NCBI GenBank assembly: GCA_027068975.1
Contig: JALXFN010000074.1
Span: forward strand, 1-64,000
Length of the DNA: 64,000 nucleotides
Direction of reading: 5' to 3'
DNA from: Campylobacteraceae bacterium
GTDB lineage: Bacteria > Campylobacterota > Campylobacteria > Campylobacterales > Sulfurovaceae
Shown: one piece after another, positions 1 to 64,000 of the stretch
Position numbering within the stretch: the stretch's first letter is position 1
Layout of the letters: every line of letters begins with the position of its first letter
Translations under genes and position numbers: made by a program
The notes under the pieces: model-generated
The model's input: only the letters and a program-made list of their open reading frames with translations
Database searches by the model: none
What the model was told of the DNA's origin: nothing

Positions 1-684
1 CGGTTTATCTTTCTCTCCTCTACTACCTCTAAACCTATTGAAGAGAAGCGTCTGCACACTTCGCTCTCTCTTGAGAAGATTTGGGCTCACTATGCGAGTA
101 TTGTAGCGATTGAAAAACATTTGAAAGAGGTGAGTCAACAAGGTATGGAGATAATTATACTGCGTGTGGGTCTCTTTACAGGGAAGAATTACTCTCTTGG
201 TCTCTTACCCATACTGCTTCCACGGCTTAAAACCCATCTTGTCCCCTATCTTGAAAAAGGAACAACCTCTCTACCTCTGATAGATGGAGAAGATATTGCC
301 CAAGCGTTCAAGTTGGCTTCTGAAGTGACACTCGATAAACATTATGAGGTCATTGATATTGTGGGCAAAGAGATACCTACCGTTAAAGAGGTTTTGAACT
401 ATCTACACACAAAACACAACTACCCTTTACCACACTTTTCCGTACCTTTTGGGTTTGCCTATCTGTTTGCTCGTTTTATGCGATGGACAGATAGGCTCTT
501 GCCCTTTGACCCACTGATTGTCCCCTCGATTGTACTGCTACTCGAAGAGACCAATTCAAACAATGACAAGGCTGAAAAACTTTTGGGTTACAGACCAAGG
601 GTTGATTGGCGAGAGAGTATAGAGATGCAAATAGCACAGATGAAAAGAGAACAAAAAACCAACATGAGGATGAACAAAAAATGA
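1..684 (+). CDS. NAD(P)-dependent epimerase/dehydratase-like SDR protein, 5' end outside window
   Basis: The open frame is already running at base 1, so the N-terminal Rossmann glycine motif lies outside the window. What remains is the second half of an extended short-chain dehydrogenase/reductase: a strand ending FLSSTTSKP, the helix that normally carries YxxxK, then ILRVGLFTG, which matches the ILRPGxVYG segment of the family, and a substrate-binding C-terminal half. The Tyr is present (HYASIV) but the position of the catalytic Lys is Val, so a classical oxidoreductase mechanism is doubtful and an NAD(P)-binding or regulatory role is possible. The stop overlaps the next start (ATGA), making it the first visible gene of a run that reaches about 3660. 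The substrate is unknown. Confidence 0.75.
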   Translation, partial: RFIFLSSTTSKPIEEKRLHTSLSLEKIWAHYASIVAIEKHLKEVSQQGMEIIILRVGLFTGKNYSLGLLPILLPRLKTHLVPYLEKGTTSLPLIDGEDIAQAFKLASEVTLDKHYEVIDIVGKEIPTVKEVLNYLHTKHNYPLPHFSVPFGFAYLFARFMRWTDRLLPFDPLIVPSIVLLLEETNSNNDKAEKLLGYRPRVDWRESIEMQIAQMKREQKTNMRMNKK

Positions 685-1244
685 GACTTAACGAAAATGA
701 AACAGCCCCAACTTTTAAAACCATAGATATGAGTGGTCAAACATTTGACTTAGAAACACCACGAGAGAAACCTCTGCTTATCGCTTTTTTTCGTTATGCC
801 TCTTGCCCTTTATGTAACTTGCGTGTGCATGAACTGATTGAAAATTATGAGCGACTTAAAGATAAAATAGAGATAGTTCTCATCTTCCAATCACCCAAAG
901 AGAAGATAGAGCAGTATGTAGGAAAACAGGATATTCCCTATAGAGTCTTGCCCAACCCTAGTAAAACACTCTACCACCTTTATGGGGTAGAGAACTCTTG
1001 GTTAGGTTTTGCCAAAGCGTGGACGGTAAAGATAAAACAGGTTTTTGTGGCTGTTTTACAAAATCGTTATCTTCCTGGGTCTGTTGAGGGAGAGATTCAC
1101 CGTATTCCTGCTGATTTTGTGATTGACCGAGACAACATGATTTTAAAGGCATTTTATGGGAAAGATATTGGCGACCATTTGCCACTTGAAGAGCTTGAAG
1201 CCTATGGTAGAAAATTAGACAAAAATGTTATACTTACTTCATGA
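681..1244 (+). CDS. AhpC/TSA-type peroxiredoxin-like thioredoxin-fold protein
   Basis: A 187-residue protein of the AhpC/TSA-like group (thioredoxin fold). After a short N-terminus (APTFKTIDMSGQTFDLE, the usual 'apdF.l.d..G..v.L' opening) comes the strand LLIAFFRYASCPLCNLRVHEL, in which a CPLC motif replaces the TxxC of classical peroxiredoxins. That motif is typical of the peroxiredoxin-like 2 type, thought to act as thiol peroxidases or disulfide reductases. The ATG at 681 is preferred to the TTG at 606 because it gives the ATGA overlap with the upstream stop, has GAGGA upstream and starts at the family's usual beginning. It also overlaps the following TetR gene by ATGA, so the three are probably co-translated. 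Confidence 0.82.
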   Translation: MRLNENETAPTFKTIDMSGQTFDLETPREKPLLIAFFRYASCPLCNLRVHELIENYERLKDKIEIVLIFQSPKEKIEQYVGKQDIPYRVLPNPSKTLYHLYGVENSWLGFAKAWTVKIKQVFVAVLQNRYLPGSVEGEIHRIPADFVIDRDNMILKAFYGKDIGDHLPLEELEAYGRKLDKNVILTS

Positions 1245-1804
1245 AACAAGGCGAAAAGACAAAACGACATATTTTAGAGCAGAGCGACAAGCTGTTTTAT
1301 GAGCATGGTTATGCTCATAGCTCATTTACCGATATTATGAATGCTACAGGTTTGAGTAAGGGTAACATTACTTACCATTTTAAGAACAAAAGAGCCATCT
1401 TAGAGGGCATTGTTGCTCAACGAATGAGTGAGATAGAGGCTTCATTTAAAGCGTGGGAAGAGAAAACCCACACCCCTACTGAAAGATTGGCTCTTTTTTG
1501 TGAGATGATAGTTGAACAACAAGGAGCTATTGAGTCATTTGGCTGTCCTATGGGAACACTCACAGCTGAATTCTCCAAAAATGAACCTGAACTATACACC
1601 TTAACACTCCCAATGTTCAATGCTTATAGAGCATGGCTTGGAGAACAGTTTAAAGAGCTTGGGTTTAAGGCTTATGATGAAGAGGCAATGTCCCTTTTAG
1701 GTAGAGTTCAAGGCGTTGCTATGGTAACCCATGCATTTAAAGATAGTGACTTTTTTCGTCGTGAGATGGAGAGAGTTAAAGAAGAAATTAAACAAAAAGG
1801 ATAA
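1241..1804 (+). CDS. TetR/AcrR family transcriptional regulator
   Basis: A 187-residue TetR-type repressor. The N-terminal helix-turn-helix is clear: TKRHILEQSDKLFYEHGY, then SSFTDIMNATGLSKGNITYHFKNKRAIL (about residues 6-50), the YHF-K-K signature of the recognition helix. The C-terminal ligand/dimer domain contains the ESFGCPMGTLTAEF segment shared by TetR proteins of the YxaF/LmrA sort. It sits inside the run of oxidative-stress-like genes, ATGA-coupled to the peroxiredoxin-like gene and 3 bp before the AhpD-like gene, so it most likely controls its own operon. The promoter is outside the window and the ligand is unknown. Confidence 0.88.
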   Translation: MKQGEKTKRHILEQSDKLFYEHGYAHSSFTDIMNATGLSKGNITYHFKNKRAILEGIVAQRMSEIEASFKAWEEKTHTPTERLALFCEMIVEQQGAIESFGCPMGTLTAEFSKNEPELYTLTLPMFNAYRAWLGEQFKELGFKAYDEEAMSLLGRVQGVAMVTHAFKDSDFFRREMERVKEEIKQKG

Positions 1805-1807
1805 ACA

Positions 1808-2338
1808 ATGGCATACATAAAACTCTGTAAATACGAAGAGATGACCCCAAACATTCAAGCGAAAGCAAAACCGATTTTAGAAAAGACAGGTAAATTAGGA
1901 GAGATATTTGAACTCTTAGCCCTCGATGAAAAAATCTACACAGCTACCGACAATATGGTACAGAGCTACCTACTCCAAGAGACACGTCTACCTTACGCTA
2001 CAAAAGAGAGAATTGCTCTGCTTATCTCACTAGAGAACAACTGTACCATGTGTGTTGATGTGCATAAAAATATTGCCAAAATGCTTGGTATGAGTGAAGA
2101 GCAAGTAGAAGAGACGCTTCAAGGTGTTGATGCGATTGATTGTGATGAGTCTGAAAAGGTACTGCTTCGTCTCTGTCTAAAAGCTGGGTCAAAAGAGAAC
2201 TACAAAACGGTTCAAGAAGATATAGATGAAGTGAAAAATGTTGGGTACTCAGAGCTAGAGATTTTAGAGGCGATTGCGATTACTGGGTATTTTAACTATA
2301 TCAATACGCTTTCTAATGTGTTTGGGTTGGGGAAGTAG
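1808..2338 (+). CDS. Carboxymuconolactone decarboxylase / AhpD-like family protein
   Basis: A 176-residue all-helical protein with the AhpD-type redox motif CxxCxxxH (CTMCVDVH, about residues 78-85) preceded by RLPYATKERIALLISLENN, the typical helix of carboxymuconolactone decarboxylase domains. AhpD-like proteins are alkylhydroperoxidases or reductants for peroxiredoxins; here the peroxiredoxin-like gene lies just upstream, with the regulator between them. The YSELEILEAIAITGYFNYINTLSNVF tail is the usual second half of the domain. Its job as a peroxidase partner is inferred from the motif and context. Confidence 0.85.
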   Translation: MAYIKLCKYEEMTPNIQAKAKPILEKTGKLGEIFELLALDEKIYTATDNMVQSYLLQETRLPYATKERIALLISLENNCTMCVDVHKNIAKMLGMSEEQVEETLQGVDAIDCDESEKVLLRLCLKAGSKENYKTVQEDIDEVKNVGYSELEILEAIAITGYFNYINTLSNVFGLGK

Positions 2339-2350
2339 ATATTTAAAACC

Positions 2351-2938
2351 ATGTACTCATTTTTAGCTCACTCCATCATAGGTATTACCATTGGTTCACA
2401 AAAAAATAAAAAGAGTTTAAGACAGAGTATTGTTCTTATGCTCTTCTTTATAGTCTTGGCTTCAACTCCTGATATTGACTATCTCATTAACTATATTAGG
2501 GGAGAGGGGATGCCTATACGATACACACACTCTATCGGTTTTGTTTTTTTAGTGGGCATTTTTTCTCTTCTTTTTAGAAACATTCTCCTTAAAAAGTATC
2601 TCCATGAGACACCTGTTATTCTCTTTTTTTTAGCACCACTTTCACATCTTGTTTTAGATGCTTTGGTTGGGGTTCATGGCAATCCTTACTTTTTTCCATT
2701 GAGTTCCCATGAGTTTGTTTTTCCTTTTGGCATTTTGCCAAGTTCGGGAAGAATTAACATTCATAACTTCTATTTTTGGCGTAATATGTTTATAGAGATT
2801 GCTATTTTTTTGCCTATTTTAGTCACTTTTGTTCCTAGCCTTAGAAAATATTTTTTTCAATACAGAGTTTTAAAACTAATGCTTATAATGCTTTTTATTG
2901 TAGGGGTTAGCATTGGAATAAATTTAGATAGAACATAA
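2351..2938 (+). CDS. YdjM/DUF457-type membrane-bound metal-dependent hydrolase
   Basis: A 195-residue polytopic membrane protein. The conserved polar residues of the YdjM (LexA-binding inner-membrane hydrolase, DUF457) family are present: an N-terminal AHSIIGI, STPDIDYL after the first hydrophobic helix, RYTHSIGF, and HLVLDAL. These His/Asp residues are thought to bind metal near the membrane surface. Four to five hydrophobic segments can be read. It is 12 bp downstream of the AhpD-like gene and 9 bp upstream of the MmcQ/YjbR gene. A second, sequence-distinct member of the family lies at 14292-15017. Confidence 0.75.
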   Translation: MYSFLAHSIIGITIGSQKNKKSLRQSIVLMLFFIVLASTPDIDYLINYIRGEGMPIRYTHSIGFVFLVGIFSLLFRNILLKKYLHETPVILFFLAPLSHLVLDALVGVHGNPYFFPLSSHEFVFPFGILPSSGRINIHNFYFWRNMFIEIAIFLPILVTFVPSLRKYFFQYRVLKLMLIMLFIVGVSIGINLDRT

Positions 2939-2947
2939 AGGATTCAG

Positions 2948-3298
2948 ATGACTTTTAAAGAACTAGACAGCTATTTACTATCGAAACAAGGGGCAACTTT
3001 TGACTATCCGTTTGATGAAAAAGTACGTGTCTATCGTATAGCTCAAAAGATATTTGCCTTAACTTCAGAGAAACATCCCCTAGAGGTAAACCTAAAGTGT
3101 GACCCTATTTACTCTTTGGAGCTTCGGAGTATCTATGAGGGTATTCGTGGAGGGTATCATATGAACAAAAAGCATTGGAATACCCTTACTTTAGAAGCGT
3201 CAGATGTCGATGATGAGACTGTTAAAGAACTCATAGACCACTCTTATGAATTGGTCTATAAAAGCTTAACCAAGAAGAAGCGTGAGGAGTTGGGGTGA
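2948..3298 (+). CDS. MmcQ/YjbR family protein
   Basis: A 116-residue protein of the MmcQ/YjbR (CyaY-like fold, 'double-wing' DNA-binding) family. Recognisable parts are KGAT-like FDYPF near the N-terminus, KIFALT, VNLKCDP in the middle and GYHMNKKHWNTLTL, the motif where most members have 'gyHmnkkhWntv', followed by a C-terminal LIDHSYELVYKSL helix. The molecular function of the family is not settled. Its stop overlaps the GTG start of the next gene (GTGA). Confidence 0.85.
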   Translation: MTFKELDSYLLSKQGATFDYPFDEKVRVYRIAQKIFALTSEKHPLEVNLKCDPIYSLELRSIYEGIRGGYHMNKKHWNTLTLEASDVDDETVKELIDHSYELVYKSLTKKKREELG

Positions 3299-3660
3299 CG
3301 CAGTATGACCTAGACCTAAAAAGCCAACATGCTAAAAACTTTAAAGCCATACGCAAACTACTGCTCTCTTATGATGAGATAACAGAGCTAAAAAATACCA
3401 AGCAGACCTCTTATCGTGATAGCTATGGAGTTGTTGTGATGATGCGAACCAAAGGCGATGTTTTAGTGGTGGCTTTTGGGAAAGGGTATAAGCTTCAAGA
3501 GAAGTTTCCACAGTTGGAGGGTAGTGGTAAGATTGTAAGGCATTTGTATTTTAAAGAGGAAGATAGTGTCGATGAAGTGTTGTTAAGAGCGATGATTGAG
3601 GAGAGTTTGCTTCTTAATATTGAGGGGTTTGAGATGAGAGAGCTTCGGAAACATATATAG
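3295..3660 (+). CDS. DUF1801-like small conserved protein
   Basis: A 121-residue protein starting with GTG inside the stop of the preceding gene. The pattern of a helical N-terminus, then TSYRDSYGVVVMMRTKGDVLVVAFGKGYKLQEKFP and GKIVRHLYFK, resembles the DUF1801 (YdhG-like) fold, where small proteins bind unknown ligands; I hold this at family-level resemblance only. It is the last gene of the co-directional run beginning before base 1; no hairpin terminator follows it. Confidence 0.55.
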   Translation: MTQYDLDLKSQHAKNFKAIRKLLLSYDEITELKNTKQTSYRDSYGVVVMMRTKGDVLVVAFGKGYKLQEKFPQLEGSGKIVRHLYFKEEDSVDEVLLRAMIEESLLLNIEGFEMRELRKHI

Positions 3661-3847
3661 AGAATTTATTGTTATCTCAATATAAACTCAGCTATGATGT
3701 CCCTCTATCTACTCTTCTTAAACTTCGGCGAATTTGTATTGTATTTAAGTATTATATTTATCTTGATTTGTTGAAGTAAAATATGTTGAAATAACAACTC
3801 AATATTATTGAATAGACTATGTTTTGAGTATACGATAAAATCATATA

Positions 3848-4366
3848 CTATTTATCTGAAAACAGTTTTAAAATAACATCTAATGTCAAAAACATAGGTA
3901 AAGGTTCATCATCTTTTATGGCAACAAAACCTAGTTTTTCATAAAAAGATATAGCCTCTTTCTCAGCTAAAAGATAGATACCAATGCACCCTGCTAATTT
4001 AGAGATTTGATAGACTTTTAAAAAGACATCTCTCAAAAGTCTTTTCCCTATACCTTTGCCTTGTAAGGATTTGTCTACACCTAACATACTTAGTTTAATA
4101 AGGGGAACAATAGGAGGTAATCCTGAGGGTTTATGCTCTTCTAACTCAAAATTATTTTTTGCTATAGAAAAACTATCTAGTGTATAAAATCCAACAAAGC
4201 GTTCACTCTCATCTAACAGAACATAGGCTTGACTCAAATGTTTTTTAACTCTTTTTTTTAGATTTTTTTGGACAAATCTGTTTATCATCTCATTGTTACA
4301 ATCAAACTCTTTTTGACCTTTATATGTTTTGGAAGAGTCGAACTTTTCTAGTTTTAAATTAGACAT
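3848..4366 (-). CDS. GNAT acetyltransferase, TacT-like toxin
   Basis: A 172-residue GNAT enzyme. The acetyl-CoA loop is LGVDKSLQGKGIGKRLL (Q-x-x-G-x-G), preceded by the beta-bulge strand PLIKLSML and followed by AISFYEKLGFVAI, which supplies the usual Tyr. The N-terminal FDCNNEMINRFVQKNLKKR ('F.cg...ln.fl...a') is typical of TacT/AtaT toxins, which acetylate the amino group of charged aminoacyl-tRNAs and block translation. The TacA-like antitoxin gene begins 98 bp away on the opposite strand, so the pair is divergent rather than in one operon. Toxin activity is inferred from family membership and neighbour. Confidence 0.8.
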   Translation of the reverse strand: MSNLKLEKFDSSKTYKGQKEFDCNNEMINRFVQKNLKKRVKKHLSQAYVLLDESERFVGFYTLDSFSIAKNNFELEEHKPSGLPPIVPLIKLSMLGVDKSLQGKGIGKRLLRDVFLKVYQISKLAGCIGIYLLAEKEAISFYEKLGFVAIKDDEPLPMFLTLDVILKLFSDK

Positions 4367-4428
4367 TATAAATTCTTTTTATTTGATTTAATCAGTAAAA
4401 GTATAGAGAGTTTTTAATAAAATTATGC

Positions 4429-4454
4429 TAAAATATCCGTATATAAACCGTATA
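4429..4454 (+). promoter_or_regulatory. Extended -10 promoter and direct-repeat operator of the TacA-like gene
   Basis: TGCTAAAAT places a -10 box at 4429-4434. Directly behind it are two copies of CCGTATA (4437-4443 and 4448-4454) whose starts are 11 bp apart, one helical turn, covering the expected transcription start. This suits binding by the ribbon-helix-helix N-terminus of the encoded antitoxin, giving autoregulation. Operator function is inferred. Confidence 0.5.
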
Positions 4455-4464
4455 AGGATTTAAG

Positions 4465-4743
4465 ATGAGCAGACCTAATGATTTAAAAGATGCAAGAATA
4501 GAGTTTAAAACATCTAAAGATATAAAACTATTATTACAAGAGGTAGCAAACTCATTAGGTATGGATTTAAGCAATTTTTTAATCTCTACAGCAGTACAAA
4601 GAGCCAAAGAGATACAAAAAGAAGAGAGAGTTTTGATGCTTTCAAATAAAGAGTGGAAGAACTTTCAAGAGATTATAAACACTCCTCAAAAACCTACCAA
4701 TGAGCTTAAAGAGTTAATGAAATTAGAAGGATTTAATGAATAA
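4465..4743 (+). CDS. DUF1778/TacA-like ribbon-helix-helix antitoxin
   Basis: A 92-residue protein with the features of DUF1778 (TacA) antitoxins: a basic N-terminal RHH unit (KDARIEFKTSKDIKLLLQEVANSLGMDLSNFLISTAVQRAKE) followed by LMLSNKEWKNFQEIINTPQKPTNELKELM, the C-terminal neutralising segment usually read as 'LSdrDwe.F...ld.P..pn..L..l'. TacA binds DNA through the RHH and wraps the GNAT toxin with the tail. An AAGGA lies 5' of the ATG. In known loci the antitoxin precedes the toxin in one operon; here the toxin gene is on the other strand. Confidence 0.83.
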   Translation: MSRPNDLKDARIEFKTSKDIKLLLQEVANSLGMDLSNFLISTAVQRAKEIQKEERVLMLSNKEWKNFQEIINTPQKPTNELKELMKLEGFNE

Positions 4744-4775
4744 AGATTTCATGCGTATAATGTAATCTTTTCTCA

Positions 4776-5231
4776 TCACTTCACCAACTCCTGATACCTC
4801 TTCAACAAGTCAGGACTCTCAATAGACCCATGATGGTGAACCTGTTTGTACTCTCCATCCACCAACTTATAAACCCGACTGGTACGAATGGCTAAATCTA
4901 GCTTTTCACCTTTGGTCTCTACCCACCCACGCTCTCGACCGATGGCTACAAAACCACCATCTAAGGCTACAATGGTGTAGTCGTAAAACTCTACATAGAC
5001 TTTGGCTTGACCTGAGAAGATACGGCTGTAGATGGTTTTAATCTCTTCCCATCCTCTTTTGATGCCACCTAGTGGGTTGTCCATGGCTATCTCTTCGTTG
5101 TTGAGCCAATTTTTCTGCATGAGGTCAAAATCTCTTTGGTTGAAAGCTTTGTAAAACTCTGCTAAAGCTTCGTGCATTTTGTTGTTGTATTGTTTCTCTT
5201 CACCTGTGATTGGGGTTTGGATTGGGGTCAT
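4776..5231 (-). CDS. NTF2-like / SnoaL-like protein
   Basis: A 151-residue protein of the nuclear-transport-factor-2-like fold: helix FYKAFNQRDFDLMQKNWLNNEEIAMDNPLGG, then RGWEEIKTIYSRIF, and the beta-sheet half with FVAIGRERGWVETKGEKLDLAIRTSRVYKLVDGEYKQVHHHGSIESP. The HHHGS near the C-terminus and the NW/D pair near the start match the 'YybH/SnoaL-like' calcium/calmodulin-kinase-association type. No catalytic function can be assigned. It is transcribed away from a TetR gene across a region with two matching palindromes, so it is the likely regulated target. Confidence 0.75.
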   Translation of the reverse strand: MTPIQTPITGEEKQYNNKMHEALAEFYKAFNQRDFDLMQKNWLNNEEIAMDNPLGGIKRGWEEIKTIYSRIFSGQAKVYVEFYDYTIVALDGGFVAIGRERGWVETKGEKLDLAIRTSRVYKLVDGEYKQVHHHGSIESPDLLKRYQELVK

Positions 5232-5243
5232 TATTTCTCCTTT

Positions 5244-5294
5244 CTTGACCTTTTAGTCAAGTGAAAAGATAGCTTATTTGACCTTATGGTTAAC
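5244..5294. promoter_or_regulatory. Two TetR-type operators, 33 bp apart
   Basis: Site one, 5244-5261, is CTTGACCTTTTAGTCAAG, with 6-bp inverted arms CTTGAC/GTCAAG. Site two, 5277-5294, is TTTGACCTTATGGTTAAC, which has the same layout (TTGACC, N4, GGTTAA). Their starts are 33 bp apart, about three helical turns, so dimers would sit on the same face. Site one overlaps the expected leader of the NTF2-like gene and site two covers the -35 region of the TetR gene. Sequence and symmetry are seen; binding is inferred. Confidence 0.6.
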
Positions 5295-5313
5295 TTATAA
5301 CCTGAGTTTTAGC

Positions 5314-5326
5314 TATAATCACTTTA
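5314..5326 (+). promoter_or_regulatory. -10 box 6 nt before the TetR start codon (leaderless candidate)
   Basis: AGCTATAAT gives a perfect TATAAT at 5314-5319; six bases later comes the ATG at 5326. Transcription normally starts about 7 nt after the -10 box, i.e. at the A of this ATG. No Shine-Dalgarno sequence precedes it. Confidence 0.5.
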
Positions 5327-5850
5327 TGAAAAAAGATACAAGAGAAGCACTACTAGATTCAGCATTTAATACCTTTTATAAACAGGGGTTTCAAGGGGCA
5401 AATATTGCGACCATTTTAAATGATGTGGGCATTAACAAAGGTTCAATGTACCACTTCTTTAAGTCTAAAAAGGCTTTAGGCTTGGCTGTGATTGAGGAGA
5501 GGATAGAGCGTAACTTGGTTAATAAATATGCTTCTATAAAAAGTGTTGAAGAGCTTTTTGATGTTCTCTGTTCTGCTCCTAAAACTCTTGCTTATGGTTG
5601 TCCTCTTAATAAAATGAGTCAAGAGATGATTTATATTGACACTGATTTTCAAAAGTTGCTCTCTACTACTTATGGTAAATTTGAAACTTTAGTTCAAATG
5701 ATTTTAGAGCGAGATGGGGTAGAGAGTAGTGAGTTGAAAGCTAAGCAGATTATTGCTACTTATGAGGGGGCTTTGATGATTTATCATTTGAACCGACAAG
5801 ATGAGGAGTTTGTGTTGGTTTTAAGGGGATTAGAGCAGGATATATTTTAA
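5326..5850 (+). CDS. TetR/AcrR family transcriptional regulator
   Basis: A 174-residue TetR protein with a clear N-terminal DNA-binding domain (KDTREALLDSAFNTFYKQGFQGANIATILNDVGINKGSMYHFFKSKKAL; YHFFKSK recognition-helix end) and a ligand domain containing the YGCPLNKMSQEM segment found in many small-molecule-responsive members. The ATG at 5326 is chosen over the TTG at 5278 because the family starts here and the extra 16 codons run through the operator and promoter. It faces the NTF2-like gene and probably represses both itself and that gene through the two palindromes between them. The inducer is unknown. Confidence 0.88.
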   Translation: MKKDTREALLDSAFNTFYKQGFQGANIATILNDVGINKGSMYHFFKSKKALGLAVIEERIERNLVNKYASIKSVEELFDVLCSAPKTLAYGCPLNKMSQEMIYIDTDFQKLLSTTYGKFETLVQMILERDGVESSELKAKQIIATYEGALMIYHLNRQDEEFVLVLRGLEQDIF

Positions 5851-5983
5851 TGGTTAACAACGAGCATACTTAGAATAAGCTACCTAATCTAAAATAAAAG
5901 CCCAATAGTTTAGATACTCTTAGGCTCTTACGATAAGAAATTTTTCAATGCTGATTATTGGTATCTAAAATTGAAAATCTTCT

Positions 5984-6613
5984 CTAATCAATAAACTCCA
6001 CTACATCATCAAACGGCAATCGCAACTGAGTTGACTGCTCATTAATTCGGTAGCCAAATGGAAGTAACATAGCTACTTGATACTGTGTTGTGTCTAACTC
6101 TAAAGCCTCTTCAACAGCACTTTTTTCAAAGCCTTCGATGGGGCAAGAGTCTATGCCTATAAATGCTGCAGCTGTCATCATGTTTCCTGCTGCTATGTAG
6201 GTTTGTCTAGCTGTCCAATTATAGATATTTTCATCCGAACTTAATGTGTTTGTTAAGTGCTTAGAGTAGAGGTCAATGTATCCCTCTATCTGCTCAGGGC
6301 TTAGTGGTCGTCTTCCAAAGCGTTTTTGAGGTTCGCCTGAACTTGGTTTGGCATTTTCTATTCCTGCCAATACCACAACCAAATGAGAACATGAGGTAAT
6401 TTGAACTTGATTCCAACATAGAGGGCGTAGTTTTGCTTTTAGCTCTTCGTTCGTAATGACTAAAAACTTCCACGCTTCCATACCAAATGAAGAAGGAGAT
6501 GTGCGTCCTGCTTCTAAGATATAGCGTATGTTCTCATCTGATATTTTTTTACTCTCATCAAAGAGTTTACAAGCATGTCTAAATGCCATTGCTTCTGTGA
6601 ATTGGTTTTTCAT
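5984..6613 (-). CDS. NAD(P)H-dependent nitroreductase family protein
   Basis: A 209-residue FMN-dependent nitroreductase. Family marks are AMAFRHACKLFDESKKIS (the 'R.S.R.F' position is RHACK), EAGRTSPSSFGMEAWKFLVI, where the Ser/Asn-rich loop binds FMN phosphate, and ARQTYIAAGNMMTAAAFIGIDSCPIEGF with the GIDSCPIEGF loop of the NfsB/YfkO-like branch. Such enzymes reduce nitroaromatics or quinones. It is divergent from an HxlR regulator, a very common pairing for redox-responsive control of flavin reductases. Confidence 0.87.
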   Translation of the reverse strand: MKNQFTEAMAFRHACKLFDESKKISDENIRYILEAGRTSPSSFGMEAWKFLVITNEELKAKLRPLCWNQVQITSCSHLVVVLAGIENAKPSSGEPQKRFGRRPLSPEQIEGYIDLYSKHLTNTLSSDENIYNWTARQTYIAAGNMMTAAAFIGIDSCPIEGFEKSAVEEALELDTTQYQVAMLLPFGYRINEQSTQLRLPFDDVVEFID

Positions 6614-6669
6614 TTTGCATCCTTAGGTTTTTTGAAAGATTATCATATGTATGCTATAATGTCAAGAAC

Positions 6670-6683
6670 TACCTAAAAAGGTA
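6670..6683. promoter_or_regulatory. Palindrome in the nitroreductase/HxlR intergenic region
   Basis: TACCTAAAAAGGTA has 5-bp inverted arms around AAAA and lies just downstream of a TGCTATAAT-type -10 box and upstream of the HxlR gene. Two related TACTA motifs follow at about 6689-6705. HxlR proteins bind such short symmetrical sites in divergent promoters, so this is a candidate operator. Confidence 0.45.
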
Positions 6684-6705
6684 TATACATACTAAAAGGA
6701 TACTA

Positions 6706-7065
6706 ATGAAGCTGATTTACAATGAAAAAACTTATGCTTGTTCTTTTGAATTTGCCCTAGATATGTTCTCTGGGAAGTGGAAAGCTCTTATCTTATGGTA
6801 CTTAAAAGATGAGACCATGCGTTATGGAGAGCTTAAAAAAGTATTGGGAAAAATCACCCAAAAGATGCTAACACAAACCCTTCGAGAGTTGGAAAAGCAT
6901 CAGCTTATCACTAGAAAAGTCTATCCTGTTGTCCCTCCAAAGGTAGAGTACACCATTACAGAACATGGAAAGAAACTCATTCCTATCTTTGAGATGATGT
7001 CAGAGTGGGGAAATGATGTTGGGAGTCAGTTGGGTGAGGTGCTTGAGTGTGATGGTAAAGAATAA
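6706..7065 (+). CDS. HxlR family winged-helix regulator
   Basis: A 119-residue HxlR-type regulator: SCSFEFALDMFSGKWKALILWYL ('i..i.GKWt..IL..L'), MRYGELKKVLGKITQKMLTQTLRELEKHQLITRKVYPVVPPKVEYTITEHGKKL, the canonical wing and recognition helix, then a short dimerisation helix. The Cys near residue 12 (YACSFEF) occupies the place of the redox-sensing Cys of YodB/HypR-like members, so thiol or quinone sensing is plausible. AAAGGA lies 5' of the ATG. Divergent from the nitroreductase, its presumed target, and 3 bp from alkC. Confidence 0.88.
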   Translation: MKLIYNEKTYACSFEFALDMFSGKWKALILWYLKDETMRYGELKKVLGKITQKMLTQTLRELEKHQLITRKVYPVVPPKVEYTITEHGKKLIPIFEMMSEWGNDVGSQLGEVLECDGKE

Positions 7066-7068
7066 CTA

Positions 7069-8196
7069 ATGTCAGAAAAATTTTCACTAAAAGATGAACT
7101 ATTTAACCCCAAAAAAGTACATCAAATATCCTCTGAAATTAAAAATGTTTATGCTCCTTTTGAACAAGAAGCATTTGAAAAAGAGGTAACTACTAAGTTT
7201 GATGAGCTTGAATTAAAAGAGAGAATAGTACATATACGTAATGTGTTGGCTAAGTATCTTCCTAAAGATTATGTAGAAGCTGTGAAGATTTTACTTAAAG
7301 CACTTCCAGCAGAACTTGACCCGAAAAAAACAGATGATGATTTTGGTGAGTTTATATATGCTCCTTATTCTGATTTTGTTGCGTCATTTGGGTGTTCTAA
7401 AGAGCATTTGGATTTTTCGTTACAAGCCCTAGCTGAGATGACAAAACGGTTTACGGTTGAGTATGCTATTCGTGACTTTATAAATGAATTTCCAGAACAG
7501 AGTTTTAAGATGTTAGAAGCTTGTTCTTTGTCAGCAAACTACCATGAACGGCGTTTGGCATCTGAGGGGTGTCGTCCTAAGTTGCCTTGGGGGAAGAGAC
7601 TAAATAGTGAATATACTAAGCCCATAACTATTTTAGATAATTTATATATGGACAAAACACGTTTTGTTACCCGTTCTGTGGCGAACCATTTGAATGATAT
7701 AGCTAAAATAGATGCTCCTTTAGTGGTTGAGACACTTAAGCGTTGGAGAGATTCTAAAAAGCAAGATGAAAAAGAGATGGAGTTTATACTTTCTCACTCA
7801 CTTAGAACCTTAGTAAAAGATGGGAACAAAGAGGCTTTGGCTCTGCTGGGTTATCATGCAAATCCTGCGATAGAAGTAAAAAATTTTCATGTAGAAAGTC
7901 TGGCTCTTAAAGTAGGGGAGAGCTTGATTTTTTCTTTTGACATAGAAGCAAAAAAAGAGGAGGCTTTGATGGTTGACTATATTTTATATTTTCAGACCAA
8001 AGTAGGAAAATTAACTCCAAAAGTGCATAAAATTAAAAAGTTAAATTTGAAAAAAGGTGAGTTGAAAACGATAAGTAAAAAACATCTCTTTAAAGCCAAT
8101 ATGAGTACACGTAAACTCTATAGTGGAGAGCATAAATTGGTCTTACAGATTAATGGTCAAGTTTTTAATGAGGTTGTTTTTGATTTGGCTCTATAG
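7069..8196 (+). CDS. DNA alkylation repair glycosylase, AlkC-like (HEAT repeats plus Ig-like tail)
   Basis: A 375-residue protein in two parts. Residues 1 to about 260 are HEAT-like helical repeats with the AlkC/AlkD hallmark RRLASEGCRPKLPWGKRL and the segment MDKTRFVTRSVANHLNDIAK. Residues from about 270 read as beta strands (VESLALKVGESLIFSFDIEA, VDYILYFQTKVGK, GEHKLVLQINGQVFNEVVFDL), agreeing with the C-terminal Ig-like domain known in AlkC. AlkC removes N3-methyl-type adducts by a non-flipping mechanism. It follows the HxlR gene by 3 bp, so may be expressed with it. Confidence 0.85.
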   Translation: MSEKFSLKDELFNPKKVHQISSEIKNVYAPFEQEAFEKEVTTKFDELELKERIVHIRNVLAKYLPKDYVEAVKILLKALPAELDPKKTDDDFGEFIYAPYSDFVASFGCSKEHLDFSLQALAEMTKRFTVEYAIRDFINEFPEQSFKMLEACSLSANYHERRLASEGCRPKLPWGKRLNSEYTKPITILDNLYMDKTRFVTRSVANHLNDIAKIDAPLVVETLKRWRDSKKQDEKEMEFILSHSLRTLVKDGNKEALALLGYHANPAIEVKNFHVESLALKVGESLIFSFDIEAKKEEALMVDYILYFQTKVGKLTPKVHKIKKLNLKKGELKTISKKHLFKANMSTRKLYSGEHKLVLQINGQVFNEVVFDLAL

Positions 8197-8220
8197 GCAT
8201 AGGGTATGCCAAAGCCAAAT
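8183..8220. terminator. Two-part hairpin overlapping the alkC stop
   Basis: ATTTGGCT (8183-8190) pairs with AGCCAAAT (8213-8220), and inside it GGCATA (8196-8201) pairs with TATGCC (8205-8210) around a GGG loop. The structure spans the alkC stop codon. There is no T-run after it, so a Rho-independent terminator is not certain. The rest of the 244-bp gap to 8440 is AT-rich and holds only a TATAAT-like box close to the restriction gene. Confidence 0.4.
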
Positions 8221-8440
8221 CGACTATATTACCTTGTATTAGAAACTTTTTAAATTCTGAAAACATTGTTTGTTCTTTTATTATTATGTTAAAACACAAA
8301 TTCTAACATAATATAATTAATATTAAGTTTCAGATGATTTTTTATTATTATAGAAAGTATGACAATTTGACATATTACTGCTTCTTTAATGGTTTTGTTT
8401 TGTATAATAAAGAAATTTTAAATCGTTAGGATAATAATCT

Positions 8441-9268
8441 ATGAGCAGTAAAAAAGATAGAATTAAAGATGTTATTACTGAATTAATGGAACGTGTCATG
8501 AATAGAGTTCTTATCACTGACCCTTTTATTAAAGAGAAACATCATTCTTCAAAACCTTTATATGCTGCTTTAGTTCCTGATGAAATATTTAAGGGGTCAC
8601 ATTTCGAAAGAAGATTTGTGACTCCTTTTGGTGGGGTTTGGGAAAAGTTGGCTGAGGTTGTGGCTAAAGAGTATCACGGTGACTGTTCTAAGGGACATAC
8701 GATTGTTGGTGAAGTAGGAAGTGAACGTTTACGAAGAATTCAAGAAGTTTTAAATAGATTAGAGCATAAAGAGAAAGGTAAAGAGCGTATACAACCAAAT
8801 TGGAAAAGTGAACTAGAATATGTTTTAGAAGGAGGAGGAGAACTTATTCCAGCCTCTGTGGTTTGTGACATATTTATTGACAGTAAAACAACAGGCAAAA
8901 AGTATGCTTTTGAGTTAAAAGGTCCTCTTCCTAACAGTGACCAAACAAAAGTAAGTAAAGAGAAATTGTTTAAGTTAATGGCAATGCAACCTCCACAAAT
9001 AGATTTTGCCTATTATGCTCTGGTCTATAACCCTTATGGAAAGAAAAAAGATTATAATTGGGCTTTTCCAAAACGCTGGTTTGATATGAAAAATGATGCT
9101 TCTGTTTTAATAGGTGATGAGTTTTGGGATTTGATTGGTGGAGAGGGAACCTACAAAATATTTATAGATGAAGTAAATTTATTAGGAAAAGAGTATAAAG
9201 ATCGAATATATAAAGAGTTTTTAGGCATAGACGTTCCTGACTATCGAAATGATGAGGTATTGAAATAG
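8441..9268 (+). CDS. TdeIII-like type II restriction endonuclease
   Basis: A 275-residue protein resembling the TdeIII restriction endonuclease family, whose namesake cuts GGNCC. N-terminal helices (VITELMERVMNRVLITDPFI) lead to SHFERRFVTPFGGVWEKLA, and a PD-(D/E)XK-like core can be read: VVCDIFID (Asp) followed by KKYAFELKGP (ExK). The next gene is a cytosine-5 methyltransferase starting one base after this stop, which makes a compact restriction-then-methylase operon. Identification rests on motif reading and the partner; the recognition sequence is not proven. Confidence 0.78.
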   Translation: MSSKKDRIKDVITELMERVMNRVLITDPFIKEKHHSSKPLYAALVPDEIFKGSHFERRFVTPFGGVWEKLAEVVAKEYHGDCSKGHTIVGEVGSERLRRIQEVLNRLEHKEKGKERIQPNWKSELEYVLEGGGELIPASVVCDIFIDSKTTGKKYAFELKGPLPNSDQTKVSKEKLFKLMAMQPPQIDFAYYALVYNPYGKKKDYNWAFPKRWFDMKNDASVLIGDEFWDLIGGEGTYKIFIDEVNLLGKEYKDRIYKEFLGIDVPDYRNDEVLK

Positions 9269-10765
9269 ATGACAGATAAACAGTTTACTTTTATTGACCT
9301 TTTTGCAGGTATTGGAGGATTTCATCAGGCATTAGTCTCCAATGGTGGCGTGTGTAAAGGGTACAGTGAAATTAATAGAGATGCCATAGATACGTATTGT
9401 GAAAACTTTTCTGAAAAAAAAGAGTCTAATCTTGGAGATATAACAAAAATAGATGCTCTTCCATCTCACGATTTGTTAACAGCAGGTGTCCCTTGTCAAA
9501 GTTGGTCAATTGCAGGTAAAAATTTAGGCTTTGATGATGATAGAGGGCAGTTGTGGAATGATACAATTTATCTTTTAAAGCAGTCTCAGCCTAAAGCATT
9601 TATTTTTGAAAATGTAAAAGGTTTGGTTGACCCTCGTAACAAAGAAGCACTCAACTATATTATGCAAAGAATTAAAGAGGCTGGTTATCATGCTAATTAT
9701 TATGTGGTCAACTCCTATGATTATGGTGTACCACAAAATAGAGTTCGTATTTATATTATAGGCTTTAAAGAAGAGAAGTTTTTTAAAAGGTTTCAGCTAC
9801 CAAAAACAGTAGATAAAAAAGTAAAGCTTTGCGATATTTTGAATGTAGAGTTAAATGATTCTTTAGTTAAAGAAGATACAGAACAGCTAACAAGCATGAG
9901 CCTCTCTAATACAAATGGATATAATGATTACTTTTTATTTAATGATTTACGAAATGGAAAAACAACCATCCATTCATGGGACATTATAGAGACAACGCAG
10001 AGACAAAAAGATATCTGTTATTTACTTTTAAAAAACCGTCGTAAAAGTGCTTATGGTAAGTTAGATGGGAACCCTCTCTCTTTAGAACATTTTAACTCTT
10101 TAGATGAGACCATAGAGCAAGATGAACTGGACAAATTAGTAGAGTTAGAAATTTTAAAAAAAGTAGAATATGTCTATGCCGTAAAAGAGCTAGAAAAAGA
10201 TTTAGATGACAATGAGCTTTTAGTTTTAGAACAGAGTAATCACAATAGATTGATACTTGATGAGTTAAAAGTAAATAAAACTTTAAAAGTAAATAGAGTC
10301 TCTCTTCCCAAAACCATTGAGCAGTTAAAAAAGAAAAATATCTTAAAAGTTATAGAGCATAGGTATGAGTTTAAAAATAGTAAAATAAGTACAGGTTTAT
10401 TTGGAATTAATAGAATTTTCCTTCCAACTTCAGATACATTTCCTACCTTAGTAGCAAGTGATACAAATGATTATGTAACTTTAAAACAGATAACACCAAG
10501 TTGTGATGAGAGTTATAAAGAGGAATTTTTAGAAGAAGTGTTTAAAGCTAAAAATTATAGAAAAATTACAAAAGAGGAAGCTTGTTTAATTCAAGGTTTT
10601 CCAAAAGATTTTAAACTCCCTGAGTCAAGAGCAAGATGGATGAAGCTTATTGGAAACAGTGTCTCTGTTCCTGTTATAGAAGTACTATGTAAAGCAATTT
10701 TAGAGACCAAGGTATTTGGTTCAGAAGTTACTAATAAAGATATTTTAAAAAAGTTGAGTGCCTAA
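9269..10765 (+). CDS. DNA (cytosine-5-)-methyltransferase
   Basis: A 498-residue C5 methylase with all main motifs in order: FIDLFAGIGGFHQAL (motif I, SAM), AGVPCQSWSIAGKNLGF (motif IV, catalytic Cys), FENVKGLV (motif VI, ENV), NSYDYGVPQNRVRIYIIGF (motif VIII, QxRxR), then a large target-recognition region from about 200 to 400 and the closing EEACLIQGFPKDF and IGNSVSVPVIEVL (motifs IX-X). The recognition region is longer than in small Dcm-type enzymes. It should protect sites cut by the TdeIII-like nuclease just upstream, probably by 5-methylcytosine. Confidence 0.94.
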   Translation: MTDKQFTFIDLFAGIGGFHQALVSNGGVCKGYSEINRDAIDTYCENFSEKKESNLGDITKIDALPSHDLLTAGVPCQSWSIAGKNLGFDDDRGQLWNDTIYLLKQSQPKAFIFENVKGLVDPRNKEALNYIMQRIKEAGYHANYYVVNSYDYGVPQNRVRIYIIGFKEEKFFKRFQLPKTVDKKVKLCDILNVELNDSLVKEDTEQLTSMSLSNTNGYNDYFLFNDLRNGKTTIHSWDIIETTQRQKDICYLLLKNRRKSAYGKLDGNPLSLEHFNSLDETIEQDELDKLVELEILKKVEYVYAVKELEKDLDDNELLVLEQSNHNRLILDELKVNKTLKVNRVSLPKTIEQLKKKNILKVIEHRYEFKNSKISTGLFGINRIFLPTSDTFPTLVASDTNDYVTLKQITPSCDESYKEEFLEEVFKAKNYRKITKEEACLIQGFPKDFKLPESRARWMKLIGNSVSVPVIEVLCKAILETKVFGSEVTNKDILKKLSA

Positions 10766-10767
10766 AT

Positions 10768-12180
10768 ATGCAACCCCTATACAAATCCACCTACCCACTA
10801 GACCAACGCTGTTACGATGACTACGCCCTAACCGAAGATATACTTATGGAACATGCTGCTATGGGTATGGCGAACTACATTAGAGCCAATTTTAATGAGC
10901 AGAGTTCTGTTCTTATTGTTTGTGGTGTAGGAAATAATGGAGCAGACGGTATTGTCTTAGCTCGGCTTTTGCAAGGTGAGTATGAGGTTAAGCTCTATTT
11001 GCCTTTTGGAGTGCGTTCTGTTATGGCAGAGGTGCAACTAGAGCGTGTAGAGTGTTTAGACATTGAGTTTATAGATGAGGTGGAAGAGGCAGATGTTGTT
11101 GTAGATGCTATCTTTGGAGCAGGGCTTAGTCGTGAGTTAGATGAGAAGACACGAAAGCTTATTGTACAACTAGAGAAACTCAATGGTTTTAAAATAGCTT
11201 GTGATGTCCCAACAGGAATAGATATGGATGGTAACCCTTTTCCTATGGCACTATTTGCAGATGTGACTATTACTATGGGTGCTTTAAAAGAGTGCCTTTA
11301 TACAGACATGGCAAAAGAGTATGTGGGTGAAGTTGTTTGTGTAGACTTGGGAGTAAGCCATGAGAAGTATACCATTGGTTTTAAGAACAATGCTTACTTG
11401 TTGGAAGAGAGTGATTTAAAACTTCCAACACGAAAACGACGCAATACCCATAAAGGGAATTTTGGTCATTTGGCTGTGATAGCAGGGGAAAAAGAGGGTG
11501 CTTCTATTATGGCTGGGTTGGCAGGACTACGTTTTGGAGCAGGATTAGTTACCGTAGTTGGTGAGGTGATGACCCCACTGCCACTGGAGCTAATGCAAGA
11601 TATTCAACTACCTTATAATAAAACAGCCATAGCTTTAGGTATGGGATTTTTAGATGACTTTGAGTATGAAATAGTTGAAGATATTTTGGATTGTGATGCT
11701 CCATTACTTCTTGATGCTGGAGTATTTTCCAATGAGATTATTTTAGAATTTTTAGAGCAAAGAGACCGAGAGATAGTCTTAACCCCACATCCAAAAGAGT
11801 TTGTAGATTTATGGAATATGACTATAGATAGCCCACTAAACATTGCTATATTACAAGCAAGTCGTTTTGAAAAAGTTCGAGAGTTTTGCTCTGTTTACCC
11901 TAATGTGACCATTCTTTTAAAGGGTGCAAATATGATTATAGGACAAGGTGAAGAGTTGTTTGTTAACCCTCATGGAAGCTCTAAACTCTCTAAAGGTGGT
12001 TCAGGTGATGTCTTAAGTGGGCTTATTGCTGCGTTGTTGGCACAAGGTGACTCTGCATTAGATGCTACCATAAGTGGCTCTCTGGCTCTAACGGTAGGAG
12101 CTAAAAACTATAAAGGTAGCTCTTACGCTATGTTGCCTACTGATTTGATAGAGGAAATTGCTCTACTAGAGCCTAATTAA
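10768..12180 (+). CDS. nnr: Bifunctional NAD(P)H-hydrate epimerase / ADP-dependent dehydratase
   Basis: A 470-residue fusion repairing hydrated NAD(P)H. The N-terminal YjeF_N epimerase domain (about 1-210) shows VLIVCGVGNNGADGIVLARLL, VVDAIFGAGLSR and CDVPTGIDMDG. The C-terminal ribokinase-like dehydratase domain shows RKRNTHKGNFGHLAVIAG-type start, LTPHPKEF, ILLKGANMII and the anion-hole GGSGDVLSGLIAALLAQG. Both domains look complete. It starts 2 bp after the methylase stop without a good ribosome site, and its last 8 bases overlap the convergent lipoprotein gene. Confidence 0.94.
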   Translation: MQPLYKSTYPLDQRCYDDYALTEDILMEHAAMGMANYIRANFNEQSSVLIVCGVGNNGADGIVLARLLQGEYEVKLYLPFGVRSVMAEVQLERVECLDIEFIDEVEEADVVVDAIFGAGLSRELDEKTRKLIVQLEKLNGFKIACDVPTGIDMDGNPFPMALFADVTITMGALKECLYTDMAKEYVGEVVCVDLGVSHEKYTIGFKNNAYLLEESDLKLPTRKRRNTHKGNFGHLAVIAGEKEGASIMAGLAGLRFGAGLVTVVGEVMTPLPLELMQDIQLPYNKTAIALGMGFLDDFEYEIVEDILDCDAPLLLDAGVFSNEIILEFLEQRDREIVLTPHPKEFVDLWNMTIDSPLNIAILQASRFEKVREFCSVYPNVTILLKGANMIIGQGEELFVNPHGSSKLSKGGSGDVLSGLIAALLAQGDSALDATISGSLALTVGAKNYKGSSYAMLPTDLIEEIALLEPN

Positions 12181-13222
12181 ACTCTCTTGAAAAGTCTAAG
12201 TCGTAGAGACTGGCATCAAATGAGAAGATATATTTAGAGAAGGACTCACTAGAGAGATAAGCTTTGTAGTTGTCTATAAACGTGATACCTTCTATTTGAG
12301 CTTGTGTTGCTTTTAATGTTAATTGTTTGGATGCTCCACTGAAAAAGTTATCGTTAGTGTAGTTTGTAAATGCCCAAACATTAACACTTAAAAGAGGTGA
12401 ATAGCTTGATAGAAGTAAAATATCAAGCTCTTTGTTGAGCGTGGCATCGGTAACTAAACCATTGATATTAAATGTACTTTTGTATTTTGCCACCTGTTTC
12501 CCTGCTGTTGTAGAGAGTTCATAAAGACGGGTTTTATGGTCTTGCCAGTTTTTAGAAAAGAGATAGATTTTCCCCTTGTTCACCACCATTGCTTCACAGT
12601 CAAAATTATTTTTTTGAGGTTTTGACCTAAAATCTTTTTGGTCACTGTAAGAGAAGAAAATAGCCTCAGCACGTGTGCTACTTTTAGCTTTTAAATCTCC
12701 ACGAGGTATCTTATAGATTTTTAGGTCTCTTCGGTTTCCTCTGTTGTTCCCTGTATCGCCAATATAGACATAGTTTTCATCAAACGCTAAAGATTCCCAA
12801 TCTTTGTTATGAGCATTCTGAATAGTTACCGTTTTTACTATACGCCCATTTCTTTCGTCTATTTGGTAGAGTTTAGCTTCTCCACCACTGTCGTTCAGTG
12901 TCCAAAGTTTACCATCTAGTTTGATGAGTGCAGAGGATTCTTTAATGCTATTAGGTAGTTTAAACTTTTTAGAAAAATTGCTGGTTCCATAAGCAGATGG
13001 GTGTTGACGAGGAACAGGTCTTTTTACCTCTTTTATGGGTTGAGTAACCGTCTCTCTTTGTGGAATAGGGTTAATAGGTCTGCCTAAAAGTTCTTGGTTA
13101 TTAGTAGTTGTTTGGGTAGGGTGGTTTTGAATAACTCTTGGTTGTGGCTGACTTTTTCCACTACAGTTTATGAGCAAAAGAGGCGTGACAAGGGTAAGTA
13201 ATAGGCTTAATTTTTTTTTCAT
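12173..13222 (-). CDS. Probable lipoprotein with a beta-propeller-like domain
   Basis: A 349-residue secreted or lipid-anchored protein. The N-terminus (KKKLSLLLTLVTPLLLINCSGKS) is a signal peptide ending in Cys, with Asn instead of Gly/Ala/Ser before it, so lipidation is likely but not canonical. A Pro/Gln/Thr-rich linker (about 22-95) follows, then a beta-rich domain with SALIKLDGKLWTLNDSGGEAKLYQID and WESLAFDENYVYIGDTGNN, a pattern of repeated blades seen in SdiA-regulated/esterase-like propeller proteins. Function unknown. It converges on nnr with an 8-bp overlap and is divergent from purN. Confidence 0.65.
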   Translation of the reverse strand: MKKKLSLLLTLVTPLLLINCSGKSQPQPRVIQNHPTQTTTNNQELLGRPINPIPQRETVTQPIKEVKRPVPRQHPSAYGTSNFSKKFKLPNSIKESSALIKLDGKLWTLNDSGGEAKLYQIDERNGRIVKTVTIQNAHNKDWESLAFDENYVYIGDTGNNRGNRRDLKIYKIPRGDLKAKSSTRAEAIFFSYSDQKDFRSKPQKNNFDCEAMVVNKGKIYLFSKNWQDHKTRLYELSTTAGKQVAKYKSTFNINGLVTDATLNKELDILLLSSYSPLLSVNVWAFTNYTNDNFFSGASKQLTLKATQAQIEGITFIDNYKAYLSSESFSKYIFSFDASLYDLDFSREFN

Positions 13223-13256
13223 ATATAAGTATAACCAATTTTTTTATTAATTTTGC

Positions 13257-13269
13257 TACAATCTGCCTA
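13257..13269 (+). promoter_or_regulatory. -10 box 6 nt before the purN start codon (leaderless candidate)
   Basis: TTTTGCTACAAT gives an extended -10 (TACAAT, 13257-13262), and exactly six bases later comes the purN ATG at 13269. No Shine-Dalgarno sequence fits between them. The geometry is the same as at 5314-5326. Confidence 0.5.
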
Positions 13270-13817
13270 TGAAAAAAATAGCCGTATTATTTAGTGGAAC
13301 AGGTACAAACTTAAAGTATATTTTAGAGAATTTGCATGGAAAAGAGGTAGAGGTTGTAGTTGCATTAACCAACCGACCTGATGCAGGAGGAATTGCTTTT
13401 GCAAAAGAACATAATATCCCTCTTGAAATTATAGATTCATGCCTTTTTTCAAGTAGGGAAGCATTTGACTCTGAACTGGTTCATGCTCTACATTATTATA
13501 AACCAGACTTAACTGTGTTGGCAGGGTTTATGCGTATTTTAACGCCTGTTTTTACCAACAACATAAAAGCCATAAATCTACACCCTTCATTGCTCCCTTT
13601 ACACAAAGGTATGATGGCAATAGAGCGAAGCTATGAAGATGAAAATGAAGAGGGTGGAGTTTCAGTTCATTGGGTAAATTCTGAGCTTGATGGTGGTGAG
13701 ATTATTTTACAAAAAGTTGTTCAAAAAGCTTCTAAAGATTTTGAAACCTATGAAGCAGAGATAAAAGTTATAGAAAAAGAGGCTTTAGTTGAGGCGATTA
13801 AAAAAGTTTTAATCTAA
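13269..13817 (+). CDS. purN: Phosphoribosylglycinamide formyltransferase
   Basis: A 182-residue GAR transformylase, step three of purine synthesis, using 10-formyltetrahydrofolate. The substrate loop is VLFSGTGTNLKYIL near the start, the folate site is LAGFMRILTPVF, and the catalytic set is visible: Asn and His in INLHPSLLP and Asp in ELDGGEIILQ. Length fits the short bacterial form. It stands alone after a divergent lipoprotein gene, with an unusually close -10 box that suggests a leaderless message. Confidence 0.93.
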   Translation: MKKIAVLFSGTGTNLKYILENLHGKEVEVVVALTNRPDAGGIAFAKEHNIPLEIIDSCLFSSREAFDSELVHALHYYKPDLTVLAGFMRILTPVFTNNIKAINLHPSLLPLHKGMMAIERSYEDENEEGGVSVHWVNSELDGGEIILQKVVQKASKDFETYEAEIKVIEKEALVEAIKKVLI

Positions 13818-13855
13818 AGAAGTCTATTATATAAGAACTCAAATAGGGAGAGCTT

Positions 13856-14290
13856 ATGCATAAAACATTAAAATTTATGGCTGTTATGACAGCTACAGCA
13901 CTTTTTTCAGGCTGTGTTCCAGCACCAAAACCACAAACAGGAAGCATACTTGGCAGACCAGTAGGAGGTCAGGCTAGTTCAGGTGAATATGGCTTACGAC
14001 CTTCTAATTATGTATCGTCTATTCAGACCTATTTCTCTAGTAAACTACCACGTGCTAAGGATGCCATATATAAGTTTTCGCAACCAAAACGTGCATATAA
14101 GAAAAAAGGCTTGGCTTATGGTGGAGGGGTAGAGTGGAAAGGTTGGCTTGTTGAAACCTCTATCGCAACTAGAAACCGTTCAGGTCGTCTCTTGACCCCA
14201 CGACCTTATATGGTACTTTTCTCAGGTAATCAGATAGTAGAAGATATTTTGGGAAATAGCCATAAATTATTGGTTAAAGTAGACAAATAA
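13856..14290 (+). CDS. Small lipoprotein of unknown function
   Basis: A 144-residue protein with a clean lipoprotein signal (FMAVMTATALFSGCVPAP, lipobox LFSGC) and no recognised domain. The mature part is basic and beta-rich (YAYGGGVEWKGWLVETSIATRNRSGRL-like strands, then PYMVLFSGNQIVEDILG). A GGGAG precedes the start. It ends one base before the next gene, with which it is probably cotranscribed. Confidence 0.65.
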   Translation: MHKTLKFMAVMTATALFSGCVPAPKPQTGSILGRPVGGQASSGEYGLRPSNYVSSIQTYFSSKLPRAKDAIYKFSQPKRAYKKKGLAYGGGVEWKGWLVETSIATRNRSGRLLTPRPYMVLFSGNQIVEDILGNSHKLLVKVDK

Positions 14291-14291
14291 A

Positions 14292-15017
14292 ATGGCAAAT
14301 TTTAATACACATTTTACCGTGGCAGCTACAGCTTCAGCTCTAGTTTCAGGAACACTCCTCTCTATGGAAGTTGTAACACCAGAACAAGGGGTTGTGGCAT
14401 TTTTTATAGGAACATTAGGAGGACTTCTTCCCGATGTAGACTCTGCTCACTCAAAGTCCATAAAAGTAGGGTTTAACGTCCTCTCCTTACTTTTAACCAT
14501 TATGATGATTTTTGTTAAATCTTCTACCTACTCAATCGTTGAGATGTTCATTATGGCAACTTTGGTGTTTTCACTTATTCGTTATGGTTTTTTGGAAATT
14601 TTTCGTAAAATCTCAAAACATAGGGGAATGTTTCACTCTATTCCTGTAGCGTTAATATGGGGTGTGGGTGTCGCTATTTTAATGCAATTTTTCTTTGGCT
14701 TAAATTCTCTTGTTTCATGGGTTTATGGTTTTATGACGACTTTTGGTTACTTGGTGCATTTGACATTAGATGAAATTTACAGTGTTGACTTAGGAAACAG
14801 ACGGGTTAAAAAGTCTTTAGGAACGGCTTTGAAGTTTTATAAACTAAAAACAAATACAGATAAGATTCAAACAGCTATTATTTATGCTGCACTGGTTGGT
14901 CTCTTTATGATGGCTCCCGATACAGACCTCATAGTTAATGCTCTCTTTTCACAAGAAGCATGGTTAAATTTTAAAGATGTATTTTTACCTTATGATGGGA
15001 AGTGGTTTTTTCACTAA
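14292..15017 (+). CDS. YdjM/DUF457-type membrane-bound metal-dependent hydrolase
   Basis: A 241-residue inner-membrane protein. The family's polar signature is complete: NFNTHFTVAATAS at the N-terminus, GGLLPDVDSAHSK after the second helix, KISKHRGMFHSIPVALIWG in the middle and GYLVHLTLDEIYSVDLG near the C-terminal third. These His and Asp residues probably bind metal; the E. coli homologue is LexA-regulated and of unclear substrate. Five to six membrane segments. It is immediately behind the small lipoprotein gene. Confidence 0.85.
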   Translation: MANFNTHFTVAATASALVSGTLLSMEVVTPEQGVVAFFIGTLGGLLPDVDSAHSKSIKVGFNVLSLLLTIMMIFVKSSTYSIVEMFIMATLVFSLIRYGFLEIFRKISKHRGMFHSIPVALIWGVGVAILMQFFFGLNSLVSWVYGFMTTFGYLVHLTLDEIYSVDLGNRRVKKSLGTALKFYKLKTNTDKIQTAIIYAALVGLFMMAPDTDLIVNALFSQEAWLNFKDVFLPYDGKWFFH

Positions 15018-15081
15018 ATAGAGATATTTTTACTTTTTTTAGCTATAGTTAAAAGCTAAGAATATTTTTGGAGTTTTACTG

Positions 15082-15486
15082 ATGTATATTAGAATTTATA
15101 ACAATAAGTTAATTAGAGTTTATACTGGAGATGACTTAAATAATTCTGAAATCATAAGTGAGCTAAAAGGACGAGACCTTGCTGGGTTTACGATTCGAGA
15201 TAAGAATAATAATATTACTTTTTATGAGACAGATAAAGTCACAGCTAAAGAGTTGCAGATGCTCATTAGAAATTTAAAAACGGCTACAATTGCTATAAAA
15301 ATGAGTGATGAAGAGGTTATTGATTATTTTTACATGATTGCAAAAATTCAATTGATAGAAAATAACAGAGACTCTTTTACAGAAGAAGAACTAGATGAGT
15401 GGATGAAGGCTAATATTGATTCTGGAATTGTCAATAGTAATGTTTGGAGAGAAGTAAAAGATAAAGTTTATGCTAAAATACGCTAA
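15082..15486 (+). CDS. Hypothetical protein
   Basis: A 134-residue soluble protein I do not recognise. It is beta-rich for the first 60 residues (MYIRIYNNKLIRVYTGDD, LAGFTIRDKNNNITFYETD) and acidic-helical afterwards (SFTEEELDEWMKANIDSGI), without signal peptide or metal motif. TTTTGGAG precedes the ATG. It sits between the membrane hydrolase and the rhodanese in the same direction, which supports it being a real gene. Confidence 0.6.
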   Translation: MYIRIYNNKLIRVYTGDDLNNSEIISELKGRDLAGFTIRDKNNNITFYETDKVTAKELQMLIRNLKTATIAIKMSDEEVIDYFYMIAKIQLIENNRDSFTEEELDEWMKANIDSGIVNSNVWREVKDKVYAKIR

Positions 15487-15502
15487 AAATAAAGGATAAT
15501 AG

Positions 15503-15901
15503 ATGAAAAAAATATTATTAACATTAGCAATTTTGAGCATGAGTCTCTTTGCAGACTTTAAAACCATAGATGTAGCAGAGTTTGAAAAACTTCAAAAAGA
15601 TGGAGTTCCTGTTATAGATATTCGTACTCCTCAAGAGTGGAATGCTACTGGAATCATAGAGGGAGCCCATAAAATTACTTTTTTTAACGAAAAGGGGCAA
15701 CCTTTGATTGCTGATTGGTTTTTTGAAGTGGGGCATTTGGTTAAAGATAAAAAAGAGCCAATTCTTCTCTACTGTGCTCATGCAAATCGTTCAAAAGCAT
15801 TAGCTGAAGGTTTGGTAAGTATGGGCTTTGAAAATGTTTACGAACTTAAAGGTGGTATTGAAAATGGTTGGATTAAAGCTGGGAAGAAGACTGTAAAATA
15901 G
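15503..15901 (+). CDS. Periplasmic rhodanese-like protein
   Basis: A 132-residue single-domain rhodanese with an N-terminal signal peptide (KKILLTLAILSMSLFA). Domain marks are VPVIDIRTPQEWNATGIIEGAHKI and the active-site loop LLYCAHANRSKALAEGLVSMGFENVYELKGGIENGW, with the catalytic Cys in YCAHANRS. The loop lacks the usual GxR order but has Arg three positions before the helix, as in many periplasmic Campylobacterota rhodaneses. It probably handles sulfane sulfur outside the cytoplasm. AAAGGA lies 5' of the ATG. Confidence 0.9.
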   Translation: MKKILLTLAILSMSLFADFKTIDVAEFEKLQKDGVPVIDIRTPQEWNATGIIEGAHKITFFNEKGQPLIADWFFEVGHLVKDKKEPILLYCAHANRSKALAEGLVSMGFENVYELKGGIENGWIKAGKKTVK

Positions 15902-15949
15902 TCTATATAGGACACTCTACGAAAAGTGCAAAGATTTGGAAGAATAGAG

Positions 15950-15982
15950 AAGCTAAAATCATAAAGAGAGTTTAGCTTTTTA
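15950..15982 (+). terminator. Rho-independent terminator after the rhodanese gene
   Basis: AAGCTAAA (15950-15957) pairs with TTTAGCTT (15971-15978), followed directly by TTTT. It lies 49 bp after the rhodanese stop and before the DUF6364/PIN pair, so it separates the two units. Confidence 0.55.
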
Positions 15983-16006
15983 GATACTTTAAGCTAATTT
16001 TGTTAG

Positions 16007-16031
16007 TATATGTATATAAAATATACATATA
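16007..16031. promoter_or_regulatory. 25-bp perfect palindrome before the DUF6364/PIN operon
   Basis: TATATGTATAT (16007-16017), AAA, then ATATACATATA (16021-16031): 11-bp perfect arms around a 3-bp centre. It ends three bases before the Shine-Dalgarno AAAAGGA and so covers the transcription start region of the antitoxin gene. Binding of the toxin-antitoxin complex is inferred. Confidence 0.55.
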
Positions 16032-16047
16032 TAAAAAGGAGTTTATT

Positions 16048-16317
16048 GTGACTGCATTAAAAGTACGTAAAAATTTTCTTTTAGACAAAGAGATTATTGA
16101 AAAAGCTCAAGTTATTCTAATTGAACAGCACAAAAATTTAACTGAGGTTCTTAATACTTATTTTAGAGCCATTGTAAAAGAGCCTTCTATCTTGCAGACT
16201 ATTGAGAAGAGTGCTAATAAGCGAACAGGTAGTTTTATTGGTATGCTTGATGGTAAGATAGGAGATACAACATTTAAAGAGATGAAACAAGAGCATTCAA
16301 GTAAAGAAGATAAATAA
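16048..16317 (+). CDS. DUF6364-like antitoxin
   Basis: An 89-residue protein. The GTG at 16048 is taken as start because AAAAGGA lies 8 bp before it; an upstream TTG at 16000 would read through the palindrome. VRKNFLLDKEIIEKAQVILIEQHKNLTEVLNTYFRAIVKE is the ribbon-helix-helix-like N-terminus of DUF6364 antitoxins ('l.Ld.evi..ak.ya...g.sls.lve.yf'). The C-terminal part (TGSFIGMLDGKIGDTTFKEMK) should bind the toxin. Its stop overlaps the PIN start by one base (TAATG), the normal coupled antitoxin-toxin order. Confidence 0.8.
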   Translation: MTALKVRKNFLLDKEIIEKAQVILIEQHKNLTEVLNTYFRAIVKEPSILQTIEKSANKRTGSFIGMLDGKIGDTTFKEMKQEHSSKEDK

Positions 16318-16739
16318 TGAATATCTTCTTGGACGCCAACATCTGTTTAGATTTACTTGATACAAAACGACCAACTTCAAAAGCTTCTGTAGATTGGTAT
16401 ATGAAGCAAAAAGATGATGTTTCATTAAACTTTTTCTTCTCTTCAGATTTTATTACTACGTTTTACTATATTTTAACTCAAAAAAGAAAGTATGATGATA
16501 CAAAAGTTATAGAATCTATTGATGCTTTGTCATTTGAGATAAACCCTTTTTATTTACTGCATAGTGATTTTGTTAATGCAAAGAGTGATTTTTTCTCTGA
16601 ATTATTTAAAGACTTTGAAGATTTAATGATTTTAAACTCAGCTGTACGTGCTGAGTGTACAATATTTGTTACTAATGATAAAGAGTTGTTGAAGCTTGGG
16701 AAGTTTAAGGGGATGGAGTTGTCAGTACCAAGCATTTAA
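16317..16739 (+). CDS. PIN-domain ribonuclease toxin
   Basis: A 140-residue PIN-domain protein: NIFLDANICLDLLDTKRP carries the first acidic residue, SFEINPFY and DFEDLMILNSAVRAECTIFVTNDKELLKLG carry the second and third (ED, TND). PIN toxins cleave RNA with Mg2+ or Mn2+. One-base overlap with the DUF6364 antitoxin and a shared palindromic promoter make a typical type II toxin-antitoxin operon. It converges on hrpB with 20 bp between stops and no hairpin. Confidence 0.88.
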   Translation: MNIFLDANICLDLLDTKRPTSKASVDWYMKQKDDVSLNFFFSSDFITTFYYILTQKRKYDDTKVIESIDALSFEINPFYLLHSDFVNAKSDFFSELFKDFEDLMILNSAVRAECTIFVTNDKELLKLGKFKGMELSVPSI

Positions 16740-16759
16740 AGTTTTAATAAATCGAGACT

Positions 16760-19258
16760 TTACATATTCTTCTTAGTCTTACTAGTAGCCACAGCACTCA
16801 AAGGGTCATCAGGCCAGTAGTGCTTTTTGTATTTCCCTCTAAGGTCTTTTTTCACATCGGCATAGGTGTTTGCCCAAAAGCTCTCTAGGTCTTGGGTTAT
16901 CTGCATGGGTTTTGAGGCAGGGGAGAGTAGGTGAATCATCAGTTTTACTTTTCCATTTAGAACGCTTGGTGTCTTTTGTGTTCCAAACATCTCTTGGAGT
17001 CGTACGGCTAAAATGGGTTGGGCAGGGTTTGAGTAGTCGAGCTTTATGTTTGAGCCACTAGCCACTTTTAGTTTGGCAGGGGCTAGTTTTTCAAGCTCTT
17101 GTTGTTTTGGGTAGTCAAGCAGTCCTAATAGGATGTTTTTTAAATCTAAACTCTTACACTCTCTAAGCGAACTTTTTCCTTCTAAATAGGGGGCTAACCA
17201 TTCGTCCATGTTTTCAGACAAATAGGCATCGAAACTCTCAGCATTATCTAGCTTTTCAAAAAAATCAGGCTTATGCATAAATACAAAGTTCAATCGCTCT
17301 CTAAGAGCCAATGCCTCTTTCTCCCATGTCAAGGCATCTAGTCCCAACGCTTCAAGCTCTTCTACAAGTACTTCGGTTATCTCCTCTTGTGAGGCTTGGT
17401 TGGTCTGCATCTCTTTAAGTACTATTGCCCCTAGCTTCTCAACACGTCGTACCTCAACCCTCTCTTGTTCGTCATTCCATGAGACGATATTTTGAGTCTC
17501 TATCAGTTCAGTTAAATACTCCTCTATGTGTGCTAAGTTTAGCTCTATGGCTTTGTAAATGGTAGCGTTGGTGGTTTTTCCATCTAGGTCGGCTACCACT
17601 AAAAATCTAGCGTTAAAAAGCTCATCTTCATGGTGTAGGTTTGCCCCTTTTCCGTTGCTTAGTAGGTAGACTCCCTTGTTGTTGTGGCGAAGTTGGGCGA
17701 CTCTGTCTGGGTAGGCAAAGGCTAGAAGAACACCTAACATATTGGTATTGATGCTTTTGGTCGCCGATGAGGTAAGTTTTTGGGCGATTTTTAGAACATA
17801 CCGTGCTTGTCGGTTGTTAAAGGCTTGATGGATTTTTTGAGACGTTTTAAGCTCATGCAGAAGCGTCACACGCTCTTTTATGTCCGATGAACGGTTGTGC
17901 ATAAAATCTTTCTCTGTCAAGACAGCACAAAGCAGAGAGGCTTCGTAACTTAGCTCTAGCTCTTTGGCTTTAAGCATCATGTGTGACAGCCGTGGGTGTA
18001 GCCCAAAACGGTTCATGGCTTTTCCATGTTGAGTGATGCCTCCTTTAGCATCCAACGCTCCTAACTGTTGTAGAAGTTTTTTAGCATGACTTATGGCAGA
18101 AGCAGGTGGGGTGTCCATCCATGCAAACTCATGAATGTTGTCGTTGCCCCAAAGTGCCAAGTCTAAAACCAACTGCGTTAAATCGGCGAGTAAAATTTCA
18201 GGCACATCGTGTTTTAGAAGTATCTTCGACTTATGCCAAAGGTGGTACGCCTTACCTGCTGACAAACGCCCAGCCCTTCCTGCTCTTTGGGTGGCTGAGT
18301 CTTGGGAGATGAATTGGCGTTCTAGCTTGTTCATGCCTGAGAGTGGAGAGAAAACAGAGACATTTTGAATGCCCGAGTCCACCACTATCTTAATGCCCTC
18401 AATGGTCAAAGAGGTCTGGGCAATGTTGGTAGAAAGCACCACCTTTCGTCGCCCTTGTGCAGGGGCTTTTATGGCTCTGTCCTGTGCCTCTTTGCTTAGG
18501 TTTCCATAGAGAGGACTAATGTCAACATTGGCAAGTTTAGACTCATTTAAAAGCTTCTCAACCGTTTTGATTTCACGTACCCCTGAGAGAAATACCAAAA
18601 TGTTTCCCTCTTCGCTCTCAAGCAGTTTGAGCAGTCGTTTATGCACATAGAAAGGAAGCTCTTTTTTGCTGGGTTGTGCCGTATTTGGGTCAAGGTAAAA
18701 ACGCTCCACAGGAAAAGCACGACCCTCACTCTGAACAACAGGTGCATGGTCTAAAAGCTCTGAAATAGCCGAGGTATTAAGCGTCGCAGACATAATGAGC
18801 AGTTTTAAGTCCTCACGCAAAACAGCCTGAGACTCCAAAGCCAACGCCAAAGATAAATCGGCATGAATGGAACGCTCATGAAACTCATCAAAGATAATCA
18901 GCGCCACCTCTTCCAAGCTTGGGTCATGTTGGAGTTTACGCGTCAAAATTCCCTCCGTTACAATGAGTATCTGCGTCTTTTTACTCTGAACCGACTCCAT
19001 CTTAATCTGATACCCCACACGCTCCCCAACCTTTTCACCCAAAAGCTCAGCCATACGAGAAGCCGATGCACGAACAGCCAAACGACGAGGTTCAAGCATA
19101 ATAATCTGTTTGCCTTGAAGCCAAGCTTCACTAAGCAGTGCCAAGGGCAGGGCAGTAGTTTTTCCTGCCCCTGGAGGTGCTTGAAGCACAACTCTTTGGT
19201 TGGTTTGAAGTTTCTCTTTTATCTGGGGTATGACTTGGGTTATGGGTAGGTTTTGCAT
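16760..19258 (-). CDS. hrpB: ATP-dependent DEAH-box helicase HrpB-like
   Basis: An 832-residue DEAH/RHA helicase. Motifs in order: QVIPQIKEKLQTNQRVVLQ, Walker A APPGAGKTT, EPRRLAVRASA (Ia), TEGIL (Ic), DEFHERS (II, DEFH), MSATL (III), FLSGVREI, STNIAQTSLTIEGI (V) and QRAGRAGR (VI), then the HA2 and the HrpB-specific C-terminal domains. The start at 19258 (MQNLPITQ) is preferred to 19393, which would add 45 codons running over the promoter and start of the divergent PIN gene. HrpB's role in bacteria is little known; RNA unwinding is expected. Confidence 0.93.
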   Translation of the reverse strand: MQNLPITQVIPQIKEKLQTNQRVVLQAPPGAGKTTALPLALLSEAWLQGKQIIMLEPRRLAVRASASRMAELLGEKVGERVGYQIKMESVQSKKTQILIVTEGILTRKLQHDPSLEEVALIIFDEFHERSIHADLSLALALESQAVLREDLKLLIMSATLNTSAISELLDHAPVVQSEGRAFPVERFYLDPNTAQPSKKELPFYVHKRLLKLLESEEGNILVFLSGVREIKTVEKLLNESKLANVDISPLYGNLSKEAQDRAIKAPAQGRRKVVLSTNIAQTSLTIEGIKIVVDSGIQNVSVFSPLSGMNKLERQFISQDSATQRAGRAGRLSAGKAYHLWHKSKILLKHDVPEILLADLTQLVLDLALWGNDNIHEFAWMDTPPASAISHAKKLLQQLGALDAKGGITQHGKAMNRFGLHPRLSHMMLKAKELELSYEASLLCAVLTEKDFMHNRSSDIKERVTLLHELKTSQKIHQAFNNRQARYVLKIAQKLTSSATKSINTNMLGVLLAFAYPDRVAQLRHNNKGVYLLSNGKGANLHHEDELFNARFLVVADLDGKTTNATIYKAIELNLAHIEEYLTELIETQNIVSWNDEQERVEVRRVEKLGAIVLKEMQTNQASQEEITEVLVEELEALGLDALTWEKEALALRERLNFVFMHKPDFFEKLDNAESFDAYLSENMDEWLAPYLEGKSSLRECKSLDLKNILLGLLDYPKQQELEKLAPAKLKVASGSNIKLDYSNPAQPILAVRLQEMFGTQKTPSVLNGKVKLMIHLLSPASKPMQITQDLESFWANTYADVKKDLRGKYKKHYWPDDPLSAVATSKTKKNM

Positions 19259-19343
19259 GGTGGGATTATACTTTGTTTTTTGAGAAAACCTAAGCTCTTT
19301 TAGCAAAAAGCTATTTTTAACATCATATATGCTATCATAATTT

Positions 19344-19766
19344 ATGAACGTAGTAATAGACACCAATGTATGGATTTCTGCTCTTATTAGCAAAGATGGA
19401 GCAAGTCGTGAGCTTATTCGATGGGCATTGCTCGATAAAATTACCCCTCAAATCAGCACCACTCTTTTTTTAGAGTATGAAGATGTGATGAAAAGAGAGA
19501 AGATTCAAACCTTATGCTCTTTGAGCGTTCAAGAGCAAGAGGAGCTTTTTCAAGCTTTTCTTTCAACTTGTAAATGGAATGAAATCTTCTATTTATGGCG
19601 ACCAAATCTTGATGATGAGGGAGATGATTTTTTAATAGAGTTGGCTGTGGCAAGTAACAGTTCGGTTATTGTTACCGATAACATAAAAGATATTGAATGT
19701 GGAGAGCTTAAGTTTGACATAGAGGTTTTAACCCCAAAACAGTTTATAGAGAGGTATAGAAAATGA
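19344..19766 (+). CDS. PIN-domain toxin (putative type II TA toxin)
   Basis: A 140-residue PIN protein of the 'putative toxin-antitoxin system toxin component, PIN family' type: MNVVIDTNVWISALISKDGASRELI, TTLFLEYEDVMKR, PNLDDEGDDFLIELAVASNSSVIVTDNIKDI, with acidic residues in DTN, EYED, DEGDDF and TDN. It comes before its RHH partner (ATGA overlap), the reverse of the usual order. A TATCAT/CATAAT box ends 2-5 nt before the ATG and no Shine-Dalgarno is visible, so a leaderless message is possible. Divergent from hrpB. Confidence 0.87.
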   Translation: MNVVIDTNVWISALISKDGASRELIRWALLDKITPQISTTLFLEYEDVMKREKIQTLCSLSVQEQEELFQAFLSTCKWNEIFYLWRPNLDDEGDDFLIELAVASNSSVIVTDNIKDIECGELKFDIEVLTPKQFIERYRK

Positions 19767-19975
19767 GTACATTAACACTAAGAATTCCTGATAGTAAGTA
19801 TGAGCGATTAAAAAGCTATGCCAAGAGCAAAGAGATTTCTCTTAACAAGCTTTTTGATGAGTTAGCCACCATTGCATTGACTCAATTTGATGCAAAAACG
19901 CGTTTTGATGTGATGGTAGCAAAAGCAGATAGGGCAAGAGGTTTAGAGCTTTTGAAAAAGCTAGATGACGCGTAG
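19763..19975 (+). CDS. Ribbon-helix-helix antitoxin partner of the PIN toxin
   Basis: A 70-residue protein. STLTLRIPDSKYERLKSYAKSKEISLNKLFDELATIAL is a clear RHH (CopG/Arc) DNA-binding unit; the tail ARFDVMVAKADRARGLELLKKLDD resembles the toxin-binding end of such antitoxins (typically 'F...A.rGd...gl..Ld'). It overlaps the PIN gene by ATGA. Its stop codon TAG at 19973-19975 lies inside a REP-like sequence, so the last codons may have been changed by that element's insertion. Confidence 0.82.
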   Translation: MSTLTLRIPDSKYERLKSYAKSKEISLNKLFDELATIALTQFDAKTRFDVMVAKADRARGLELLKKLDDA

Positions 19976-19995
19976 GATTCGATTGCCATCACACC
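19970..19995. repeat. Degenerate REP-like sequence
   Basis: This 26-bp stretch matches 21 of 26 positions of the arm of the REPIN at 35041-35145 (aligned to 35042-35067), including CGTAGG and CGATTGC.ATC.CACC. The ATAGCAAT at 19999-20006 also occurs in the complementary arm, so a collapsed second arm may follow. It covers the stop codon of the RHH gene and precedes the broken BrnA-like gene. Confidence 0.55.
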
Positions 19996-20021
19996 CTATA
20001 GCAATACAGGGAGTTTACATT

Positions 20022-20232
20022 ATGAGAGAAGAGTACGATTTTAGCAATTCAATTAAAAATCCTTACGCTCAAAAGGCGAAAAAACAGATTTCTATTAATA
20101 TAGAGACAGATACTATAGCTTATTTTAAGAGTCTAGCAAAAAAAAGTAGGGATTCCTTATCAAAATTTGATTAACTCATATTTGACAGATTGTGTAAGTA
20201 AAAAAGTTGAGCCTACATTACAATGGGGATAG
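20022..20232 (+). pseudogene. BrnA/CopG-type antitoxin, frameshifted in an A8 tract
   Basis: The start MREEYDFSNSIKNPYAQKAKKQISINI is the well-known opening of the BrnA-antitoxin-like/CopG family. After SLAKK the frame goes into DSLSKFD and stops at 20172-20174. Removing one A from the A8 run at 20138-20145 restores VGIPYQNLINSYLTDC, the exact family continuation, ending at the TAG at 20230-20232. So the gene is interrupted by a single-base insertion in a homopolymer: a pseudogene, a slippage-variable gene or a sequencing error. No BrnT-like toxin is next to it. Confidence 0.8.
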
Positions 20233-20244
20233 GCTACTTTATTC

Positions 20245-20361
20245 CTAATAATGATTCCGACAAGAGATAATAACAATACTCAACTCTTCAACAGCATAAA
20301 CCAAACGGTGTGTATCGTCAATGCGTCGTGAGTGAAAGCCTGATAGGTTCTCTTTTAGGGC
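20245..20361 (-). pseudogene. C-terminal remnant of a YoeB/Txe toxin
   Basis: On the minus strand the bases 20361-20245 read 38 residues and a stop: ALKENLSGFHSRRIDD, then THRLVYAVEELSIVIISC and RNHY. This is the C-terminal half of YoeB/Txe mRNA-interferase toxins (typically PLK.nlsG.wSRRI...HRLVYav....l.i.scr.HY). A stop lies just upstream in frame, so the N-terminal ~45 residues and the start are gone, and no YefM antitoxin is present. It fills most of the gap 20233-20414; the remainder has an AGCTATAAT promoter-like box before the next gene. Confidence 0.85.
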
Positions 20362-20414
20362 TTAAGCTTTAATTTATAAAAGCTATAATTACCCAAAACA
20401 ATTCAGGAAATTTT

Positions 20415-21149
20415 ATGACAACTCAAACAATATTTTTTATAATAGCCCTCATGCTTTTTTCCTACTTTTGGAAAAAAGAGCAAGAGAAACGACAGTTACG
20501 TTTTATAGAGAACTATAAATTCTCACCCGTACTCATACGACGGGTTAAAGCACAACACGACTATTTAAGTGATGCCGATATGAAAAAAGTAGTAAAAGCC
20601 ACTCGTGATTACTTTTACATCTGTAACCAAGCCCAAGGTAGAATGGTGGCTATGCCTTCGGAGATTGTTGATGTGTTTTGGCATGAGTTTTTGCTTTTTA
20701 CACGTGAATATCAAGACTTTTGTAAAAAAGGGATAGGACGATTTTTACACCATACTCCAACAGAGGTGATGAAGAGTCCAACCTCTGCACAAGAGGGCAT
20801 TAAAAGAGCATGGAGACTTGCTTGTGCTAAAGAGGGCATTAATCCTAAAAATCCTGCTAAACTTCCTCTTCTTTTTGTTATAGATAAGAGTTTAAAGATA
20901 AAAGGAGGGTTTAGCTATCAGCTCAACTGTAAAGGAAACCCTACCTCTTCAAATGGTAGCTCTTGTGGTGGTTACTGTGCTACGGATATAGGTTGTGCTT
21001 CAGGTTGTGGAGGAGATAGTGGAAGTTCTAGTAGTGATGGAGGAGGATTTTTTGGAGGGTCAGATAGCTCTTCTGATGGTGGTTTTTCGGGGAGTTCTGA
21101 TTCATCTTGTGGAGGTTCGTCATGTGGAGGAGGTTGTGGGGGAAGTTAA
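20415..21149 (+). CDS. Membrane-anchored glycine-rich-domain (GRDP-like) protein with Ser/Gly/Cys tail
   Basis: A 244-residue protein. Residues 1-18 form one membrane helix. The middle (about 60-150) contains MVAMPSEIVDVFWHEFLLFTREYQDFCKKGIGRFLHHTPTE, the pattern of the glycine-rich domain-containing protein family ('D..WH.h.l.t.dY..fc...G.fihH'). The last 65 residues are almost only Gly, Ser, Cys and Asp (SCGGSSCGGGCGGS at the very end) with about ten Cys. Function unknown; a surface or redox/metal-binding tail is possible. Monocistronic. Confidence 0.65.
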   Translation: MTTQTIFFIIALMLFSYFWKKEQEKRQLRFIENYKFSPVLIRRVKAQHDYLSDADMKKVVKATRDYFYICNQAQGRMVAMPSEIVDVFWHEFLLFTREYQDFCKKGIGRFLHHTPTEVMKSPTSAQEGIKRAWRLACAKEGINPKNPAKLPLLFVIDKSLKIKGGFSYQLNCKGNPTSSNGSSCGGYCATDIGCASGCGGDSGSSSSDGGGFFGGSDSSSDGGFSGSSDSSCGGSSCGGGCGGS

Positions 21150-21222
21150 GGATATATTCAAAAATAGTAGTTTTTATAATATTTAACTTCTCTCATATTT
21201 GGATAGAATAGTGGTTTACATA

Positions 21223-22599
21223 CTACAAGCTCCCCTTAATCATCTCTGCTACACTCTCAGCCTTTGTACCTAAAACCACTTGAATGGTAGTGTCACTAGG
21301 CTTTATGACTCCTTTGGCTCCGAGTTTTAAAAATGCTTCATCATTTAAATCTTTAGAGGACTTTACTTCCATACGTAAGCGTGTAATACAAGCATCGGTA
21401 GAGACTATGTTCTCAGCTCCTCCAAGGGCTTCTATGAAGGCTTGGGCTTCGTTTGAGGCTTCTGCTTGTTCTGTCTCTTTATCTTCACTAAAAATAGTAA
21501 GTTTAAAAAGCTTAATAGTAAAGTAAGAGAGTACAAAGTAGATGGCTCCAAAAACCAAACCAAGAGGTAAAATGAGTAATGGATTTTTAGCAAGTTTGTA
21601 GTTTATAAGGTAGTCAATAAGACCTGCAGAGAAACCAAAACCGTGGTGTATGTCCATGTAGTGAGCCGTTGCCAAAGCCAAACCCGTTAGAATGGCGTGA
21701 AGAACAAAGAGAATAGGTGCTACAAACAAAAAGAGAAACTCTAAGGGTTCGGTAACCCCTGTTAAAAAAGAGGTAAAAGCCACACCAGCTAAGATGGCTC
21801 CAGCTTTTTTTCTATGCTCTTTTGGGGTGCTTAGGTAGATGGCTAAAGCCATAGCTGGAAGACCAAACATCATGACAATGTAAAAACCTGACATATAAAT
21901 CCCTGCCGTTGGGTCACCTGCAAAGAAACGGTGTAGGTCTCCATTGGCTACTACTTCTACACCATCTTTTATGTGGGTGTAGTCTCCAAGTTGGAACCAA
22001 AAAACAGAGTTTAAAATGTGGTGAAGTCCTAGTGGAATGAGAAGACGGTTAAGGGTTCCATAGATAAAGGTTCCCACCTCATTAAGGCTAATAATGGCAT
22101 GAGAAAAAGAGTCAATTCCACTCTGGGCATAGTGCCAAAAGTACCCTGCCAATACTCCAACAGCTATGGAAGCAATAGCCGTGACAATAGGCACAAAACG
22201 TTTTCCTCCAAAAAAGCCTAAAAACTCTGGGGGTTTAACGGTGTGGTAACGGTTGTAAAGTACCCCTGCCAAAATACCAATGATAATACCTATGAAAACT
22301 CCCATTTTTAAAGAGGGGTCAATTTGTAAATAGACAGCTTTTGCAATAAGAATACCAATAACAGCAGAGAGTGCTGCCGCTCCATCATGATTTTTAGCCA
22401 AACCATAGGCGATACCCACAGCAAAGAGTAGGTCAAGGTTGTCAAAGACAGCTCCACCTGCTACTTTCATAATGTTGGCAATATCACCTGTGATGAAAGG
22501 AATATCACCAAAACCAAGGCGAAGTAAAATAGCAGCGATGGGAAGAACAGCAATAGGGGTCATGAGGGCTTTGCCCACTTTTTGTAATAGACTAAACAT
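21223..22599 (-). CDS. PTS sugar transporter IICB, N-acetylglucosamine type
   Basis: A 458-residue permease of the glucose/N-acetylglucosamine PTS superfamily. Residues 1 to about 370 are EIIC (LMTPIAVLPIAAILLRLG start; FFAGDPTAGIYMSGFYIVMMFGLPAMALA and FLTGVTEPLEFLFLFVAPILFVLHAILTG, closest to NagE). Residues about 390-458 are EIIB with the phosphorylated Cys in STDACITRLRMEV. There is no EIIA domain, unlike E. coli NagE (IICBA). Its start overlaps the HPr-EI gene by 8 bp, so the two form an operon. Sugar PTS genes are uncommon in this phylum; the substrate is inferred. Confidence 0.87.
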   Translation of the reverse strand: MFSLLQKVGKALMTPIAVLPIAAILLRLGFGDIPFITGDIANIMKVAGGAVFDNLDLLFAVGIAYGLAKNHDGAAALSAVIGILIAKAVYLQIDPSLKMGVFIGIIIGILAGVLYNRYHTVKPPEFLGFFGGKRFVPIVTAIASIAVGVLAGYFWHYAQSGIDSFSHAIISLNEVGTFIYGTLNRLLIPLGLHHILNSVFWFQLGDYTHIKDGVEVVANGDLHRFFAGDPTAGIYMSGFYIVMMFGLPAMALAIYLSTPKEHRKKAGAILAGVAFTSFLTGVTEPLEFLFLFVAPILFVLHAILTGLALATAHYMDIHHGFGFSAGLIDYLINYKLAKNPLLILPLGLVFGAIYFVLSYFTIKLFKLTIFSEDKETEQAEASNEAQAFIEALGGAENIVSTDACITRLRMEVKSSKDLNDEAFLKLGAKGVIKPSDTTIQVVLGTKAESVAEMIKGSL

Positions 22600-24445
22600 T
22601 TCTGATTCTCTCTTTTAGTGAAGGTATGAGTTTAGCTGAGACAGAGAGTGTGTCATAACCTAGATTAATCAGAGTTTCTGTAGCAGCTCCTAGCCCTGCA
22701 AGTTCTCCACAAATACTAATGGGTTTTTTAGTTGTCTTTATAATCAACTTTAAAGCATTCATAACCATAGGTGAGAGTGCATCTGCTTGTAAAGATGCGT
22801 GTGTTCTCTCTATGGCAAAAAGGTATTGAGTGAGGTCGTTGGTTCCTATGGAGTAGAAGTCTACGAGTTGGTCAAACTCATGTATAGCAAAAATCACAGA
22901 GGGAACCTCTAGCATAATTCCAAACTCTATATTTGAGATGTCTATGTTATGTTTAATGGCAATATCAATAGCAATTTTTTTTGCCTCTATAAACTCATCG
23001 CAGTTACTTACCATAGGGAACATGACTTTCATGGTTTTGTTTTTGTCATTCACCTCTTCAACAGCTTTGAAAATAGCCAATAGTTGCTCTTCTAATAAGT
23101 TTTTTTCGAGCAATAAAAAACGGATACCTCTTATGCCTAAGAATGGATTTTGCTCTTTTTCTATGTGAGCATAAGGGAGAGGTTTGTCCCCTCCTATATC
23201 GAGTGCTCTTATGGTAAGTTCATCAAAAAGTTCAAAAATCTCTCTATATGCATTGGTCTGCTCTTTTACTGTAGGCTTCTTTTCCATAAACAAAAATTCA
23301 CTTCTTAAAAGCCCAATACCATCAGCACCTAACTCTTTAGCCTCTTTGGCTGATTGTACATCTCCAATATTTGCAAGAACTTTAATACTCTTGCCTCTTA
23401 ATGTCTCTGTTGAGTTAAAACGATTTTTATAATTTTGGGCTTTTTTCTCTTGAAATAATTTTTGTTTTTCATATGCCTTATCTATGTCAGTTTTCGTCGG
23501 TGATATAAGAATGTCTCCTGAGCTGGTATCAAGGATTGCTTTGTCTGTCTCATCTATATAGTCATCTATAATCACGGTCGGAATAGCAAATGAGCGTAAG
23601 AGTATGGAGGCATGTGAAGTGGGACTACCATGTTTTAGTACTACCCCTTGAATAGGTGAGTCTACAAGCTTAGGAACATCACTTGGAAGTAGGTTGTCTA
23701 CAAGTAAAATATAGGGAGTATCTGGAAGTTTTAATGTGCTTGTGATACCTGTATGGGTGAGTATTTGTTGGAGAATATCTTTATAGTCATCTATGCGAGA
23801 TTCAAACTTTGTTCCTTTGAGTGTTTCTATCTCTTTATCTATAGTCTCTTTTAACTCCTCTACATCTTTAAAGTCTTGTTGGAAAATATCTGAAGAGAGT
23901 AGCTCTTTATGTGCTAAATATATATCTGCTTCACTGTTTGATTTGTTTTTAGTATATAGCTCTTCAAGCTCTTTTTTTACCAACTTAATAGAGTCGTTTA
24001 TGCTAAGGGCTTTTTGAGTGTCTATATTTTCAACAGTTTTACAGTAAACCAAAGGAGCAATGGCTATGCCTGGTACAATACTAATTCCATTAAGAGTAGG
24101 ACTTTCATAACTTTCATCTATTTGAGTTAAAGTTTCAATCTCTTTATCATTCTCCATAAGTTCTTTAAAAAAAGATGTGAGGTGCCTACTCGCCTCCTCT
24201 GCATCTTCACCTACACACTTCAAAGTAAAGCTTTCACCTTTCGTTAAAGAGAGAGAGATGATTTTAGGAACCTGTGTTGCCGCAACCTCTTGTTCGTAAG
24301 AGATGATAGTAATGGTAGAGTTAAATTTTTTTGCTTCATTGGCAAACTTCGCAATGGGTCTTAAGTGAAAACCATTAGCTGAGCTAATGGTTAGGGTAGA
24401 CTTTATAGTTTTTTGTTTTTTAAATATACTTTTTAGAAAATTCAT
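22592..24445 (-). CDS. HPr-Enzyme I fusion, PEP-protein phosphotransferase
   Basis: A 617-residue fusion. Residues about 14-95 are HPr with the phosphorylated His27 in NGFHLRPIAKFANEAKKF; the residue at the Ser46 position, counted from that His, is Gln58, so HPr-kinase control is not expected. From about 118 comes Enzyme I: LNGISIVPGIAIA start, catalytic His278 in KHGSPTSHASILL, the PEP site ALDIGGDKPLP and PFLGIRGIRFLL, and the C-terminal SICGELAG. It passes phosphate from PEP to an EIIA that is not in this window, then to the downstream IICB. First gene of the operon. Confidence 0.92.
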   Translation of the reverse strand: MNFLKSIFKKQKTIKSTLTISSANGFHLRPIAKFANEAKKFNSTITIISYEQEVAATQVPKIISLSLTKGESFTLKCVGEDAEEASRHLTSFFKELMENDKEIETLTQIDESYESPTLNGISIVPGIAIAPLVYCKTVENIDTQKALSINDSIKLVKKELEELYTKNKSNSEADIYLAHKELLSSDIFQQDFKDVEELKETIDKEIETLKGTKFESRIDDYKDILQQILTHTGITSTLKLPDTPYILLVDNLLPSDVPKLVDSPIQGVVLKHGSPTSHASILLRSFAIPTVIIDDYIDETDKAILDTSSGDILISPTKTDIDKAYEKQKLFQEKKAQNYKNRFNSTETLRGKSIKVLANIGDVQSAKEAKELGADGIGLLRSEFLFMEKKPTVKEQTNAYREIFELFDELTIRALDIGGDKPLPYAHIEKEQNPFLGIRGIRFLLLEKNLLEEQLLAIFKAVEEVNDKNKTMKVMFPMVSNCDEFIEAKKIAIDIAIKHNIDISNIEFGIMLEVPSVIFAIHEFDQLVDFYSIGTNDLTQYLFAIERTHASLQADALSPMVMNALKLIIKTTKKPISICGELAGLGAATETLINLGYDTLSVSAKLIPSLKERIRNV

Positions 24446-24459
24446 AATTTTTCCCTGAA

Positions 24460-24516
24460 AGCACTTTTCTATTTATTCTGGAGAAGTGCTATTTTGTTTT
24501 TTGCATTATCTTAGCA
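24460..24516 (-). promoter_or_regulatory. Promoter and leader hairpin of the PTS operon
   Basis: On the minus strand TGCTAAGAT gives an extended -10 box (24516-24508). Downstream in the leader AGCACTT and AAGTGCT (24490-24484 with 24466-24460) form a 7-bp stem ending about 15 nt before the ptsI-like start and right next to the AGGGA ribosome site. It could modulate translation or bind a regulator; no T-run follows. Confidence 0.4.
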
Positions 24517-24541
24517 TAAATTTTTTTGGAGTAAAACCTTT

Positions 24542-25399
24542 TTAAAACCTTTTTGTATAAGCATGACAATAAGGGGTAGAATTTCTCAACTTGTAATAGT
24601 TTTGATGCTCCTCTTCGGCTTTATAGAAGGTATGTTCATTGGCATCTTTTATCATGGTGGCGATGTTCATGCCTTTGTCCTCTAGTTGGTTGATGAGTAT
24701 TTGCACTGTGTCTTCCTCTTCTACATCGTTAGTAAATACAGCTGAGAGATACTGAGGACCAATGTCTGGACCTTGACCATTCATTTGCTCTGGGTCATGG
24801 GTCTCAAAAAAGAGTTTACAGAGTTGTTCATAGCTTACTTCACTTGGGTCGTAGGTGACCTCTACGGTTTCTAAGTGACCTGTATCTTTGCCACATACTT
24901 CGTAGTAGGTTGGGTCAACAGTGTGTCCACCCATATATCCTGAATCTACATTGATAACACCAGGGGCTTGTTGGAACCAGTACTCTGTACCCCAAAAGCA
25001 GCCTGATGCGAAGTAGGCTTTTTTGTATTTTGAGTTGTTTTTGTGGGAGTCAAATGAGAGAGAAACAGAATTAACACAGTGGCGTGTGTTTTTTGGAGTC
25101 ATCTGTTCACCTCTAAAAACATGACCTAAGTGACCACCACAAGTAGCACAGACTATCTCTACTCTTCTTCCATCGGCATCGGGTATCTCTTTTACTGCAC
25201 CTTCTATGCTATCGTCAAAACTTGGCCATCCTGAACCAGAGTCAAACTTATCAGTAGAGTTAAAAAGAGGGGTATTACATTTACGGCATTTATAGATACC
25301 AGCTTCATAAAAACCATCATATTTTCCAGAAAAAGGCATCTCTGTACCTTTATTCTCTATTACTCTTATCTCTTCACTATTTAAATCATTATATTTCAT
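24542..25399 (-). CDS. msrBA: Peptide methionine sulfoxide reductase MsrB-MsrA fusion
   Basis: A 285-residue bifunctional repair enzyme, MsrB first. MsrB (about 1-120): zinc pairs C38xxC41 and C84xxC87, SGSGWPSF, and catalytic C108 in NTRHCVNSVSL. MsrA (about 125-285): KAYFASGCFWGTEYWF with nucleophile C134, VDSGYMGGHTVDPTYYEVCGKDTGHLETVEVTYDP, and HPPEQ-like FFETHDPEQMNGQGPDIGPQY. Together they reduce both diastereomers of methionine sulfoxide. No signal peptide, so cytosolic. Transcribed alone, 96 bp upstream of the PTS operon start. Confidence 0.95.
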   Translation of the reverse strand: MKYNDLNSEEIRVIENKGTEMPFSGKYDGFYEAGIYKCRKCNTPLFNSTDKFDSGSGWPSFDDSIEGAVKEIPDADGRRVEIVCATCGGHLGHVFRGEQMTPKNTRHCVNSVSLSFDSHKNNSKYKKAYFASGCFWGTEYWFQQAPGVINVDSGYMGGHTVDPTYYEVCGKDTGHLETVEVTYDPSEVSYEQLCKLFFETHDPEQMNGQGPDIGPQYLSAVFTNDVEEEDTVQILINQLEDKGMNIATMIKDANEHTFYKAEEEHQNYYKLRNSTPYCHAYTKRF

Positions 25400-25762
25400 C
25401 TATTTTCCTTTTAGGAGTAATTTACTCTTATTTTAGTGACAATATAACATCATTAGTTAAAAGTTACATGTAAAAATGAAAAGCTATGATTTAAAATTTT
25501 GATTGATTTAAAAAAATATGGCTTTGGTAACTTTTTTGAGGAGTTTTAGTACTTTACTTGAATTTTAGAGGAGGATAGTGTAGAATTTTTTTGTGATTTT
25601 AATATTTTTGATATATAACTTTTAAAAAATTAATAGACAAAGATGAAACATTTATAAACTTAAATATAGACTATAAGACTCTAAAAATAAGCGAAAAAAA
25701 TCACAAATTACAAAAAATGCACAATTATGCTATAATATGCTCGTATATAAAGGAATATAGAT
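25400..25762 (+). promoter_or_regulatory. 363-bp AT-rich intergenic region with the lpxC promoter
   Basis: The stretch holds no gene I can support. Close to lpxC a sigma-70 promoter is readable: -35 TTACAA (25708-25713), 17-bp spacer, extended -10 TGCTATAAT (box 25731-25736), then AAGGA (25750-25754) 8 bp before the ATG. The rest is A/T-rich without strong symmetry; it also contains the promoter region of msrBA on the other strand. Confidence 0.6.
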
Positions 25763-26647
25763 ATGAATCAACGAACAATTAGTAAGCCAGTTGAAGTTGT
25801 TGGAATAGGATTGCACAAAGGTGAACCTATTAAACTTCGTCTTGAACCGTTAGGTGCCAATGCTGGTATTGTTTTCTATCGTGAAGACTTACCTTTAACT
25901 ATTCCTCTTTCTCCCTCTTCTGTTATTGATACTCAAATGGCTACAGTTATAGGTTCTGATAAAGGCTATATCTCTACTATAGAGCATTTTCTCTCGGCTG
26001 TTTATGCGTATGGAATTGATAATATGCGTGTTATCGTTAATGGAAATGAGATGCCAATTATGGATGGAAGTGCATCTTCGTTTTGTTTGCTTTTAGATGA
26101 GGCAGGAGTAGAGGAGCAAGAAGTTGCAAAAGAGGTTATTCGAGTTAAGAAAAGAGTTGAAGTTCGTGATGGTGATAAGTTTGTACGACTTGAACCAAGC
26201 AATGAAGTAAGCTTTGACTTTGAGATAGACTTTGAACATCCAGTGATTGGTCGCCAATCACAAACTTACTCCTTTGGAACCAAACCTTTTTTAGAAGAGA
26301 TTGCGAGGGCAAGAACTTTTGGATTTGCTCGTGATATTCAATATCTTCAAAGTATTAACTTAGCCTTAGGGGCAAGTTTAAACAACGCCATTGGACTTGA
26401 TGATGAAAAAATACTTAATCCTGAAGGTTTAAGATTTGACAATGAGTTTGCTCGTCACAAAATTTTAGATGCCATGGGTGATATGATGGTGACAGGGCAT
26501 AATATTTTAGGAGCCTATAGCTCTTTTGCAGGAAGTCATAAGCTTAACCATGAATTAACGGTTAAACTTTTAGCTGACAAAGCCAACTATGAGATGGTTT
26601 CAGTGAATAGTGTACAAAGTAGAGAGTTTGCAAAAAGTTTCGCCTAG
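25763..26647 (+). CDS. lpxC: UDP-3-O-acyl-N-acetylglucosamine deacetylase
   Basis: A 294-residue LpxC, the committed step of lipid A synthesis. Start MNQRTISKPVEVVGIGLHKGEPI; zinc ligand His in STIEHFLSAVYAYGIDN, catalytic region EMPIMDGSASSF, ARARTFGFARDIQYLQ, and EFARHKILDAMGDM holding the second and third zinc ligands (His, Asp), then TGHNILGAYSSFAGSHKLNHEL. Length matches the Campylobacterota form. It leads a run that continues through tsaB-like, thrB, ylxR, infB, rbfA and rimP. Confidence 0.96.
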   Translation: MNQRTISKPVEVVGIGLHKGEPIKLRLEPLGANAGIVFYREDLPLTIPLSPSSVIDTQMATVIGSDKGYISTIEHFLSAVYAYGIDNMRVIVNGNEMPIMDGSASSFCLLLDEAGVEEQEVAKEVIRVKKRVEVRDGDKFVRLEPSNEVSFDFEIDFEHPVIGRQSQTYSFGTKPFLEEIARARTFGFARDIQYLQSINLALGASLNNAIGLDDEKILNPEGLRFDNEFARHKILDAMGDMMVTGHNILGAYSSFAGSHKLNHELTVKLLADKANYEMVSVNSVQSREFAKSFA

Positions 26648-27098
26648 TAAATACGAAGTTCTTATTATTGCTATAGCTTCACCTCTTCTTTTGGGCATTT
26701 ATAGAGATGGTGAGTTAGTAGAGAAAATAGAGAGCAAAGAGAAAACTTCTGAAATTCTTTTAAAAAGACTTTCAGAATTATCGAAAAAATATAACTACAG
26801 TCGTCTTATTTATACCAATGGACCAGGCTCCTATATGGCGATTAAATTGACCTATATAATGTTACGTTCATTAGAGATTTTGGAAGGTATTGCTTTTGAT
26901 GGTTGTGATGCCTTTGATTTAAATAAACAAAATCCTATAAAAGCAGTGGGTAAACTCTACTTTATCAAAGAAAATAACACTATAATAACAAAAAAATTTG
27001 ATGAGGTTGTAGAGCAACGGTTTGAATTACCTTCCATGTTGAGTGAAGTGACTATTTTAAATGATAATAAACCAATGTATATTCTACCTGCCGTGTAA
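26610..27098 (+). CDS. TsaB-like protein (tRNA t6A pathway)
   Basis: A 162-residue protein resembling the short, diverged Campylobacterota TsaB (YeaZ): VLIIAIASPLLLGIYRDGELV and SRLIYTNGPGSYMAIKLTYIMLRSLEIL, where NGPGSYMAIK matches the 'GPGSFTGlRiG' motif. TsaB scaffolds TsaD in making threonylcarbamoyladenosine at tRNA position 37. The GTG at 26610 overlaps lpxC by 38 bp; a TTG at 26628 is an alternative start that fits the family better but neither has a well-spaced ribosome site. Confidence 0.75.
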   Translation: MYKVESLQKVSPSKYEVLIIAIASPLLLGIYRDGELVEKIESKEKTSEILLKRLSELSKKYNYSRLIYTNGPGSYMAIKLTYIMLRSLEILEGIAFDGCDAFDLNKQNPIKAVGKLYFIKENNTIITKKFDEVVEQRFELPSMLSEVTILNDNKPMYILPAV

Positions 27099-27136
27099 TT
27101 ATATTTTATAATTATGACATCGACAAAGGAAGTACT

Positions 27137-28018
27137 TTGTTTGTATCTGTACCTGCTACATCAGCAAACCTTGGTCCAGGGTTTGACACTTTAGGTTTAG
27201 CGATTAATTTTCGTAATGAAATCACCATTAAACCTTCTCGATTTTTCTCTGTATCTACTCGTGGTGAGGGAGCAGAAAACCCTCACATTCGTAAAAACAT
27301 TCTTTTTATGAATATTTTTAATAAACAATATATGAAATTAAAAGGTCAAAGAGATAATTTTCGCTTTGAGTTTATTAATCGTATTCCTATCTCAAGGGGT
27401 TTAGGCTCTTCGTCAGCTGTGATTACAGCTGCATTGACTTCTGCTTATGTAGCAGCAGGTGAGCGTTATAATAAAAGAAAAATACTGAACCTTGCTTTAG
27501 AGTATGAACCACATCCCGACAATATTACTCCAGCTGTGATGGGTGGATTTAATGTAGCTTGTGTGGAAGATAAAAAAGTCTACAGTAAAAAGAGAAAAAT
27601 CCCAGAGTATTTAAGAGCCGTTTTGGTAATTCCTAATAAAACCATATCTACAGCTAAATCACGAAATGTTTTACCTGATTTGTATAGAACTGAAGAGCTG
27701 GTCTATTCTCTCTCTCGTGCTTCATTTATGACCTCTTTATTTATGACAGAGTCATGGGATTTATTGAGAATAGCTTCTAAAGATAAGCTTCATCAAACAA
27801 GAAGAATGAAGCAGATGCCTGATCTGTTTGAAGTGCAAAAAACTGCATTGTCAAATGGTGCATTAATGAGTACGCTTTCGGGTTCAGGTTCAACATTTTT
27901 TACCCTCTGTTATGCTGATGATGCAACCAAGATACATCAAGCATTGGCAAAAAGATTTCCTAAATTTAGAGTATTTACCAAAACTCTTGATAATTACGGT
28001 GTTACTTCAAAGAGTTAA
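27137..28018 (+). CDS. thrB: Homoserine kinase
   Basis: A 293-residue GHMP kinase. The opening FVSVPATSANLGPGFDTLGLAI is diagnostic, the ATP loop is NRIPISRGLGSSSAVI, and the third motif is STLSGSGSTFFTL. It makes O-phosphohomoserine for threonine synthesis. The start is TTG at 27137: AAAGGA (27125-27130) lies 6 bp before it and no ATG is available at the family's start position. Confidence 0.95.
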   Translation: MFVSVPATSANLGPGFDTLGLAINFRNEITIKPSRFFSVSTRGEGAENPHIRKNILFMNIFNKQYMKLKGQRDNFRFEFINRIPISRGLGSSSAVITAALTSAYVAAGERYNKRKILNLALEYEPHPDNITPAVMGGFNVACVEDKKVYSKKRKIPEYLRAVLVIPNKTISTAKSRNVLPDLYRTEELVYSLSRASFMTSLFMTESWDLLRIASKDKLHQTRRMKQMPDLFEVQKTALSNGALMSTLSGSGSTFFTLCYADDATKIHQALAKRFPKFRVFTKTLDNYGVTSKS

Positions 28019-28039
28019 TAACAAAAGTTGGGTATAATT

Positions 28040-28291
28040 ATGCGAAAAAATGAACCAGTACGCATGTGTATAACATGTAGAGAACGAGAGCTTCAACGAA
28101 AATTACTTCGCCTACAAGAGAAAAACAGTAACATTTTTCCTTATTCTGGACAGGGTAGAAGTTTTTATATTTGTAATAGTTGCCGTGAAAACGAAAAAAA
28201 GATTAAAGGTTTAATGAAACGTTTTCGACTCACAAGTGAAGATAGTGAACAGTTTGTTAAGTATTTAAAGGAGTTAGATAAGAATGGATAG
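28040..28291 (+). CDS. ylxR: YlxR/DUF448 family RNA-binding protein
   Basis: An 83-residue basic protein with [24 protein letters not shown] (the 'R.C..C......LiR' signature) and [26 protein letters not shown]. YlxR is encoded before infB in many bacteria and has been linked to RNA binding and, in some, RNase P. The ATG at 28040 is chosen because the family starts MRKNEPxR; the TTG at 28028 would add four residues. It overlaps infB by 8 bp. Confidence 0.9.
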
Positions 28292-31076
28292 AGTTAAAAT
28301 CCAAGAGATTGCAGATGAGGCAGGTGCATCAAATGCAGTACTTATTGAGAAAGCTAAAGAGTTAGGTTACGATGTTAAAGCAGCAAACAGTACAGTGACT
28401 GTTGATGAAGCTGGTGTATTGGTTGACTATGTAATAAATGGTATTAAGCCCAAATCAGCTCAGAAGCCTAAAATGAAAGTTGTTAAAAAAGCTACAGTTG
28501 TTAAAAATAGTGAAGTAGAAGAGATAAAAGAGACTTCTGTTGAGGAAGTTAAAACTGAAGAGAAAAAAGAGATAGAAGAGAAGCCAGTTGCTAAGAAAAA
28601 AGCAGTTAAAAAATCTTCTACCAGCAGAGGTTCTATTACAACTACTCCTAAAAAGAAGAAGATAGAGCTTGTGGAAGTTGTGAAGGAAGAAGAGCCAAAA
28701 GTGGAAACTTCTATTAAAACAACAGTAACAGAAATGGAACCAACAGAAAAAGTATCAATAGAATCTACTGTTGAAGAAGAGGCAGAAGAGTTAAAATCTG
28801 ATGGAGCTGTTAGTGAAAAAATAGAACCTGCAAAAGAGAAACCTAAAATGAAGCGTAAGCGTATAGGTATTACCGTAGTAAAAAAAGCAGATAGAGATAA
28901 ACCAAAAATTAGAATAGTTGAAGAGCGTGGTCCAAAAGAGGTTAAGACTAAAAAGAAAACACCAGGTATGCCAACACCTCCTTCTAAAAAGAAGATTAAA
29001 AAAGTTGCTATAGCAAAAGAGTCTGGTGAGAAGCTTGACTTTATGTCAAACTCTAATTTTGGTAGTTACAGCCGTAATCAAGTTACAGAACTTGAAGAAG
29101 AGCCAGAAGTGCTTATGCTTGACTTTTCTGATAAAAATATTTATGAAGATATGATGCGTCAAGAGGCTAAACGTAAAGAGGAAGCTAAAAAAAGAGCTGC
29201 GGCTGGTATACAGCAACAGGGTCGTGGACGTAGTGGACAGGGTGGTCGTCGTAGACCATCTGGACTTAGACGTGGTGGGAAACGTAAAAAATATGTTAAA
29301 GAAGAGTCTGTAGGTAATATTACCTCAGTAGAGATTCCTGAAAATGTAAGAGTTTATGAGTTTGCTGAAAAGGTTGGTCGCTCAACTGGTGAGGTTATTA
29401 AAGTTCTATTTAATTTAGGAACTATGTTTACACAAAATGACTTCTTAGACAAAGACTCTATTGAGATTCTTGCAGAAGAGTTTGGGGTAGAGGTACATAC
29501 TATTGACCCACTTGATGCACTCGATTATGTAAAAGTTTACGATGCACAAGAGGATGAAAATCCAAGTGAGAGACCTCCTGTTATTACCATTATGGGTCAC
29601 GTTGACCATGGTAAGACATCGCTCCTTGACAAAATTCGTCAAACAAAAGTAGCTGACAAAGAGGCAGGTGGAATTACACAACATGTTGGTGCTTATCAAG
29701 TTGAAAAAAGTGGTAAAAAGATTTCATTTATAGATACTCCAGGTCACGCAGCCTTTACAGAGATGCGTTCACGTGGAGCTCAGGCGACGGATATTGTTAT
29801 TATTGTTGTTGCCGCAGATGATGGGGTAAAACAGCAGACAAAAGAGGCTATCTCTCATGCTAAAGCAGCAGGTGTTCCTATTGTCGTTGCTATCAACAAA
29901 ATGGATAAAGAGGCAGCAAACCCAGAGTTGGTAAAAGGACAGTTAGCAGAGCTTGAAATTACTCCTGTTGAGTGGGGTGGAGAGCATGAATTTGTTCCTG
30001 TCTCTGCACACACAGGTGAAGGGATTGATGAACTCCTTGAGACACTACTTCTTACTGCAGAAGTACTTGAACTTCAAGCAGACCCAAATAGAAATGCAAA
30101 AGCAGTTGTTGTGGAAGCCTCTTTAGAGAAAGGTTTTGGTGCTACGGCAAATATTATTGTTCAAAATGGTACACTTAAAGTTGGTGACCCATTTGTTCTT
30201 GGAACCACATTTGGTAAGGTTAAAACACTTATTTTGGATGATGGAACACGAACCAAAGCTATTGGACCGAGTACCCCCGCAGCTGTTGTTGGTCTTTCAG
30301 ATGTACCTATGGCAGGTGATGTACTAGTGGTTATGGACTCTGAAAAAGAGGCAAGAGAGTTAGCAGATAAAAGGGCAGAGTATGCTAGAACAGTAGAGCT
30401 TTCTAAGAGTACAAAAGTTACTATTGATGACCTATCTGCGATTATTGCAGAGGGCAACTTAAAAGCACTCCCAGTTATTATTAAAGCTGATGTTCAAGGT
30501 TCTCTTGAAGCGATTAAAGGAACATTGTCTGACCTTAAAAATGAAGAGGTTAAAGTCAACATCATCCACGAAGGTGTGGGTGGGGTTACCGAGTCTGATG
30601 TTCAACTAGCAGATGCTTCTGAACACTCTATTATTTTAGGATTTAATGTTAGACCAACAGGGAGTGTTAAGAAAAAAGCAAAAGAATTAGGTGTTGAGAT
30701 TAAAACCTACTCAATTATCTATGAACTCCTTGATGACGTTAAAGCACTTCTTAGTGGTATGATGAGTCCAACTATCTCAGAAGAGGTTACAGGTCAAGCT
30801 GAAGTTCGTGAGACATTTACTGTGGCTAAAGTTGGAACTATTGCAGGTTGTAAAGTATCTGATGGAACAATCGTTCGTAATGCAGGTGCTAGACTTATTC
30901 GTGATGGTGTTGTTATCTATACCACAACAATCTCATCTCTTAAACGCTTTAACGATGATGTTAAAGAGGTTAAAAATGGATTTGAGTGTGGTATCATGCT
31001 TAACAACTATAACGACATTAAAGAGGGCGATGTAATCGAAACCTTCAAAGTGGTAGAAGAGCAGGTTTCTCTTTAA
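28284..31076 (+). CDS. infB: Translation initiation factor IF-2
   Basis: A 930-residue IF-2. N-terminal IF2_N ([26 protein letters not shown]), a long Lys/Glu-rich variable linker (about 60-290) with a Gly/Arg patch [19 protein letters not shown], a second IF2_N-like segment ([21 protein letters not shown]), then the G domain: [18 protein letters not shown] (G1), [11 protein letters not shown] (G2), [11 protein letters not shown] (G3), NKMDK (G4), and the C-terminal fMet-tRNA-binding domains. It brings initiator tRNA to the 30S subunit. The linker is low-complexity and likely disordered. Confidence 0.97.
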
Positions 31077-31103
31077 TAAATAATTAATAGTGAATAGTAA
31101 ATA

Positions 31104-31481
31104 ATGAGAGAAGAAGAGATAAAAAGAAAGAGAACAGAGTCACGTTTAGTAGAGCTAATTCCTGAAGCACTTTCAACCATGAATGACAACCGTATCAATG
31201 GTCTCTCCGTAACAGAAGTAGTCTGTTCAAGAGGTCGTTACGATGCAAAAGTTTACCTAGACAAATCTTACTTAGATGAAAAAGAGCAACATGAAGCATT
31301 AAAGCAATTACGTGTTGTTTCGGGCTATTTGTCTACATATATTAGAGAGAGTGAGGGGTGGTATAAAGCTCCAAAGTTTACCTTTGAGTTTGATAATCAA
31401 CTTGAAGAAATCTCAAAGATAGAAGCTCTTTTTAAAGAGATAGGAGAAAGAAACAAAAAGGATGAATCAAATGAGTCTTAA
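31104..31481 (+). CDS. rbfA: Ribosome-binding factor A
   Basis: A 125-residue KH-fold-like 30S maturation factor: RKRTESRLVELIPEALSTMNDNRINGLSVTEVVCSRGRYDAKVYLD, then VVSGYLSTYIRESEGWYKAPKFTFEFDNQLEEISKIEALF, matching RbfA's 'lr..la..l..r..PeL.F..D.s.e....i..ll'. Placed between infB and rimP as in many bacteria, which confirms the assignment. Confidence 0.93.
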   Translation: MREEEIKRKRTESRLVELIPEALSTMNDNRINGLSVTEVVCSRGRYDAKVYLDKSYLDEKEQHEALKQLRVVSGYLSTYIRESEGWYKAPKFTFEFDNQLEEISKIEALFKEIGERNKKDESNES

Positions 31482-31905
31482 CGAGCAGATAGAGAAGATT
31501 GTTAAAGCCAATGGTGCGGACTTTTATGGAACAGAGACAGCTCAAGAGGATGGAAATACTATCTTTAGAGTTTATATTACAAAAGAAGAGGGTGTAACCC
31601 TCGACCTCTGTGCTGATATCTCCCATGAGCTTTCTGTTTTTTTTGATGTTAATCCTCCAATGCACGGAGCATATTTTCTTGAAGTAAGCTCCCCAGGGAT
31701 TGAGCGTAAACTAGAAGAACCAAGACATTTTATATCTGCAGTAGGTGAACGTGTAAAGTTCAAAGTTCATGGTGGAGATAAAGAGAGAGGTGAGATTACT
31801 TCTGCTGATGAGCGTGGTTTTACCATTGCTAAAAAGGGTGAAGATGTACGATTTGAGTACAACAATATCTCTAAAGCCAAGACCTATTTTGAGTGGAATA
31901 AGTAG
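31471..31905 (+). CDS. rimP: Ribosome maturation factor RimP
   Basis: A 144-residue RimP: N-terminal domain MSLNEQIEKIVKANGADFYGTETAQEDGNTIFRVYITKEEGVTLDLCADISHELS, with PMHGAYFLEVSSPGIERKLEEPRHF, the family signature, and a C-terminal SH3-like domain (VKFKVHGGDKERGEI...). The ATG at 31471 is preferred to 31462 because AAGGA (31458-31462) is 8 bp from it and touches the earlier ATG. It overlaps rbfA by 11 bp. A diverged second copy of its last third lies at 32665-32822. Confidence 0.93.
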   Translation: MSLNEQIEKIVKANGADFYGTETAQEDGNTIFRVYITKEEGVTLDLCADISHELSVFFDVNPPMHGAYFLEVSSPGIERKLEEPRHFISAVGERVKFKVHGGDKERGEITSADERGFTIAKKGEDVRFEYNNISKAKTYFEWNK

Positions 31906-31930
31906 AATACATTTTTATTGCAATGTATTC
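31905..31930 (+). terminator. Hairpin at the rimP stop codon
   Basis: GAATACATT (31905-31913) pairs with AATGTATTC (31922-31930) around an 8-nt loop, beginning at the last base of the rimP stop. It is followed by CTGTGGG rather than T residues, so termination strength is uncertain. Confidence 0.4.
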
Positions 31931-32116
31931 CTGTGGGATAACGCACTATTAATCAAATTAGCATAAAATAAAATTTCGCCAAAATATTTTTCAAAACCAA
32001 ATTTTGGATTTTCTCTTCCTAACATAAATCATCATAAATAAAAATCTTATATAAAAGATGGCATATAAAAATTGATATAAAAAATGCTACAATATTGGAA
32101 TAAAAAAGGATATGAA

Positions 32117-32665
32117 ATGAAAATAAAATTTATGTTAATACCATTGGCTATTTTTGGATTGCTTGTAGGAAGTTATGCTGATGCCAATAAAGATAAAAGT
32201 TTAAAATCGACAGACAAAGAGGTTAATAAGATAGAGACGAAGGAGAAGAGTAAATCTCAGAAGGAAGAAATTATATGGATTGACCCTACTCAAAAAGTTT
32301 GTAAGGCTAATGGTGGAAAGATAGGTAGTAATTCTTCTTTCTGTATTGCAAATTGGTCAAAGGCAAAAGATATCTGTTCTGCTAGTGGGGGAAGATTGGT
32401 AACGGTTGATGAGTTAAAAAAAGTTGTGACAGATTGTGGTGGAACCGTAAATGAGTATAGTAAAAATCAAAAAAATACTTTTTATAAAGATTGTTATGAA
32501 AAGCAAGGATTTAGTGATGCTAGTGATTATTGGTCTTCTAGTAGCTTTAAGGGAGAAGAGAAGAGTGCATGGTTTGTAGGCTTTTACAATGGCGTTGCAA
32601 ATAGAGACACCAAGGACAATGGTTTTTATGTTCGTTGTGTTAAAGAGAGTTCTTTTTGTAAATAG
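32117..32665 (+). CDS. Exported DUF1566 (Lcl C-terminal-like) domain protein
   Basis: A 182-residue protein with a signal peptide (MKIKFMLIPLAIFGLLVGSYADA), a Lys/Glu/Ser linker, and a C-terminal domain with the DUF1566 pattern: WIDPTQKVCKANGGK, NWSKAKDICSASGGRLVTVDELKKVV, DYWSSSSFKGEEKSAWFVGFYNGVANRDTKDNGFYVRCV. Six to eight Cys probably form disulfides. Such domains are found in surface lectin-like proteins. The ATG at 32117 has AAAGGA 6 bp before it. It sits between rimP and a diverged rimP tail, indicating it was inserted here. Confidence 0.8.
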   Translation: MKIKFMLIPLAIFGLLVGSYADANKDKSLKSTDKEVNKIETKEKSKSQKEEIIWIDPTQKVCKANGGKIGSNSSFCIANWSKAKDICSASGGRLVTVDELKKVVTDCGGTVNEYSKNQKNTFYKDCYEKQGFSDASDYWSSSSFKGEEKSAWFVGFYNGVANRDTKDNGFYVRCVKESSFCK

Positions 32666-32822
32666 TGAAGTTCAAAATTAACGGTGGAGACAAAGAAAAA
32701 GCTCTTATGGTCTCTGCTGATGAACAGGTTTTAGCATTGAGAAAAAGGGTGAAGATGTACGATTTGAGTACAACAACATCTCTAAGGCTAAGACCTATTT
32801 TGAGTGGAATAAGTCGAAATAA
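32665..32822 (+). pseudogene. Diverged, frameshifted duplicate of the rimP 3' end
   Basis: This stretch aligns with rimP 31753-31905 at roughly 85% of bases by eye. It reads VKFKINGGDKEKALMVSADE (rimP: VKFKVHGGDKERGEITSADE), then needs one missing base near 32728 to continue GFSIEKKGEDVRFEYN and NISKAKTYFEWNK, almost identical to rimP. It has no start or N-terminal domain. Its first base lies in the stop codon of the DUF1566 gene. It is a recombination scar rather than a functional gene. Confidence 0.88.
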
Positions 32823-32854
32823 CCTATAAAGTTCTCTATACTTCCTAAAAATAT

Positions 32855-32875
32855 GTTATACTTCGTAAGTATAAC
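32855..32875. promoter_or_regulatory. 21-bp palindrome upstream of the DUF4143 ATPase gene
   Basis: GTTATACTT (32855-32863), CGT, AAGTATAAC (32867-32875): perfect 9-bp arms. Weaker outer symmetry (CCTAAAAATAT before it and ATATTATTTTTTAGG after it) extends towards the start of the gene. It lies 28 bp before the ATG, where a repressor would block transcription or initiation. There is no T-run that would make it a terminator. Confidence 0.5.
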
Positions 32876-32903
32876 GACGAAAAATATTATTTTTTAGGTA
32901 AGT

Positions 32904-34169
32904 ATGATGGAAAAAATCCTTTTAGAACAAAATCCTCATTGGCAAGGTCAAATTAAAACTTATGTTAAGCGAGAAAAATTAACAGAACTTATTCTCTATC
33001 TACCTACACGACAAATCATTACCATTAGTGGCATACGACGATGTGGAAAAAGTACATTAGCCAAAGAGGCAATTAGACACCTCATAGAGAGTGGTGTTAA
33101 TCCATACAATATTCTCTTTGTTAACCTTGAACAACCCTACTTTTTAGAGTACCAACACGATGCCAACTATCTCAATACCATCTATGATGAGTACCTTAAA
33201 ATTGCAAATCCCCAAGGAAAAACCTATGTCATCTTTGATGAGATACAGTTTTTTCAAAATTGGCAAGTTTTTATCAAGAGTAAATATGAGAGTAGTGATA
33301 TTAAGTTCATTATCACAGGTTCAAACTCCTCTCTACTTTCCCATGAACTCAACACGCTACTAAGTGGGCGAACTCTAGGGATTCAGCTTGATACTTTCTC
33401 TTTTCAAGAATTTTTGGACTATAAGGAGATATCTTATAGTAGTCGAATAGAGAGAGTCAGCAATCGTATTGCTATTGCTAGAGCCAAAGAGGAGTACCTA
33501 AAATGGGGTGGTTTTTATGAAGTGTTTGATGAACCGAATGAGCTTATAAAAAAAGATATACTTATTAACTATGCGAGAAATATTATCTATCAAGATATTG
33601 TACCAAGGTATGGCATACGAAACTCTAGTGAGTTAGAGCGACTCTTTTTCTATCTACTCTCTAACGCCACAGGCATAGTAAACTACAGTAGATTAGCAGA
33701 GATTTTTGATATAAGCGACAGAAAGATAAAGGAGTATATCGGTTATTTTGAGGATGTTTTTTTACTTAGAAGAGTTGACCGATATCATACGAAACCAAAA
33801 GAGAGAATTCGCTCTGCCAAAAAGATATATGTTAAAGACAATGGTTTTTTACAAATCGCCCCAAAGCATTCAAAAAATCTAGGAATAGCTTTAGAAAACA
33901 AAATCTATAACATCCTTTATGCAAATGATGAGTCTGTAACCTATATGAGAGAGAAGTATGAGGTCGATTTTTATAGCCAAAAAATACTCTATCAAGTGGC
34001 ATATAACATAGAGGATGAAAAGACAAGAAAGCGAGAACTTGGTGCATTCAGATATTTTAAAACTGATGATACTAAAGCGTGTAGAGTGATTACGCTTGAT
34101 ACAAATGAGATGGTTGATGATATTGAGGTTTTGAGTTTTGATGTGTTTGTTTTAGAGGGGGAGATTTAA
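32904..34169 (+). CDS. AAA ATPase with DUF4143 domain
   Basis: A 421-residue ATP-binding protein of the AAA_14/DUF4143 type. Walker A is ISGIRRCGKSTLAKE (about residues 38-52), Walker B TYVIFDEIQFFQNW, sensor-like FIITGSNSSLLS, and the LSGRTLGIQLDTFSFQEFLDY segment that marks the family. After a winged-helix-like middle (FYLLSNATGIVNYSRLAEIFDISDRKIKEYI) the C-terminal domain ends with VTYMREKYEVDFYSQ, a PD-(D/E)XK-like nuclease fold in this family. Cellular role unknown. It overlaps the HNH gene by one base (TAATG). Confidence 0.88.
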   Translation: MMEKILLEQNPHWQGQIKTYVKREKLTELILYLPTRQIITISGIRRCGKSTLAKEAIRHLIESGVNPYNILFVNLEQPYFLEYQHDANYLNTIYDEYLKIANPQGKTYVIFDEIQFFQNWQVFIKSKYESSDIKFIITGSNSSLLSHELNTLLSGRTLGIQLDTFSFQEFLDYKEISYSSRIERVSNRIAIARAKEEYLKWGGFYEVFDEPNELIKKDILINYARNIIYQDIVPRYGIRNSSELERLFFYLLSNATGIVNYSRLAEIFDISDRKIKEYIGYFEDVFLLRRVDRYHTKPKERIRSAKKIYVKDNGFLQIAPKHSKNLGIALENKIYNILYANDESVTYMREKYEVDFYSQKILYQVAYNIEDEKTRKRELGAFRYFKTDDTKACRVITLDTNEMVDDIEVLSFDVFVLEGEI

Positions 34170-35035
34170 TGGAACTTGTTTATTTATGGGTTGAAGAGTA
34201 TAAAAACATTCATAATCAGGGGTTTAATTTTTCGCCTAGATTTTCTTGTGAGTATGATGATGTTGAAAACGAATTGAGCATTAAAGAGAATGATGACTAC
34301 ATAGAAAACTTTTTTGGTGAAAATTATAATTATCTTAATAGTTATACAAATACAAAGTTTTTTTTGCTCGGAAACGAAGGCTTTAGCCTCGCTAAGTTTG
34401 AAGCTGTTGCCTTCGATTCTGAAACTGAACGAGTTGATTATAATGCGTATAAATTGGTTAAAGATTTAAATATCTCTACTTGCCCCTATTGTAATCGTAG
34501 AACAATATATAATCTTCAAAAATCAAAAGGAAGAACCTCTGAAATAGACCATTTTTATTCTAAAGAGAAATATCCATATTTTGCTATCTCTTTTTATAAC
34601 CTTATTCCAAGTTGTAAAGTGTGCAACAAATTAAAAATGGAAGATGAGGTTGCGATACATCCTTATGAGAGAGGTTTTGAAAATACTAATTTTAAACTAA
34701 AAATTAAAGACTCAACCTTTTATCACTCTGTTAATGGGTTTGATTTGGAGTTTAAAAGTAAAGATAACCAAATAGATAAGCAGATAGAAACATTTAAACT
34801 TAATGACCTATACCAAAACCACAAAGACATAATCCTAGAACTCATACAAAAAGAAGCTATCTACAATGAGAGCTATTTAGATGAACTTTTAACACAATAT
34901 GAGGGAACACTTTTTAAAAATAGAGAAGATTTACAACGGCTTATAAGTGGTGGATATGTGAGTGATGAAGAGATAGGAAAACGACCTTTATCTAAGCTTG
35001 TTAAAGATATTTCTGATGAGTTGGGGTTGATATGA
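34169..35035 (+). CDS. HNH endonuclease with a chimeric N-terminus
   Basis: A 288-residue protein. The nuclease core is clear: STCPYCNRRTIYN (C105, C108), SEIDHFYSKEKYPYFAISFYNLIPSCKVCNKLK (D127-H128, C149, C152), an HNH with a zinc knuckle, similar to PtuB-like nucleases. The first ~50 residues (MELVYLWVEEYKNIHNQGFN, FSPRF, YIENFFGEN) look like the opening of a PtuA/AAA_23-type ATPase, which normally continues into its Walker A; here the text switches instead to the HNH protein. This suggests a fusion by deletion. Translation is coupled to the DUF4143 ATPase. Defence or DNA-repair role is inference. Confidence 0.75.
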   Translation: MELVYLWVEEYKNIHNQGFNFSPRFSCEYDDVENELSIKENDDYIENFFGENYNYLNSYTNTKFFLLGNEGFSLAKFEAVAFDSETERVDYNAYKLVKDLNISTCPYCNRRTIYNLQKSKGRTSEIDHFYSKEKYPYFAISFYNLIPSCKVCNKLKMEDEVAIHPYERGFENTNFKLKIKDSTFYHSVNGFDLEFKSKDNQIDKQIETFKLNDLYQNHKDIILELIQKEAIYNESYLDELLTQYEGTLFKNREDLQRLISGGYVSDEEIGKRPLSKLVKDISDELGLI

Positions 35036-35040
35036 GAGCT

Positions 35041-35145
35041 TCCGTAGGGTGCGATTGCTATCGCACCATCTATTCAATATTCAAAACAAGATTTCAATTT
35101 TTCTTTATGCCTATTTTTGGTGCGATAGCAATCGCACCCTACGGA
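35041..35145. repeat. REPIN-like element: two inverted REP sequences
   Basis: Two perfect 28-bp inverted copies (35041-35068 and 35118-35145) flank a 49-bp spacer. Each arm contains its own hairpin, GGTGCGAT-TGCT-ATCGCACC, and an outer TCCGTAGG. This two-level symmetry is the definition of a REPIN, a mobile unit moved in trans by a REP-associated tyrosine transposase. It lies 6 bp after the HNH stop and before ribD. The 68-codon frame across it is a by-product. No transposase gene is present in the window. Confidence 0.8.
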
Positions 35146-35227
35146 TTTTTATTAAATCAAAAAAGCCAGTCTTTGACTGACCAATTTAAGAAGAGTCAAA
35201 TTGATACTATGAAGATGGAGAATTTTA

Positions 35228-36235
35228 ATGACAAATAACCAAATCTACATGACCCAAGCCCTAAAAAAAGCATGGCAATACCAACTAAGAACCTACCCAA
35301 ACCCAGCTGTGGGAGCATTAATTCTTTGTAACAATGAGATAATAGCCCTAGAAGCTCACCAAAAAGCAGGAACTTCTCATGCCGAAGTTTTAGCTTTTAT
35401 TTCAGCCTATGAAACCCTCTCAGGTAAAAAGATAGAATTTGATAGGTTTGATGCTCATAAAGCTCATGATTTTCTTTATACTTTGCCTCAAAACTTTTTT
35501 TCAGAATGTATCATTTATGTAACGCTTGAACCTTGTTCTCATGAGGGTAAAACTCCCTCTTGTGCCTCATTGTTGGTAGAGTTAAAACCCAAAAAAGTAG
35601 TTGTTGCTACACTTGACCCTATAGAAGGGCATGATGGGGGTTTGAAACGACTTGAAGAGAAGGGGATAGATGTTGAAGTTAGTGTTTGTGAAAAAGAGGC
35701 ACTAGAGCTTTTAGAGCCATTTCTAATTTGGCAAGAGAGAGCTTTTGTTCTATTTAAGATAGCCCAAACCTCAAATGGAAAGATTGGAGGAGGGTACTTG
35801 ACCTCTAAAGAGTCATTGACTCATGTGCATCAGTTAAGGTCAGTCTGTACCAAGATGATAATAGGTGGAAATACCGTTCGTGTAGATAGACCCACACTTG
35901 ACTGTAGGTTTACGGGTGATGATGCTCCTGATATTGTTATCTATTCTAAAGAGGATAATTTTGATAGAGATATTCCTCTTTTTTCTGTAAAAAATCGTAA
36001 AGTAGAGATTAGCAATATTTTAAAAGATTTTGATAGACCCTCTTTTATACTTATAGAGGGTGGTGAAGGGATGATAAATGCTTTAAAAGATAAAATTGAT
36101 TGGCTCTTGCAGTATCAAGCTCCTAAGCTATCTTCTCATGTCTCAAATTACTCTATAGATTTAAATTTAGAATTTCTATTTGAAGATAAAAAAGGGATTG
36201 ATTTGTTATTGTGGAGCAAGAGAAGTAAAAAGTAA
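35228..36235 (+). CDS. ribD: Riboflavin biosynthesis bifunctional deaminase/reductase
   Basis: A 335-residue RibD. The N-terminal cytidine-deaminase-like domain has zinc ligands in AGTSHAEVLAF (HAE) and VTLEPCSHEGKTPSCASLL (PCxxxGxTPxC). The C-terminal reductase domain starts about residue 165 with LFKIAQTSNGKIGG and contains TKMIIGGNTVRVDRPTLDCR and FILIEGGEGMINAL. It performs the second and third steps of riboflavin synthesis. The reductase domain is a little short, ending in a poorly conserved tail, common in this phylum. GGAG precedes the ATG. Confidence 0.93.
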   Translation: MTNNQIYMTQALKKAWQYQLRTYPNPAVGALILCNNEIIALEAHQKAGTSHAEVLAFISAYETLSGKKIEFDRFDAHKAHDFLYTLPQNFFSECIIYVTLEPCSHEGKTPSCASLLVELKPKKVVVATLDPIEGHDGGLKRLEEKGIDVEVSVCEKEALELLEPFLIWQERAFVLFKIAQTSNGKIGGGYLTSKESLTHVHQLRSVCTKMIIGGNTVRVDRPTLDCRFTGDDAPDIVIYSKEDNFDRDIPLFSVKNRKVEISNILKDFDRPSFILIEGGEGMINALKDKIDWLLQYQAPKLSSHVSNYSIDLNLEFLFEDKKGIDLLLWSKRSKK

Positions 36236-36237
36236 AT

Positions 36238-37473
36238 CTATTTTCTGTTTTTTTCTGCAATCCATTGAGACATATATTTGGTACTCATCATAGAGTGATG
36301 TTTTAGCATGGCTCCTGTGAAATTGTTTAGACGGTGTTGTTCTAGGTTTTTTTCTAGTTCCATTATTTTTGCTATTAATTTCTGACCTAAAACTTTACTA
36401 TCGTACCTGCTATGTAAAATATTTGTTCCATTATTTTGAGCTTTACTCCATGCCTCTTCATCGGTATAGAGTCTAACGGCTGCTTCTACAAAGTCATCTA
36501 TATTATCAGCAATTATACCAGCCCAAGGCTCTTGGTGGTTATGCATACCCTCTGCTCCAATAGAGCTTGTAACGCTTGGGGTTTGCATTATCATCGCATC
36601 TAAAAGTTTTCCTTTTATACCTGCTCCAAATCTAATCGGTGCTAAACAGATACGAGATTTTTCCATAACTTCATAAGCTGAATTTGCCCAACCTTTAATA
36701 AAAAAACCTTTTTTAGGGTTGTGTAGAGCCGTGGCTTTTGGTGGTGGGTATGAGCCATAAATATGTAGCTCTGCTTTTGGAAGTTGCTTTCTAATCTTTG
36801 TCCATATCTCTTGTAAATGTAAAACAACATCCCAGTTGGGAGCATGACGAAAATTACCTATGGTCATAAAGTGTTGACGTTCTGAAAATAGTTTTGTTGT
36901 TATAGGAAGTTCTTCTAAATTAACCATAAATGGAAGATGCTGTAGAAGAGAAGGGTCTACTTTAAAAGTTTTAGTTAAGAGTTTCATCTCGAAACTAGAG
37001 ATAATAAGTGAGATGTCACAACGAAGAATAGCTGCTATTTCACGTTTGGCTAAGTCAGAAAAAAGGTCAGTTTGACGCATATTACGATGTGATTTATGTG
37101 CAATATACCGTGCATGGCGTAAACATTGTAAATCTTCTGTATCGAGAATTTTTAAAGCAGAGGGACAGTTTTTTTCTACTCTCCATCCAAACTGCTCTTC
37201 CATCATGAACCTATCAAACAGAACGATGTCAGGATTATATGTTTTGACATAATCATTAAAGCTATCACAATTTAGTAAGATTTTTTGTGTTGAGATACCT
37301 ATACTATTTAAGTCTATAGCATGTTCTGACTCTTGTGCAGGAGTTGCAAACTCAACTTTCCAATCTTGCTTTTTAAAAAGTTTTAAAATGGAAAGTATAT
37401 GGCTTCCTGCTGCTGAAGAGTTTGGTTCAGGCCAAACATAGCCTATGACCAGTACTTTAGCTTTGTGCTTCAC
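36238..37473 (-). CDS. Glycosyltransferase, GT4-like
   Basis: A 411-residue GT-B glycosyltransferase. The N-terminal half has KVLVIGYVWPEPNSSAAGSH and the acceptor-side Rossmann pattern; the donor half has FMTIGNFRHAPNWDVVLHLQEIW, ELHIYGSYPP, KGFFIKGWANSAYEVMEKSRICLAPIRFGAGIKGKLLDAMIMQTPSVTSSIGAEG, where the E..AM segment replaces the usual EX7E with D. Sugar and acceptor unknown. Its first 17 bases overlap the response-regulator gene, so it is the last gene of the signalling operon and probably an output target. Confidence 0.82.
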   Translation of the reverse strand: MKHKAKVLVIGYVWPEPNSSAAGSHILSILKLFKKQDWKVEFATPAQESEHAIDLNSIGISTQKILLNCDSFNDYVKTYNPDIVLFDRFMMEEQFGWRVEKNCPSALKILDTEDLQCLRHARYIAHKSHRNMRQTDLFSDLAKREIAAILRCDISLIISSFEMKLLTKTFKVDPSLLQHLPFMVNLEELPITTKLFSERQHFMTIGNFRHAPNWDVVLHLQEIWTKIRKQLPKAELHIYGSYPPPKATALHNPKKGFFIKGWANSAYEVMEKSRICLAPIRFGAGIKGKLLDAMIMQTPSVTSSIGAEGMHNHQEPWAGIIADNIDDFVEAAVRLYTDEEAWSKAQNNGTNILHSRYDSKVLGQKLIAKIMELEKNLEQHRLNNFTGAMLKHHSMMSTKYMSQWIAEKNRK

Positions 37474-37825
37474 GAATGGCAGCTATGAGTTTTTTTTCTG
37501 TAATGGGCTTTTGTAAAAATGAGTTTGCCCCAAAACTTAGTATCTCTTTTTTACGTAAATCATTAGATGAGATAGCAATAACAGGCACATTAGAGGTTGA
37601 TTTATCTCTTTTATAGAGTCTTAAAAAATCAGAACCATCCATATTGGGCATCTCTATATCAAGTAAAATAAGCTGAAGGTCAGAGTACTCTTTACACTTT
37701 TTTAGTGCATCTTCTCCATCAACTGATTCAATTGTCTCTATTTTATAGAGTTCTTTTTTTAGCAATGAGACAAGAAGTCGACGATTGATATAGTCATCAT
37801 CAACGATTAAAACTTTAAAAATCAC
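37457..37825 (-). CDS. CheY-like single-domain response regulator
   Basis: A 122-residue receiver domain without output: FKVLIVDDDYINRRLL (acidic pocket DDD), phospho-Asp in LILLDIEMPNMDGSDFL, VPVIAISSND (Ser switch) and LQKPIT (Lys). All key residues are present. It is 2 bp after the hybrid kinase and overlaps the glycosyltransferase, so it is the likely end of the phosphorelay encoded just upstream. Confidence 0.93.
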   Translation of the reverse strand: MIFKVLIVDDDYINRRLLVSLLKKELYKIETIESVDGEDALKKCKEYSDLQLILLDIEMPNMDGSDFLRLYKRDKSTSNVPVIAISSNDLRKKEILSFGANSFLQKPITEKKLIAAIREAQS

Positions 37826-37827
37826 TT

Positions 37828-40329
37828 CTACTCCTTTCTATATTTTTTGATAAGTTGGGCTAATTTTTCTCGCTTTATAACACCTACATGCAACTCTTTA
37901 ATTAGAGTAGAATCAAAAGACTTCTCATTATCTGCTTGATTTAATGAAAGCATTATTACATTCATTTGAGCATGTTGCTTGTTTAAAATGTCTTTATTTG
38001 ACTCTTCTAACTCTTTATCAATAAGAAGCATATCATAGTCACTCATCTGTATAAGTGTTTTTAACTCTTCCATGCTATCAACCACTTCAATTTCATAATT
38101 CATATTTGTAATAACTTTTGAAAGAATCTGTGCTTCTAAAGGATTCTTTTTTGCGATAAGTATTTTTTTACTTGAACTCTTATTCTCTTCTTCAAATTCA
38201 TGAATTTTTATAACATTAGAAATGGTTGATTTACTCTCTTCTTCTGGCTCTATTGATAGTTCTACTTTTTCATCCATATTATCTTCTAAAAGCACAATAC
38301 CATCTTCAGTTGTGTGACGAACATGGTCAACTTTAATTAGTTCAGGTTCATTGCTGTTTTTATTCTCAGCTGCTGGTTCTAGTTCTTCATTCTCTTTTGT
38401 TTTAGTATTTAAAAATTTTCTTAAAATAAATAGAAGTTCATTGGTCTCAATCGGTTTTGGAATATATTCATCTAATCCTTCTGCAAGAAAGCGTTCCTTA
38501 TCTCCTTTTAGTGCGTTGGCTGTTAATGCAATAATTGGTGTATGTTTTAATTGTTCTTCTATTTCATAGTTTAGAATTTCATGAGTTGCTTCAATACCAT
38601 CCATAACAGGCATCTGAATATCCATAAAGATTAAGTCATATGTTTCGCTTTTACGTTTTTCAAAGGCTTCTAATCCATTATTTGCAAGTTGAACTTCTAC
38701 ACCATATTTTAAAAGAACTTGTTTAATAAGTTTTTGGTTAATAAAGTTGTCTTCTGCAACGAGTATTTTACCTTCAAATTGAATATTATTGAATGGTGTT
38801 GATTGATTTGTTGCCTTTTTATTGTTAACTTTCTCTTCAGGAAGAGTACTAATACTATTTAAACCTTGTACTATTTTAGTAGGAGTAATAGGTTTATAAA
38901 GTACTTTTGTTGTGTTTAGACCTAGCTTCTCAAGTCTATCTCGATTAGCAAAACTTGATAGTAAAACTACTTTGTGTGAATTTAGTCTATGAATGGTTTT
39001 GAGTAGTGTATCATCACAGGTATCAACATCAATCCAAATACTTTGTAAATTTTTATCTAAATTACACTGTTTCAAATCAGAAGGTGTACTAAATGGATGA
39101 TATTTAATATTATAGTAATCTAAATATTTTGAGAGATAAATATCTTGTTGTACTGGAATATTATAATCGAATTTACATATAGTAATATCATTAAATTTTG
39201 CACACATATCCAGTTCTGTACTCTCTAGTACTTCTTCAAAAAGAATAGTGAAGTAAAATGTTGTTCCTTTCTCTTTTTGGCTTTCAAGTTTAAGTTCACT
39301 ATTCATTAACTCTAAAAATTTAGTAGAAATAGTAAGTCCTAGACCTGTACCACCATACTTACGAGTGATAGAAACATCAGCTTGTGTAAAGGCTGCAAAA
39401 ACATTAAGTTGTTGCTCTTTAGTCATACCTACACCGTTATCTTTGATGGAGAAAGAGATTTCTGTATGATTGTCTAGTGAAGAGATTTTCATGATTTCTA
39501 CATTGATTTTACCCCCAAAGTCTGTAAACTTAATAGCATTACTTAAAAGGTTAATCAGTACCTCTTTAATTTTAACAGAATCTCCAAGAAGTTTTTTATT
39601 AATAGCAGGGTCAAGAAAAAGGTTTAAATCAATATTCTTTTCTGCTGCTCTAACACCATAAGTCTCTATGGCTGACTCAAACTCTATAATAGGGTCAAAA
39701 ATCACCATATCAAGTTCTGTTTTGTTGCTCTCAATTTTTGAAAGGTCTAAAATATTGTTAATAATACTTAATAGGTTCTCTGAACTCTTTTCTATAATAT
39801 TAGTAAATTCTATCTGCTCACTATTTAAATCAGTACTTTTTAACAACTCTGTAAAACCCACAATTCCATTTAGTGGTGTACGAATTTCATGTGACATATT
39901 GGCTAAAAATAGTGATTTTGAGGCATTGGCTTCTAATGCTTCCATCTTATCAGATTTGGCATTTTCTATGAGTAGCTCAATAAATTTATAGCCATCTTGC
40001 ATACCTTTACTGCTATTTAAGTCAATATTTTTTAGTGCAGAGATACTTGGTTCATCAAAGGTACTTTCTGCTTCTACAGCAGCATTATTAAGTATCTCTT
40101 CTAAATCTTTTATGCTATTGTGTAGTTCTTTACTAGTTTTAAAACCAATAATAGCTAGAGTTATACTTAATAGTATACCAAAAACAGAGATTCCAAATAT
40201 AATCTCTTTAGTGAAATTTTCACCAGCTATATATTGATTGTAACTTGTATATGCAAAATAACTTGTTATTAAAAATAGTAAAAAAATAGGTAGTGCACTA
40301 ATAAGTCTTAATTTGTTTTTTAATTGCAT
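37828..40329 (-). CDS. Hybrid sensor histidine kinase with one true and two degenerate receivers
   Basis: An 833-residue membrane kinase. Two membrane helices (about 10-28, 43-62) frame a very short external loop. HisKA has H148 in NMSHEIRTPLNGIVGF; the ATPase domain has NLLSNAIKF, KDNGVGM, YGGTGLGLTI. Residues 380-495 read as a receiver-like fold without the acidic pocket (ends YKPIT). The intact receiver is about 520-640 (AEDNFINQ, D570 in FMDIQMPVMDG). A third receiver-like unit (about 727-833, KKILIAKKN, LLIDKEL) lacks the N-terminal acidic residues. It probably feeds the Hpt protein next door. Confidence 0.92.
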   Translation of the reverse strand: MQLKNKLRLISALPIFLLFLITSYFAYTSYNQYIAGENFTKEIIFGISVFGILLSITLAIIGFKTSKELHNSIKDLEEILNNAAVEAESTFDEPSISALKNIDLNSSKGMQDGYKFIELLIENAKSDKMEALEANASKSLFLANMSHEIRTPLNGIVGFTELLKSTDLNSEQIEFTNIIEKSSENLLSIINNILDLSKIESNKTELDMVIFDPIIEFESAIETYGVRAAEKNIDLNLFLDPAINKKLLGDSVKIKEVLINLLSNAIKFTDFGGKINVEIMKISSLDNHTEISFSIKDNGVGMTKEQQLNVFAAFTQADVSITRKYGGTGLGLTISTKFLELMNSELKLESQKEKGTTFYFTILFEEVLESTELDMCAKFNDITICKFDYNIPVQQDIYLSKYLDYYNIKYHPFSTPSDLKQCNLDKNLQSIWIDVDTCDDTLLKTIHRLNSHKVVLLSSFANRDRLEKLGLNTTKVLYKPITPTKIVQGLNSISTLPEEKVNNKKATNQSTPFNNIQFEGKILVAEDNFINQKLIKQVLLKYGVEVQLANNGLEAFEKRKSETYDLIFMDIQMPVMDGIEATHEILNYEIEEQLKHTPIIALTANALKGDKERFLAEGLDEYIPKPIETNELLFILRKFLNTKTKENEELEPAAENKNSNEPELIKVDHVRHTTEDGIVLLEDNMDEKVELSIEPEEESKSTISNVIKIHEFEEENKSSSKKILIAKKNPLEAQILSKVITNMNYEIEVVDSMEELKTLIQMSDYDMLLIDKELEESNKDILNKQHAQMNVIMLSLNQADNEKSFDSTLIKELHVGVIKREKLAQLIKKYRKE

Positions 40330-40341
40330 TATCTACTCCTA

Positions 40342-41574
40342 TTATACTGATTTAAGTTGTTTCATATAATCTTCTAGTGAAAGAAAATGACCCCAGTACT
40401 TAATGAAAAGAGCTTCTAACTTATCATATTCTGTACAGTATTGAATCTCTTCTAAAATATCAGCTAATTCATTAATACGTAAATTACTTGCAGCACCTTT
40501 TAGTTTGTGTCCAAGTTCATGAATATTGTCCATATCTTTTTGAGCATAAGAGGTTAATAGATGATCTTTATCATGATGTGCTTGTTCTATAAAATCTTCT
40601 ACGAACTCTTCTATAAGTACTACAGGAAGGTTTAGTTCATCAGCAGCAGTTTGAGGGTTGTATGAAATAGGTAAAGCAGGTACATTATCTAGTGTGAAAG
40701 CTTTATCATCTTTATCTGAAGTTTTAACTACTTTTTCTTCTTCTTTTATATCTTCTTTAATCGTACTGTTACTTACGAGGTTATCAAAGCTTAAATCATC
40801 AAATTCATCTTCTTCTATAACTTTTGTCTCTTCTTTAATATCTTTCTTTTCTTTATAAATATCATCATTAGAGACATTGTTTAGTAAGTCAGTAAATCTT
40901 GCATTAAGGACTTCTTCTTTCTCTTCAATACTATCTTTCTCCAATAAAGTATCAAACTCTTCATCTTCCTCATAGTCTTCAGGTTTTTCTAATGTTAATA
41001 GAGCCAATTTTGTATAGTACTGGTCAATAAGAGGCATACGTTCACGATGTGAAAGTTTTTTAATCTTTAGAAGCAATATATTAATATGTGGTATCTTAAG
41101 AGTTAAGGCTAAATTTGAAAGGTTTTTAATAACCTTGTCATTTCCTTCTAACAGACGTTTCTCATCAATAATGGATTGATCAATAAAACTATCAAGATAA
41201 AGTTTATAGTCATCAACTGTTAATCCTATCTCTTTAGAAATTTTTTCAACATCAAGATAAATTTCTTTATAATTGACTTTAAATTCATTTATAGGTTCTA
41301 CAGGTTTAGGTGTTTTTGTAATTACCTTTTCTACTGTAATGTTTTTTAGCTCAACCAAGTAAAACTCACCAATGGTTCCATAAATTTCGTGATGAGAAAA
41401 GTCAGAATTTATTTTTTGATTATTTTGCTCTATTACAATTTTATTGTTTTCAAACTTTATATAATCAATAATATTCCCTTCTATAAGTTGATTAAAAGAG
41501 TCGTACCCTAAAAGCTCTATAAATGCTTCATCTGCCATTACTAATTGTTTGTTATCGTTATATCCGTAATACAT
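40342..41574 (-). CDS. Hpt phosphotransfer protein with PAS-like N-terminus
   Basis: A 410-residue cytoplasmic protein. The N-terminal 90 residues resemble a PAS fold (NKQLVMADEAFIELLGYDSF). Residues about 120-190 form an Hpt-like helical bundle (YLDSFIDQSIIDEKRLLEG, then NLALTLKIPHINILLL) in which the phosphorylated His is absent. After an acidic low-complexity linker comes a full Hpt domain with H356 in HELGHKLKGAASNLRINEL. It should carry phosphate between the hybrid kinase (12 bp downstream) and the CheY-like protein. Confidence 0.85.
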   Translation of the reverse strand: MYYGYNDNKQLVMADEAFIELLGYDSFNQLIEGNIIDYIKFENNKIVIEQNNQKINSDFSHHEIYGTIGEFYLVELKNITVEKVITKTPKPVEPINEFKVNYKEIYLDVEKISKEIGLTVDDYKLYLDSFIDQSIIDEKRLLEGNDKVIKNLSNLALTLKIPHINILLLKIKKLSHRERMPLIDQYYTKLALLTLEKPEDYEEDEEFDTLLEKDSIEEKEEVLNARFTDLLNNVSNDDIYKEKKDIKEETKVIEEDEFDDLSFDNLVSNSTIKEDIKEEEKVVKTSDKDDKAFTLDNVPALPISYNPQTAADELNLPVVLIEEFVEDFIEQAHHDKDHLLTSYAQKDMDNIHELGHKLKGAASNLRINELADILEEIQYCTEYDKLEALFIKYWGHFLSLEDYMKQLKSV

Positions 41575-41594
41575 TTTTCCCTCGCTATATTATA

Positions 41595-41990
41595 TTAATA
41601 TTGAGCATAACGCTCAATTTCTTCTTCTTTGTTAGATTTAGATGTTGGTTTATGCACAACAATAAAACCTGATATTTCACCACTATTGTCATATTTGACT
41701 GTACAGTGAATATCTGACCAAAAATACATACCATCTCGACGCATATTTTTAAGTGTCGAGAACCACTGTTTAAGACGTTTTTTTGTTGACCAAAGATTCT
41801 CATAAAGTTCTTGAGGTACATCAGGATGCTTAAATATCGAATGGTCTTTACCCAAAAGTTCTTCTTTTCTAAAACCAGTAACTTGACAAAAGTTCTGATT
41901 AGCGTAAGTTATTATTCCATTCATATCAATTTCATATATTAAATTTTCAGTAAAAGTATATTCAACATCTAACGCTATAGGATGATGCAC
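41595..41990 (-). CDS. Stand-alone PAS protein, Aer-like
   Basis: A 131-residue single PAS domain: NLIYEIDMNGIITYANQNFCQVTGFRKEELLGKDHSIFKHPDVPQELYENLW and FSTLKNMRRDGMYFWSDIHCTVKYDNSGEISGFIVV. The HPDVP motif and the W-pattern match Aer-type PAS domains that bind FAD and sense redox state. The start is GTG (41990) with AAAGGAAG five bases before it. First gene of the operon, 20 bp before the Hpt gene, so it is likely the sensory input. Confidence 0.88.
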   Translation of the reverse strand: MHHPIALDVEYTFTENLIYEIDMNGIITYANQNFCQVTGFRKEELLGKDHSIFKHPDVPQELYENLWSTKKRLKQWFSTLKNMRRDGMYFWSDIHCTVKYDNSGEISGFIVVHKPTSKSNKEEEIERYAQY

Positions 41991-42147
41991 TCTGCTTCCT
42001 TTATGTATATTTATTAATCCGTAGGTAACTTTATTATAAAAAGACTAAGATGTTTATTAAAATAAACTTATTCTTAAAATTTAATTTATCATAATAAAAT
42101 TTTTTTACAAATTATAATATTAAATGTTCAGATACATATTATATAGA

Positions 42148-43953
42148 TTAATATTTAACAATATCTGTTTTTATTATTTTAGCAATTTTTTCACTACTAG
42201 CAACTGAAATTTCACTATAAGTTGCATTTTTAATGGCTTCAAAAGTTCCAAAGTAGTTTAGAAGTTTTTTAATGGTAGCTGGACCAACCCCTTTTTTTTG
42301 CAAAAGAGAGTTTTGAGTGTCATCTTTTCGTTTTTTATTTTGATGGTAAGTTATGGCAAAACGGTGGGCTTCATCACGTTGTCTCTGTACCCATTGTAGG
42401 CGTTTATCTGTAGTTTTTAGCTCAAAAACTGAATCTTCAGTATAGATAATATCTTTGGCAGAACCTTTGGCTCTATGGGCTTTTGCATCAAGTTTCTCTT
42501 TTGCTATGGCAATGACATTTAACTCTATGTTGGCTTCATTTAAAAGTTGAACAGCCAGTTTTCTTAACGTCTCTCCTCCATCTAAAATCCATAAGTCTGG
42601 TGCTGGATTTTTATAAAAACTCTCTATTCGTCTACTTAACATCTCTTTCATCTGTCCATATTCATCTTTGGCTTTGAGTTCATAGCGTCTATAATCATTT
42701 TTTTGCCATTTTCCTTCATTCCATACGACCATAGCTCCTACTGTAGCCACTCCCATCATATGAGAGTTGTCAAAAGACTCAACACGATAAGGCACAATGT
42801 CTAGTTCAAAAAGTTCAGCAATTTTAGGCTCTATCTCCTCTTTATTCTCTTGTTTTAAAACTTCCTGTGCATTGGTGATAGCTAGTGATGTTAATTTCTC
42901 TTTTGAACCTTTTTTAGGGTTAATAATATTGATTTTTTTAGAGAAACGTTCACTTAATAGAGTTGCTAATTCTGCTTGGTCTTTAAACTCATGTGCTACT
43001 AAAATGGTTTTGGCTATTTGGGGTGCTTCTGTATTGTAAAACTCTAAAAGAGCTTGTGTATAAGCTTCATCTTGGTCAAAAACATCTCTACTTCTAAAGG
43101 TGGAAAAAGAGGAAGAGATAATTTTTCCTTGACGCATAAATATTTTAACAATTACACCTCTGTTTGTACCATTTACAATAGCAAAAATATCCATATCATC
43201 AAGAGATTTTAAATCGAGGTTTGAACTTATGGTTAAGTCCTCTATAGTCTTAATATTATCACGCAATTTACCAGCCTCTTCATAACGTTCAGCCATGGCA
43301 AGTGACATCATTTTCTCTTTAAGAATCTCTATGAGAATCGTACGTTTACCTATAGACTTTTTAGCTTTTTCGACTATTTTATAGTACTCTTCACGTGTAA
43401 CTTTTCCTTCGCATGGAGCTAAACATTTCTCTATTTGATGAAAAAGACAAGCTTTACCTTCTCGTAAACAGGATTTTTTTTGAACCAATGGAAAAACTTC
43501 ATAGAGTGTATCTAGTAGGACTTTCCCCCCGTTAGGAAAAGGACCATAGTATGAGATGTTTTTCCCTTTTATAACCTTTCTCGTTATCTCAAAGCGTGGA
43601 AAATCTTGGTTTTCATCTATGTAAATATAGGGGTAAGTTTTGTCATCACGTAGTAAGATATTATATTTGGGATTAAGTTGTTTAATTAAAGAGTTTTCTA
43701 AAATAAGAGCATCTGCTTCTGTTTCAACTACAATATATTCTACTTTTACAGCCTGTTCTAACATTTTAATAATGCGAATACTTAAAGTGTCATTTGGATG
43801 AAGTTTAGGAGTGAAACGCCAGTAACTTTTGACTCTGTTTTTAAGATTTTTTGCTTTTCCCACATAGAGTAAGCGTGAATTTTTGTCAAAATATTGGTAG
43901 ACACCAGCACTACTAGGTAGGTTTTGAATGGTTTTTTCTATTTTGCTATACAT
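42148..43953 (-). CDS. uvrC: Excinuclease ABC subunit C
   Basis: A 601-residue UvrC. GIY-YIG nuclease at the N-terminus (LPSSAGVYQYFDKNSRLLYVGKAKNLKNRVKSY), Cys-rich loop CLREGKACLFHQIEKCLAPC, UVR segment AMAERYEEAGKLRDNI, the RNase H-like 5'-nuclease domain with ESFDNSHMMGVATVGAMVVWNEG and ILDGG, and a C-terminal HhH (LLQKKGVGPATIKKLLNYFGTFEAIKNA). It makes both incisions in nucleotide excision repair. Adjacent, without a gap, to the DciA-like gene upstream. Confidence 0.96.
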   Translation of the reverse strand: MYSKIEKTIQNLPSSAGVYQYFDKNSRLLYVGKAKNLKNRVKSYWRFTPKLHPNDTLSIRIIKMLEQAVKVEYIVVETEADALILENSLIKQLNPKYNILLRDDKTYPYIYIDENQDFPRFEITRKVIKGKNISYYGPFPNGGKVLLDTLYEVFPLVQKKSCLREGKACLFHQIEKCLAPCEGKVTREEYYKIVEKAKKSIGKRTILIEILKEKMMSLAMAERYEEAGKLRDNIKTIEDLTISSNLDLKSLDDMDIFAIVNGTNRGVIVKIFMRQGKIISSSFSTFRSRDVFDQDEAYTQALLEFYNTEAPQIAKTILVAHEFKDQAELATLLSERFSKKINIINPKKGSKEKLTSLAITNAQEVLKQENKEEIEPKIAELFELDIVPYRVESFDNSHMMGVATVGAMVVWNEGKWQKNDYRRYELKAKDEYGQMKEMLSRRIESFYKNPAPDLWILDGGETLRKLAVQLLNEANIELNVIAIAKEKLDAKAHRAKGSAKDIIYTEDSVFELKTTDKRLQWVQRQRDEAHRFAITYHQNKKRKDDTQNSLLQKKGVGPATIKKLLNYFGTFEAIKNATYSEISVASSEKIAKIIKTDIVKY

Positions 43954-44400
43954 TTATAGTTGCTTTTCGATAGATTTTTTAATTTTATTAAATGCAACTT
44001 GAAGTTCTTTGTCTTCTGATTCTATAGTAAATTCACCCAATGCCATCTCTTTATAGTGAGGGACTGTTGACACTATAGTCTCTTCTTTTATAATAGAAAG
44101 ATGCTTAGAGTTAAAAAGTACTACTTTAGAGGCTTTCATATCTTTACACTTCTCATCACTCTTTGTCAACATGCTTAATAGAGATTTTAATAAATCTTTA
44201 TTATAATTGAGCTCCATTTTAAACCCAGGGTGAGAGAGTGCCACAAATAGTGTATCATCTCTTACATATACAAAAGCAATGGCTTTTTTAAATCTTGGAT
44301 TTAATAGAGAGATAAACTTTTGATAGCAGTAGTGACTCTTAAGTAATTTAAACTCAGGTAGGTTACGGATATGCGAAAGTATGGTAGAAGCTTTTTTCAT
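43954..44400 (-). CDS. DUF721/DciA-like protein
   Basis: A 148-residue protein resembling the DUF721 (DciA) family: STILSHIRNLPEFKLLKSHYCYQKFISLLNPRFKKAIAFVYVRDDTLFVALSHPGFKMELNYNKDLL, the 'l.v.v.s..w..eL......ll..L' pattern. DciA loads the replicative helicase in bacteria lacking DnaC; assignment here is by weak similarity. Its start region overlaps the 5' end of a small lipoprotein gene on the other strand. Confidence 0.65.
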   Translation of the reverse strand: MKKASTILSHIRNLPEFKLLKSHYCYQKFISLLNPRFKKAIAFVYVRDDTLFVALSHPGFKMELNYNKDLLKSLLSMLTKSDEKCKDMKASKVVLFNSKHLSIIKEETIVSTVPHYKEMALGEFTIESEDKELQVAFNKIKKSIEKQL

Positions 44401-44499
44401 CTTTTTATTATAGCATTTTTTAGCTTTTTTTTATTAAGTGGATGTGGCTATAAGGCTGACCCATATTGGGTAGAACATGCAATAGATAGGGGAGAATAG
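44371..44499 (+). CDS. 42-residue lipoprotein, LptM-like
   Basis: A short gene: MRKYGRSFFHLFIIAFFSFF, then LLSGCGYKADPYWVEHAIDR and GE. It has a basic N-terminus, a hydrophobic core and a good lipobox LLSGC; the mature CGYKADPYW resembles the CGxKGPLxxP of the tiny LptM (YifL) lipoproteins that help LptD mature. AGGTAGG lies before the ATG. Its first 30 bases overlap, on the opposite strand, the DciA-like gene. It ends one base before nadB. Confidence 0.75.
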   Translation: MRKYGRSFFHLFIIAFFSFFLLSGCGYKADPYWVEHAIDRGE

Positions 44500-44500
44500 A

Positions 44501-45949
44501 ATGAAAAAGTATGATGTGTTAATAATAGGTGCAGGAATAGCAGGACTTTATGCTGCAATGAATATTCCAAAAGATAAAAAGGTTTTGGTTGTTTGTAAAG
44601 ATATTCCTTGGGAGTGTAATACATTTTATGCTCAAGGAGGAATGGTGACAGCTTTAGATGAAGCAGACATCCCTCTACATGTAGAGGATACCATGGCAGC
44701 AGGAGCTTTCCATAATAACCGTGAAGCAGTAGAGATTATGTCTCGTACCTCTATTGAAACAACCAAAGATATTATTGATAAGGGGATGGAGTTTGATACG
44801 GATGAAGAGGGAAATATAGTCTATACTAAAGAGGCTGCTCACTCTACAGAGAGAATTGTCCATGCTGGTGGTGATGCAACAGGGCGTTACATGCACTACT
44901 TTATGATGGTTCAAAATAAGCATCAACTTCAACGAAATACTTTAGTTTATGATTTACTTATTGAAAATGGTCGCTGTTTTGGTGTGAATGCTTTGGTGAA
45001 CTATAAACATGAGACTATTTTAGCTGATGATGTCATTATTGCTTCTGGTGGGGTAGGGTCTCTCTATGAATACAATACCAACTCTCGGACTGTCTCAGCT
45101 GATATTCATGGTATCTGTATTGAAAAGGGTATAGAGCTAGAAAACATGGAGATGATGCAGTTTCACCCAACTGTTTTTGTAAAGACTCCCTTTGCTCGAA
45201 AACTTTTACTTACAGAAGCCCTAAGAGGTGAGGGGGCGTGGGTCGTAGCAGAAGATGGACGACGTTTCCTTTTTGATTATGATGAGAGAGGAGAGTTGGC
45301 ATCTCGTGATATTGTAAGTCGTGCTATTTTTGACCATAAGCGAAAAACAGGTGAAGAGGTCTATTTAGATTTCTCTATGTTTGAAGAGGAGTGGTTCCAT
45401 AAACGTTTCCCTAACATCACAAGAACTTTTGAGTCATTAGGTTATAGATTTCCACAAGATAGAGTACCAATCTCCCCAGCATTTCACTATGCCGTAGGAG
45501 GAATAAAGTGTGATACTGATGGTTGTGTAGAGGGAATAGATGGTCTATATGTCATAGGTGAAGCATCAAGCACAGGTGTTCATGGTGCCAATCGTTTGGC
45601 TTCTAACTCCTTACTCGAAGGTGTTGTTTTTGCAAAACGAGCTGTTGACCATATATTAGCAAAAGAGAAAGTAGAAGTTGCTGTTCCAATTTTTGATAAA
45701 GAGTATAAAAATATTGTTCATCATGAAGCAGATAAAATCTATAAGCGTCGTTTACGAAAAATTATGTGGGATGATATGGGGGTAATACGAACTAAAAAAG
45801 GTCTACTTGAAGCTAAAAATGCCATTTTTGATATGAAAAATAGAGATATAGGACGACTTTTAGAGTTGCGTTTAAATACAGCCTCAGCTATTGTTGATGC
45901 AGCTTTAAAACGTAAAGAGAGCTTGGGAACACATTATATTGAAAATTAG
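44501..45949 (+). CDS. nadB: L-aspartate oxidase
   Basis: A 482-residue flavoprotein making iminoaspartate for NAD synthesis. FAD-binding KYDVLIIGAGIAGLYAAM, NTFYAQGGMVTALDEAD, the catalytic region AAHSTERIVHAGGDATGRYMH, MMQFHPTVF, EALRGEGAWVV, RDIVSRAIF, YAVGGIKCDTDG and GANRLASNSLLEGVVFAKRA are all present. It is shorter at the C-terminus than the E. coli enzyme (about 540), usual in Campylobacterota. GGGGAG precedes the ATG. Confidence 0.94.
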   Translation: MKKYDVLIIGAGIAGLYAAMNIPKDKKVLVVCKDIPWECNTFYAQGGMVTALDEADIPLHVEDTMAAGAFHNNREAVEIMSRTSIETTKDIIDKGMEFDTDEEGNIVYTKEAAHSTERIVHAGGDATGRYMHYFMMVQNKHQLQRNTLVYDLLIENGRCFGVNALVNYKHETILADDVIIASGGVGSLYEYNTNSRTVSADIHGICIEKGIELENMEMMQFHPTVFVKTPFARKLLLTEALRGEGAWVVAEDGRRFLFDYDERGELASRDIVSRAIFDHKRKTGEEVYLDFSMFEEEWFHKRFPNITRTFESLGYRFPQDRVPISPAFHYAVGGIKCDTDGCVEGIDGLYVIGEASSTGVHGANRLASNSLLEGVVFAKRAVDHILAKEKVEVAVPIFDKEYKNIVHHEADKIYKRRLRKIMWDDMGVIRTKKGLLEAKNAIFDMKNRDIGRLLELRLNTASAIVDAALKRKESLGTHYIEN

Positions 45950-46119
45950 TACTTAGTTATTATCTTTTAGATTTACGTGTTACTAAATTGCTCGGTTTTT
46001 TGCTTTTAAAAAGCTCCTCTTTTATAGTGCTTAGAATTATATTTTTTTAACTATAATTGTAACAAATTAAAATCATTAGACTTTTTACATTATGTTGAGG
46101 TCTAAGTAATGGAGTTATA

Positions 46120-47439
46120 ATGCACGATTTACACTTAGCGACCACTTGGGTCGGATGGGTCTCATTGGCAATTTTTGTTATTGGGTACTACTTTATTGCA
46201 ACAGAAGATAAATACAGAATCAACAAAGCAAAACCTGCACTTTTAGCAGGTACGGGTATCTTTATGCTTATTGGTCTCTATTTTGCTATGAATGGTTTAG
46301 ATGCTAACCCTTTAGAGCATGAGGTTGACCACTTAATTGTTGAGATAGCAGGAATTTTCTTCTTTTTATTTGTGGCTATGACCTATATAGAAGCAATGAT
46401 TGACCGTGGAGTTTTTTCTGCTCTTCGTTATAGATTGGTCTCAAGGGGTTATAGTTATGGTAAACTGTTTTGGGTTACAGGTCTTTTGGCATTTTTTATT
46501 TCGCCAATTGCCGACAATTTAACTACAGCACTTATTCTTTCTACTGTACTCTTAACTATCGACAAAGATAACAAAGAGTTCTTGGTTCCATCAGCTATTA
46601 ACATTGTTGTTGCAGCCAATGCAGGGGGGGCTTGGTCTCCATTTGGTGACATTACTACACTTATGGTATGGGTAGATGGACGTGCTGAATTTGTAGAGTT
46701 CCTTTTCTTGTTTCCTGCTGCCTTTTTGGGTTGGGCTGTAACGGCATTTTTATTGAGTCGATTTATTCCAAAGGGAACGCCACCATTTAACAGTGATGAA
46801 AAACCAGCTGAGATTTTAGAGGGAGGTAAAGTAATTATTGGACTTTTTGCTCTTACTATTTTCTTTGCGATTGTTTCACACCAAGTACTTCATTTACCTG
46901 CTATGTGGGGAATGCTCTTTGGTCTAGCAATTTTAAAACTTTATGTTTACAAACTTAACGAGAGTGCTTCCCCAACACAAGTAAATGTCTTTTCTTGGAT
47001 AGCAAAAGTAGAAAATGACACACTTCTTTTCTTTTTTGGTATCTTGGCAGCTGTTGGTGGACTTCACTTCTTAGGTTTCCTAGAGTACTTTACAGCACTC
47101 TACGATAGCTTTGGACCAACTGTTATGAACGTTGGGGTAGGGTTCCTCTCTGCTGTTGTAGACAACGTTCCTGTTATGTCAGCTGTTTTAAAGGCTAACC
47201 CTAACATGGGAACAGATACTATGGCAATTCAAGAGCAGTGGATGTTGGTAACCATGACAGCAGGTATTGGTGGGTCACTTATCTCATTTGGTTCAGCAGC
47301 AGGTGTTGGTGTTATGGGTAAAATGCATGGTATTTATACTTTTGCTTCACATATGAAACTGGCTTGGACGGTACTTGTAGGTTATATTGTATCTGTGGCT
47401 GTTTGGTATGTGCAGTTTGACCTTTTGCATATAGGTTAA
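46120..47439 (+). CDS. nhaD: Na+/H+ antiporter, NhaD family
   Basis: A 439-residue ion transporter of the IT superfamily with about 12 membrane helices. The NhaD core is visible: SPIADNLTTALILSTVLL, NIVVAANAGGAWSPFGDITTLMVW and the mirrored VDNVPVMSAVLK with GGSLISFGSAAGVGVMGKM. It exchanges Na+ or Li+ for H+ across the inner membrane. Single gene, ended by the hairpin terminator at 47479. Confidence 0.93.
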   Translation: MHDLHLATTWVGWVSLAIFVIGYYFIATEDKYRINKAKPALLAGTGIFMLIGLYFAMNGLDANPLEHEVDHLIVEIAGIFFFLFVAMTYIEAMIDRGVFSALRYRLVSRGYSYGKLFWVTGLLAFFISPIADNLTTALILSTVLLTIDKDNKEFLVPSAINIVVAANAGGAWSPFGDITTLMVWVDGRAEFVEFLFLFPAAFLGWAVTAFLLSRFIPKGTPPFNSDEKPAEILEGGKVIIGLFALTIFFAIVSHQVLHLPAMWGMLFGLAILKLYVYKLNESASPTQVNVFSWIAKVENDTLLFFFGILAAVGGLHFLGFLEYFTALYDSFGPTVMNVGVGFLSAVVDNVPVMSAVLKANPNMGTDTMAIQEQWMLVTMTAGIGGSLISFGSAAGVGVMGKMHGIYTFASHMKLAWTVLVGYIVSVAVWYVQFDLLHIG

Positions 47440-47478
47440 TAGTTCAATGATTATCGCATCAAATTTTTTAACTTAAAA

Positions 47479-47508
47479 AAATGCCACCTAAGTGGCATTT
47501 CCCCTTTT
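47479..47508 (+). terminator. Rho-independent terminator after nhaD
   Basis: AAATGCCAC (47479-47487) and GTGGCATTT (47492-47500) form a 9-bp perfect stem with a CTAA loop, followed by CCCC and TTTTT. A-rich sequence before it would let it act on the opposite strand too. Confidence 0.75.
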
Positions 47509-47577
47509 TATTTTTTGGCATAATTCTTTTTAAGTTTAGTCTTTATGACTAAGCTATATTGATTATAAGGATTTAAA

Positions 47578-48471
47578 ATGAAAAAAATATTACTCTCTAC
47601 TTTTGTAGCCTCATTACTTTTCACATCAGCAACAGCAGATACTAATACTTCTAAAAATTTAAGTAGTAAAGAGGTAAGTACTCATGCAACTAAAGTAGCA
47701 ACTAAAAAGGCGAAAGATAATAAAGTTGAATTGGTAAAAGAGGCTTTAGAGTCATTGGAACTTTCGGCTAAAGCAGTTAAACAGATAGATAGTAAAAAAA
47801 TAGATGAAGCAAAAAAAAGTGTTCAAGAAGCTTTAGGAAAATTAGAATCTATTTTAGCATCTGAGAAAGTACCTAAAGTATTACCAATTGATAATCAAAT
47901 AGTTGTTAAAAATTTTGTAGGTACATCAAAGGATGTTGAGGCTGTCTTAGATAAGGTAAAGAAACTTTTAGATTCAGGAAAGGTACAAGAGGCTGGTGAA
48001 TTATTGATTTCACTTCAAAGTGAGATTGACATAACAATAGTTAGTTTACCTTTGGTCTCCTATCCAGATGCATTAAAGTTGGCCTCAAAATATCTTATTG
48101 AGAATCAAGCAACTAAAGCGAAAGGCGTATTGGCTATAGCTTTAAATACTTTTGTAAAAGATGAACAGATTATTCCTATACCATTGATTAACAGTTTAGA
48201 GTTGGTATCTAAAGCATCAGAAATTGCAAAAGATGATAAAGAACAAGCATTAAAACATTTAGAATGGGCTAAAGATGAACTGCTTAAAGCAGAAGCATTA
48301 GGCTATGTTAGTTCAAGTAGCACAACTTATAAGCAAGTAGGTGAACTTATTGAGAATATTGAAAAAGAGGTAAAAGGAGATAATAAAGCTGAAAAATTAT
48401 TTAAGGAGCTTACTGAAAAATTAAAAGACTTTAAAAATAAAATTTTACCTACAGAAAATAAAAATAAATAA
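47578..48471 (+). CDS. YfdX family periplasmic protein
   Basis: A 297-residue exported protein (signal KKILLSTFVASLLFTSATA). The YfdX pattern is visible: VKEALESLELSAKAVKQIDSKKIDEAKKSVQEALGKLESIL, LPIDNQIVV, VSLPLVSYPDALKLASKYL and IPIPLINSLELVSKASEIA, with KDKEQALKHLEWAKDELLKAEALGY. YfdX proteins are helical; the E. coli member belongs to an acid/drug-resistance regulon, the biochemical role is open. C-terminus Lys-rich. Monocistronic. Confidence 0.82.
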   Translation: MKKILLSTFVASLLFTSATADTNTSKNLSSKEVSTHATKVATKKAKDNKVELVKEALESLELSAKAVKQIDSKKIDEAKKSVQEALGKLESILASEKVPKVLPIDNQIVVKNFVGTSKDVEAVLDKVKKLLDSGKVQEAGELLISLQSEIDITIVSLPLVSYPDALKLASKYLIENQATKAKGVLAIALNTFVKDEQIIPIPLINSLELVSKASEIAKDDKEQALKHLEWAKDELLKAEALGYVSSSSTTYKQVGELIENIEKEVKGDNKAEKLFKELTEKLKDFKNKILPTENKNK

Positions 48472-48597
48472 ATAGTAAAAATGTATATTAGGTTCAAAGT
48501 ATGAAAAAAATCAATTTTCAATCCTAATACCCCTCTCATAAAAAAAAGAGTATAATTCCAACAAATTTTAATTATCTAAAATAAGGAATTATACCTC

Positions 48598-50133
48598 ATG
48601 AAACAAGTACCCATACTCGTCCTAGACTTCGGTTCACAATACACCCAACTTATAGCAAGAAAACTAAGAGAATCAGGGGTTTACTGTGAAGTAGTTCCTT
48701 ATAGGGAAAATATAGCTAACATAAAAGCACGTAAACCTAAAGGGATTATCCTCTCTGGTGGTCCTGCTTCTGTTTATGCAGAAGATGCTTATAAACCAAG
48801 TGAAGAGCTTTGGTCTCTTGGGCTTCCTATTATGGGAATCTGTTATGGAATGCAACTTATTACTCAACGTTATGGTGGAGAGGTAGTCTCTGCTGATCAT
48901 CATGAGTATGGAAAAGCGAAGTTAACCATTACAGACTCTAAAATATTTGATGGTATGACTAACAATGAGACAGTTTGGATGAGTCATGGAGATAGAGCAG
49001 AAAAAGTTCCCGATAACTTTGAGGTTATTGGTACTTCTGAAAACTCTCCTTATGCAGCGATTGCTAATGAAGAGATGAAGATTTACGCATTTCAATTTCA
49101 CCCAGAAGTTCACCACTCTGTAGAGGGGACAAAACTTCTTAAAAACTTTGCAAAACATATCTGTGGATGTGACAGCACATGGAACATGGGTGGTTTTGCA
49201 AAAGAGAAAATAGCACAGATAAAAGCACAAGTAGGGGATAAAAAAGTTCTTTGTGGTGTTTCGGGGGGAGTTGACTCTTCTGTAGTAGCTGCGATGCTTA
49301 ACGAAGCGTTACCAAAAGAGCAACTCATTTGTGTATTTGTTGACCAAGGATTGCTACGTAAAAATGAGGCTGAAGATGTTCAAAACATGTTTAAGCTTCT
49401 TGATATTCCACTCATTACCATTGATGCTAAAGCAGAATTTATGGAAGCTTTAAAAGATGTGAGTGACCCAGAGCAGAAGCGTAAAGTAATTGGTGAGAAG
49501 TTTATTGAAGTTTTTGATAGAGAAGCTAAAAAACACACTGATGTTGCCTTTTTGGCACAAGGAACACTCTATACAGATGTTATTGAGTCAGTTTCCGTTA
49601 AAGGACCCTCTAAAACCATTAAGTCACATCACAATGTAGGTGGACTTCCAGACTGGATGACTTTTGAACTTGTAGAGCCTTTAAGAGAGATTTTTAAAGA
49701 TGAGGTTAGAAAATTAGGACTTGAGCTTGGACTTCCTGCTCATATGATAGGTCGTCACCCATTCCCTGGACCTGGACTTGCTATTCGTACTATGGGTGCA
49801 GTTACAGAAGAGGGCTTACACCTTATCCGTGAGTCTGATGCCATTATGCAAGAGGAGCTTAAAGCCACAGGTTACTACGACAAAGTTTGGCAAGCATTTA
49901 CCGTACTTTTAAATGTTCAATCAGTAGGAGTCATGGGAGACAATAGAACCTATGATAATACAGTCTGTGTGCGTATGGTAGAGTCTGTAGATGGTATGAC
50001 AGCTACTTTTGCTCATGTTCCTCATGATGTTTTAGAGGGAATAAGTAGACGAATTATTAATGAGATAGATGGGATAAATAGGGTGGTTTATGATATAAGC
50101 TCAAAGCCGCCAGCAACAATTGAGTGGGAATAA
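48598..50133 (+). CDS. guaA: GMP synthase (glutamine-hydrolysing)
   Basis: A 511-residue GuaA. Class I glutamine amidotransferase domain: [38 protein letters not shown] (nucleophile Cys), [10 protein letters not shown] (His, Glu). Then the ATP-pyrophosphatase loop [16 protein letters not shown] and the dimerisation domain ending [19 protein letters not shown], the universal C-terminus. Converts XMP to GMP. AAGGAAT precedes the ATG. Confidence 0.97.
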
Positions 50134-50484
50134 AAAGTTCTTATTTCACTTCATCTTTAAGAGGGCTTGTTCAGTCACTTACTATTCGTAAGCTCCTTCT
50201 TAACAACTCTTAAATCTAAAGCAAATTAAGAATTTTTTGGTTTATTTTTCACTTTTTTTTACGAAATTTCATAATTATAAACACAAAAACTATTTTAACC
50301 TTTTAGAAATTGGTTTTATAATATTTTATTTCTATTAAAAAGATTAATTACTGTGTAATTTTGTAAACCTTAAGAGTATTATAATATATTACAATAGTTA
50401 AAATACTTATTTTCACGATTCCTCTTATATCATTTGATATAACTCATCATCATTAATAATATTATATATACCTTGGGAGATTTT
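50134..50484 (+). promoter_or_regulatory. 351-bp AT-rich intergenic region before the Kef-type antiporter
   Basis: No gene can be supported here. A small inverted repeat CTTAC-TATTC-GTAAG lies at about 50177-50191, long T-runs follow, and TATAAT-like boxes occur at about 50377-50390. TTGGGAGA just before 50485 provides the ribosome site of the next gene. Confidence 0.4.
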
Positions 50485-52104
50485 ATGGAGCAGCTATTAA
50501 TCGGAATTATTATTACAATTGCTATTGCCACTGTGGTTAACGTTTTTTTAAAAAAGTTGGATATACCAACCGTTATTGGTTACATTTTTACAGGTTTAAT
50601 TATTTCACAAATTTATAATTTTGGAGAGCATGATAAGGAAACTTTGGAACACTTGGCTGAGTTTGGAATTGTATTTCTTATGTTTACTATAGGTTTAGAA
50701 TTCTCCATTTCTCAAATGAAATCAATGAAGAGAGAAGTTTTTGTTTATGGAACTTTACAAGTTGTGCTTTCTACATTACTTTTTACATTTATAACACATT
50801 ACTTTTTTGATGTTGCTTTAAAAAGTTCTATAGTTATTGGTATGGCATTGTCGCTCTCTTCTACAGCTATTGTTATTAAAATTTTAAATGAAAATGGTGA
50901 AATCCACAGTGGTTATGGACGTATTACTTTAGGAGTGTTACTTTTTCAAGACTTAGCTGTCATTCCTATGCTTTTAATGATTTCTATTTTTACATCAGAA
51001 AATGCCTCTGTTTCAGAGCTATTAACGCAGACTATTATTTCTGCTGCTATTGTATTTGTTATTATATTTATAGTAGGTAAGTTTTTTATAGAACACTTTT
51101 TTGATTTTGTTATCAACTCTGATAGTGAAGAGATTTTTTTAGCAGCAGTTTTTTTAATAGTTATTGCAGCTTCTGTATTAGCAGAGCATTTTGGCTTTTC
51201 TTATACACTAGGGGCTTTTCTTTCGGGTATGACCATAGCAGAGACAAAGTATCGTTTTAAAGTTGAGTCTGACCTTGTTCCTTTTAGAGATATATTGTTA
51301 GGTGTATTTTTTATAACGATTGGTATGCAGATAAACTTAAATATTATTGTTGAGTATGGAGGAACTATTTTAGGGTTCATGGTACTTATTATGCTTTTAA
51401 AGGCACTTATACTGTTTGTAGCACTACGTTTTTTTATGCAAAATCGTTCAGCAGTCAAGAGTGCATTTGCACTTATGCAAGTAGGTGAGTTTGGATTGGC
51501 AATTTTTGCCTTGGCAAGTGCCAATGGGCTTATTAGCACAGAAATAAATCAAATTATGATTGTAACCATTGTTCTCTCCATGATATTGACACCATTTATT
51601 TTGAAAAATGTCTCTTCCTTAGCTGATTTTCTTTTTGTAGTACCTACAGAATTGCGTGAACGAGCTTTAAAATCAGTAGGTTTTGAGAATCATATTATAG
51701 TATGTGGATATGGATCGGTAGGTAAACAGTTGGTAAAAAAATTAAAAAAAAATAATACGCTATATGTAATTTTAGAGCATGATGTAAAATTGGTAGATGA
51801 AGCTATCGCTAAGGGAGAAAAGTCTATATTTTTAGCCAATGCTGCACGAAAAAATATTTTAGAGCATTTTGGGGTTAAACAAGCAATGGCAGTAGTTACT
51901 GCTGTAAATAATGCTCATCAGTTACGTCTTATTTGTGAAAATATAGACTCTTTTGGTAATGAGATTAACTCGGTAGTTACTGTTAAAAACAGATCACAAG
52001 AAGAGAGTATTGCTGATTTAAATATTACCCATGTTATTAATAGACGAGAGACCATTACAGAGCTTTTAGCCAATCAGCTTTGTGCTTTTAAAAAGGCATT
52101 GTAA
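50485..52104 (+). CDS. Kef-type cation:proton antiporter (CPA2) with RCK domain
   Basis: A 539-residue CPA2 transporter. The ATG at 50485 with GGGAG before it is chosen over the TTG at 50473. About 12 helices, with IPTVIGYIFTGLIIS, EFGIVFLMFTIGLEFS, ALSLSSTAIVIKILNE, LLFQDLAVIPMLLM (the QD motif) and FSYTLGAFLSGMTIAETKYR. Residues about 400-539 are a TrkA-N/RCK domain (HIIVCGYGSVGKQLVKKL) that binds nucleotide and gates the channel. K+ or Na+ for H+; ion not determined. No KefF-like ancillary gene. Confidence 0.93.
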   Translation: MEQLLIGIIITIAIATVVNVFLKKLDIPTVIGYIFTGLIISQIYNFGEHDKETLEHLAEFGIVFLMFTIGLEFSISQMKSMKREVFVYGTLQVVLSTLLFTFITHYFFDVALKSSIVIGMALSLSSTAIVIKILNENGEIHSGYGRITLGVLLFQDLAVIPMLLMISIFTSENASVSELLTQTIISAAIVFVIIFIVGKFFIEHFFDFVINSDSEEIFLAAVFLIVIAASVLAEHFGFSYTLGAFLSGMTIAETKYRFKVESDLVPFRDILLGVFFITIGMQINLNIIVEYGGTILGFMVLIMLLKALILFVALRFFMQNRSAVKSAFALMQVGEFGLAIFALASANGLISTEINQIMIVTIVLSMILTPFILKNVSSLADFLFVVPTELRERALKSVGFENHIIVCGYGSVGKQLVKKLKKNNTLYVILEHDVKLVDEAIAKGEKSIFLANAARKNILEHFGVKQAMAVVTAVNNAHQLRLICENIDSFGNEINSVVTVKNRSQEESIADLNITHVINRRETITELLANQLCAFKKAL

Positions 52105-52144
52105 AAACTTGATATAATAAACTTCTAATTGAAGGAGTACTTTT

Positions 52145-52852
52145 ATGTCAAAAAATTTTAAAAAAATTATCTATACTATTTTAACACTCTCTTTTGTGGT
52201 TGCTTGGGTTTGGGCAGCCATAGAGCCTATTCATTACGATGATTGGCTTTTAGAAAATATTTTGGTTTTTATACTTATTGGACTTATATTTTTTACGGGT
52301 CGTTACTTTGAGTTTTCTATTCTCTCATACACTTTCATTACTGTTTTTATGATTTTACATGTTATTGGTTCTCACTATACCTATGCAGAAGTACCTTGGG
52401 GTGTAACTTTGGGTGAGTGGTTGGGAACAGAGAGAAATATGTATGACCGATTGGTTCATCTGCTTTTTGGTGTGTTATTTGTCTATCCCGTTCGTGAGAT
52501 GTCTGTACGAATTGCAAAGACCAAAGGTTTTTGGGGGTATTTTGTACCATTTATGATTATCTCCTCTTTTGCAGGTTTTTATGAAATAGTAGAATGGATA
52601 GCAGCAACTGTAGTTGACCCAGAAGCTGGAGCAGCATTTTTAGGTTCACAGGGTGATATTTGGGATGCACAAAAAGATATGCTTTTGGCAATTGTTGGCT
52701 CACTTGGTACACTTTTTCTTGTTATGATTGTTCATATGATTTTTAATCGAGATTTTTATCATGAGTTCAAAGATAGTTTCAAATTAGCTAAAAATGATGA
52801 ACCAATGGGGGAAGTAGAGTTAGAGAAGATGATAAAAAATAATTTACAATAG
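52145..52852 (+). CDS. DUF2238/YjdF-like membrane protein
   Basis: A 235-residue inner-membrane protein with six helices. The family pattern is visible: AIEPIHYDDWLLENILVF, HVIGSHYTYAEVPWG, NMYDRLVHLLFGVLFVYPVRE (YDR..H), FAGFYEIVEWIAA and LGSQGDIWDAQKDML (GDxWDAQ.D). Function unknown. AAGGAG precedes the ATG, 40 bp after the antiporter, so they may be cotranscribed. Ends at a strong hairpin. Confidence 0.88.
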   Translation: MSKNFKKIIYTILTLSFVVAWVWAAIEPIHYDDWLLENILVFILIGLIFFTGRYFEFSILSYTFITVFMILHVIGSHYTYAEVPWGVTLGEWLGTERNMYDRLVHLLFGVLFVYPVREMSVRIAKTKGFWGYFVPFMIISSFAGFYEIVEWIAATVVDPEAGAAFLGSQGDIWDAQKDMLLAIVGSLGTLFLVMIVHMIFNRDFYHEFKDSFKLAKNDEPMGEVELEKMIKNNLQ

Positions 52853-52854
52853 TT

Positions 52855-52889
52855 AAAAAGCTTAATATCAATATTAAGCTTTTTATAGA
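52855..52889. terminator. Bidirectional terminator between the DUF2238 gene and rlpA
   Basis: AAAAAGCTTAATAT (52855-52868) and ATATTAAGCTTTTT (52871-52884) form a 14-bp perfect inverted repeat. With A-run on one side and T-run on the other it can end transcription from both convergent genes. Confidence 0.8.
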
Positions 52890-52912
52890 TATCTAAAAAA
52901 CATTAGAGAATC

Positions 52913-53737
52913 TTATGAAAGTTTATATGCTCCAGCAAATTTTTTAGAGCTAAGAATTTTTTTAGCTTCACTTGTACTACATTTTATAACTACTCTATAA
53001 GCTGTTTTCTTTTGACTTTTAATATATTTTTTAACAATTATAGCATTTTTTAAATGGTGCTTTTTATTAAAATTTCTTGCTTGTTGTTTTGTAGAGAATG
53101 ATGCTAGTTGTATTCTTTTTTCTTTTTTACTTGAATGTTTACTAATTTTTTTAGAAACTTTTTTCTTGTAGAATTTTTTACTTTTTTTTGCGAAAACTCT
53201 CTTTTTTATTTTAGTTTTATACTTTTTTAAATTATGCTTTTTTTGTACAAATCTTTTCTTAGATTTTTTATGGCTTTTTTTGTGTTTTTTAGAAGATCTC
53301 TTTCCTCTTGAAGAGAGTACCTCTATTTTAACTTTACTGACTCCTTTATGAATCATACCAATTTTTTTTGCAGCACCATAAGAGAGGTCAATTTTTCGAG
53401 TTGAGTGAAAAGGTCCTCTGTCATTAACTCTTACTATTACTGACCTTCTATTTCTAAGGTTTGTAACTTTTAGACGTGTTCCCAAAGCGTATGTTTTATG
53501 TGCAGCAGTCATACCATACATGTTATAACGCTCACCACTAGCTGTTAATCTACCATGAAAAGGGTTACCGTACCAACTGGCTTTACCTATTTTTGTGTAA
53601 CCTTTATGCACATATTTAGGGTAGTACTTAATACCTCTATCTTTGTAGGCTAGGATATTTTTGTCGAGTGCATAGAGTGACGAACTAAGAAGCAACATTG
53701 CTATCAATGTACTTTTTATAATATTATTTAACTTCAT
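52913..53737 (-). CDS. rlpA: RlpA-like lytic transglycosylase with SPOR domain
   Basis: A 274-residue exported protein. Signal [16 protein letters not shown]; double-psi beta-barrel about 47-130 ([52 protein letters not shown], the catalytic Asp/His pattern); then about 70 residues that are half Lys with Ser and Phe; and a C-terminal SPOR domain ([36 protein letters not shown]) binding denuded septal glycan. RlpA acts at the division site. The Lys-rich linker is unusually basic and may bind anionic wall or membrane polymers. Confidence 0.9.
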
Positions 53738-53876
53738 TGAATAATATCTCCTAATTTAAAATAATTTTGAAATTATAATATTTAAAACTGTTAATAAGAT
53801 TATAATGTGAAAAATTTTTATATTTTTCTGAAAGGTGGCAGTTTTGTATTCGAGATAGAATTTTTGATTCAACCTC

Positions 53877-53954
53877 AAAGTTTAGTCAACTAGACTAAAC
53901 TTTATTTATAAAAAAAACTAAACCCTTGAATATTTACAAAAAATATAATATAAT
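53877..53954 (+). promoter_or_regulatory. htpG promoter with an upstream 27-bp inverted repeat
   Basis: A sigma-70 promoter is readable: -35 TTGAAT (53926-53931), 17-bp spacer, -10 TATAAT (53949-53954). Upstream AAAGTTTAGTC (53877-53887), AACTA, GACTAAACTTT (53893-53903) form 11-bp perfect arms, centred about 70 bp before the start. It is not a CIRCE or HAIR element. The 253-bp gap 53738-53990 holds no other feature besides the rlpA promoter region. Confidence 0.55.
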
Positions 53955-53990
53955 CCCCAAAAAATTTATCTATAGAAAGGAACATATACG

Positions 53991-55853
53991 ATGGCAAAAC
54001 ATCAGTTTCAAACAGAGATAGGGCAACTCTTAAAATTAATGACCCATTCACTTTACTCAAATAAAGAGATATTTATACGAGAGTTGGTTTCAAACTCTTC
54101 AGATGCGATTGATAAGTTTAATTACATGCAACTAACCGATGAAAAGTTCAAAGAAGAGAACTGGTCAGGTAAAATAAATATTACCATTGATGATAAAGAT
54201 AACTCTTTGACTATTGCTGATAATGGTATTGGTATGAATGAAGAGGATTTAATGAACAACCTTGGTACCATTGCCAAGTCTGGAACCAAATCGTTTGTAG
54301 AGTCCCTAACAGGTGATGCGAAGAAAGACTCTAACCTTATTGGTCAATTTGGGGTTGGTTTCTACTCTGTATTTATGGTTTCAAATCATGTTGATGTCAT
54401 TACTAAAAAAGCAGGAGAAGACCAAGCTTATAAGTTTAGTACCGATGGAACAGGTGAGTTTGAGATTGTACCAGTAACCAAAGAGTCACATGGAACAGTT
54501 ATCTACATTAAACTAAAAGATGAAGAGAAAGAGTTTTTATCTAAATGGAGAGTAGAAGAGGTTGTTAAGAAGTACTCAAATCATATTGCCTACCCTATCT
54601 TCTTAAACTACTGGGACGAAGAGACAACAGGTGAGGGAGAAGAAAAAGAGACTAAACGTGTTAAAAAGTCTGAGCAGATAAATGCAGCAACAGCACTCTG
54701 GACACTTCCAAAAGCACAGCTAAAAAAAGAGGACTACATAGAGTTCTACAAAACTTTAGCACATGGTGATGATGAGCCTTTAACCTACTTACATAACAAA
54801 GTAGAGGGTGCAACGGAGTATACAACACTCTTTTACCTTCCTAAAAAAGCACCAATGGATATGTATAGAGCTGACTATCAGTCTCACATTAAACTCTATG
54901 TTAAGAGAGTTTTTATTACCGATGATGATAAAGAACTACTTCCTACATATTTACGTTTTGTGCATGGAATTATTGACTCTGAGGATTTACCACTTAATGT
55001 TAGTCGTGAGATTCTTCAAGAGAACCGAATTTTGGCAAATATTAAACAAAATGCGACTAAAAAAATACTTCAAGCGATTAAAAAGCTAAAAGGTGAAGAT
55101 TCGGAGTTATTCACAGAACAGTATAATAAAGTGATAAAAGAGGGAATATTCCAAGACCATACGAACAAAGATTTGCTTCTTGACATTGTAAAATACAAAT
55201 CTTCTACCCAAGAGGGTATGGTAAGTTTTGCAGATTATGTTAGTCGTGGTGACTCTGAGAAAAAAGAGATTTACTACATTACAGGTGAAGATGAGAAGGT
55301 TCTTAGAAACTCTCCACTACTAGAAGCGTATAAAAAAGCGAACATTGAAGTACTGATTATGGACGACAAAGAGATAGATGAGATAGTAACACCATCTATT
55401 GGTCAATATAAAGAGTGGTCGTTGAAAGATATTACGACTATTGATGCTCCTGACTCTAAAACAGAGGAAGAGAAAGAGGAGATTAGCAAAGAGTTTAAGT
55501 CTTTGACTGACAAGATTAAAGAGGTACTTGGTGAAGATGTAAAAGAGGTTAAAACCACTACCAGACTAACATCTAGCCCATCTTGTGTGGTTAAAGATAG
55601 CTCAGACCCAATGGCTGGAATGGCTCATATGTTCGCACAAATGGGACAACCTGTTCCAGAGACACCACTTATCTTAGAGGTAAACCCAGAACATGCTATG
55701 ATTCAGAAGTTAGATAAGCTAGAGAACCAAGATTTGTTTGCTGATATGGCATGGATTTTACTTGACTCTGCTAAACTATCAGAAGGTTTAGAACCAAAAG
55801 ACAAGTCAGCGTTTGCCTTAAGAGTTTCAAAAGTAGCTACAGAGGCTTTATAA
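53991..55853 (+). CDS. htpG: Molecular chaperone HtpG (Hsp90)
   Basis: A 620-residue Hsp90. GHKL ATPase: HQFQTEIGQLLKLMTHSLYSNKEIFIRELVSNSSDAIDKF, ADNGIGMNEEDL, LGTIAKSGTKSF, GQFGVGFYSVFMV; middle domain with GIIDSEDLPLNVSREILQ (catalytic Arg); C-terminal dimerisation domain. Length fits. Single gene from its own promoter; AAAGGA before the ATG. Confidence 0.97.
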   Translation: MAKHQFQTEIGQLLKLMTHSLYSNKEIFIRELVSNSSDAIDKFNYMQLTDEKFKEENWSGKINITIDDKDNSLTIADNGIGMNEEDLMNNLGTIAKSGTKSFVESLTGDAKKDSNLIGQFGVGFYSVFMVSNHVDVITKKAGEDQAYKFSTDGTGEFEIVPVTKESHGTVIYIKLKDEEKEFLSKWRVEEVVKKYSNHIAYPIFLNYWDEETTGEGEEKETKRVKKSEQINAATALWTLPKAQLKKEDYIEFYKTLAHGDDEPLTYLHNKVEGATEYTTLFYLPKKAPMDMYRADYQSHIKLYVKRVFITDDDKELLPTYLRFVHGIIDSEDLPLNVSREILQENRILANIKQNATKKILQAIKKLKGEDSELFTEQYNKVIKEGIFQDHTNKDLLLDIVKYKSSTQEGMVSFADYVSRGDSEKKEIYYITGEDEKVLRNSPLLEAYKKANIEVLIMDDKEIDEIVTPSIGQYKEWSLKDITTIDAPDSKTEEEKEEISKEFKSLTDKIKEVLGEDVKEVKTTTRLTSSPSCVVKDSSDPMAGMAHMFAQMGQPVPETPLILEVNPEHAMIQKLDKLENQDLFADMAWILLDSAKLSEGLEPKDKSAFALRVSKVATEAL

Positions 55854-56020
55854 TAGAAAACATTAGAAATTATTCAATATTAATTTAAAATATTTATTAT
55901 ATGAAAATAAATTAATTGTGTTTTAAGTTTTTATCACATGGTGAATAAAGTGTGAATAAAACTTGTTTTAAAGTGAATAATTTCTAGTATTATAGAAACA
56001 GAAAAGAAAAAAGGATAAAA

Positions 56021-56659
56021 ATGAACAAGCATATTAAAAGAATTTCAAACTATGCTATGGTTGGTGGTGTAGGAACAATGGTTATGGCAACTCTGCAAGG
56101 GTGTGGCGATGACCCTGCAATTCATCAACAGCAACAGCCTCAACAACAAGCACAAGAACAGAGTGTGGTAAAAGAGGGAGCAACCGTAACTATTGAGAAA
56201 CAACCTAATGGTTCTTATAAAATTATAGATGAAGCTCCAAGTGTTAAAACACGTGTAATTGTTGTAGAAGATGGAAAAGAGCGAATCTTAACACAAGAAG
56301 AGATAGACAAATTGGTTAAAGAGGAAGAGGCAAAAGTTGATGCGGGAACATCTAAATTAACTCAGAATCCTGAAGAGGTTAAAGAATCAGGTGGTATGGG
56401 TCTTGCTGGTACACTTATGGCTTCTATGGCAGCTGGTATGGTAGGTTCTATGCTTATGAACAAGCTTATGAACAATCAAAACTATCAACAAAATAGAAGA
56501 ACTACTTATAAGTCTCCACAAACTTACTCAAAGTCACAAAACTCTTTTAAGAAGAATGCAGCGGCTAGAAGTGCAGCTAAGAGTTCTTCTCCTAAAAAGT
56601 CTGGTTTTTTCTCTGGTAAAAAATCATCATCGGCAAAATCATCAAGTTTTGGTGGATAA
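56021..56659 (+). CDS. UPF0323 family lipoprotein
   Basis: A 212-residue lipoprotein (YAMVGGVGTMVMATLQGCGDD, lipobox LQGC) typical of Campylobacterota UPF0323. A Gln-rich stretch follows the Cys, then VVKEGATVTIEKQPNGSYKIIDEAPSVKTRVIVV and ERILTQEEIDKLVKEEEAKVDAGTS, a Gly/Met hydrophobic segment (LAGTLMASMAAGMVGSMLMN) and a Ser/Lys-rich tail ending SSFGG. Function unknown; three bases before the ATP-grasp gene, an arrangement recalling E. coli ygiB-ygiC. Confidence 0.88.
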   Translation: MNKHIKRISNYAMVGGVGTMVMATLQGCGDDPAIHQQQQPQQQAQEQSVVKEGATVTIEKQPNGSYKIIDEAPSVKTRVIVVEDGKERILTQEEIDKLVKEEEAKVDAGTSKLTQNPEEVKESGGMGLAGTLMASMAAGMVGSMLMNKLMNNQNYQQNRRTTYKSPQTYSKSQNSFKKNAAARSAAKSSSPKKSGFFSGKKSSSAKSSSFGG

Positions 56660-56662
56660 GTT

Positions 56663-57850
56663 ATGAAACTTCAACCCATTAAAGTACCAGACAATAAGTT
56701 TTTAGAAGAGATAGGTTTCTTTTGGCATACTGACCCTGACAATACACCTTATGTTTCAGACGAAATAGTGGTTATAAACTCTGATGAAGCAGATGCTTAC
56801 TATGAAGCAGCCAATGAGCTTTATGAGATGTTTACAGAAGCTGGTGAGTATGTTATAGAAAATGAACTTTTTCATGAGATAGGTATTCCTTTTAACCTTG
56901 TAGAAGCAGTAAAAATGTCTTGGGAAAATGATGTTCACTGGCATCTGTATGGTCGTTTTGACCTTGCAGGAGGAGTGGATGGTAAACCCATAAAGCTTAT
57001 AGAGTTTAATGCAGATACCCCAACTTCTCTTTTTGAAACCTCTATTTTACAGTGGGCAATGCTCAAACTAAATAATATGGAAGAGTCACATCAGTTTAAC
57101 AACCTTTATGAAGCCTTGGGGGATAACTTTAAACGTCTTATAACCATGGAAGAGAGTGTTGAAGATTTTGATGAGCATTATGAGGGTTGGAAAATCCTCT
57201 TCTCGTCAGTAAGAGACAATGAGGAAGAAGAGAGTACAGTTAAACTTCTACAAACCATTGCTACAGAAGCTGGGTACGAGACAGAGTTTGCCTACATAGA
57301 TGATGTTGAGTTCTCAGGTGAAGAGGGTGTCTTCTATAACGATGAAAACTATGAATACTGGTTTAAGCTTATTCCATGGGAAGATATTGCCATAGAAGAG
57401 AGTGACTTAGCAATGCTACTTACACAAATTATGCAGAACCAAAAAGCGATTATTTTGAATCCTGCTTATACGTTAATGTTCCAGTCAAAAGCATTTATGA
57501 AGATTTTATGGGATTTGTATCCAAATCATCCTCTACTTTTAGAGACAAGTTTTGACCCACTAGAGGGTAAAGCTCAAGTTGAAAAACGTATTTTTGGACG
57601 AGAAGGTGCAAATACCGTTATAGTTGATGAAGATGAAAATGTTATGGCAGAGACTGATGGAGAGTATGGGGAGTTTGGTGTGATTTACCAAGAGTATGTA
57701 GAACTTCCAACCGATGATAAAGGAGAGAGCTATCAAGCTGGTGTATTCTTTGCTTATGAAGGGTGTGGACTCTCTTACCGAAAAGGTGGTCTTATTTTAG
57801 ATAACTACTCTAAGTTTGTTGGGCATAGGGTTGAAGTGGAGCAAGTTTAG
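56663..57850 (+). CDS. Glutathionylspermidine-synthase-like ATP-grasp protein
   Basis: A 395-residue protein of the glutathionylspermidine synthase (YgiC/YjfC) family: HWHLYGRFDLAGGVDGKPIKLIEFNADTPTSLFETSILQW (the 'GR.D.......kllE.N.DtPt' motif), AILNPAYTLMFQSKAFMKILWDLYP, LPLLLETSFDP-like segment, KRIFGREGANTV and YQAGVFFAYEGCGLSYRKGG. It probably forms an amide bond using ATP; the peptide and amine partners are unknown. No amidase domain, unlike E. coli Gss. Confidence 0.9.
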   Translation: MKLQPIKVPDNKFLEEIGFFWHTDPDNTPYVSDEIVVINSDEADAYYEAANELYEMFTEAGEYVIENELFHEIGIPFNLVEAVKMSWENDVHWHLYGRFDLAGGVDGKPIKLIEFNADTPTSLFETSILQWAMLKLNNMEESHQFNNLYEALGDNFKRLITMEESVEDFDEHYEGWKILFSSVRDNEEEESTVKLLQTIATEAGYETEFAYIDDVEFSGEEGVFYNDENYEYWFKLIPWEDIAIEESDLAMLLTQIMQNQKAIILNPAYTLMFQSKAFMKILWDLYPNHPLLLETSFDPLEGKAQVEKRIFGREGANTVIVDEDENVMAETDGEYGEFGVIYQEYVELPTDDKGESYQAGVFFAYEGCGLSYRKGGLILDNYSKFVGHRVEVEQV

Positions 57851-57907
57851 CTTTTGTGTTTTTATAATACCTAAACAATTATCCCAAAAAACTATAAAAC
57901 CAAATAA

Positions 57908-57935
57908 GAGAGCTTATTCAAAAAGATAAGTTCTC
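57908..57935 (+). terminator. Hairpin after the glutathionylspermidine-synthase-like gene
   Basis: GAGAGCTTAT (57908-57917) and ATAAGTTCTC (57926-57935) form a 10-bp stem with one G-T pair. No T-run follows, so it is only a possible terminator. The rest of the 287-bp gap to 58137 is AT-rich with nothing else I can name. Confidence 0.35.
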
Positions 57936-58137
57936 AAACTACATCTTAAACAAATACTCAATAAACTATCATTTATACTATCAATTTTAGTTTGATTTGC
58001 GAGTTTATTTGACACATTTGGATAAGATAGGTCATTTATACTTAAAATAAAAGAGTTATTTTTCTTCTACTTCTTTATTATAATTAATCTTGAACCATTT
58101 ATATGTTATTTTGTTACGCAAATAAAAAAGGAAAAAC

Positions 58138-58632
58138 ATGTTAAATAGTCTATCACTCATTATTATCATGATTTTAACTCTATTTTTAGCATTTTATTGT
58201 GTGGACACTCATAAAGAAAATATCTTAACAATGGTTAATATAGATAAAAATAGTATTAAATCTGTTTCTATTAATGAAGAGAATTTAAGTCAAGAAGCCA
58301 TTAAAGATGTTAAGCCTATTGAAAAAGTCTATGTAGAGGTATTAGCAGAAGAAGAGACAAATGAATCTCAAACAGTTATTGAAAAGGTAGCCCCCCTAGG
58401 ATTAATAGAGACAGAACAAGAGATAGAAGAAGTAGAGCGTGTAGAATCTACTATTGAAGAGTCTATTGTTAACTCTATTAAGGAAGCTACTGTAGAGTCT
58501 GTAGAAAAGGAAAAGGTTATAGAAAAAGTTAAAACTAATGATAAAAAAATCTCTGAATATAGTGAAGGTTATAAGCTTGATGATTTAGAGAAGATGATAA
58601 GAGAAGAGTTAAACAAAGGGAATAAGGAATAG
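58138..58632 (+). CDS. Membrane-anchored acidic coiled-coil-like protein
   Basis: A 164-residue protein not recognised. One N-terminal helix (LNSLSLIIIMILTLFLAFYC) anchors a very Glu/Val/Lys-rich tail (VLAEEETNE, EIEEVERVESTIEESIVNSI, VEKEKVIEKVKTNDKK) that probably forms extended coils. AAAAGGAAAAA precedes the ATG. It lies 2 bp before a second anchored acidic protein, so they may work together. Confidence 0.6.
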   Translation: MLNSLSLIIIMILTLFLAFYCVDTHKENILTMVNIDKNSIKSVSINEENLSQEAIKDVKPIEKVYVEVLAEEETNESQTVIEKVAPLGLIETEQEIEEVERVESTIEESIVNSIKEATVESVEKEKVIEKVKTNDKKISEYSEGYKLDDLEKMIREELNKGNKE

Positions 58633-58634
58633 AT

Positions 58635-59075
58635 ATGGAGACATTAAACATAGTAATAGCAGAGATTTTACTCTGTTTGGCTGTAGCATGGGTATTAGGA
58701 TTTTTAGCAGCATGGATACTTTTTAGAAGAGTTCAAAATGAGTATGAACAAGAGATAGAAGAGTTAGAAGAGAACCTCTCTTATGTGAGTGCTTCTAATA
58801 AAAATCAAGAGAGGGAAATCATAAGTCAAAATTTAAAAATTCGGGAGTTTGAAAAAACTTTAGCTCAAGATACAAAAAATACAAATAAAAAAGATATAAA
58901 TGTTAAAGAAGAGAACACTAAAACAGATAACATTGAAACAGAGAATACTGAAACAGATAATATAAAGACAGAGAGTAGTGAAGAAAAGAGTACTCAAAAA
59001 AATAGTCAAGATGAGGAGATTCTAAGGCTTATAGAAGATAATCTTTACTCACCACCTAAAAAGAAAAGATTGTAA
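58635..59075 (+). CDS. Membrane-anchored coiled-coil protein with short repeats
   Basis: A 146-residue protein with one helix (IVIAEILLCLAVAWVLGFLAAWILF), a coiled coil (VQNEYEQEIEELEENLSYVSASNKNQEREIISQNLKIREFEKTL) and a Thr/Glu/Asn/Lys-rich stretch with repeats of the form TDNIxTExxxTDNIxTE. It ends in a basic SPPKKKRL. Function unknown. Likely cotranscribed with the preceding gene; converges on acpS. Confidence 0.62.
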   Translation: METLNIVIAEILLCLAVAWVLGFLAAWILFRRVQNEYEQEIEELEENLSYVSASNKNQEREIISQNLKIREFEKTLAQDTKNTNKKDINVKEENTKTDNIETENTETDNIKTESSEEKSTQKNSQDEEILRLIEDNLYSPPKKKRL

Positions 59076-59085
59076 AAATCATATT

Positions 59086-59439
59086 TTACTCTTGAGCTAT
59101 AACCACCATAGCAATAGCAAAGCCTCCATCATGGGCTATGGAGAGTGATGAGTTGGTGATTTTATGATACTTTTGAGCTGTTTGGCTTAGTTTGAAGTGT
59201 GGGGCATTTTTTTCATCTTTATAGATGATGATATCATGAAAAGAGAGTTCAGCTCCTATGCCACAGCCTAAGGCTTTTGAGATAGCCTCTTTGGCTGCCC
59301 AGTACCCAGCAACACTCTCTGCTCTTTGAGAGAGTTGTAGCTCTTCTTTGTTTAAAAATTTATTGAGAAATTTATCTCCAAATTTCTCTAATGACTTCTC
59401 TATTCTACTGACTACAGTAATATCTGTTCCTATTTTCAT
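59086..59439 (-). CDS. acpS: Holo-[acyl-carrier-protein] synthase
   Basis: A 117-residue AcpS: MKIGTDITVVSRIEKSLEKFGDKFLNKFLNKEEL with the metal-binding Asp, and SVAGYWAAKEAISKALGCGIGAELSFHDIIIYKDEKNAPHF with the WAAKEA motif; SLSIAHDGGFAIAMVV closes it. It moves phosphopantetheine from CoA to apo-ACP. Standard length. Confidence 0.94.
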   Translation of the reverse strand: MKIGTDITVVSRIEKSLEKFGDKFLNKFLNKEELQLSQRAESVAGYWAAKEAISKALGCGIGAELSFHDIIIYKDEKNAPHFKLSQTAQKYHKITNSSLSIAHDGGFAIAMVVIAQE

Positions 59440-59501
59440 AATGTTAGTTTATCTAATTTTTGGATAAAATAAATAAAAAAATTTAACTATCAAAGAATAA
59501 T

Positions 59502-60293
59502 ATGGAAGCAATATTTGCATTTATCGGAACACCTTTTGTCAATTTTATGAAAAAAATGGATAAGTTTGGTACGTTTATACTTTTTCAACTACATCTTTTC
59601 CCCCTTATGCTTAAGCGACCTTGGCGAATAAAGCAGGTATTTGAACAGACAGAAATTATTGCGATAGGAACCTTTGGTGTTATTTTTCTAACGGCACTCT
59701 TTTTAGGACTTATTGAAGCTGTTCAGCTCTATCAGGGTTTTTCTAAGTTTGGTGCAGAGAGTTTTATGGGGTATACCATTTTTATCTCTATCTCTAGGGC
59801 TTTGGCTCCACTGTTGGCAGGTCTTATGGTGACAGCACAAGCCATATCTTCTATGTCGGCAGAACTAGGAACCATGAGGGTTACAGAGCAGATAGATGCC
59901 ATAGAGACCTTGGCAGTTGATTCTAAAAAATATCTACTGATACCTCGTATTATTGCTACGGCTATAGCTGTACCTCTTTTGGTATTGGCTTTTGATTTTA
60001 TCTCTAATATGTCTGCTTTTTTAATGGCATGGTTTGCTTTAGACATGAACCCTGTGGTCTATCAAGATAGCATTAAAGCACTACTCACCTTTTCAGATAT
60101 AGGTTCAGGTATGTTAAAAGGTTTGGTTTATGGTTATCTTATTGGAAGTATAGGAACCTATGTGGGCTACCATACATCAGGAGGGGCAAAGGGTGTAGGT
60201 GTCTCTACAACCAAAGCCGTTGTTTTATCGTCGGTTACTATTTTTATAGCTGACCTATTTTTGTCTATTATCTTTTTGGCTTTGGATTGGTAA
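59502..60293 (+). CDS. mlaE: MlaE-family ABC transporter permease
   Basis: A 263-residue permease of the MlaE group, with five membrane helices and the family segments FGVIFLTALFLGLIEAVQLYQGFSKFGAESFMGYTIFISISRALAPLLAGLMVTAQAISSMSAELGTMRVTEQIDAIETLAVDS (the 'AeLGtMrvteQidAle.m' signature). It helps transport phospholipids between the membranes. No MlaF ATPase or MlaD gene follows; the next gene is convergent, so its partners must be elsewhere. Confidence 0.9.
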   Translation: MEAIFAFIGTPFVNFMKKMDKFGTFILFQLHLFPLMLKRPWRIKQVFEQTEIIAIGTFGVIFLTALFLGLIEAVQLYQGFSKFGAESFMGYTIFISISRALAPLLAGLMVTAQAISSMSAELGTMRVTEQIDAIETLAVDSKKYLLIPRIIATAIAVPLLVLAFDFISNMSAFLMAWFALDMNPVVYQDSIKALLTFSDIGSGMLKGLVYGYLIGSIGTYVGYHTSGGAKGVGVSTTKAVVLSSVTIFIADLFLSIIFLALDW

Positions 60294-60296
60294 AAA

Positions 60297-60923
60297 CTAT
60301 CTAAATTCTGAACGTTCATTTCCAAAGGTATAAGAGACAACAATTCCAATACTGTTACCTTTGGCAGTGATGGATGGGTCATCTTTTAGTTCATATTCAA
60401 TAAGTGTGCCTTTTAGTCCAATATCAAGAGAAGGTGTTGCTCTATATTGCATCTTTATAACGCCACCAAAGGCATTGTTGTATTTGTCATTTACACCATT
60501 ACTTACAAAGTTGTTGTCCCCATCATAAATAGGAAAAGAGCTATCAAGTTCTGGGTTGAGATGATAAGTTACCCCTCCACCAAATTTCCATTTGTTCGAT
60601 TTGAACATGGCTAAAGCTGTAAAAGGTACAACATCCCATGTGACATCACCATTATCTGCAGAGTCAGAATCAAATTTATATCCAATAAGTAGTTGTAACT
60701 CCATATTGCTGTTGTCATTACCAAGTACAGCACCAGCTTCAAAACTTAATCCTTCCCCAGCTCGAATATCATAAGTACTTCTCCCATAATAATCCTCATG
60801 AGTGATGGTTGCTAATTTTGTTCCCCCAAAATCATACCCCATTTGTAGAATAGGTTTTAAGGTGTCTTCTGCTGATAGTGTTCCTAACGTCAATAGGGTA
60901 AGTAAAGAGATTTTCTTAAGCAT
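60297..60923 (-). CDS. Outer-membrane beta-barrel-like protein
   Basis: A 208-residue exported protein (signal LKKISLLTLLTLGTLSAE). The mature part alternates polar and hydrophobic residues in strands (LKPILQMGYDFGG, NMELQLLIGYKF, WKFGGGVTYHL, GGVIKMQYRATPSLDIGLKGTLIEYEL, IGIVVSYTFGN), as expected for an 8- to 10-stranded barrel. No specific family recognised. Three bases from the convergent mlaE stop. Confidence 0.65.
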   Translation of the reverse strand: MLKKISLLTLLTLGTLSAEDTLKPILQMGYDFGGTKLATITHEDYYGRSTYDIRAGEGLSFEAGAVLGNDNSNMELQLLIGYKFDSDSADNGDVTWDVVPFTALAMFKSNKWKFGGGVTYHLNPELDSSFPIYDGDNNFVSNGVNDKYNNAFGGVIKMQYRATPSLDIGLKGTLIEYELKDDPSITAKGNSIGIVVSYTFGNERSEFR

Positions 60924-60984
60924 AATTAGTCCTTAATGTTTATATTTAATATAGTATACACTTATTGTGTTTATATTGTGTCCT

Positions 60985-62334
60985 CTACATCCACTCTACA
61001 ACTTTAGAGACCTCATTGGCTATAAAACATTTTATATTGGTTTTTTCTAAAGGCTTGGTTGGGATAATGGCTTTTTTGAAACCTTGGGTATCTATCTCTT
61101 TAAGTCTTTGTGCTAGGGCAGTAACTTCACGAATCTCTCCTGTTAAACTTACTTCACCTATAAATAGTGTCTCGCTACTTAGCTCACGGTTACGATAAGA
61201 GCTTAAAATAGCAGCGATGATGGCTAAGTCGGCTGAGGGTTCGGTTACTTTTATACCTCCTGAGATATTGACAAAAACGTCATAAGTTCCTAAAGGTAAG
61301 TCCAGTTTCTTTTCAAGTAGAGCTAAGAGCATGTTTAACCTATTATTGTCAAATCCTGTCGAGCTTCGTTTGGGGTGTCCGTAGGCTTCGGAAACCAGTG
61401 CTTGAACTTCTATAATAATAGGTCTGCTCCCCTCCATCATAACCGTCAGAGCTGAGCCTGAAGAGAGTTTCTCTTTGTTAAAAAAACGTCCAGCCATGGT
61501 CTCTGCATCGAGTAGTCCGTTTTTACTCATCTCAAAAATTCCTACTTCATTGGTGCTTCCAAAACGGTTTTTAAAACCTCTTAAGAGTCGCAGTTCAGAG
61601 TTTGGGTCACCTTCAAAGTAGAGTACGGTGTCTACCATATGTTCTAAAACTCTAGGTCCTGCAATGGAGCCATCTTTGGTAATATGACCAATAATAAAGA
61701 TGGGAATATCTAAACTTTTTGCTACACGCATAAGCTCAAAGGTGATGGTACGAACTTGGGTTACAGAACCAGGGGCAGAGGGTGTTTCGTCTGAATATAG
61801 GGTTTGAATAGAGTCAATAATAATAAAGCCGTAATTTTTACTTTTAATCTCTGTTAAAATACTTTGAAGATTTATCTCGGGAAGCAAATATAGCTCTTTT
61901 TCATTGGCATCTAAACGGTCAGCACGTAGTTTTATTTGACCTGCTGACTCTTCTCCTGAAACATAGAGAACTTCTGTTTTTTGCTTGGCAAGGTTTCCTG
62001 CTATTTTAAGAAGTAGGGTAGATTTACCAATTCCTGGGCTACCACCTATAAGTGTTAGTGACCCAGGAACGATACCCCCACCTAAGACCAAGTCTAACTC
62101 TTTTGAGCCAGAGGTAAAGCGTTTTATATTCTCTTGTTTCACTTCTGTAATAGAGGTAGCTTTATTTTTGGGTGAAGAGCCACTACTGCTTTTAGTCTCT
62201 TCTACAAATTTTATCTGTTCTGTTGTGAGTTCGACAAAGGTATCCCACTGGTTACAACCCGTACATTTACCTAACCAACGAGGACTTTGAAGTCCACAAG
62301 CTTGACACTCAAATAGTATTTTTTTCTTTGCCAT
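60985..62334 (-). CDS. radA: DNA repair protein RadA
   Basis: A 449-residue RadA/Sms: C4 zinc finger at the start (FECQACGLQSPRWLGKCTGCNQWDTF), Walker A LIGGSPGIGKSTLLLKI, VSGEESAGQIKLRADR, the RadA-specific KNRFG in LRGFKNRFGSTNEVGIFEM, and a C-terminal Lon-like domain (GTYDVFVNISGGIKVTEPSADLAIIAAILSS). It drives branch migration in recombination. The Lon-like Ser is absent, as usual. Confidence 0.96.
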   Translation of the reverse strand: MAKKKILFECQACGLQSPRWLGKCTGCNQWDTFVELTTEQIKFVEETKSSSGSSPKNKATSITEVKQENIKRFTSGSKELDLVLGGGIVPGSLTLIGGSPGIGKSTLLLKIAGNLAKQKTEVLYVSGEESAGQIKLRADRLDANEKELYLLPEINLQSILTEIKSKNYGFIIIDSIQTLYSDETPSAPGSVTQVRTITFELMRVAKSLDIPIFIIGHITKDGSIAGPRVLEHMVDTVLYFEGDPNSELRLLRGFKNRFGSTNEVGIFEMSKNGLLDAETMAGRFFNKEKLSSGSALTVMMEGSRPIIIEVQALVSEAYGHPKRSSTGFDNNRLNMLLALLEKKLDLPLGTYDVFVNISGGIKVTEPSADLAIIAAILSSYRNRELSSETLFIGEVSLTGEIREVTALAQRLKEIDTQGFKKAIIPTKPLEKTNIKCFIANEVSKVVEWM

Positions 62335-62414
62335 AGTTACTCTTTTTTATTTTATATCTAATCATAGACTAATAAAATAAAAAAGTCTAAATATATGTCA
62401 AATTGTCATCTTTT

Positions 62415-63125
62415 TTAGCACTCAGGTATCTCTTCACTATCTCGTGCATTTTGATAATAGAACTGATAGAGGTCTGCTGACCACTCTTTGTTGTATGAGG
62501 GTTCTATCTGTGGACAGATTTCAAATATAGCATTTTCAAACTTTCCTTCACTGGCAAAAGCTTCCCACTCATCTTGAGAGTAGTGTTCTGAGAGTTCAGA
62601 TTTGTTTGTATCGCAAATCTTTTTTAACCTTTTTTTGTAAATCTCTTCACCCTTTTCAAGGCTTCCTTTGCTCATGTCAAAAGTCTCTTTGTTGAGTTTG
62701 GTTGTGTTTTCTTCTACTATGCTACTATTAACTTCTGCTGTAAGATTCTCCTCTATAAGTAAAACAGACTCTATTGTTGGAGCAGGGATACTATTGTTCT
62801 CATCCATATCTTTTTTAGAGATATTTGATTCTTGAGTTATATTTTTATCTAATGCTATAATAATAGGTTCTTTTGCTATAAAATTATCTGTAACAACAGA
62901 CTCCATCTCATCTTTAGAAACATTTGCTTCTATAGTTATATTTTCATCAACTATAATAGCTTCTTTTTCTATGGATTCATCCGTAATAACAGACTCTATC
63001 TCATTTTGAATCTCTACAGTTGCTTGGGATGCTTTAGCAATAATCTCATTAGTATCATTTAAATCGAGTGTATGAGATTGCAGAGTAATTAGGAGTAGAA
63101 ATAGTATATGTTTTTTATATATCAT
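62415..63125 (-). CDS. Exported acidic repeat protein of unknown function
   Basis: A 236-residue protein with a signal peptide (YKKHILFLLLITLQSHT). Residues about 40-110 hold two imperfect repeats of about 36 residues (ESVITDESIEKEAIIVDENITIEANVSK / ESVVTDNFIAKEPIIIALDKNITQESNISK) rich in Glu, Ile and Asn. The C-terminal third (GEEIYKKRLKKICDTN, YSQDEWEAFASEGKFENAIFEICP, LYQFYYQNARDSEEIPEC) is a compact helical domain with four Cys, reminiscent of cytochrome-c-like tails but without CxxCH. Function unknown. Confidence 0.6.
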   Translation of the reverse strand: MIYKKHILFLLLITLQSHTLDLNDTNEIIAKASQATVEIQNEIESVITDESIEKEAIIVDENITIEANVSKDEMESVVTDNFIAKEPIIIALDKNITQESNISKKDMDENNSIPAPTIESVLLIEENLTAEVNSSIVEENTTKLNKETFDMSKGSLEKGEEIYKKRLKKICDTNKSELSEHYSQDEWEAFASEGKFENAIFEICPQIEPSYNKEWSADLYQFYYQNARDSEEIPEC

Positions 63126-63186
63126 TTAAAGAGACCTTTTATTTGTTAACTAACATGTTATAATGATAACTAAAAAAAGAGAATAT

Positions 63187-64000
63187 ATGCAAGAAAAAAT
63201 AGTAGAACATTTTATAAAAATCACAAAATTACCACATTGTAGTGAACAAGCAGAGGCTTTGTTTGATTACCTAGTTAACTTTGCAAAAGAGCAAGGCTAT
63301 GAGGTTCAGAGTGATGAGACTAAAAATATACTCATAAAAAAAGGCTCTCCAAAGTTGGCTCTTCAAGCCCATTATGATATGGTTTGTATGGGTAAAGCTC
63401 CTAACATAGAGACTTATGTAGAAGAAGGGTGGATGTACGCAAAAGAGTCATCACTTGGTGCAGACAATGGCATGGCCATAGCTATGATGATGACCCTTAT
63501 GGAGCAGGGCAAAGAGTTAGAGTTTGTTTTAACCTCAGATGAAGAGATAGGACTTGTAGGTGCAACTGCCATAGAGTTAGAGTTATCTGCCTCATACATG
63601 TTAAACCTTGACTTTGAAGATGAGGGGGTTGTCTGTATTGGTTGTGCAGGTGGGGCTGATTTGTTGGCTGAACAAACACTCTATAAGTCTGAGGCTTATG
63701 AGTACAACTATGAACTTACCGTTTCAGGTTTGGCTGGTGGTCACTCTGGTGTAGAGATTCATAAAAACATACCTAATGCCATAAAAGTTTTAGCAGAGTA
63801 TTTGTCTGACAAAGAGGTTCTTGTGGCTTCTTGTCATGGAGGGGAGAGAAGAAACTCTATACCTACTGCTATGAGTATGAAACTCTCTTCAACAGAGCCT
63901 TTAATGGGTAATGACTTGATTCAAGTAAGAGAGCTAAATGAGCCTTTAGAGGTCTATGAGAGTGATGAGTTTTTAAATCTTCTTGTCGAGTTTCAACATG
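63187..64000 (+). CDS. PepD-like aminoacyl-histidine dipeptidase, 3' end outside window
   Basis: The frame opens at ATG 63187 (AAAAGAGAA before it) and runs past the window end, 271 codons so far. It is an M20-family PepD: ALQAHYDMVCMG (first metal His/Asp), SLGADNGMAIAMMM (bridging Asp), TSDEEIGLVGA (general-base Glu-Glu), NLDFEDEGVVCIGCAGG, then the lid domain with VSGLAGGHSGVEIHKNIPNAI. PepD cleaves Xaa-His and other dipeptides. Divergent from the repeat protein. Confidence 0.9.
   Translation, partial: MQEKIVEHFIKITKLPHCSEQAEALFDYLVNFAKEQGYEVQSDETKNILIKKGSPKLALQAHYDMVCMGKAPNIETYVEEGWMYAKESSLGADNGMAIAMMMTLMEQGKELEFVLTSDEEIGLVGATAIELELSASYMLNLDFEDEGVVCIGCAGGADLLAEQTLYKSEAYEYNYELTVSGLAGGHSGVEIHKNIPNAIKVLAEYLSDKEVLVASCHGGERRNSIPTAMSMKLSSTEPLMGNDLIQVRELNEPLEVYESDEFLNLLVEFQH

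Follow-up and report, generated by a model that had tools for sequence, protein, structure and literature searches.

The 105-bp unit that lies between an HNH-like gene and ribD in the 64-kb stretch of DNA analysed here (the window) can be regarded with high confidence as a REPIN, a non-autonomous element of two inverted REP hairpins, and presumed mobilization by a RAYT belongs to the explanation that accounts best for the whole. Its two 28-nt inverted arms (35041-35068 and 35118-35145) are 100% complementary and separated by a 49-nt spacer (35069-35117). The coordinates and the complementarity confirmed the first-pass annotation, which had described two perfect 28-bp inverted arms, each with its own hairpin, within a 105-bp unit in the gap between the HNH gene and ribD. 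Each arm contains GTAGGGTGCGATTGCTATCGCACC, in which a GTAG foot precedes an 8-bp stem closed by a 4-nt loop and which defines REP family A. The left REP is located on the plus strand at 35044-35067 (foot 35044-35047, stem 35048-35055/35060-35067, loop 35056-35059) and the right REP, identical in sequence and inverted, on the minus strand at 35119-35142, and the unit from GTAG to CTAC spans 99 bp (35044-35142). A search of the window with GTAGGGTGCGATTGCTATCGCACC at up to three mismatches returned the two arms as the sole matches, with 0 in dinucleotide shuffles, and the arms alone represented GTAG hairpins with a Watson-Crick stem of at least 7 in the 64 kb (shuffle mean 0.15). The feature list of the window also holds a degenerate single family-A REP, GTAGGATTCGATTGCCATCACACC (19972-19995, plus strand), with 3 mismatches and an imperfect stem. 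The 105 nt folded as single-stranded DNA gave -34.9 kcal/mol (z = -10.8). The REPIN starts 6 nt past the stop codon of the HNH-like gene (34169-35035, plus strand), which lies directly upstream and serves as context only; on the other side, ribD (35228-36235, plus strand; its name comes from an earlier note) served as the downstream anchor for the orthology comparison. A 68-aa ORF running across the REPIN (35032-35238) showed no Pfam family and was taken as chance.

Given two strong hairpins just past a stop codon and five T a few bases after the right arm, the REPIN could be read as terminating transcription in the gap that separates the HNH-like gene from ribD. However, a terminator scan gave no match at the arms and found only a separate weak terminator at 35164-35182 on the minus strand, and neither the GTAG foot and the head-to-head pairing nor the RAYT association and the same-sequence copies elsewhere would be expected of a terminator. 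We consider this reading very improbable; a side effect of the REPIN on transcription may nevertheless occur. No Rfam family was found at 34900-35300. That the arm pair is a chance inverted repeat is refuted, since the shuffle expectation was close to zero and the arm has genome-wide copies against a control of 0.

The host assembly (2.78 Mb, 146 contigs, 96% complete) holds about 37 copies of the family-A arm at up to two mismatches, with 0 in the reversed control. The stem variants of this family are compensatory (GTGCGAT/ATCGCAC, GTGTGAT/ATCACAC and GTGCAAT/ATTGCAC) and retain GTAG. Nine family-A doublets of 69-110 bp, all with GTAG outward, occur together with about two dozen singlets. A second family, family B (GTAGGGTGTAGWCCCCGWCTACACC), is present in 35 copies in the host (up to two mismatches, control 0) and in 44 and 40 copies in two sister species, and has its outer 8 bp in common with family A. 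Inverted REPs at short distance are over-represented: when close pairs of both families were considered, 17 of 18 were head-to-head and none was of mixed family. The REPs combine a GTAG foot at a palindromic hairpin with many dispersed copies. On visual inspection most of these copies appear intergenic, and one is located inside a RAYT gene. In 70 of 75 cases a pyrimidine directly precedes GTAG, which fits the cleavage at CT measured in other RAYTs (PMC8266576).

Six Y1_Tnp genes are present in the host genome, and among three that were scored against NCBIfam two lay far above the cut-off for REP-associated tyrosine transposases and one slightly below it. The RAYT on contig C137 scored 154 bits with NF047646 (cut-off 80) and 40 bits with PF01797 (cut-off 23). 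Its HuH motif and catalytic Tyr are intact, and in an alignment of 26 relatives H58, H60 and Y132 are invariant, as are W, Q, E and H among the residues implicated in GTAG recognition (PMC6006769), with R nearly invariant. The only PDB sequence match of this protein was 4ER8, the E. coli RAYT-REP complex, which was also the best PDB fold match for a model of a 93% identical orthologue. Inverted family-A REPs lie on both sides of the C137 gene, and a third family-A REP lies in frame within it, encoding a VGCDCY segment between HuH and Tyr that is found in C137 and in genome G165 and is missing from nine other relatives; in the fold predicted for the 93% identical orthologue, this REP falls within the internal stretch of lowest confidence. 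A second RAYT, on contig C6, has family-B REPs on its flanks, including a REPIN. Inverted cognate REPs are thus found at the gene in C137, in C6 and in most relatives. By analogy with known systems and from this association, dispersal of the REPs by their cognate RAYT would appear well supported. Separately, a third Y1_Tnp gene (C101, L052:2830-3642) lies amid GGAGCATGGACTTTAGTCCATG-type hairpins, which may represent a REP family of its own whose foot is GGAG.

The nearest named relatives of the C137 RAYT are nearly all from Sulfurovum or unclassified Campylobacterota, with a 45% match in Gastranaerophilales. From these relationships the host, a Sulfurovum-like sulfur bacterium, is probably a member of the Sulfurovaceae. 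RAYT loci are mostly flanked by GTAG hairpins of their own whose stems differ between RAYTs. Among 174 relatives, family A was found in every one of the 11 genomes whose RAYT matched at roughly 69% or above and in 51 of the 163 others (Fisher p = 6e-6, a value that overstates the case because the 174 genomes are not phylogenetically independent). Against this association, a RAYT of the C137 clade was not detected in at least 17 genomes that carry five or more family-A REPs, including G163 (53 REPs) and G167 (43 REPs). RAYT loss, leaving orphan REP populations, could explain these genomes, as could missing contigs or incomplete assemblies; the compared genomes are mostly metagenome assemblies. 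Together, the arm copies, a RAYT with cognate flanks, the head-to-head pairing and the co-occurrence of RAYT and REP indicate that the window element belongs to a genuine REPIN/RAYT system of the Sulfurovaceae. The REPIN-like reading of the first-pass annotation is therefore supported, and each check that it had proposed came out positive: the arm recurs across the genome, inverted pairs occur often, almost invariably with GTAG on the outside, a RAYT gene lies between copies of the same arm (C137 with family A), and related genomes hold both arm and RAYT. The opposite outcome that it had allowed for, a single arm with neither REP copies nor a RAYT in relatives, is not what the genomes contain.

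Its remark that the arm might be new to Campylobacterota needs correcting, as PMC3733652 records GTAG-tagged REPs in epsilonproteobacteria, including a Sulfurovum strain, and REP-type transposases are also known from this group (PMC6006769). REPINs, RAYTs, REPtrons, in-frame REPs in RAYT genes and differing REPs at orthologous RAYTs have all been published (PMC3116915, PMC2817692, PMC3686654, PMC3733652, PMC6006769). As in P. fluorescens SBW25 (PMC3116915), the elements described here are doublets of two inverted REPs, some 100 bp in length, which fold into a single long hairpin, and each REP family has its cognate RAYT; they differ in having tens rather than hundreds of copies, another arm sequence and a Campylobacterota host. 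Hundreds of copies are likewise reported for Pseudomonas (PMC2817692), beside which the copy number here is modest, a point that counts against the REPIN/RAYT explanation. With the GTAG-tagged families, 24 in number in PMC3733652, families A and B share the GTAG foot at a perfect short-loop hairpin, the head-to-head dimers and the location beside RAYT genes (REPtrons), a likeness at the level of the described features. The C137 RAYT resembles TnpAREP subclass 2.4 (Bertels group 4; PMC6006769) in the in-frame REP in its own gene between HuH and Tyr, the WQ motif and the Y..NNP motif. Assignment to this subclass was nevertheless rejected, given that its HuH is DHIH (DH or EH in aligned relatives) and not NH[IFV]H; its length is 155 aa against a median of 194. 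What the system adds is a well-supported case of a single genome that holds two REP families and a RAYT for each, from a phylum for which there are hardly any descriptions of these elements.

The less expected result of the analysis was an in-place turnover of REP families. Sequences flanking family-A elements were used to search sister species, blind to the content between them, and loci that had been picked for holding family B were left out of the count, being biased towards switches to B. Among the 19 slots that could be read in these content-blind searches, 10 showed a different REP family, 10 the same family and about 3 no REP, in each case in one relative or more (a hand tally with overlapping categories). 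In the slots on C21 and C84, the foreign element starts and ends on the same bases as the host element, between flanks that are about 89-95% identical. The junction is exact on one side in the C107 slot, the C74:93442 slot and the window slot, both junctions fall within about 5 bp in C30, and junctions are looser in C11, C31, C34 and C70, where the C70 slot of G167 holds a foreign REPIN within another repeat. At the C115 slot, a 96-bp REPIN faces a 29-nt double-foot REP in G164, a natural example at one orthologous slot of a step that PMC6006769 only proposed, and at the C68 slot the spacer is inverted in place in G164. In a second genus, the slots of the closed genome G064 are mostly conserved in the closed genome G066, whereas of the four G064 slots that could be read in G065, three are occupied by GTAG hairpins belonging to other families. 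Clean empty sites were few and their flanks ragged. Orthologous slots thus differ between species both in presence or absence and in family, which bears on whether a REPIN moves as a unit.

At the window slot itself, the shared ...TATGAGAGCTT is followed in G164 by an element whose arms read GTAGGGTGCCGTTTTC..., and in G165 ATPase, HNH gene and REPIN are all missing, so that the upstream gene runs directly into ribD. Since G167 carries family A behind the same HNH-like gene at another chromosomal place, with a recognisably similar spacer, the REPIN probably accompanied the HNH-like gene at the window site; it has no evident role in the protein of that gene. As a separate observation, the region 32904-35035 holds an ATPase (AAA_14/DUF4143, PADLOC PDC-S01) followed by the HNH-like gene. 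The product of this gene matches the ATPase PDC-M62A over its first 54 residues and the HNH partner PDC-M62B over the rest, and the gene thus resembles a candidate defence pair that a deletion has fused into a single gene.

How one family comes to stand in the place of another may be explained by the RAYT itself. The enzyme would recognise GTAG and its hairpin on the single-stranded element, would cut at the pyrimidine-rich dinucleotide adjoining GTAG and would then join or copy the element elsewhere; with less confidence, we suggest that the same cleavage at both GTAG ends could allow another REPIN to replace the resident one, so that slots outlast their occupants. RAYT-driven exchange at the GTAG ends is our preferred, still hypothetical, reading of the slot alignments, and on this basis we tentatively propose, at less than even confidence, that the REPINs here occupy long-lived chromosomal slots in which they are replaced end to end by other families, with the RAYT exchanging single-stranded cassettes at GTAG ends in addition to dispersing new copies. 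A close rival, itself quite possible if short of probable, is that the switches arise without the RAYT, by replication slippage, template switching or homologous recombination at the shared GTAGGGTG...CACCCTAC ends, or by import of the whole locus from another lineage. The outer 8 bp common to families A and B would serve recombination or slippage, and the spacer inverted in place and the REPIN facing a 29-nt double foot are what recombination or deletion at inverted arms would be expected to produce. Eight common bases are, however, short for RecA-type recombination, and at C84 and C21 flank identity stays at the level usual for the species up to the junction, which leaves room for only a very short imported tract. 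It is rather unlikely that the switches reflect repeated independent loss and re-insertion at favoured targets with no direct exchange. The strong pyrimidine preference before GTAG and the few slots that lack any REP in a relative agree with such a course, but a dinucleotide-sized target is far too common for a return to the same base, and REP-free slots are rarer than switched ones (about 3 vs 10 of the 19 in the content-blind set).

If RAYT cassette exchange is true, it would supply a mechanism for the REP orthoswitch (PMC3686654), a term under which the occurrence of different REP classes at orthologous positions of related strains was named, with its mechanism unknown and old dispersed REPs assumed to decay. 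The slots reported here are alike in this respect and differ in that the orthoswitch was described for REPs flanking RAYT genes, whereas here dispersed slots that lie away from RAYT genes switch family. They offer concrete orthologous positions at which REP family replacement can be studied. PMC3733652 mentions different REPs near the same site of recB in two Xanthomonas species, and no account of a whole REPIN being replaced at a dispersed slot turned up in the literature searched, which left most subscription papers outside.

In addition, a strict family-wide pattern of the GCCTTTCGGC module returned few copies, and the idea that this module represents integron attC sites was dropped, as no attC features were recognised by eye. 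A conserved module of about 45 nt, AGCCTTTCGGC..TTTTATTTTATGC.AAT..TT..TTAAY, adjoins REP arms of several families (L017, L024, L108, L266, L461, L463, L464, L468) and is conserved while the REP arm changes; one related copy occurs within the spacer of a REPIN in another genus (G064:C1:1477929). At L039 (C107:3000-8500) and L042 (C138:21200-25200), module-bearing REPs recur every 850-900 bp in one direction in a cassette-like fashion, and these arrays adjoin small gene pairs resembling toxin-antitoxin modules.
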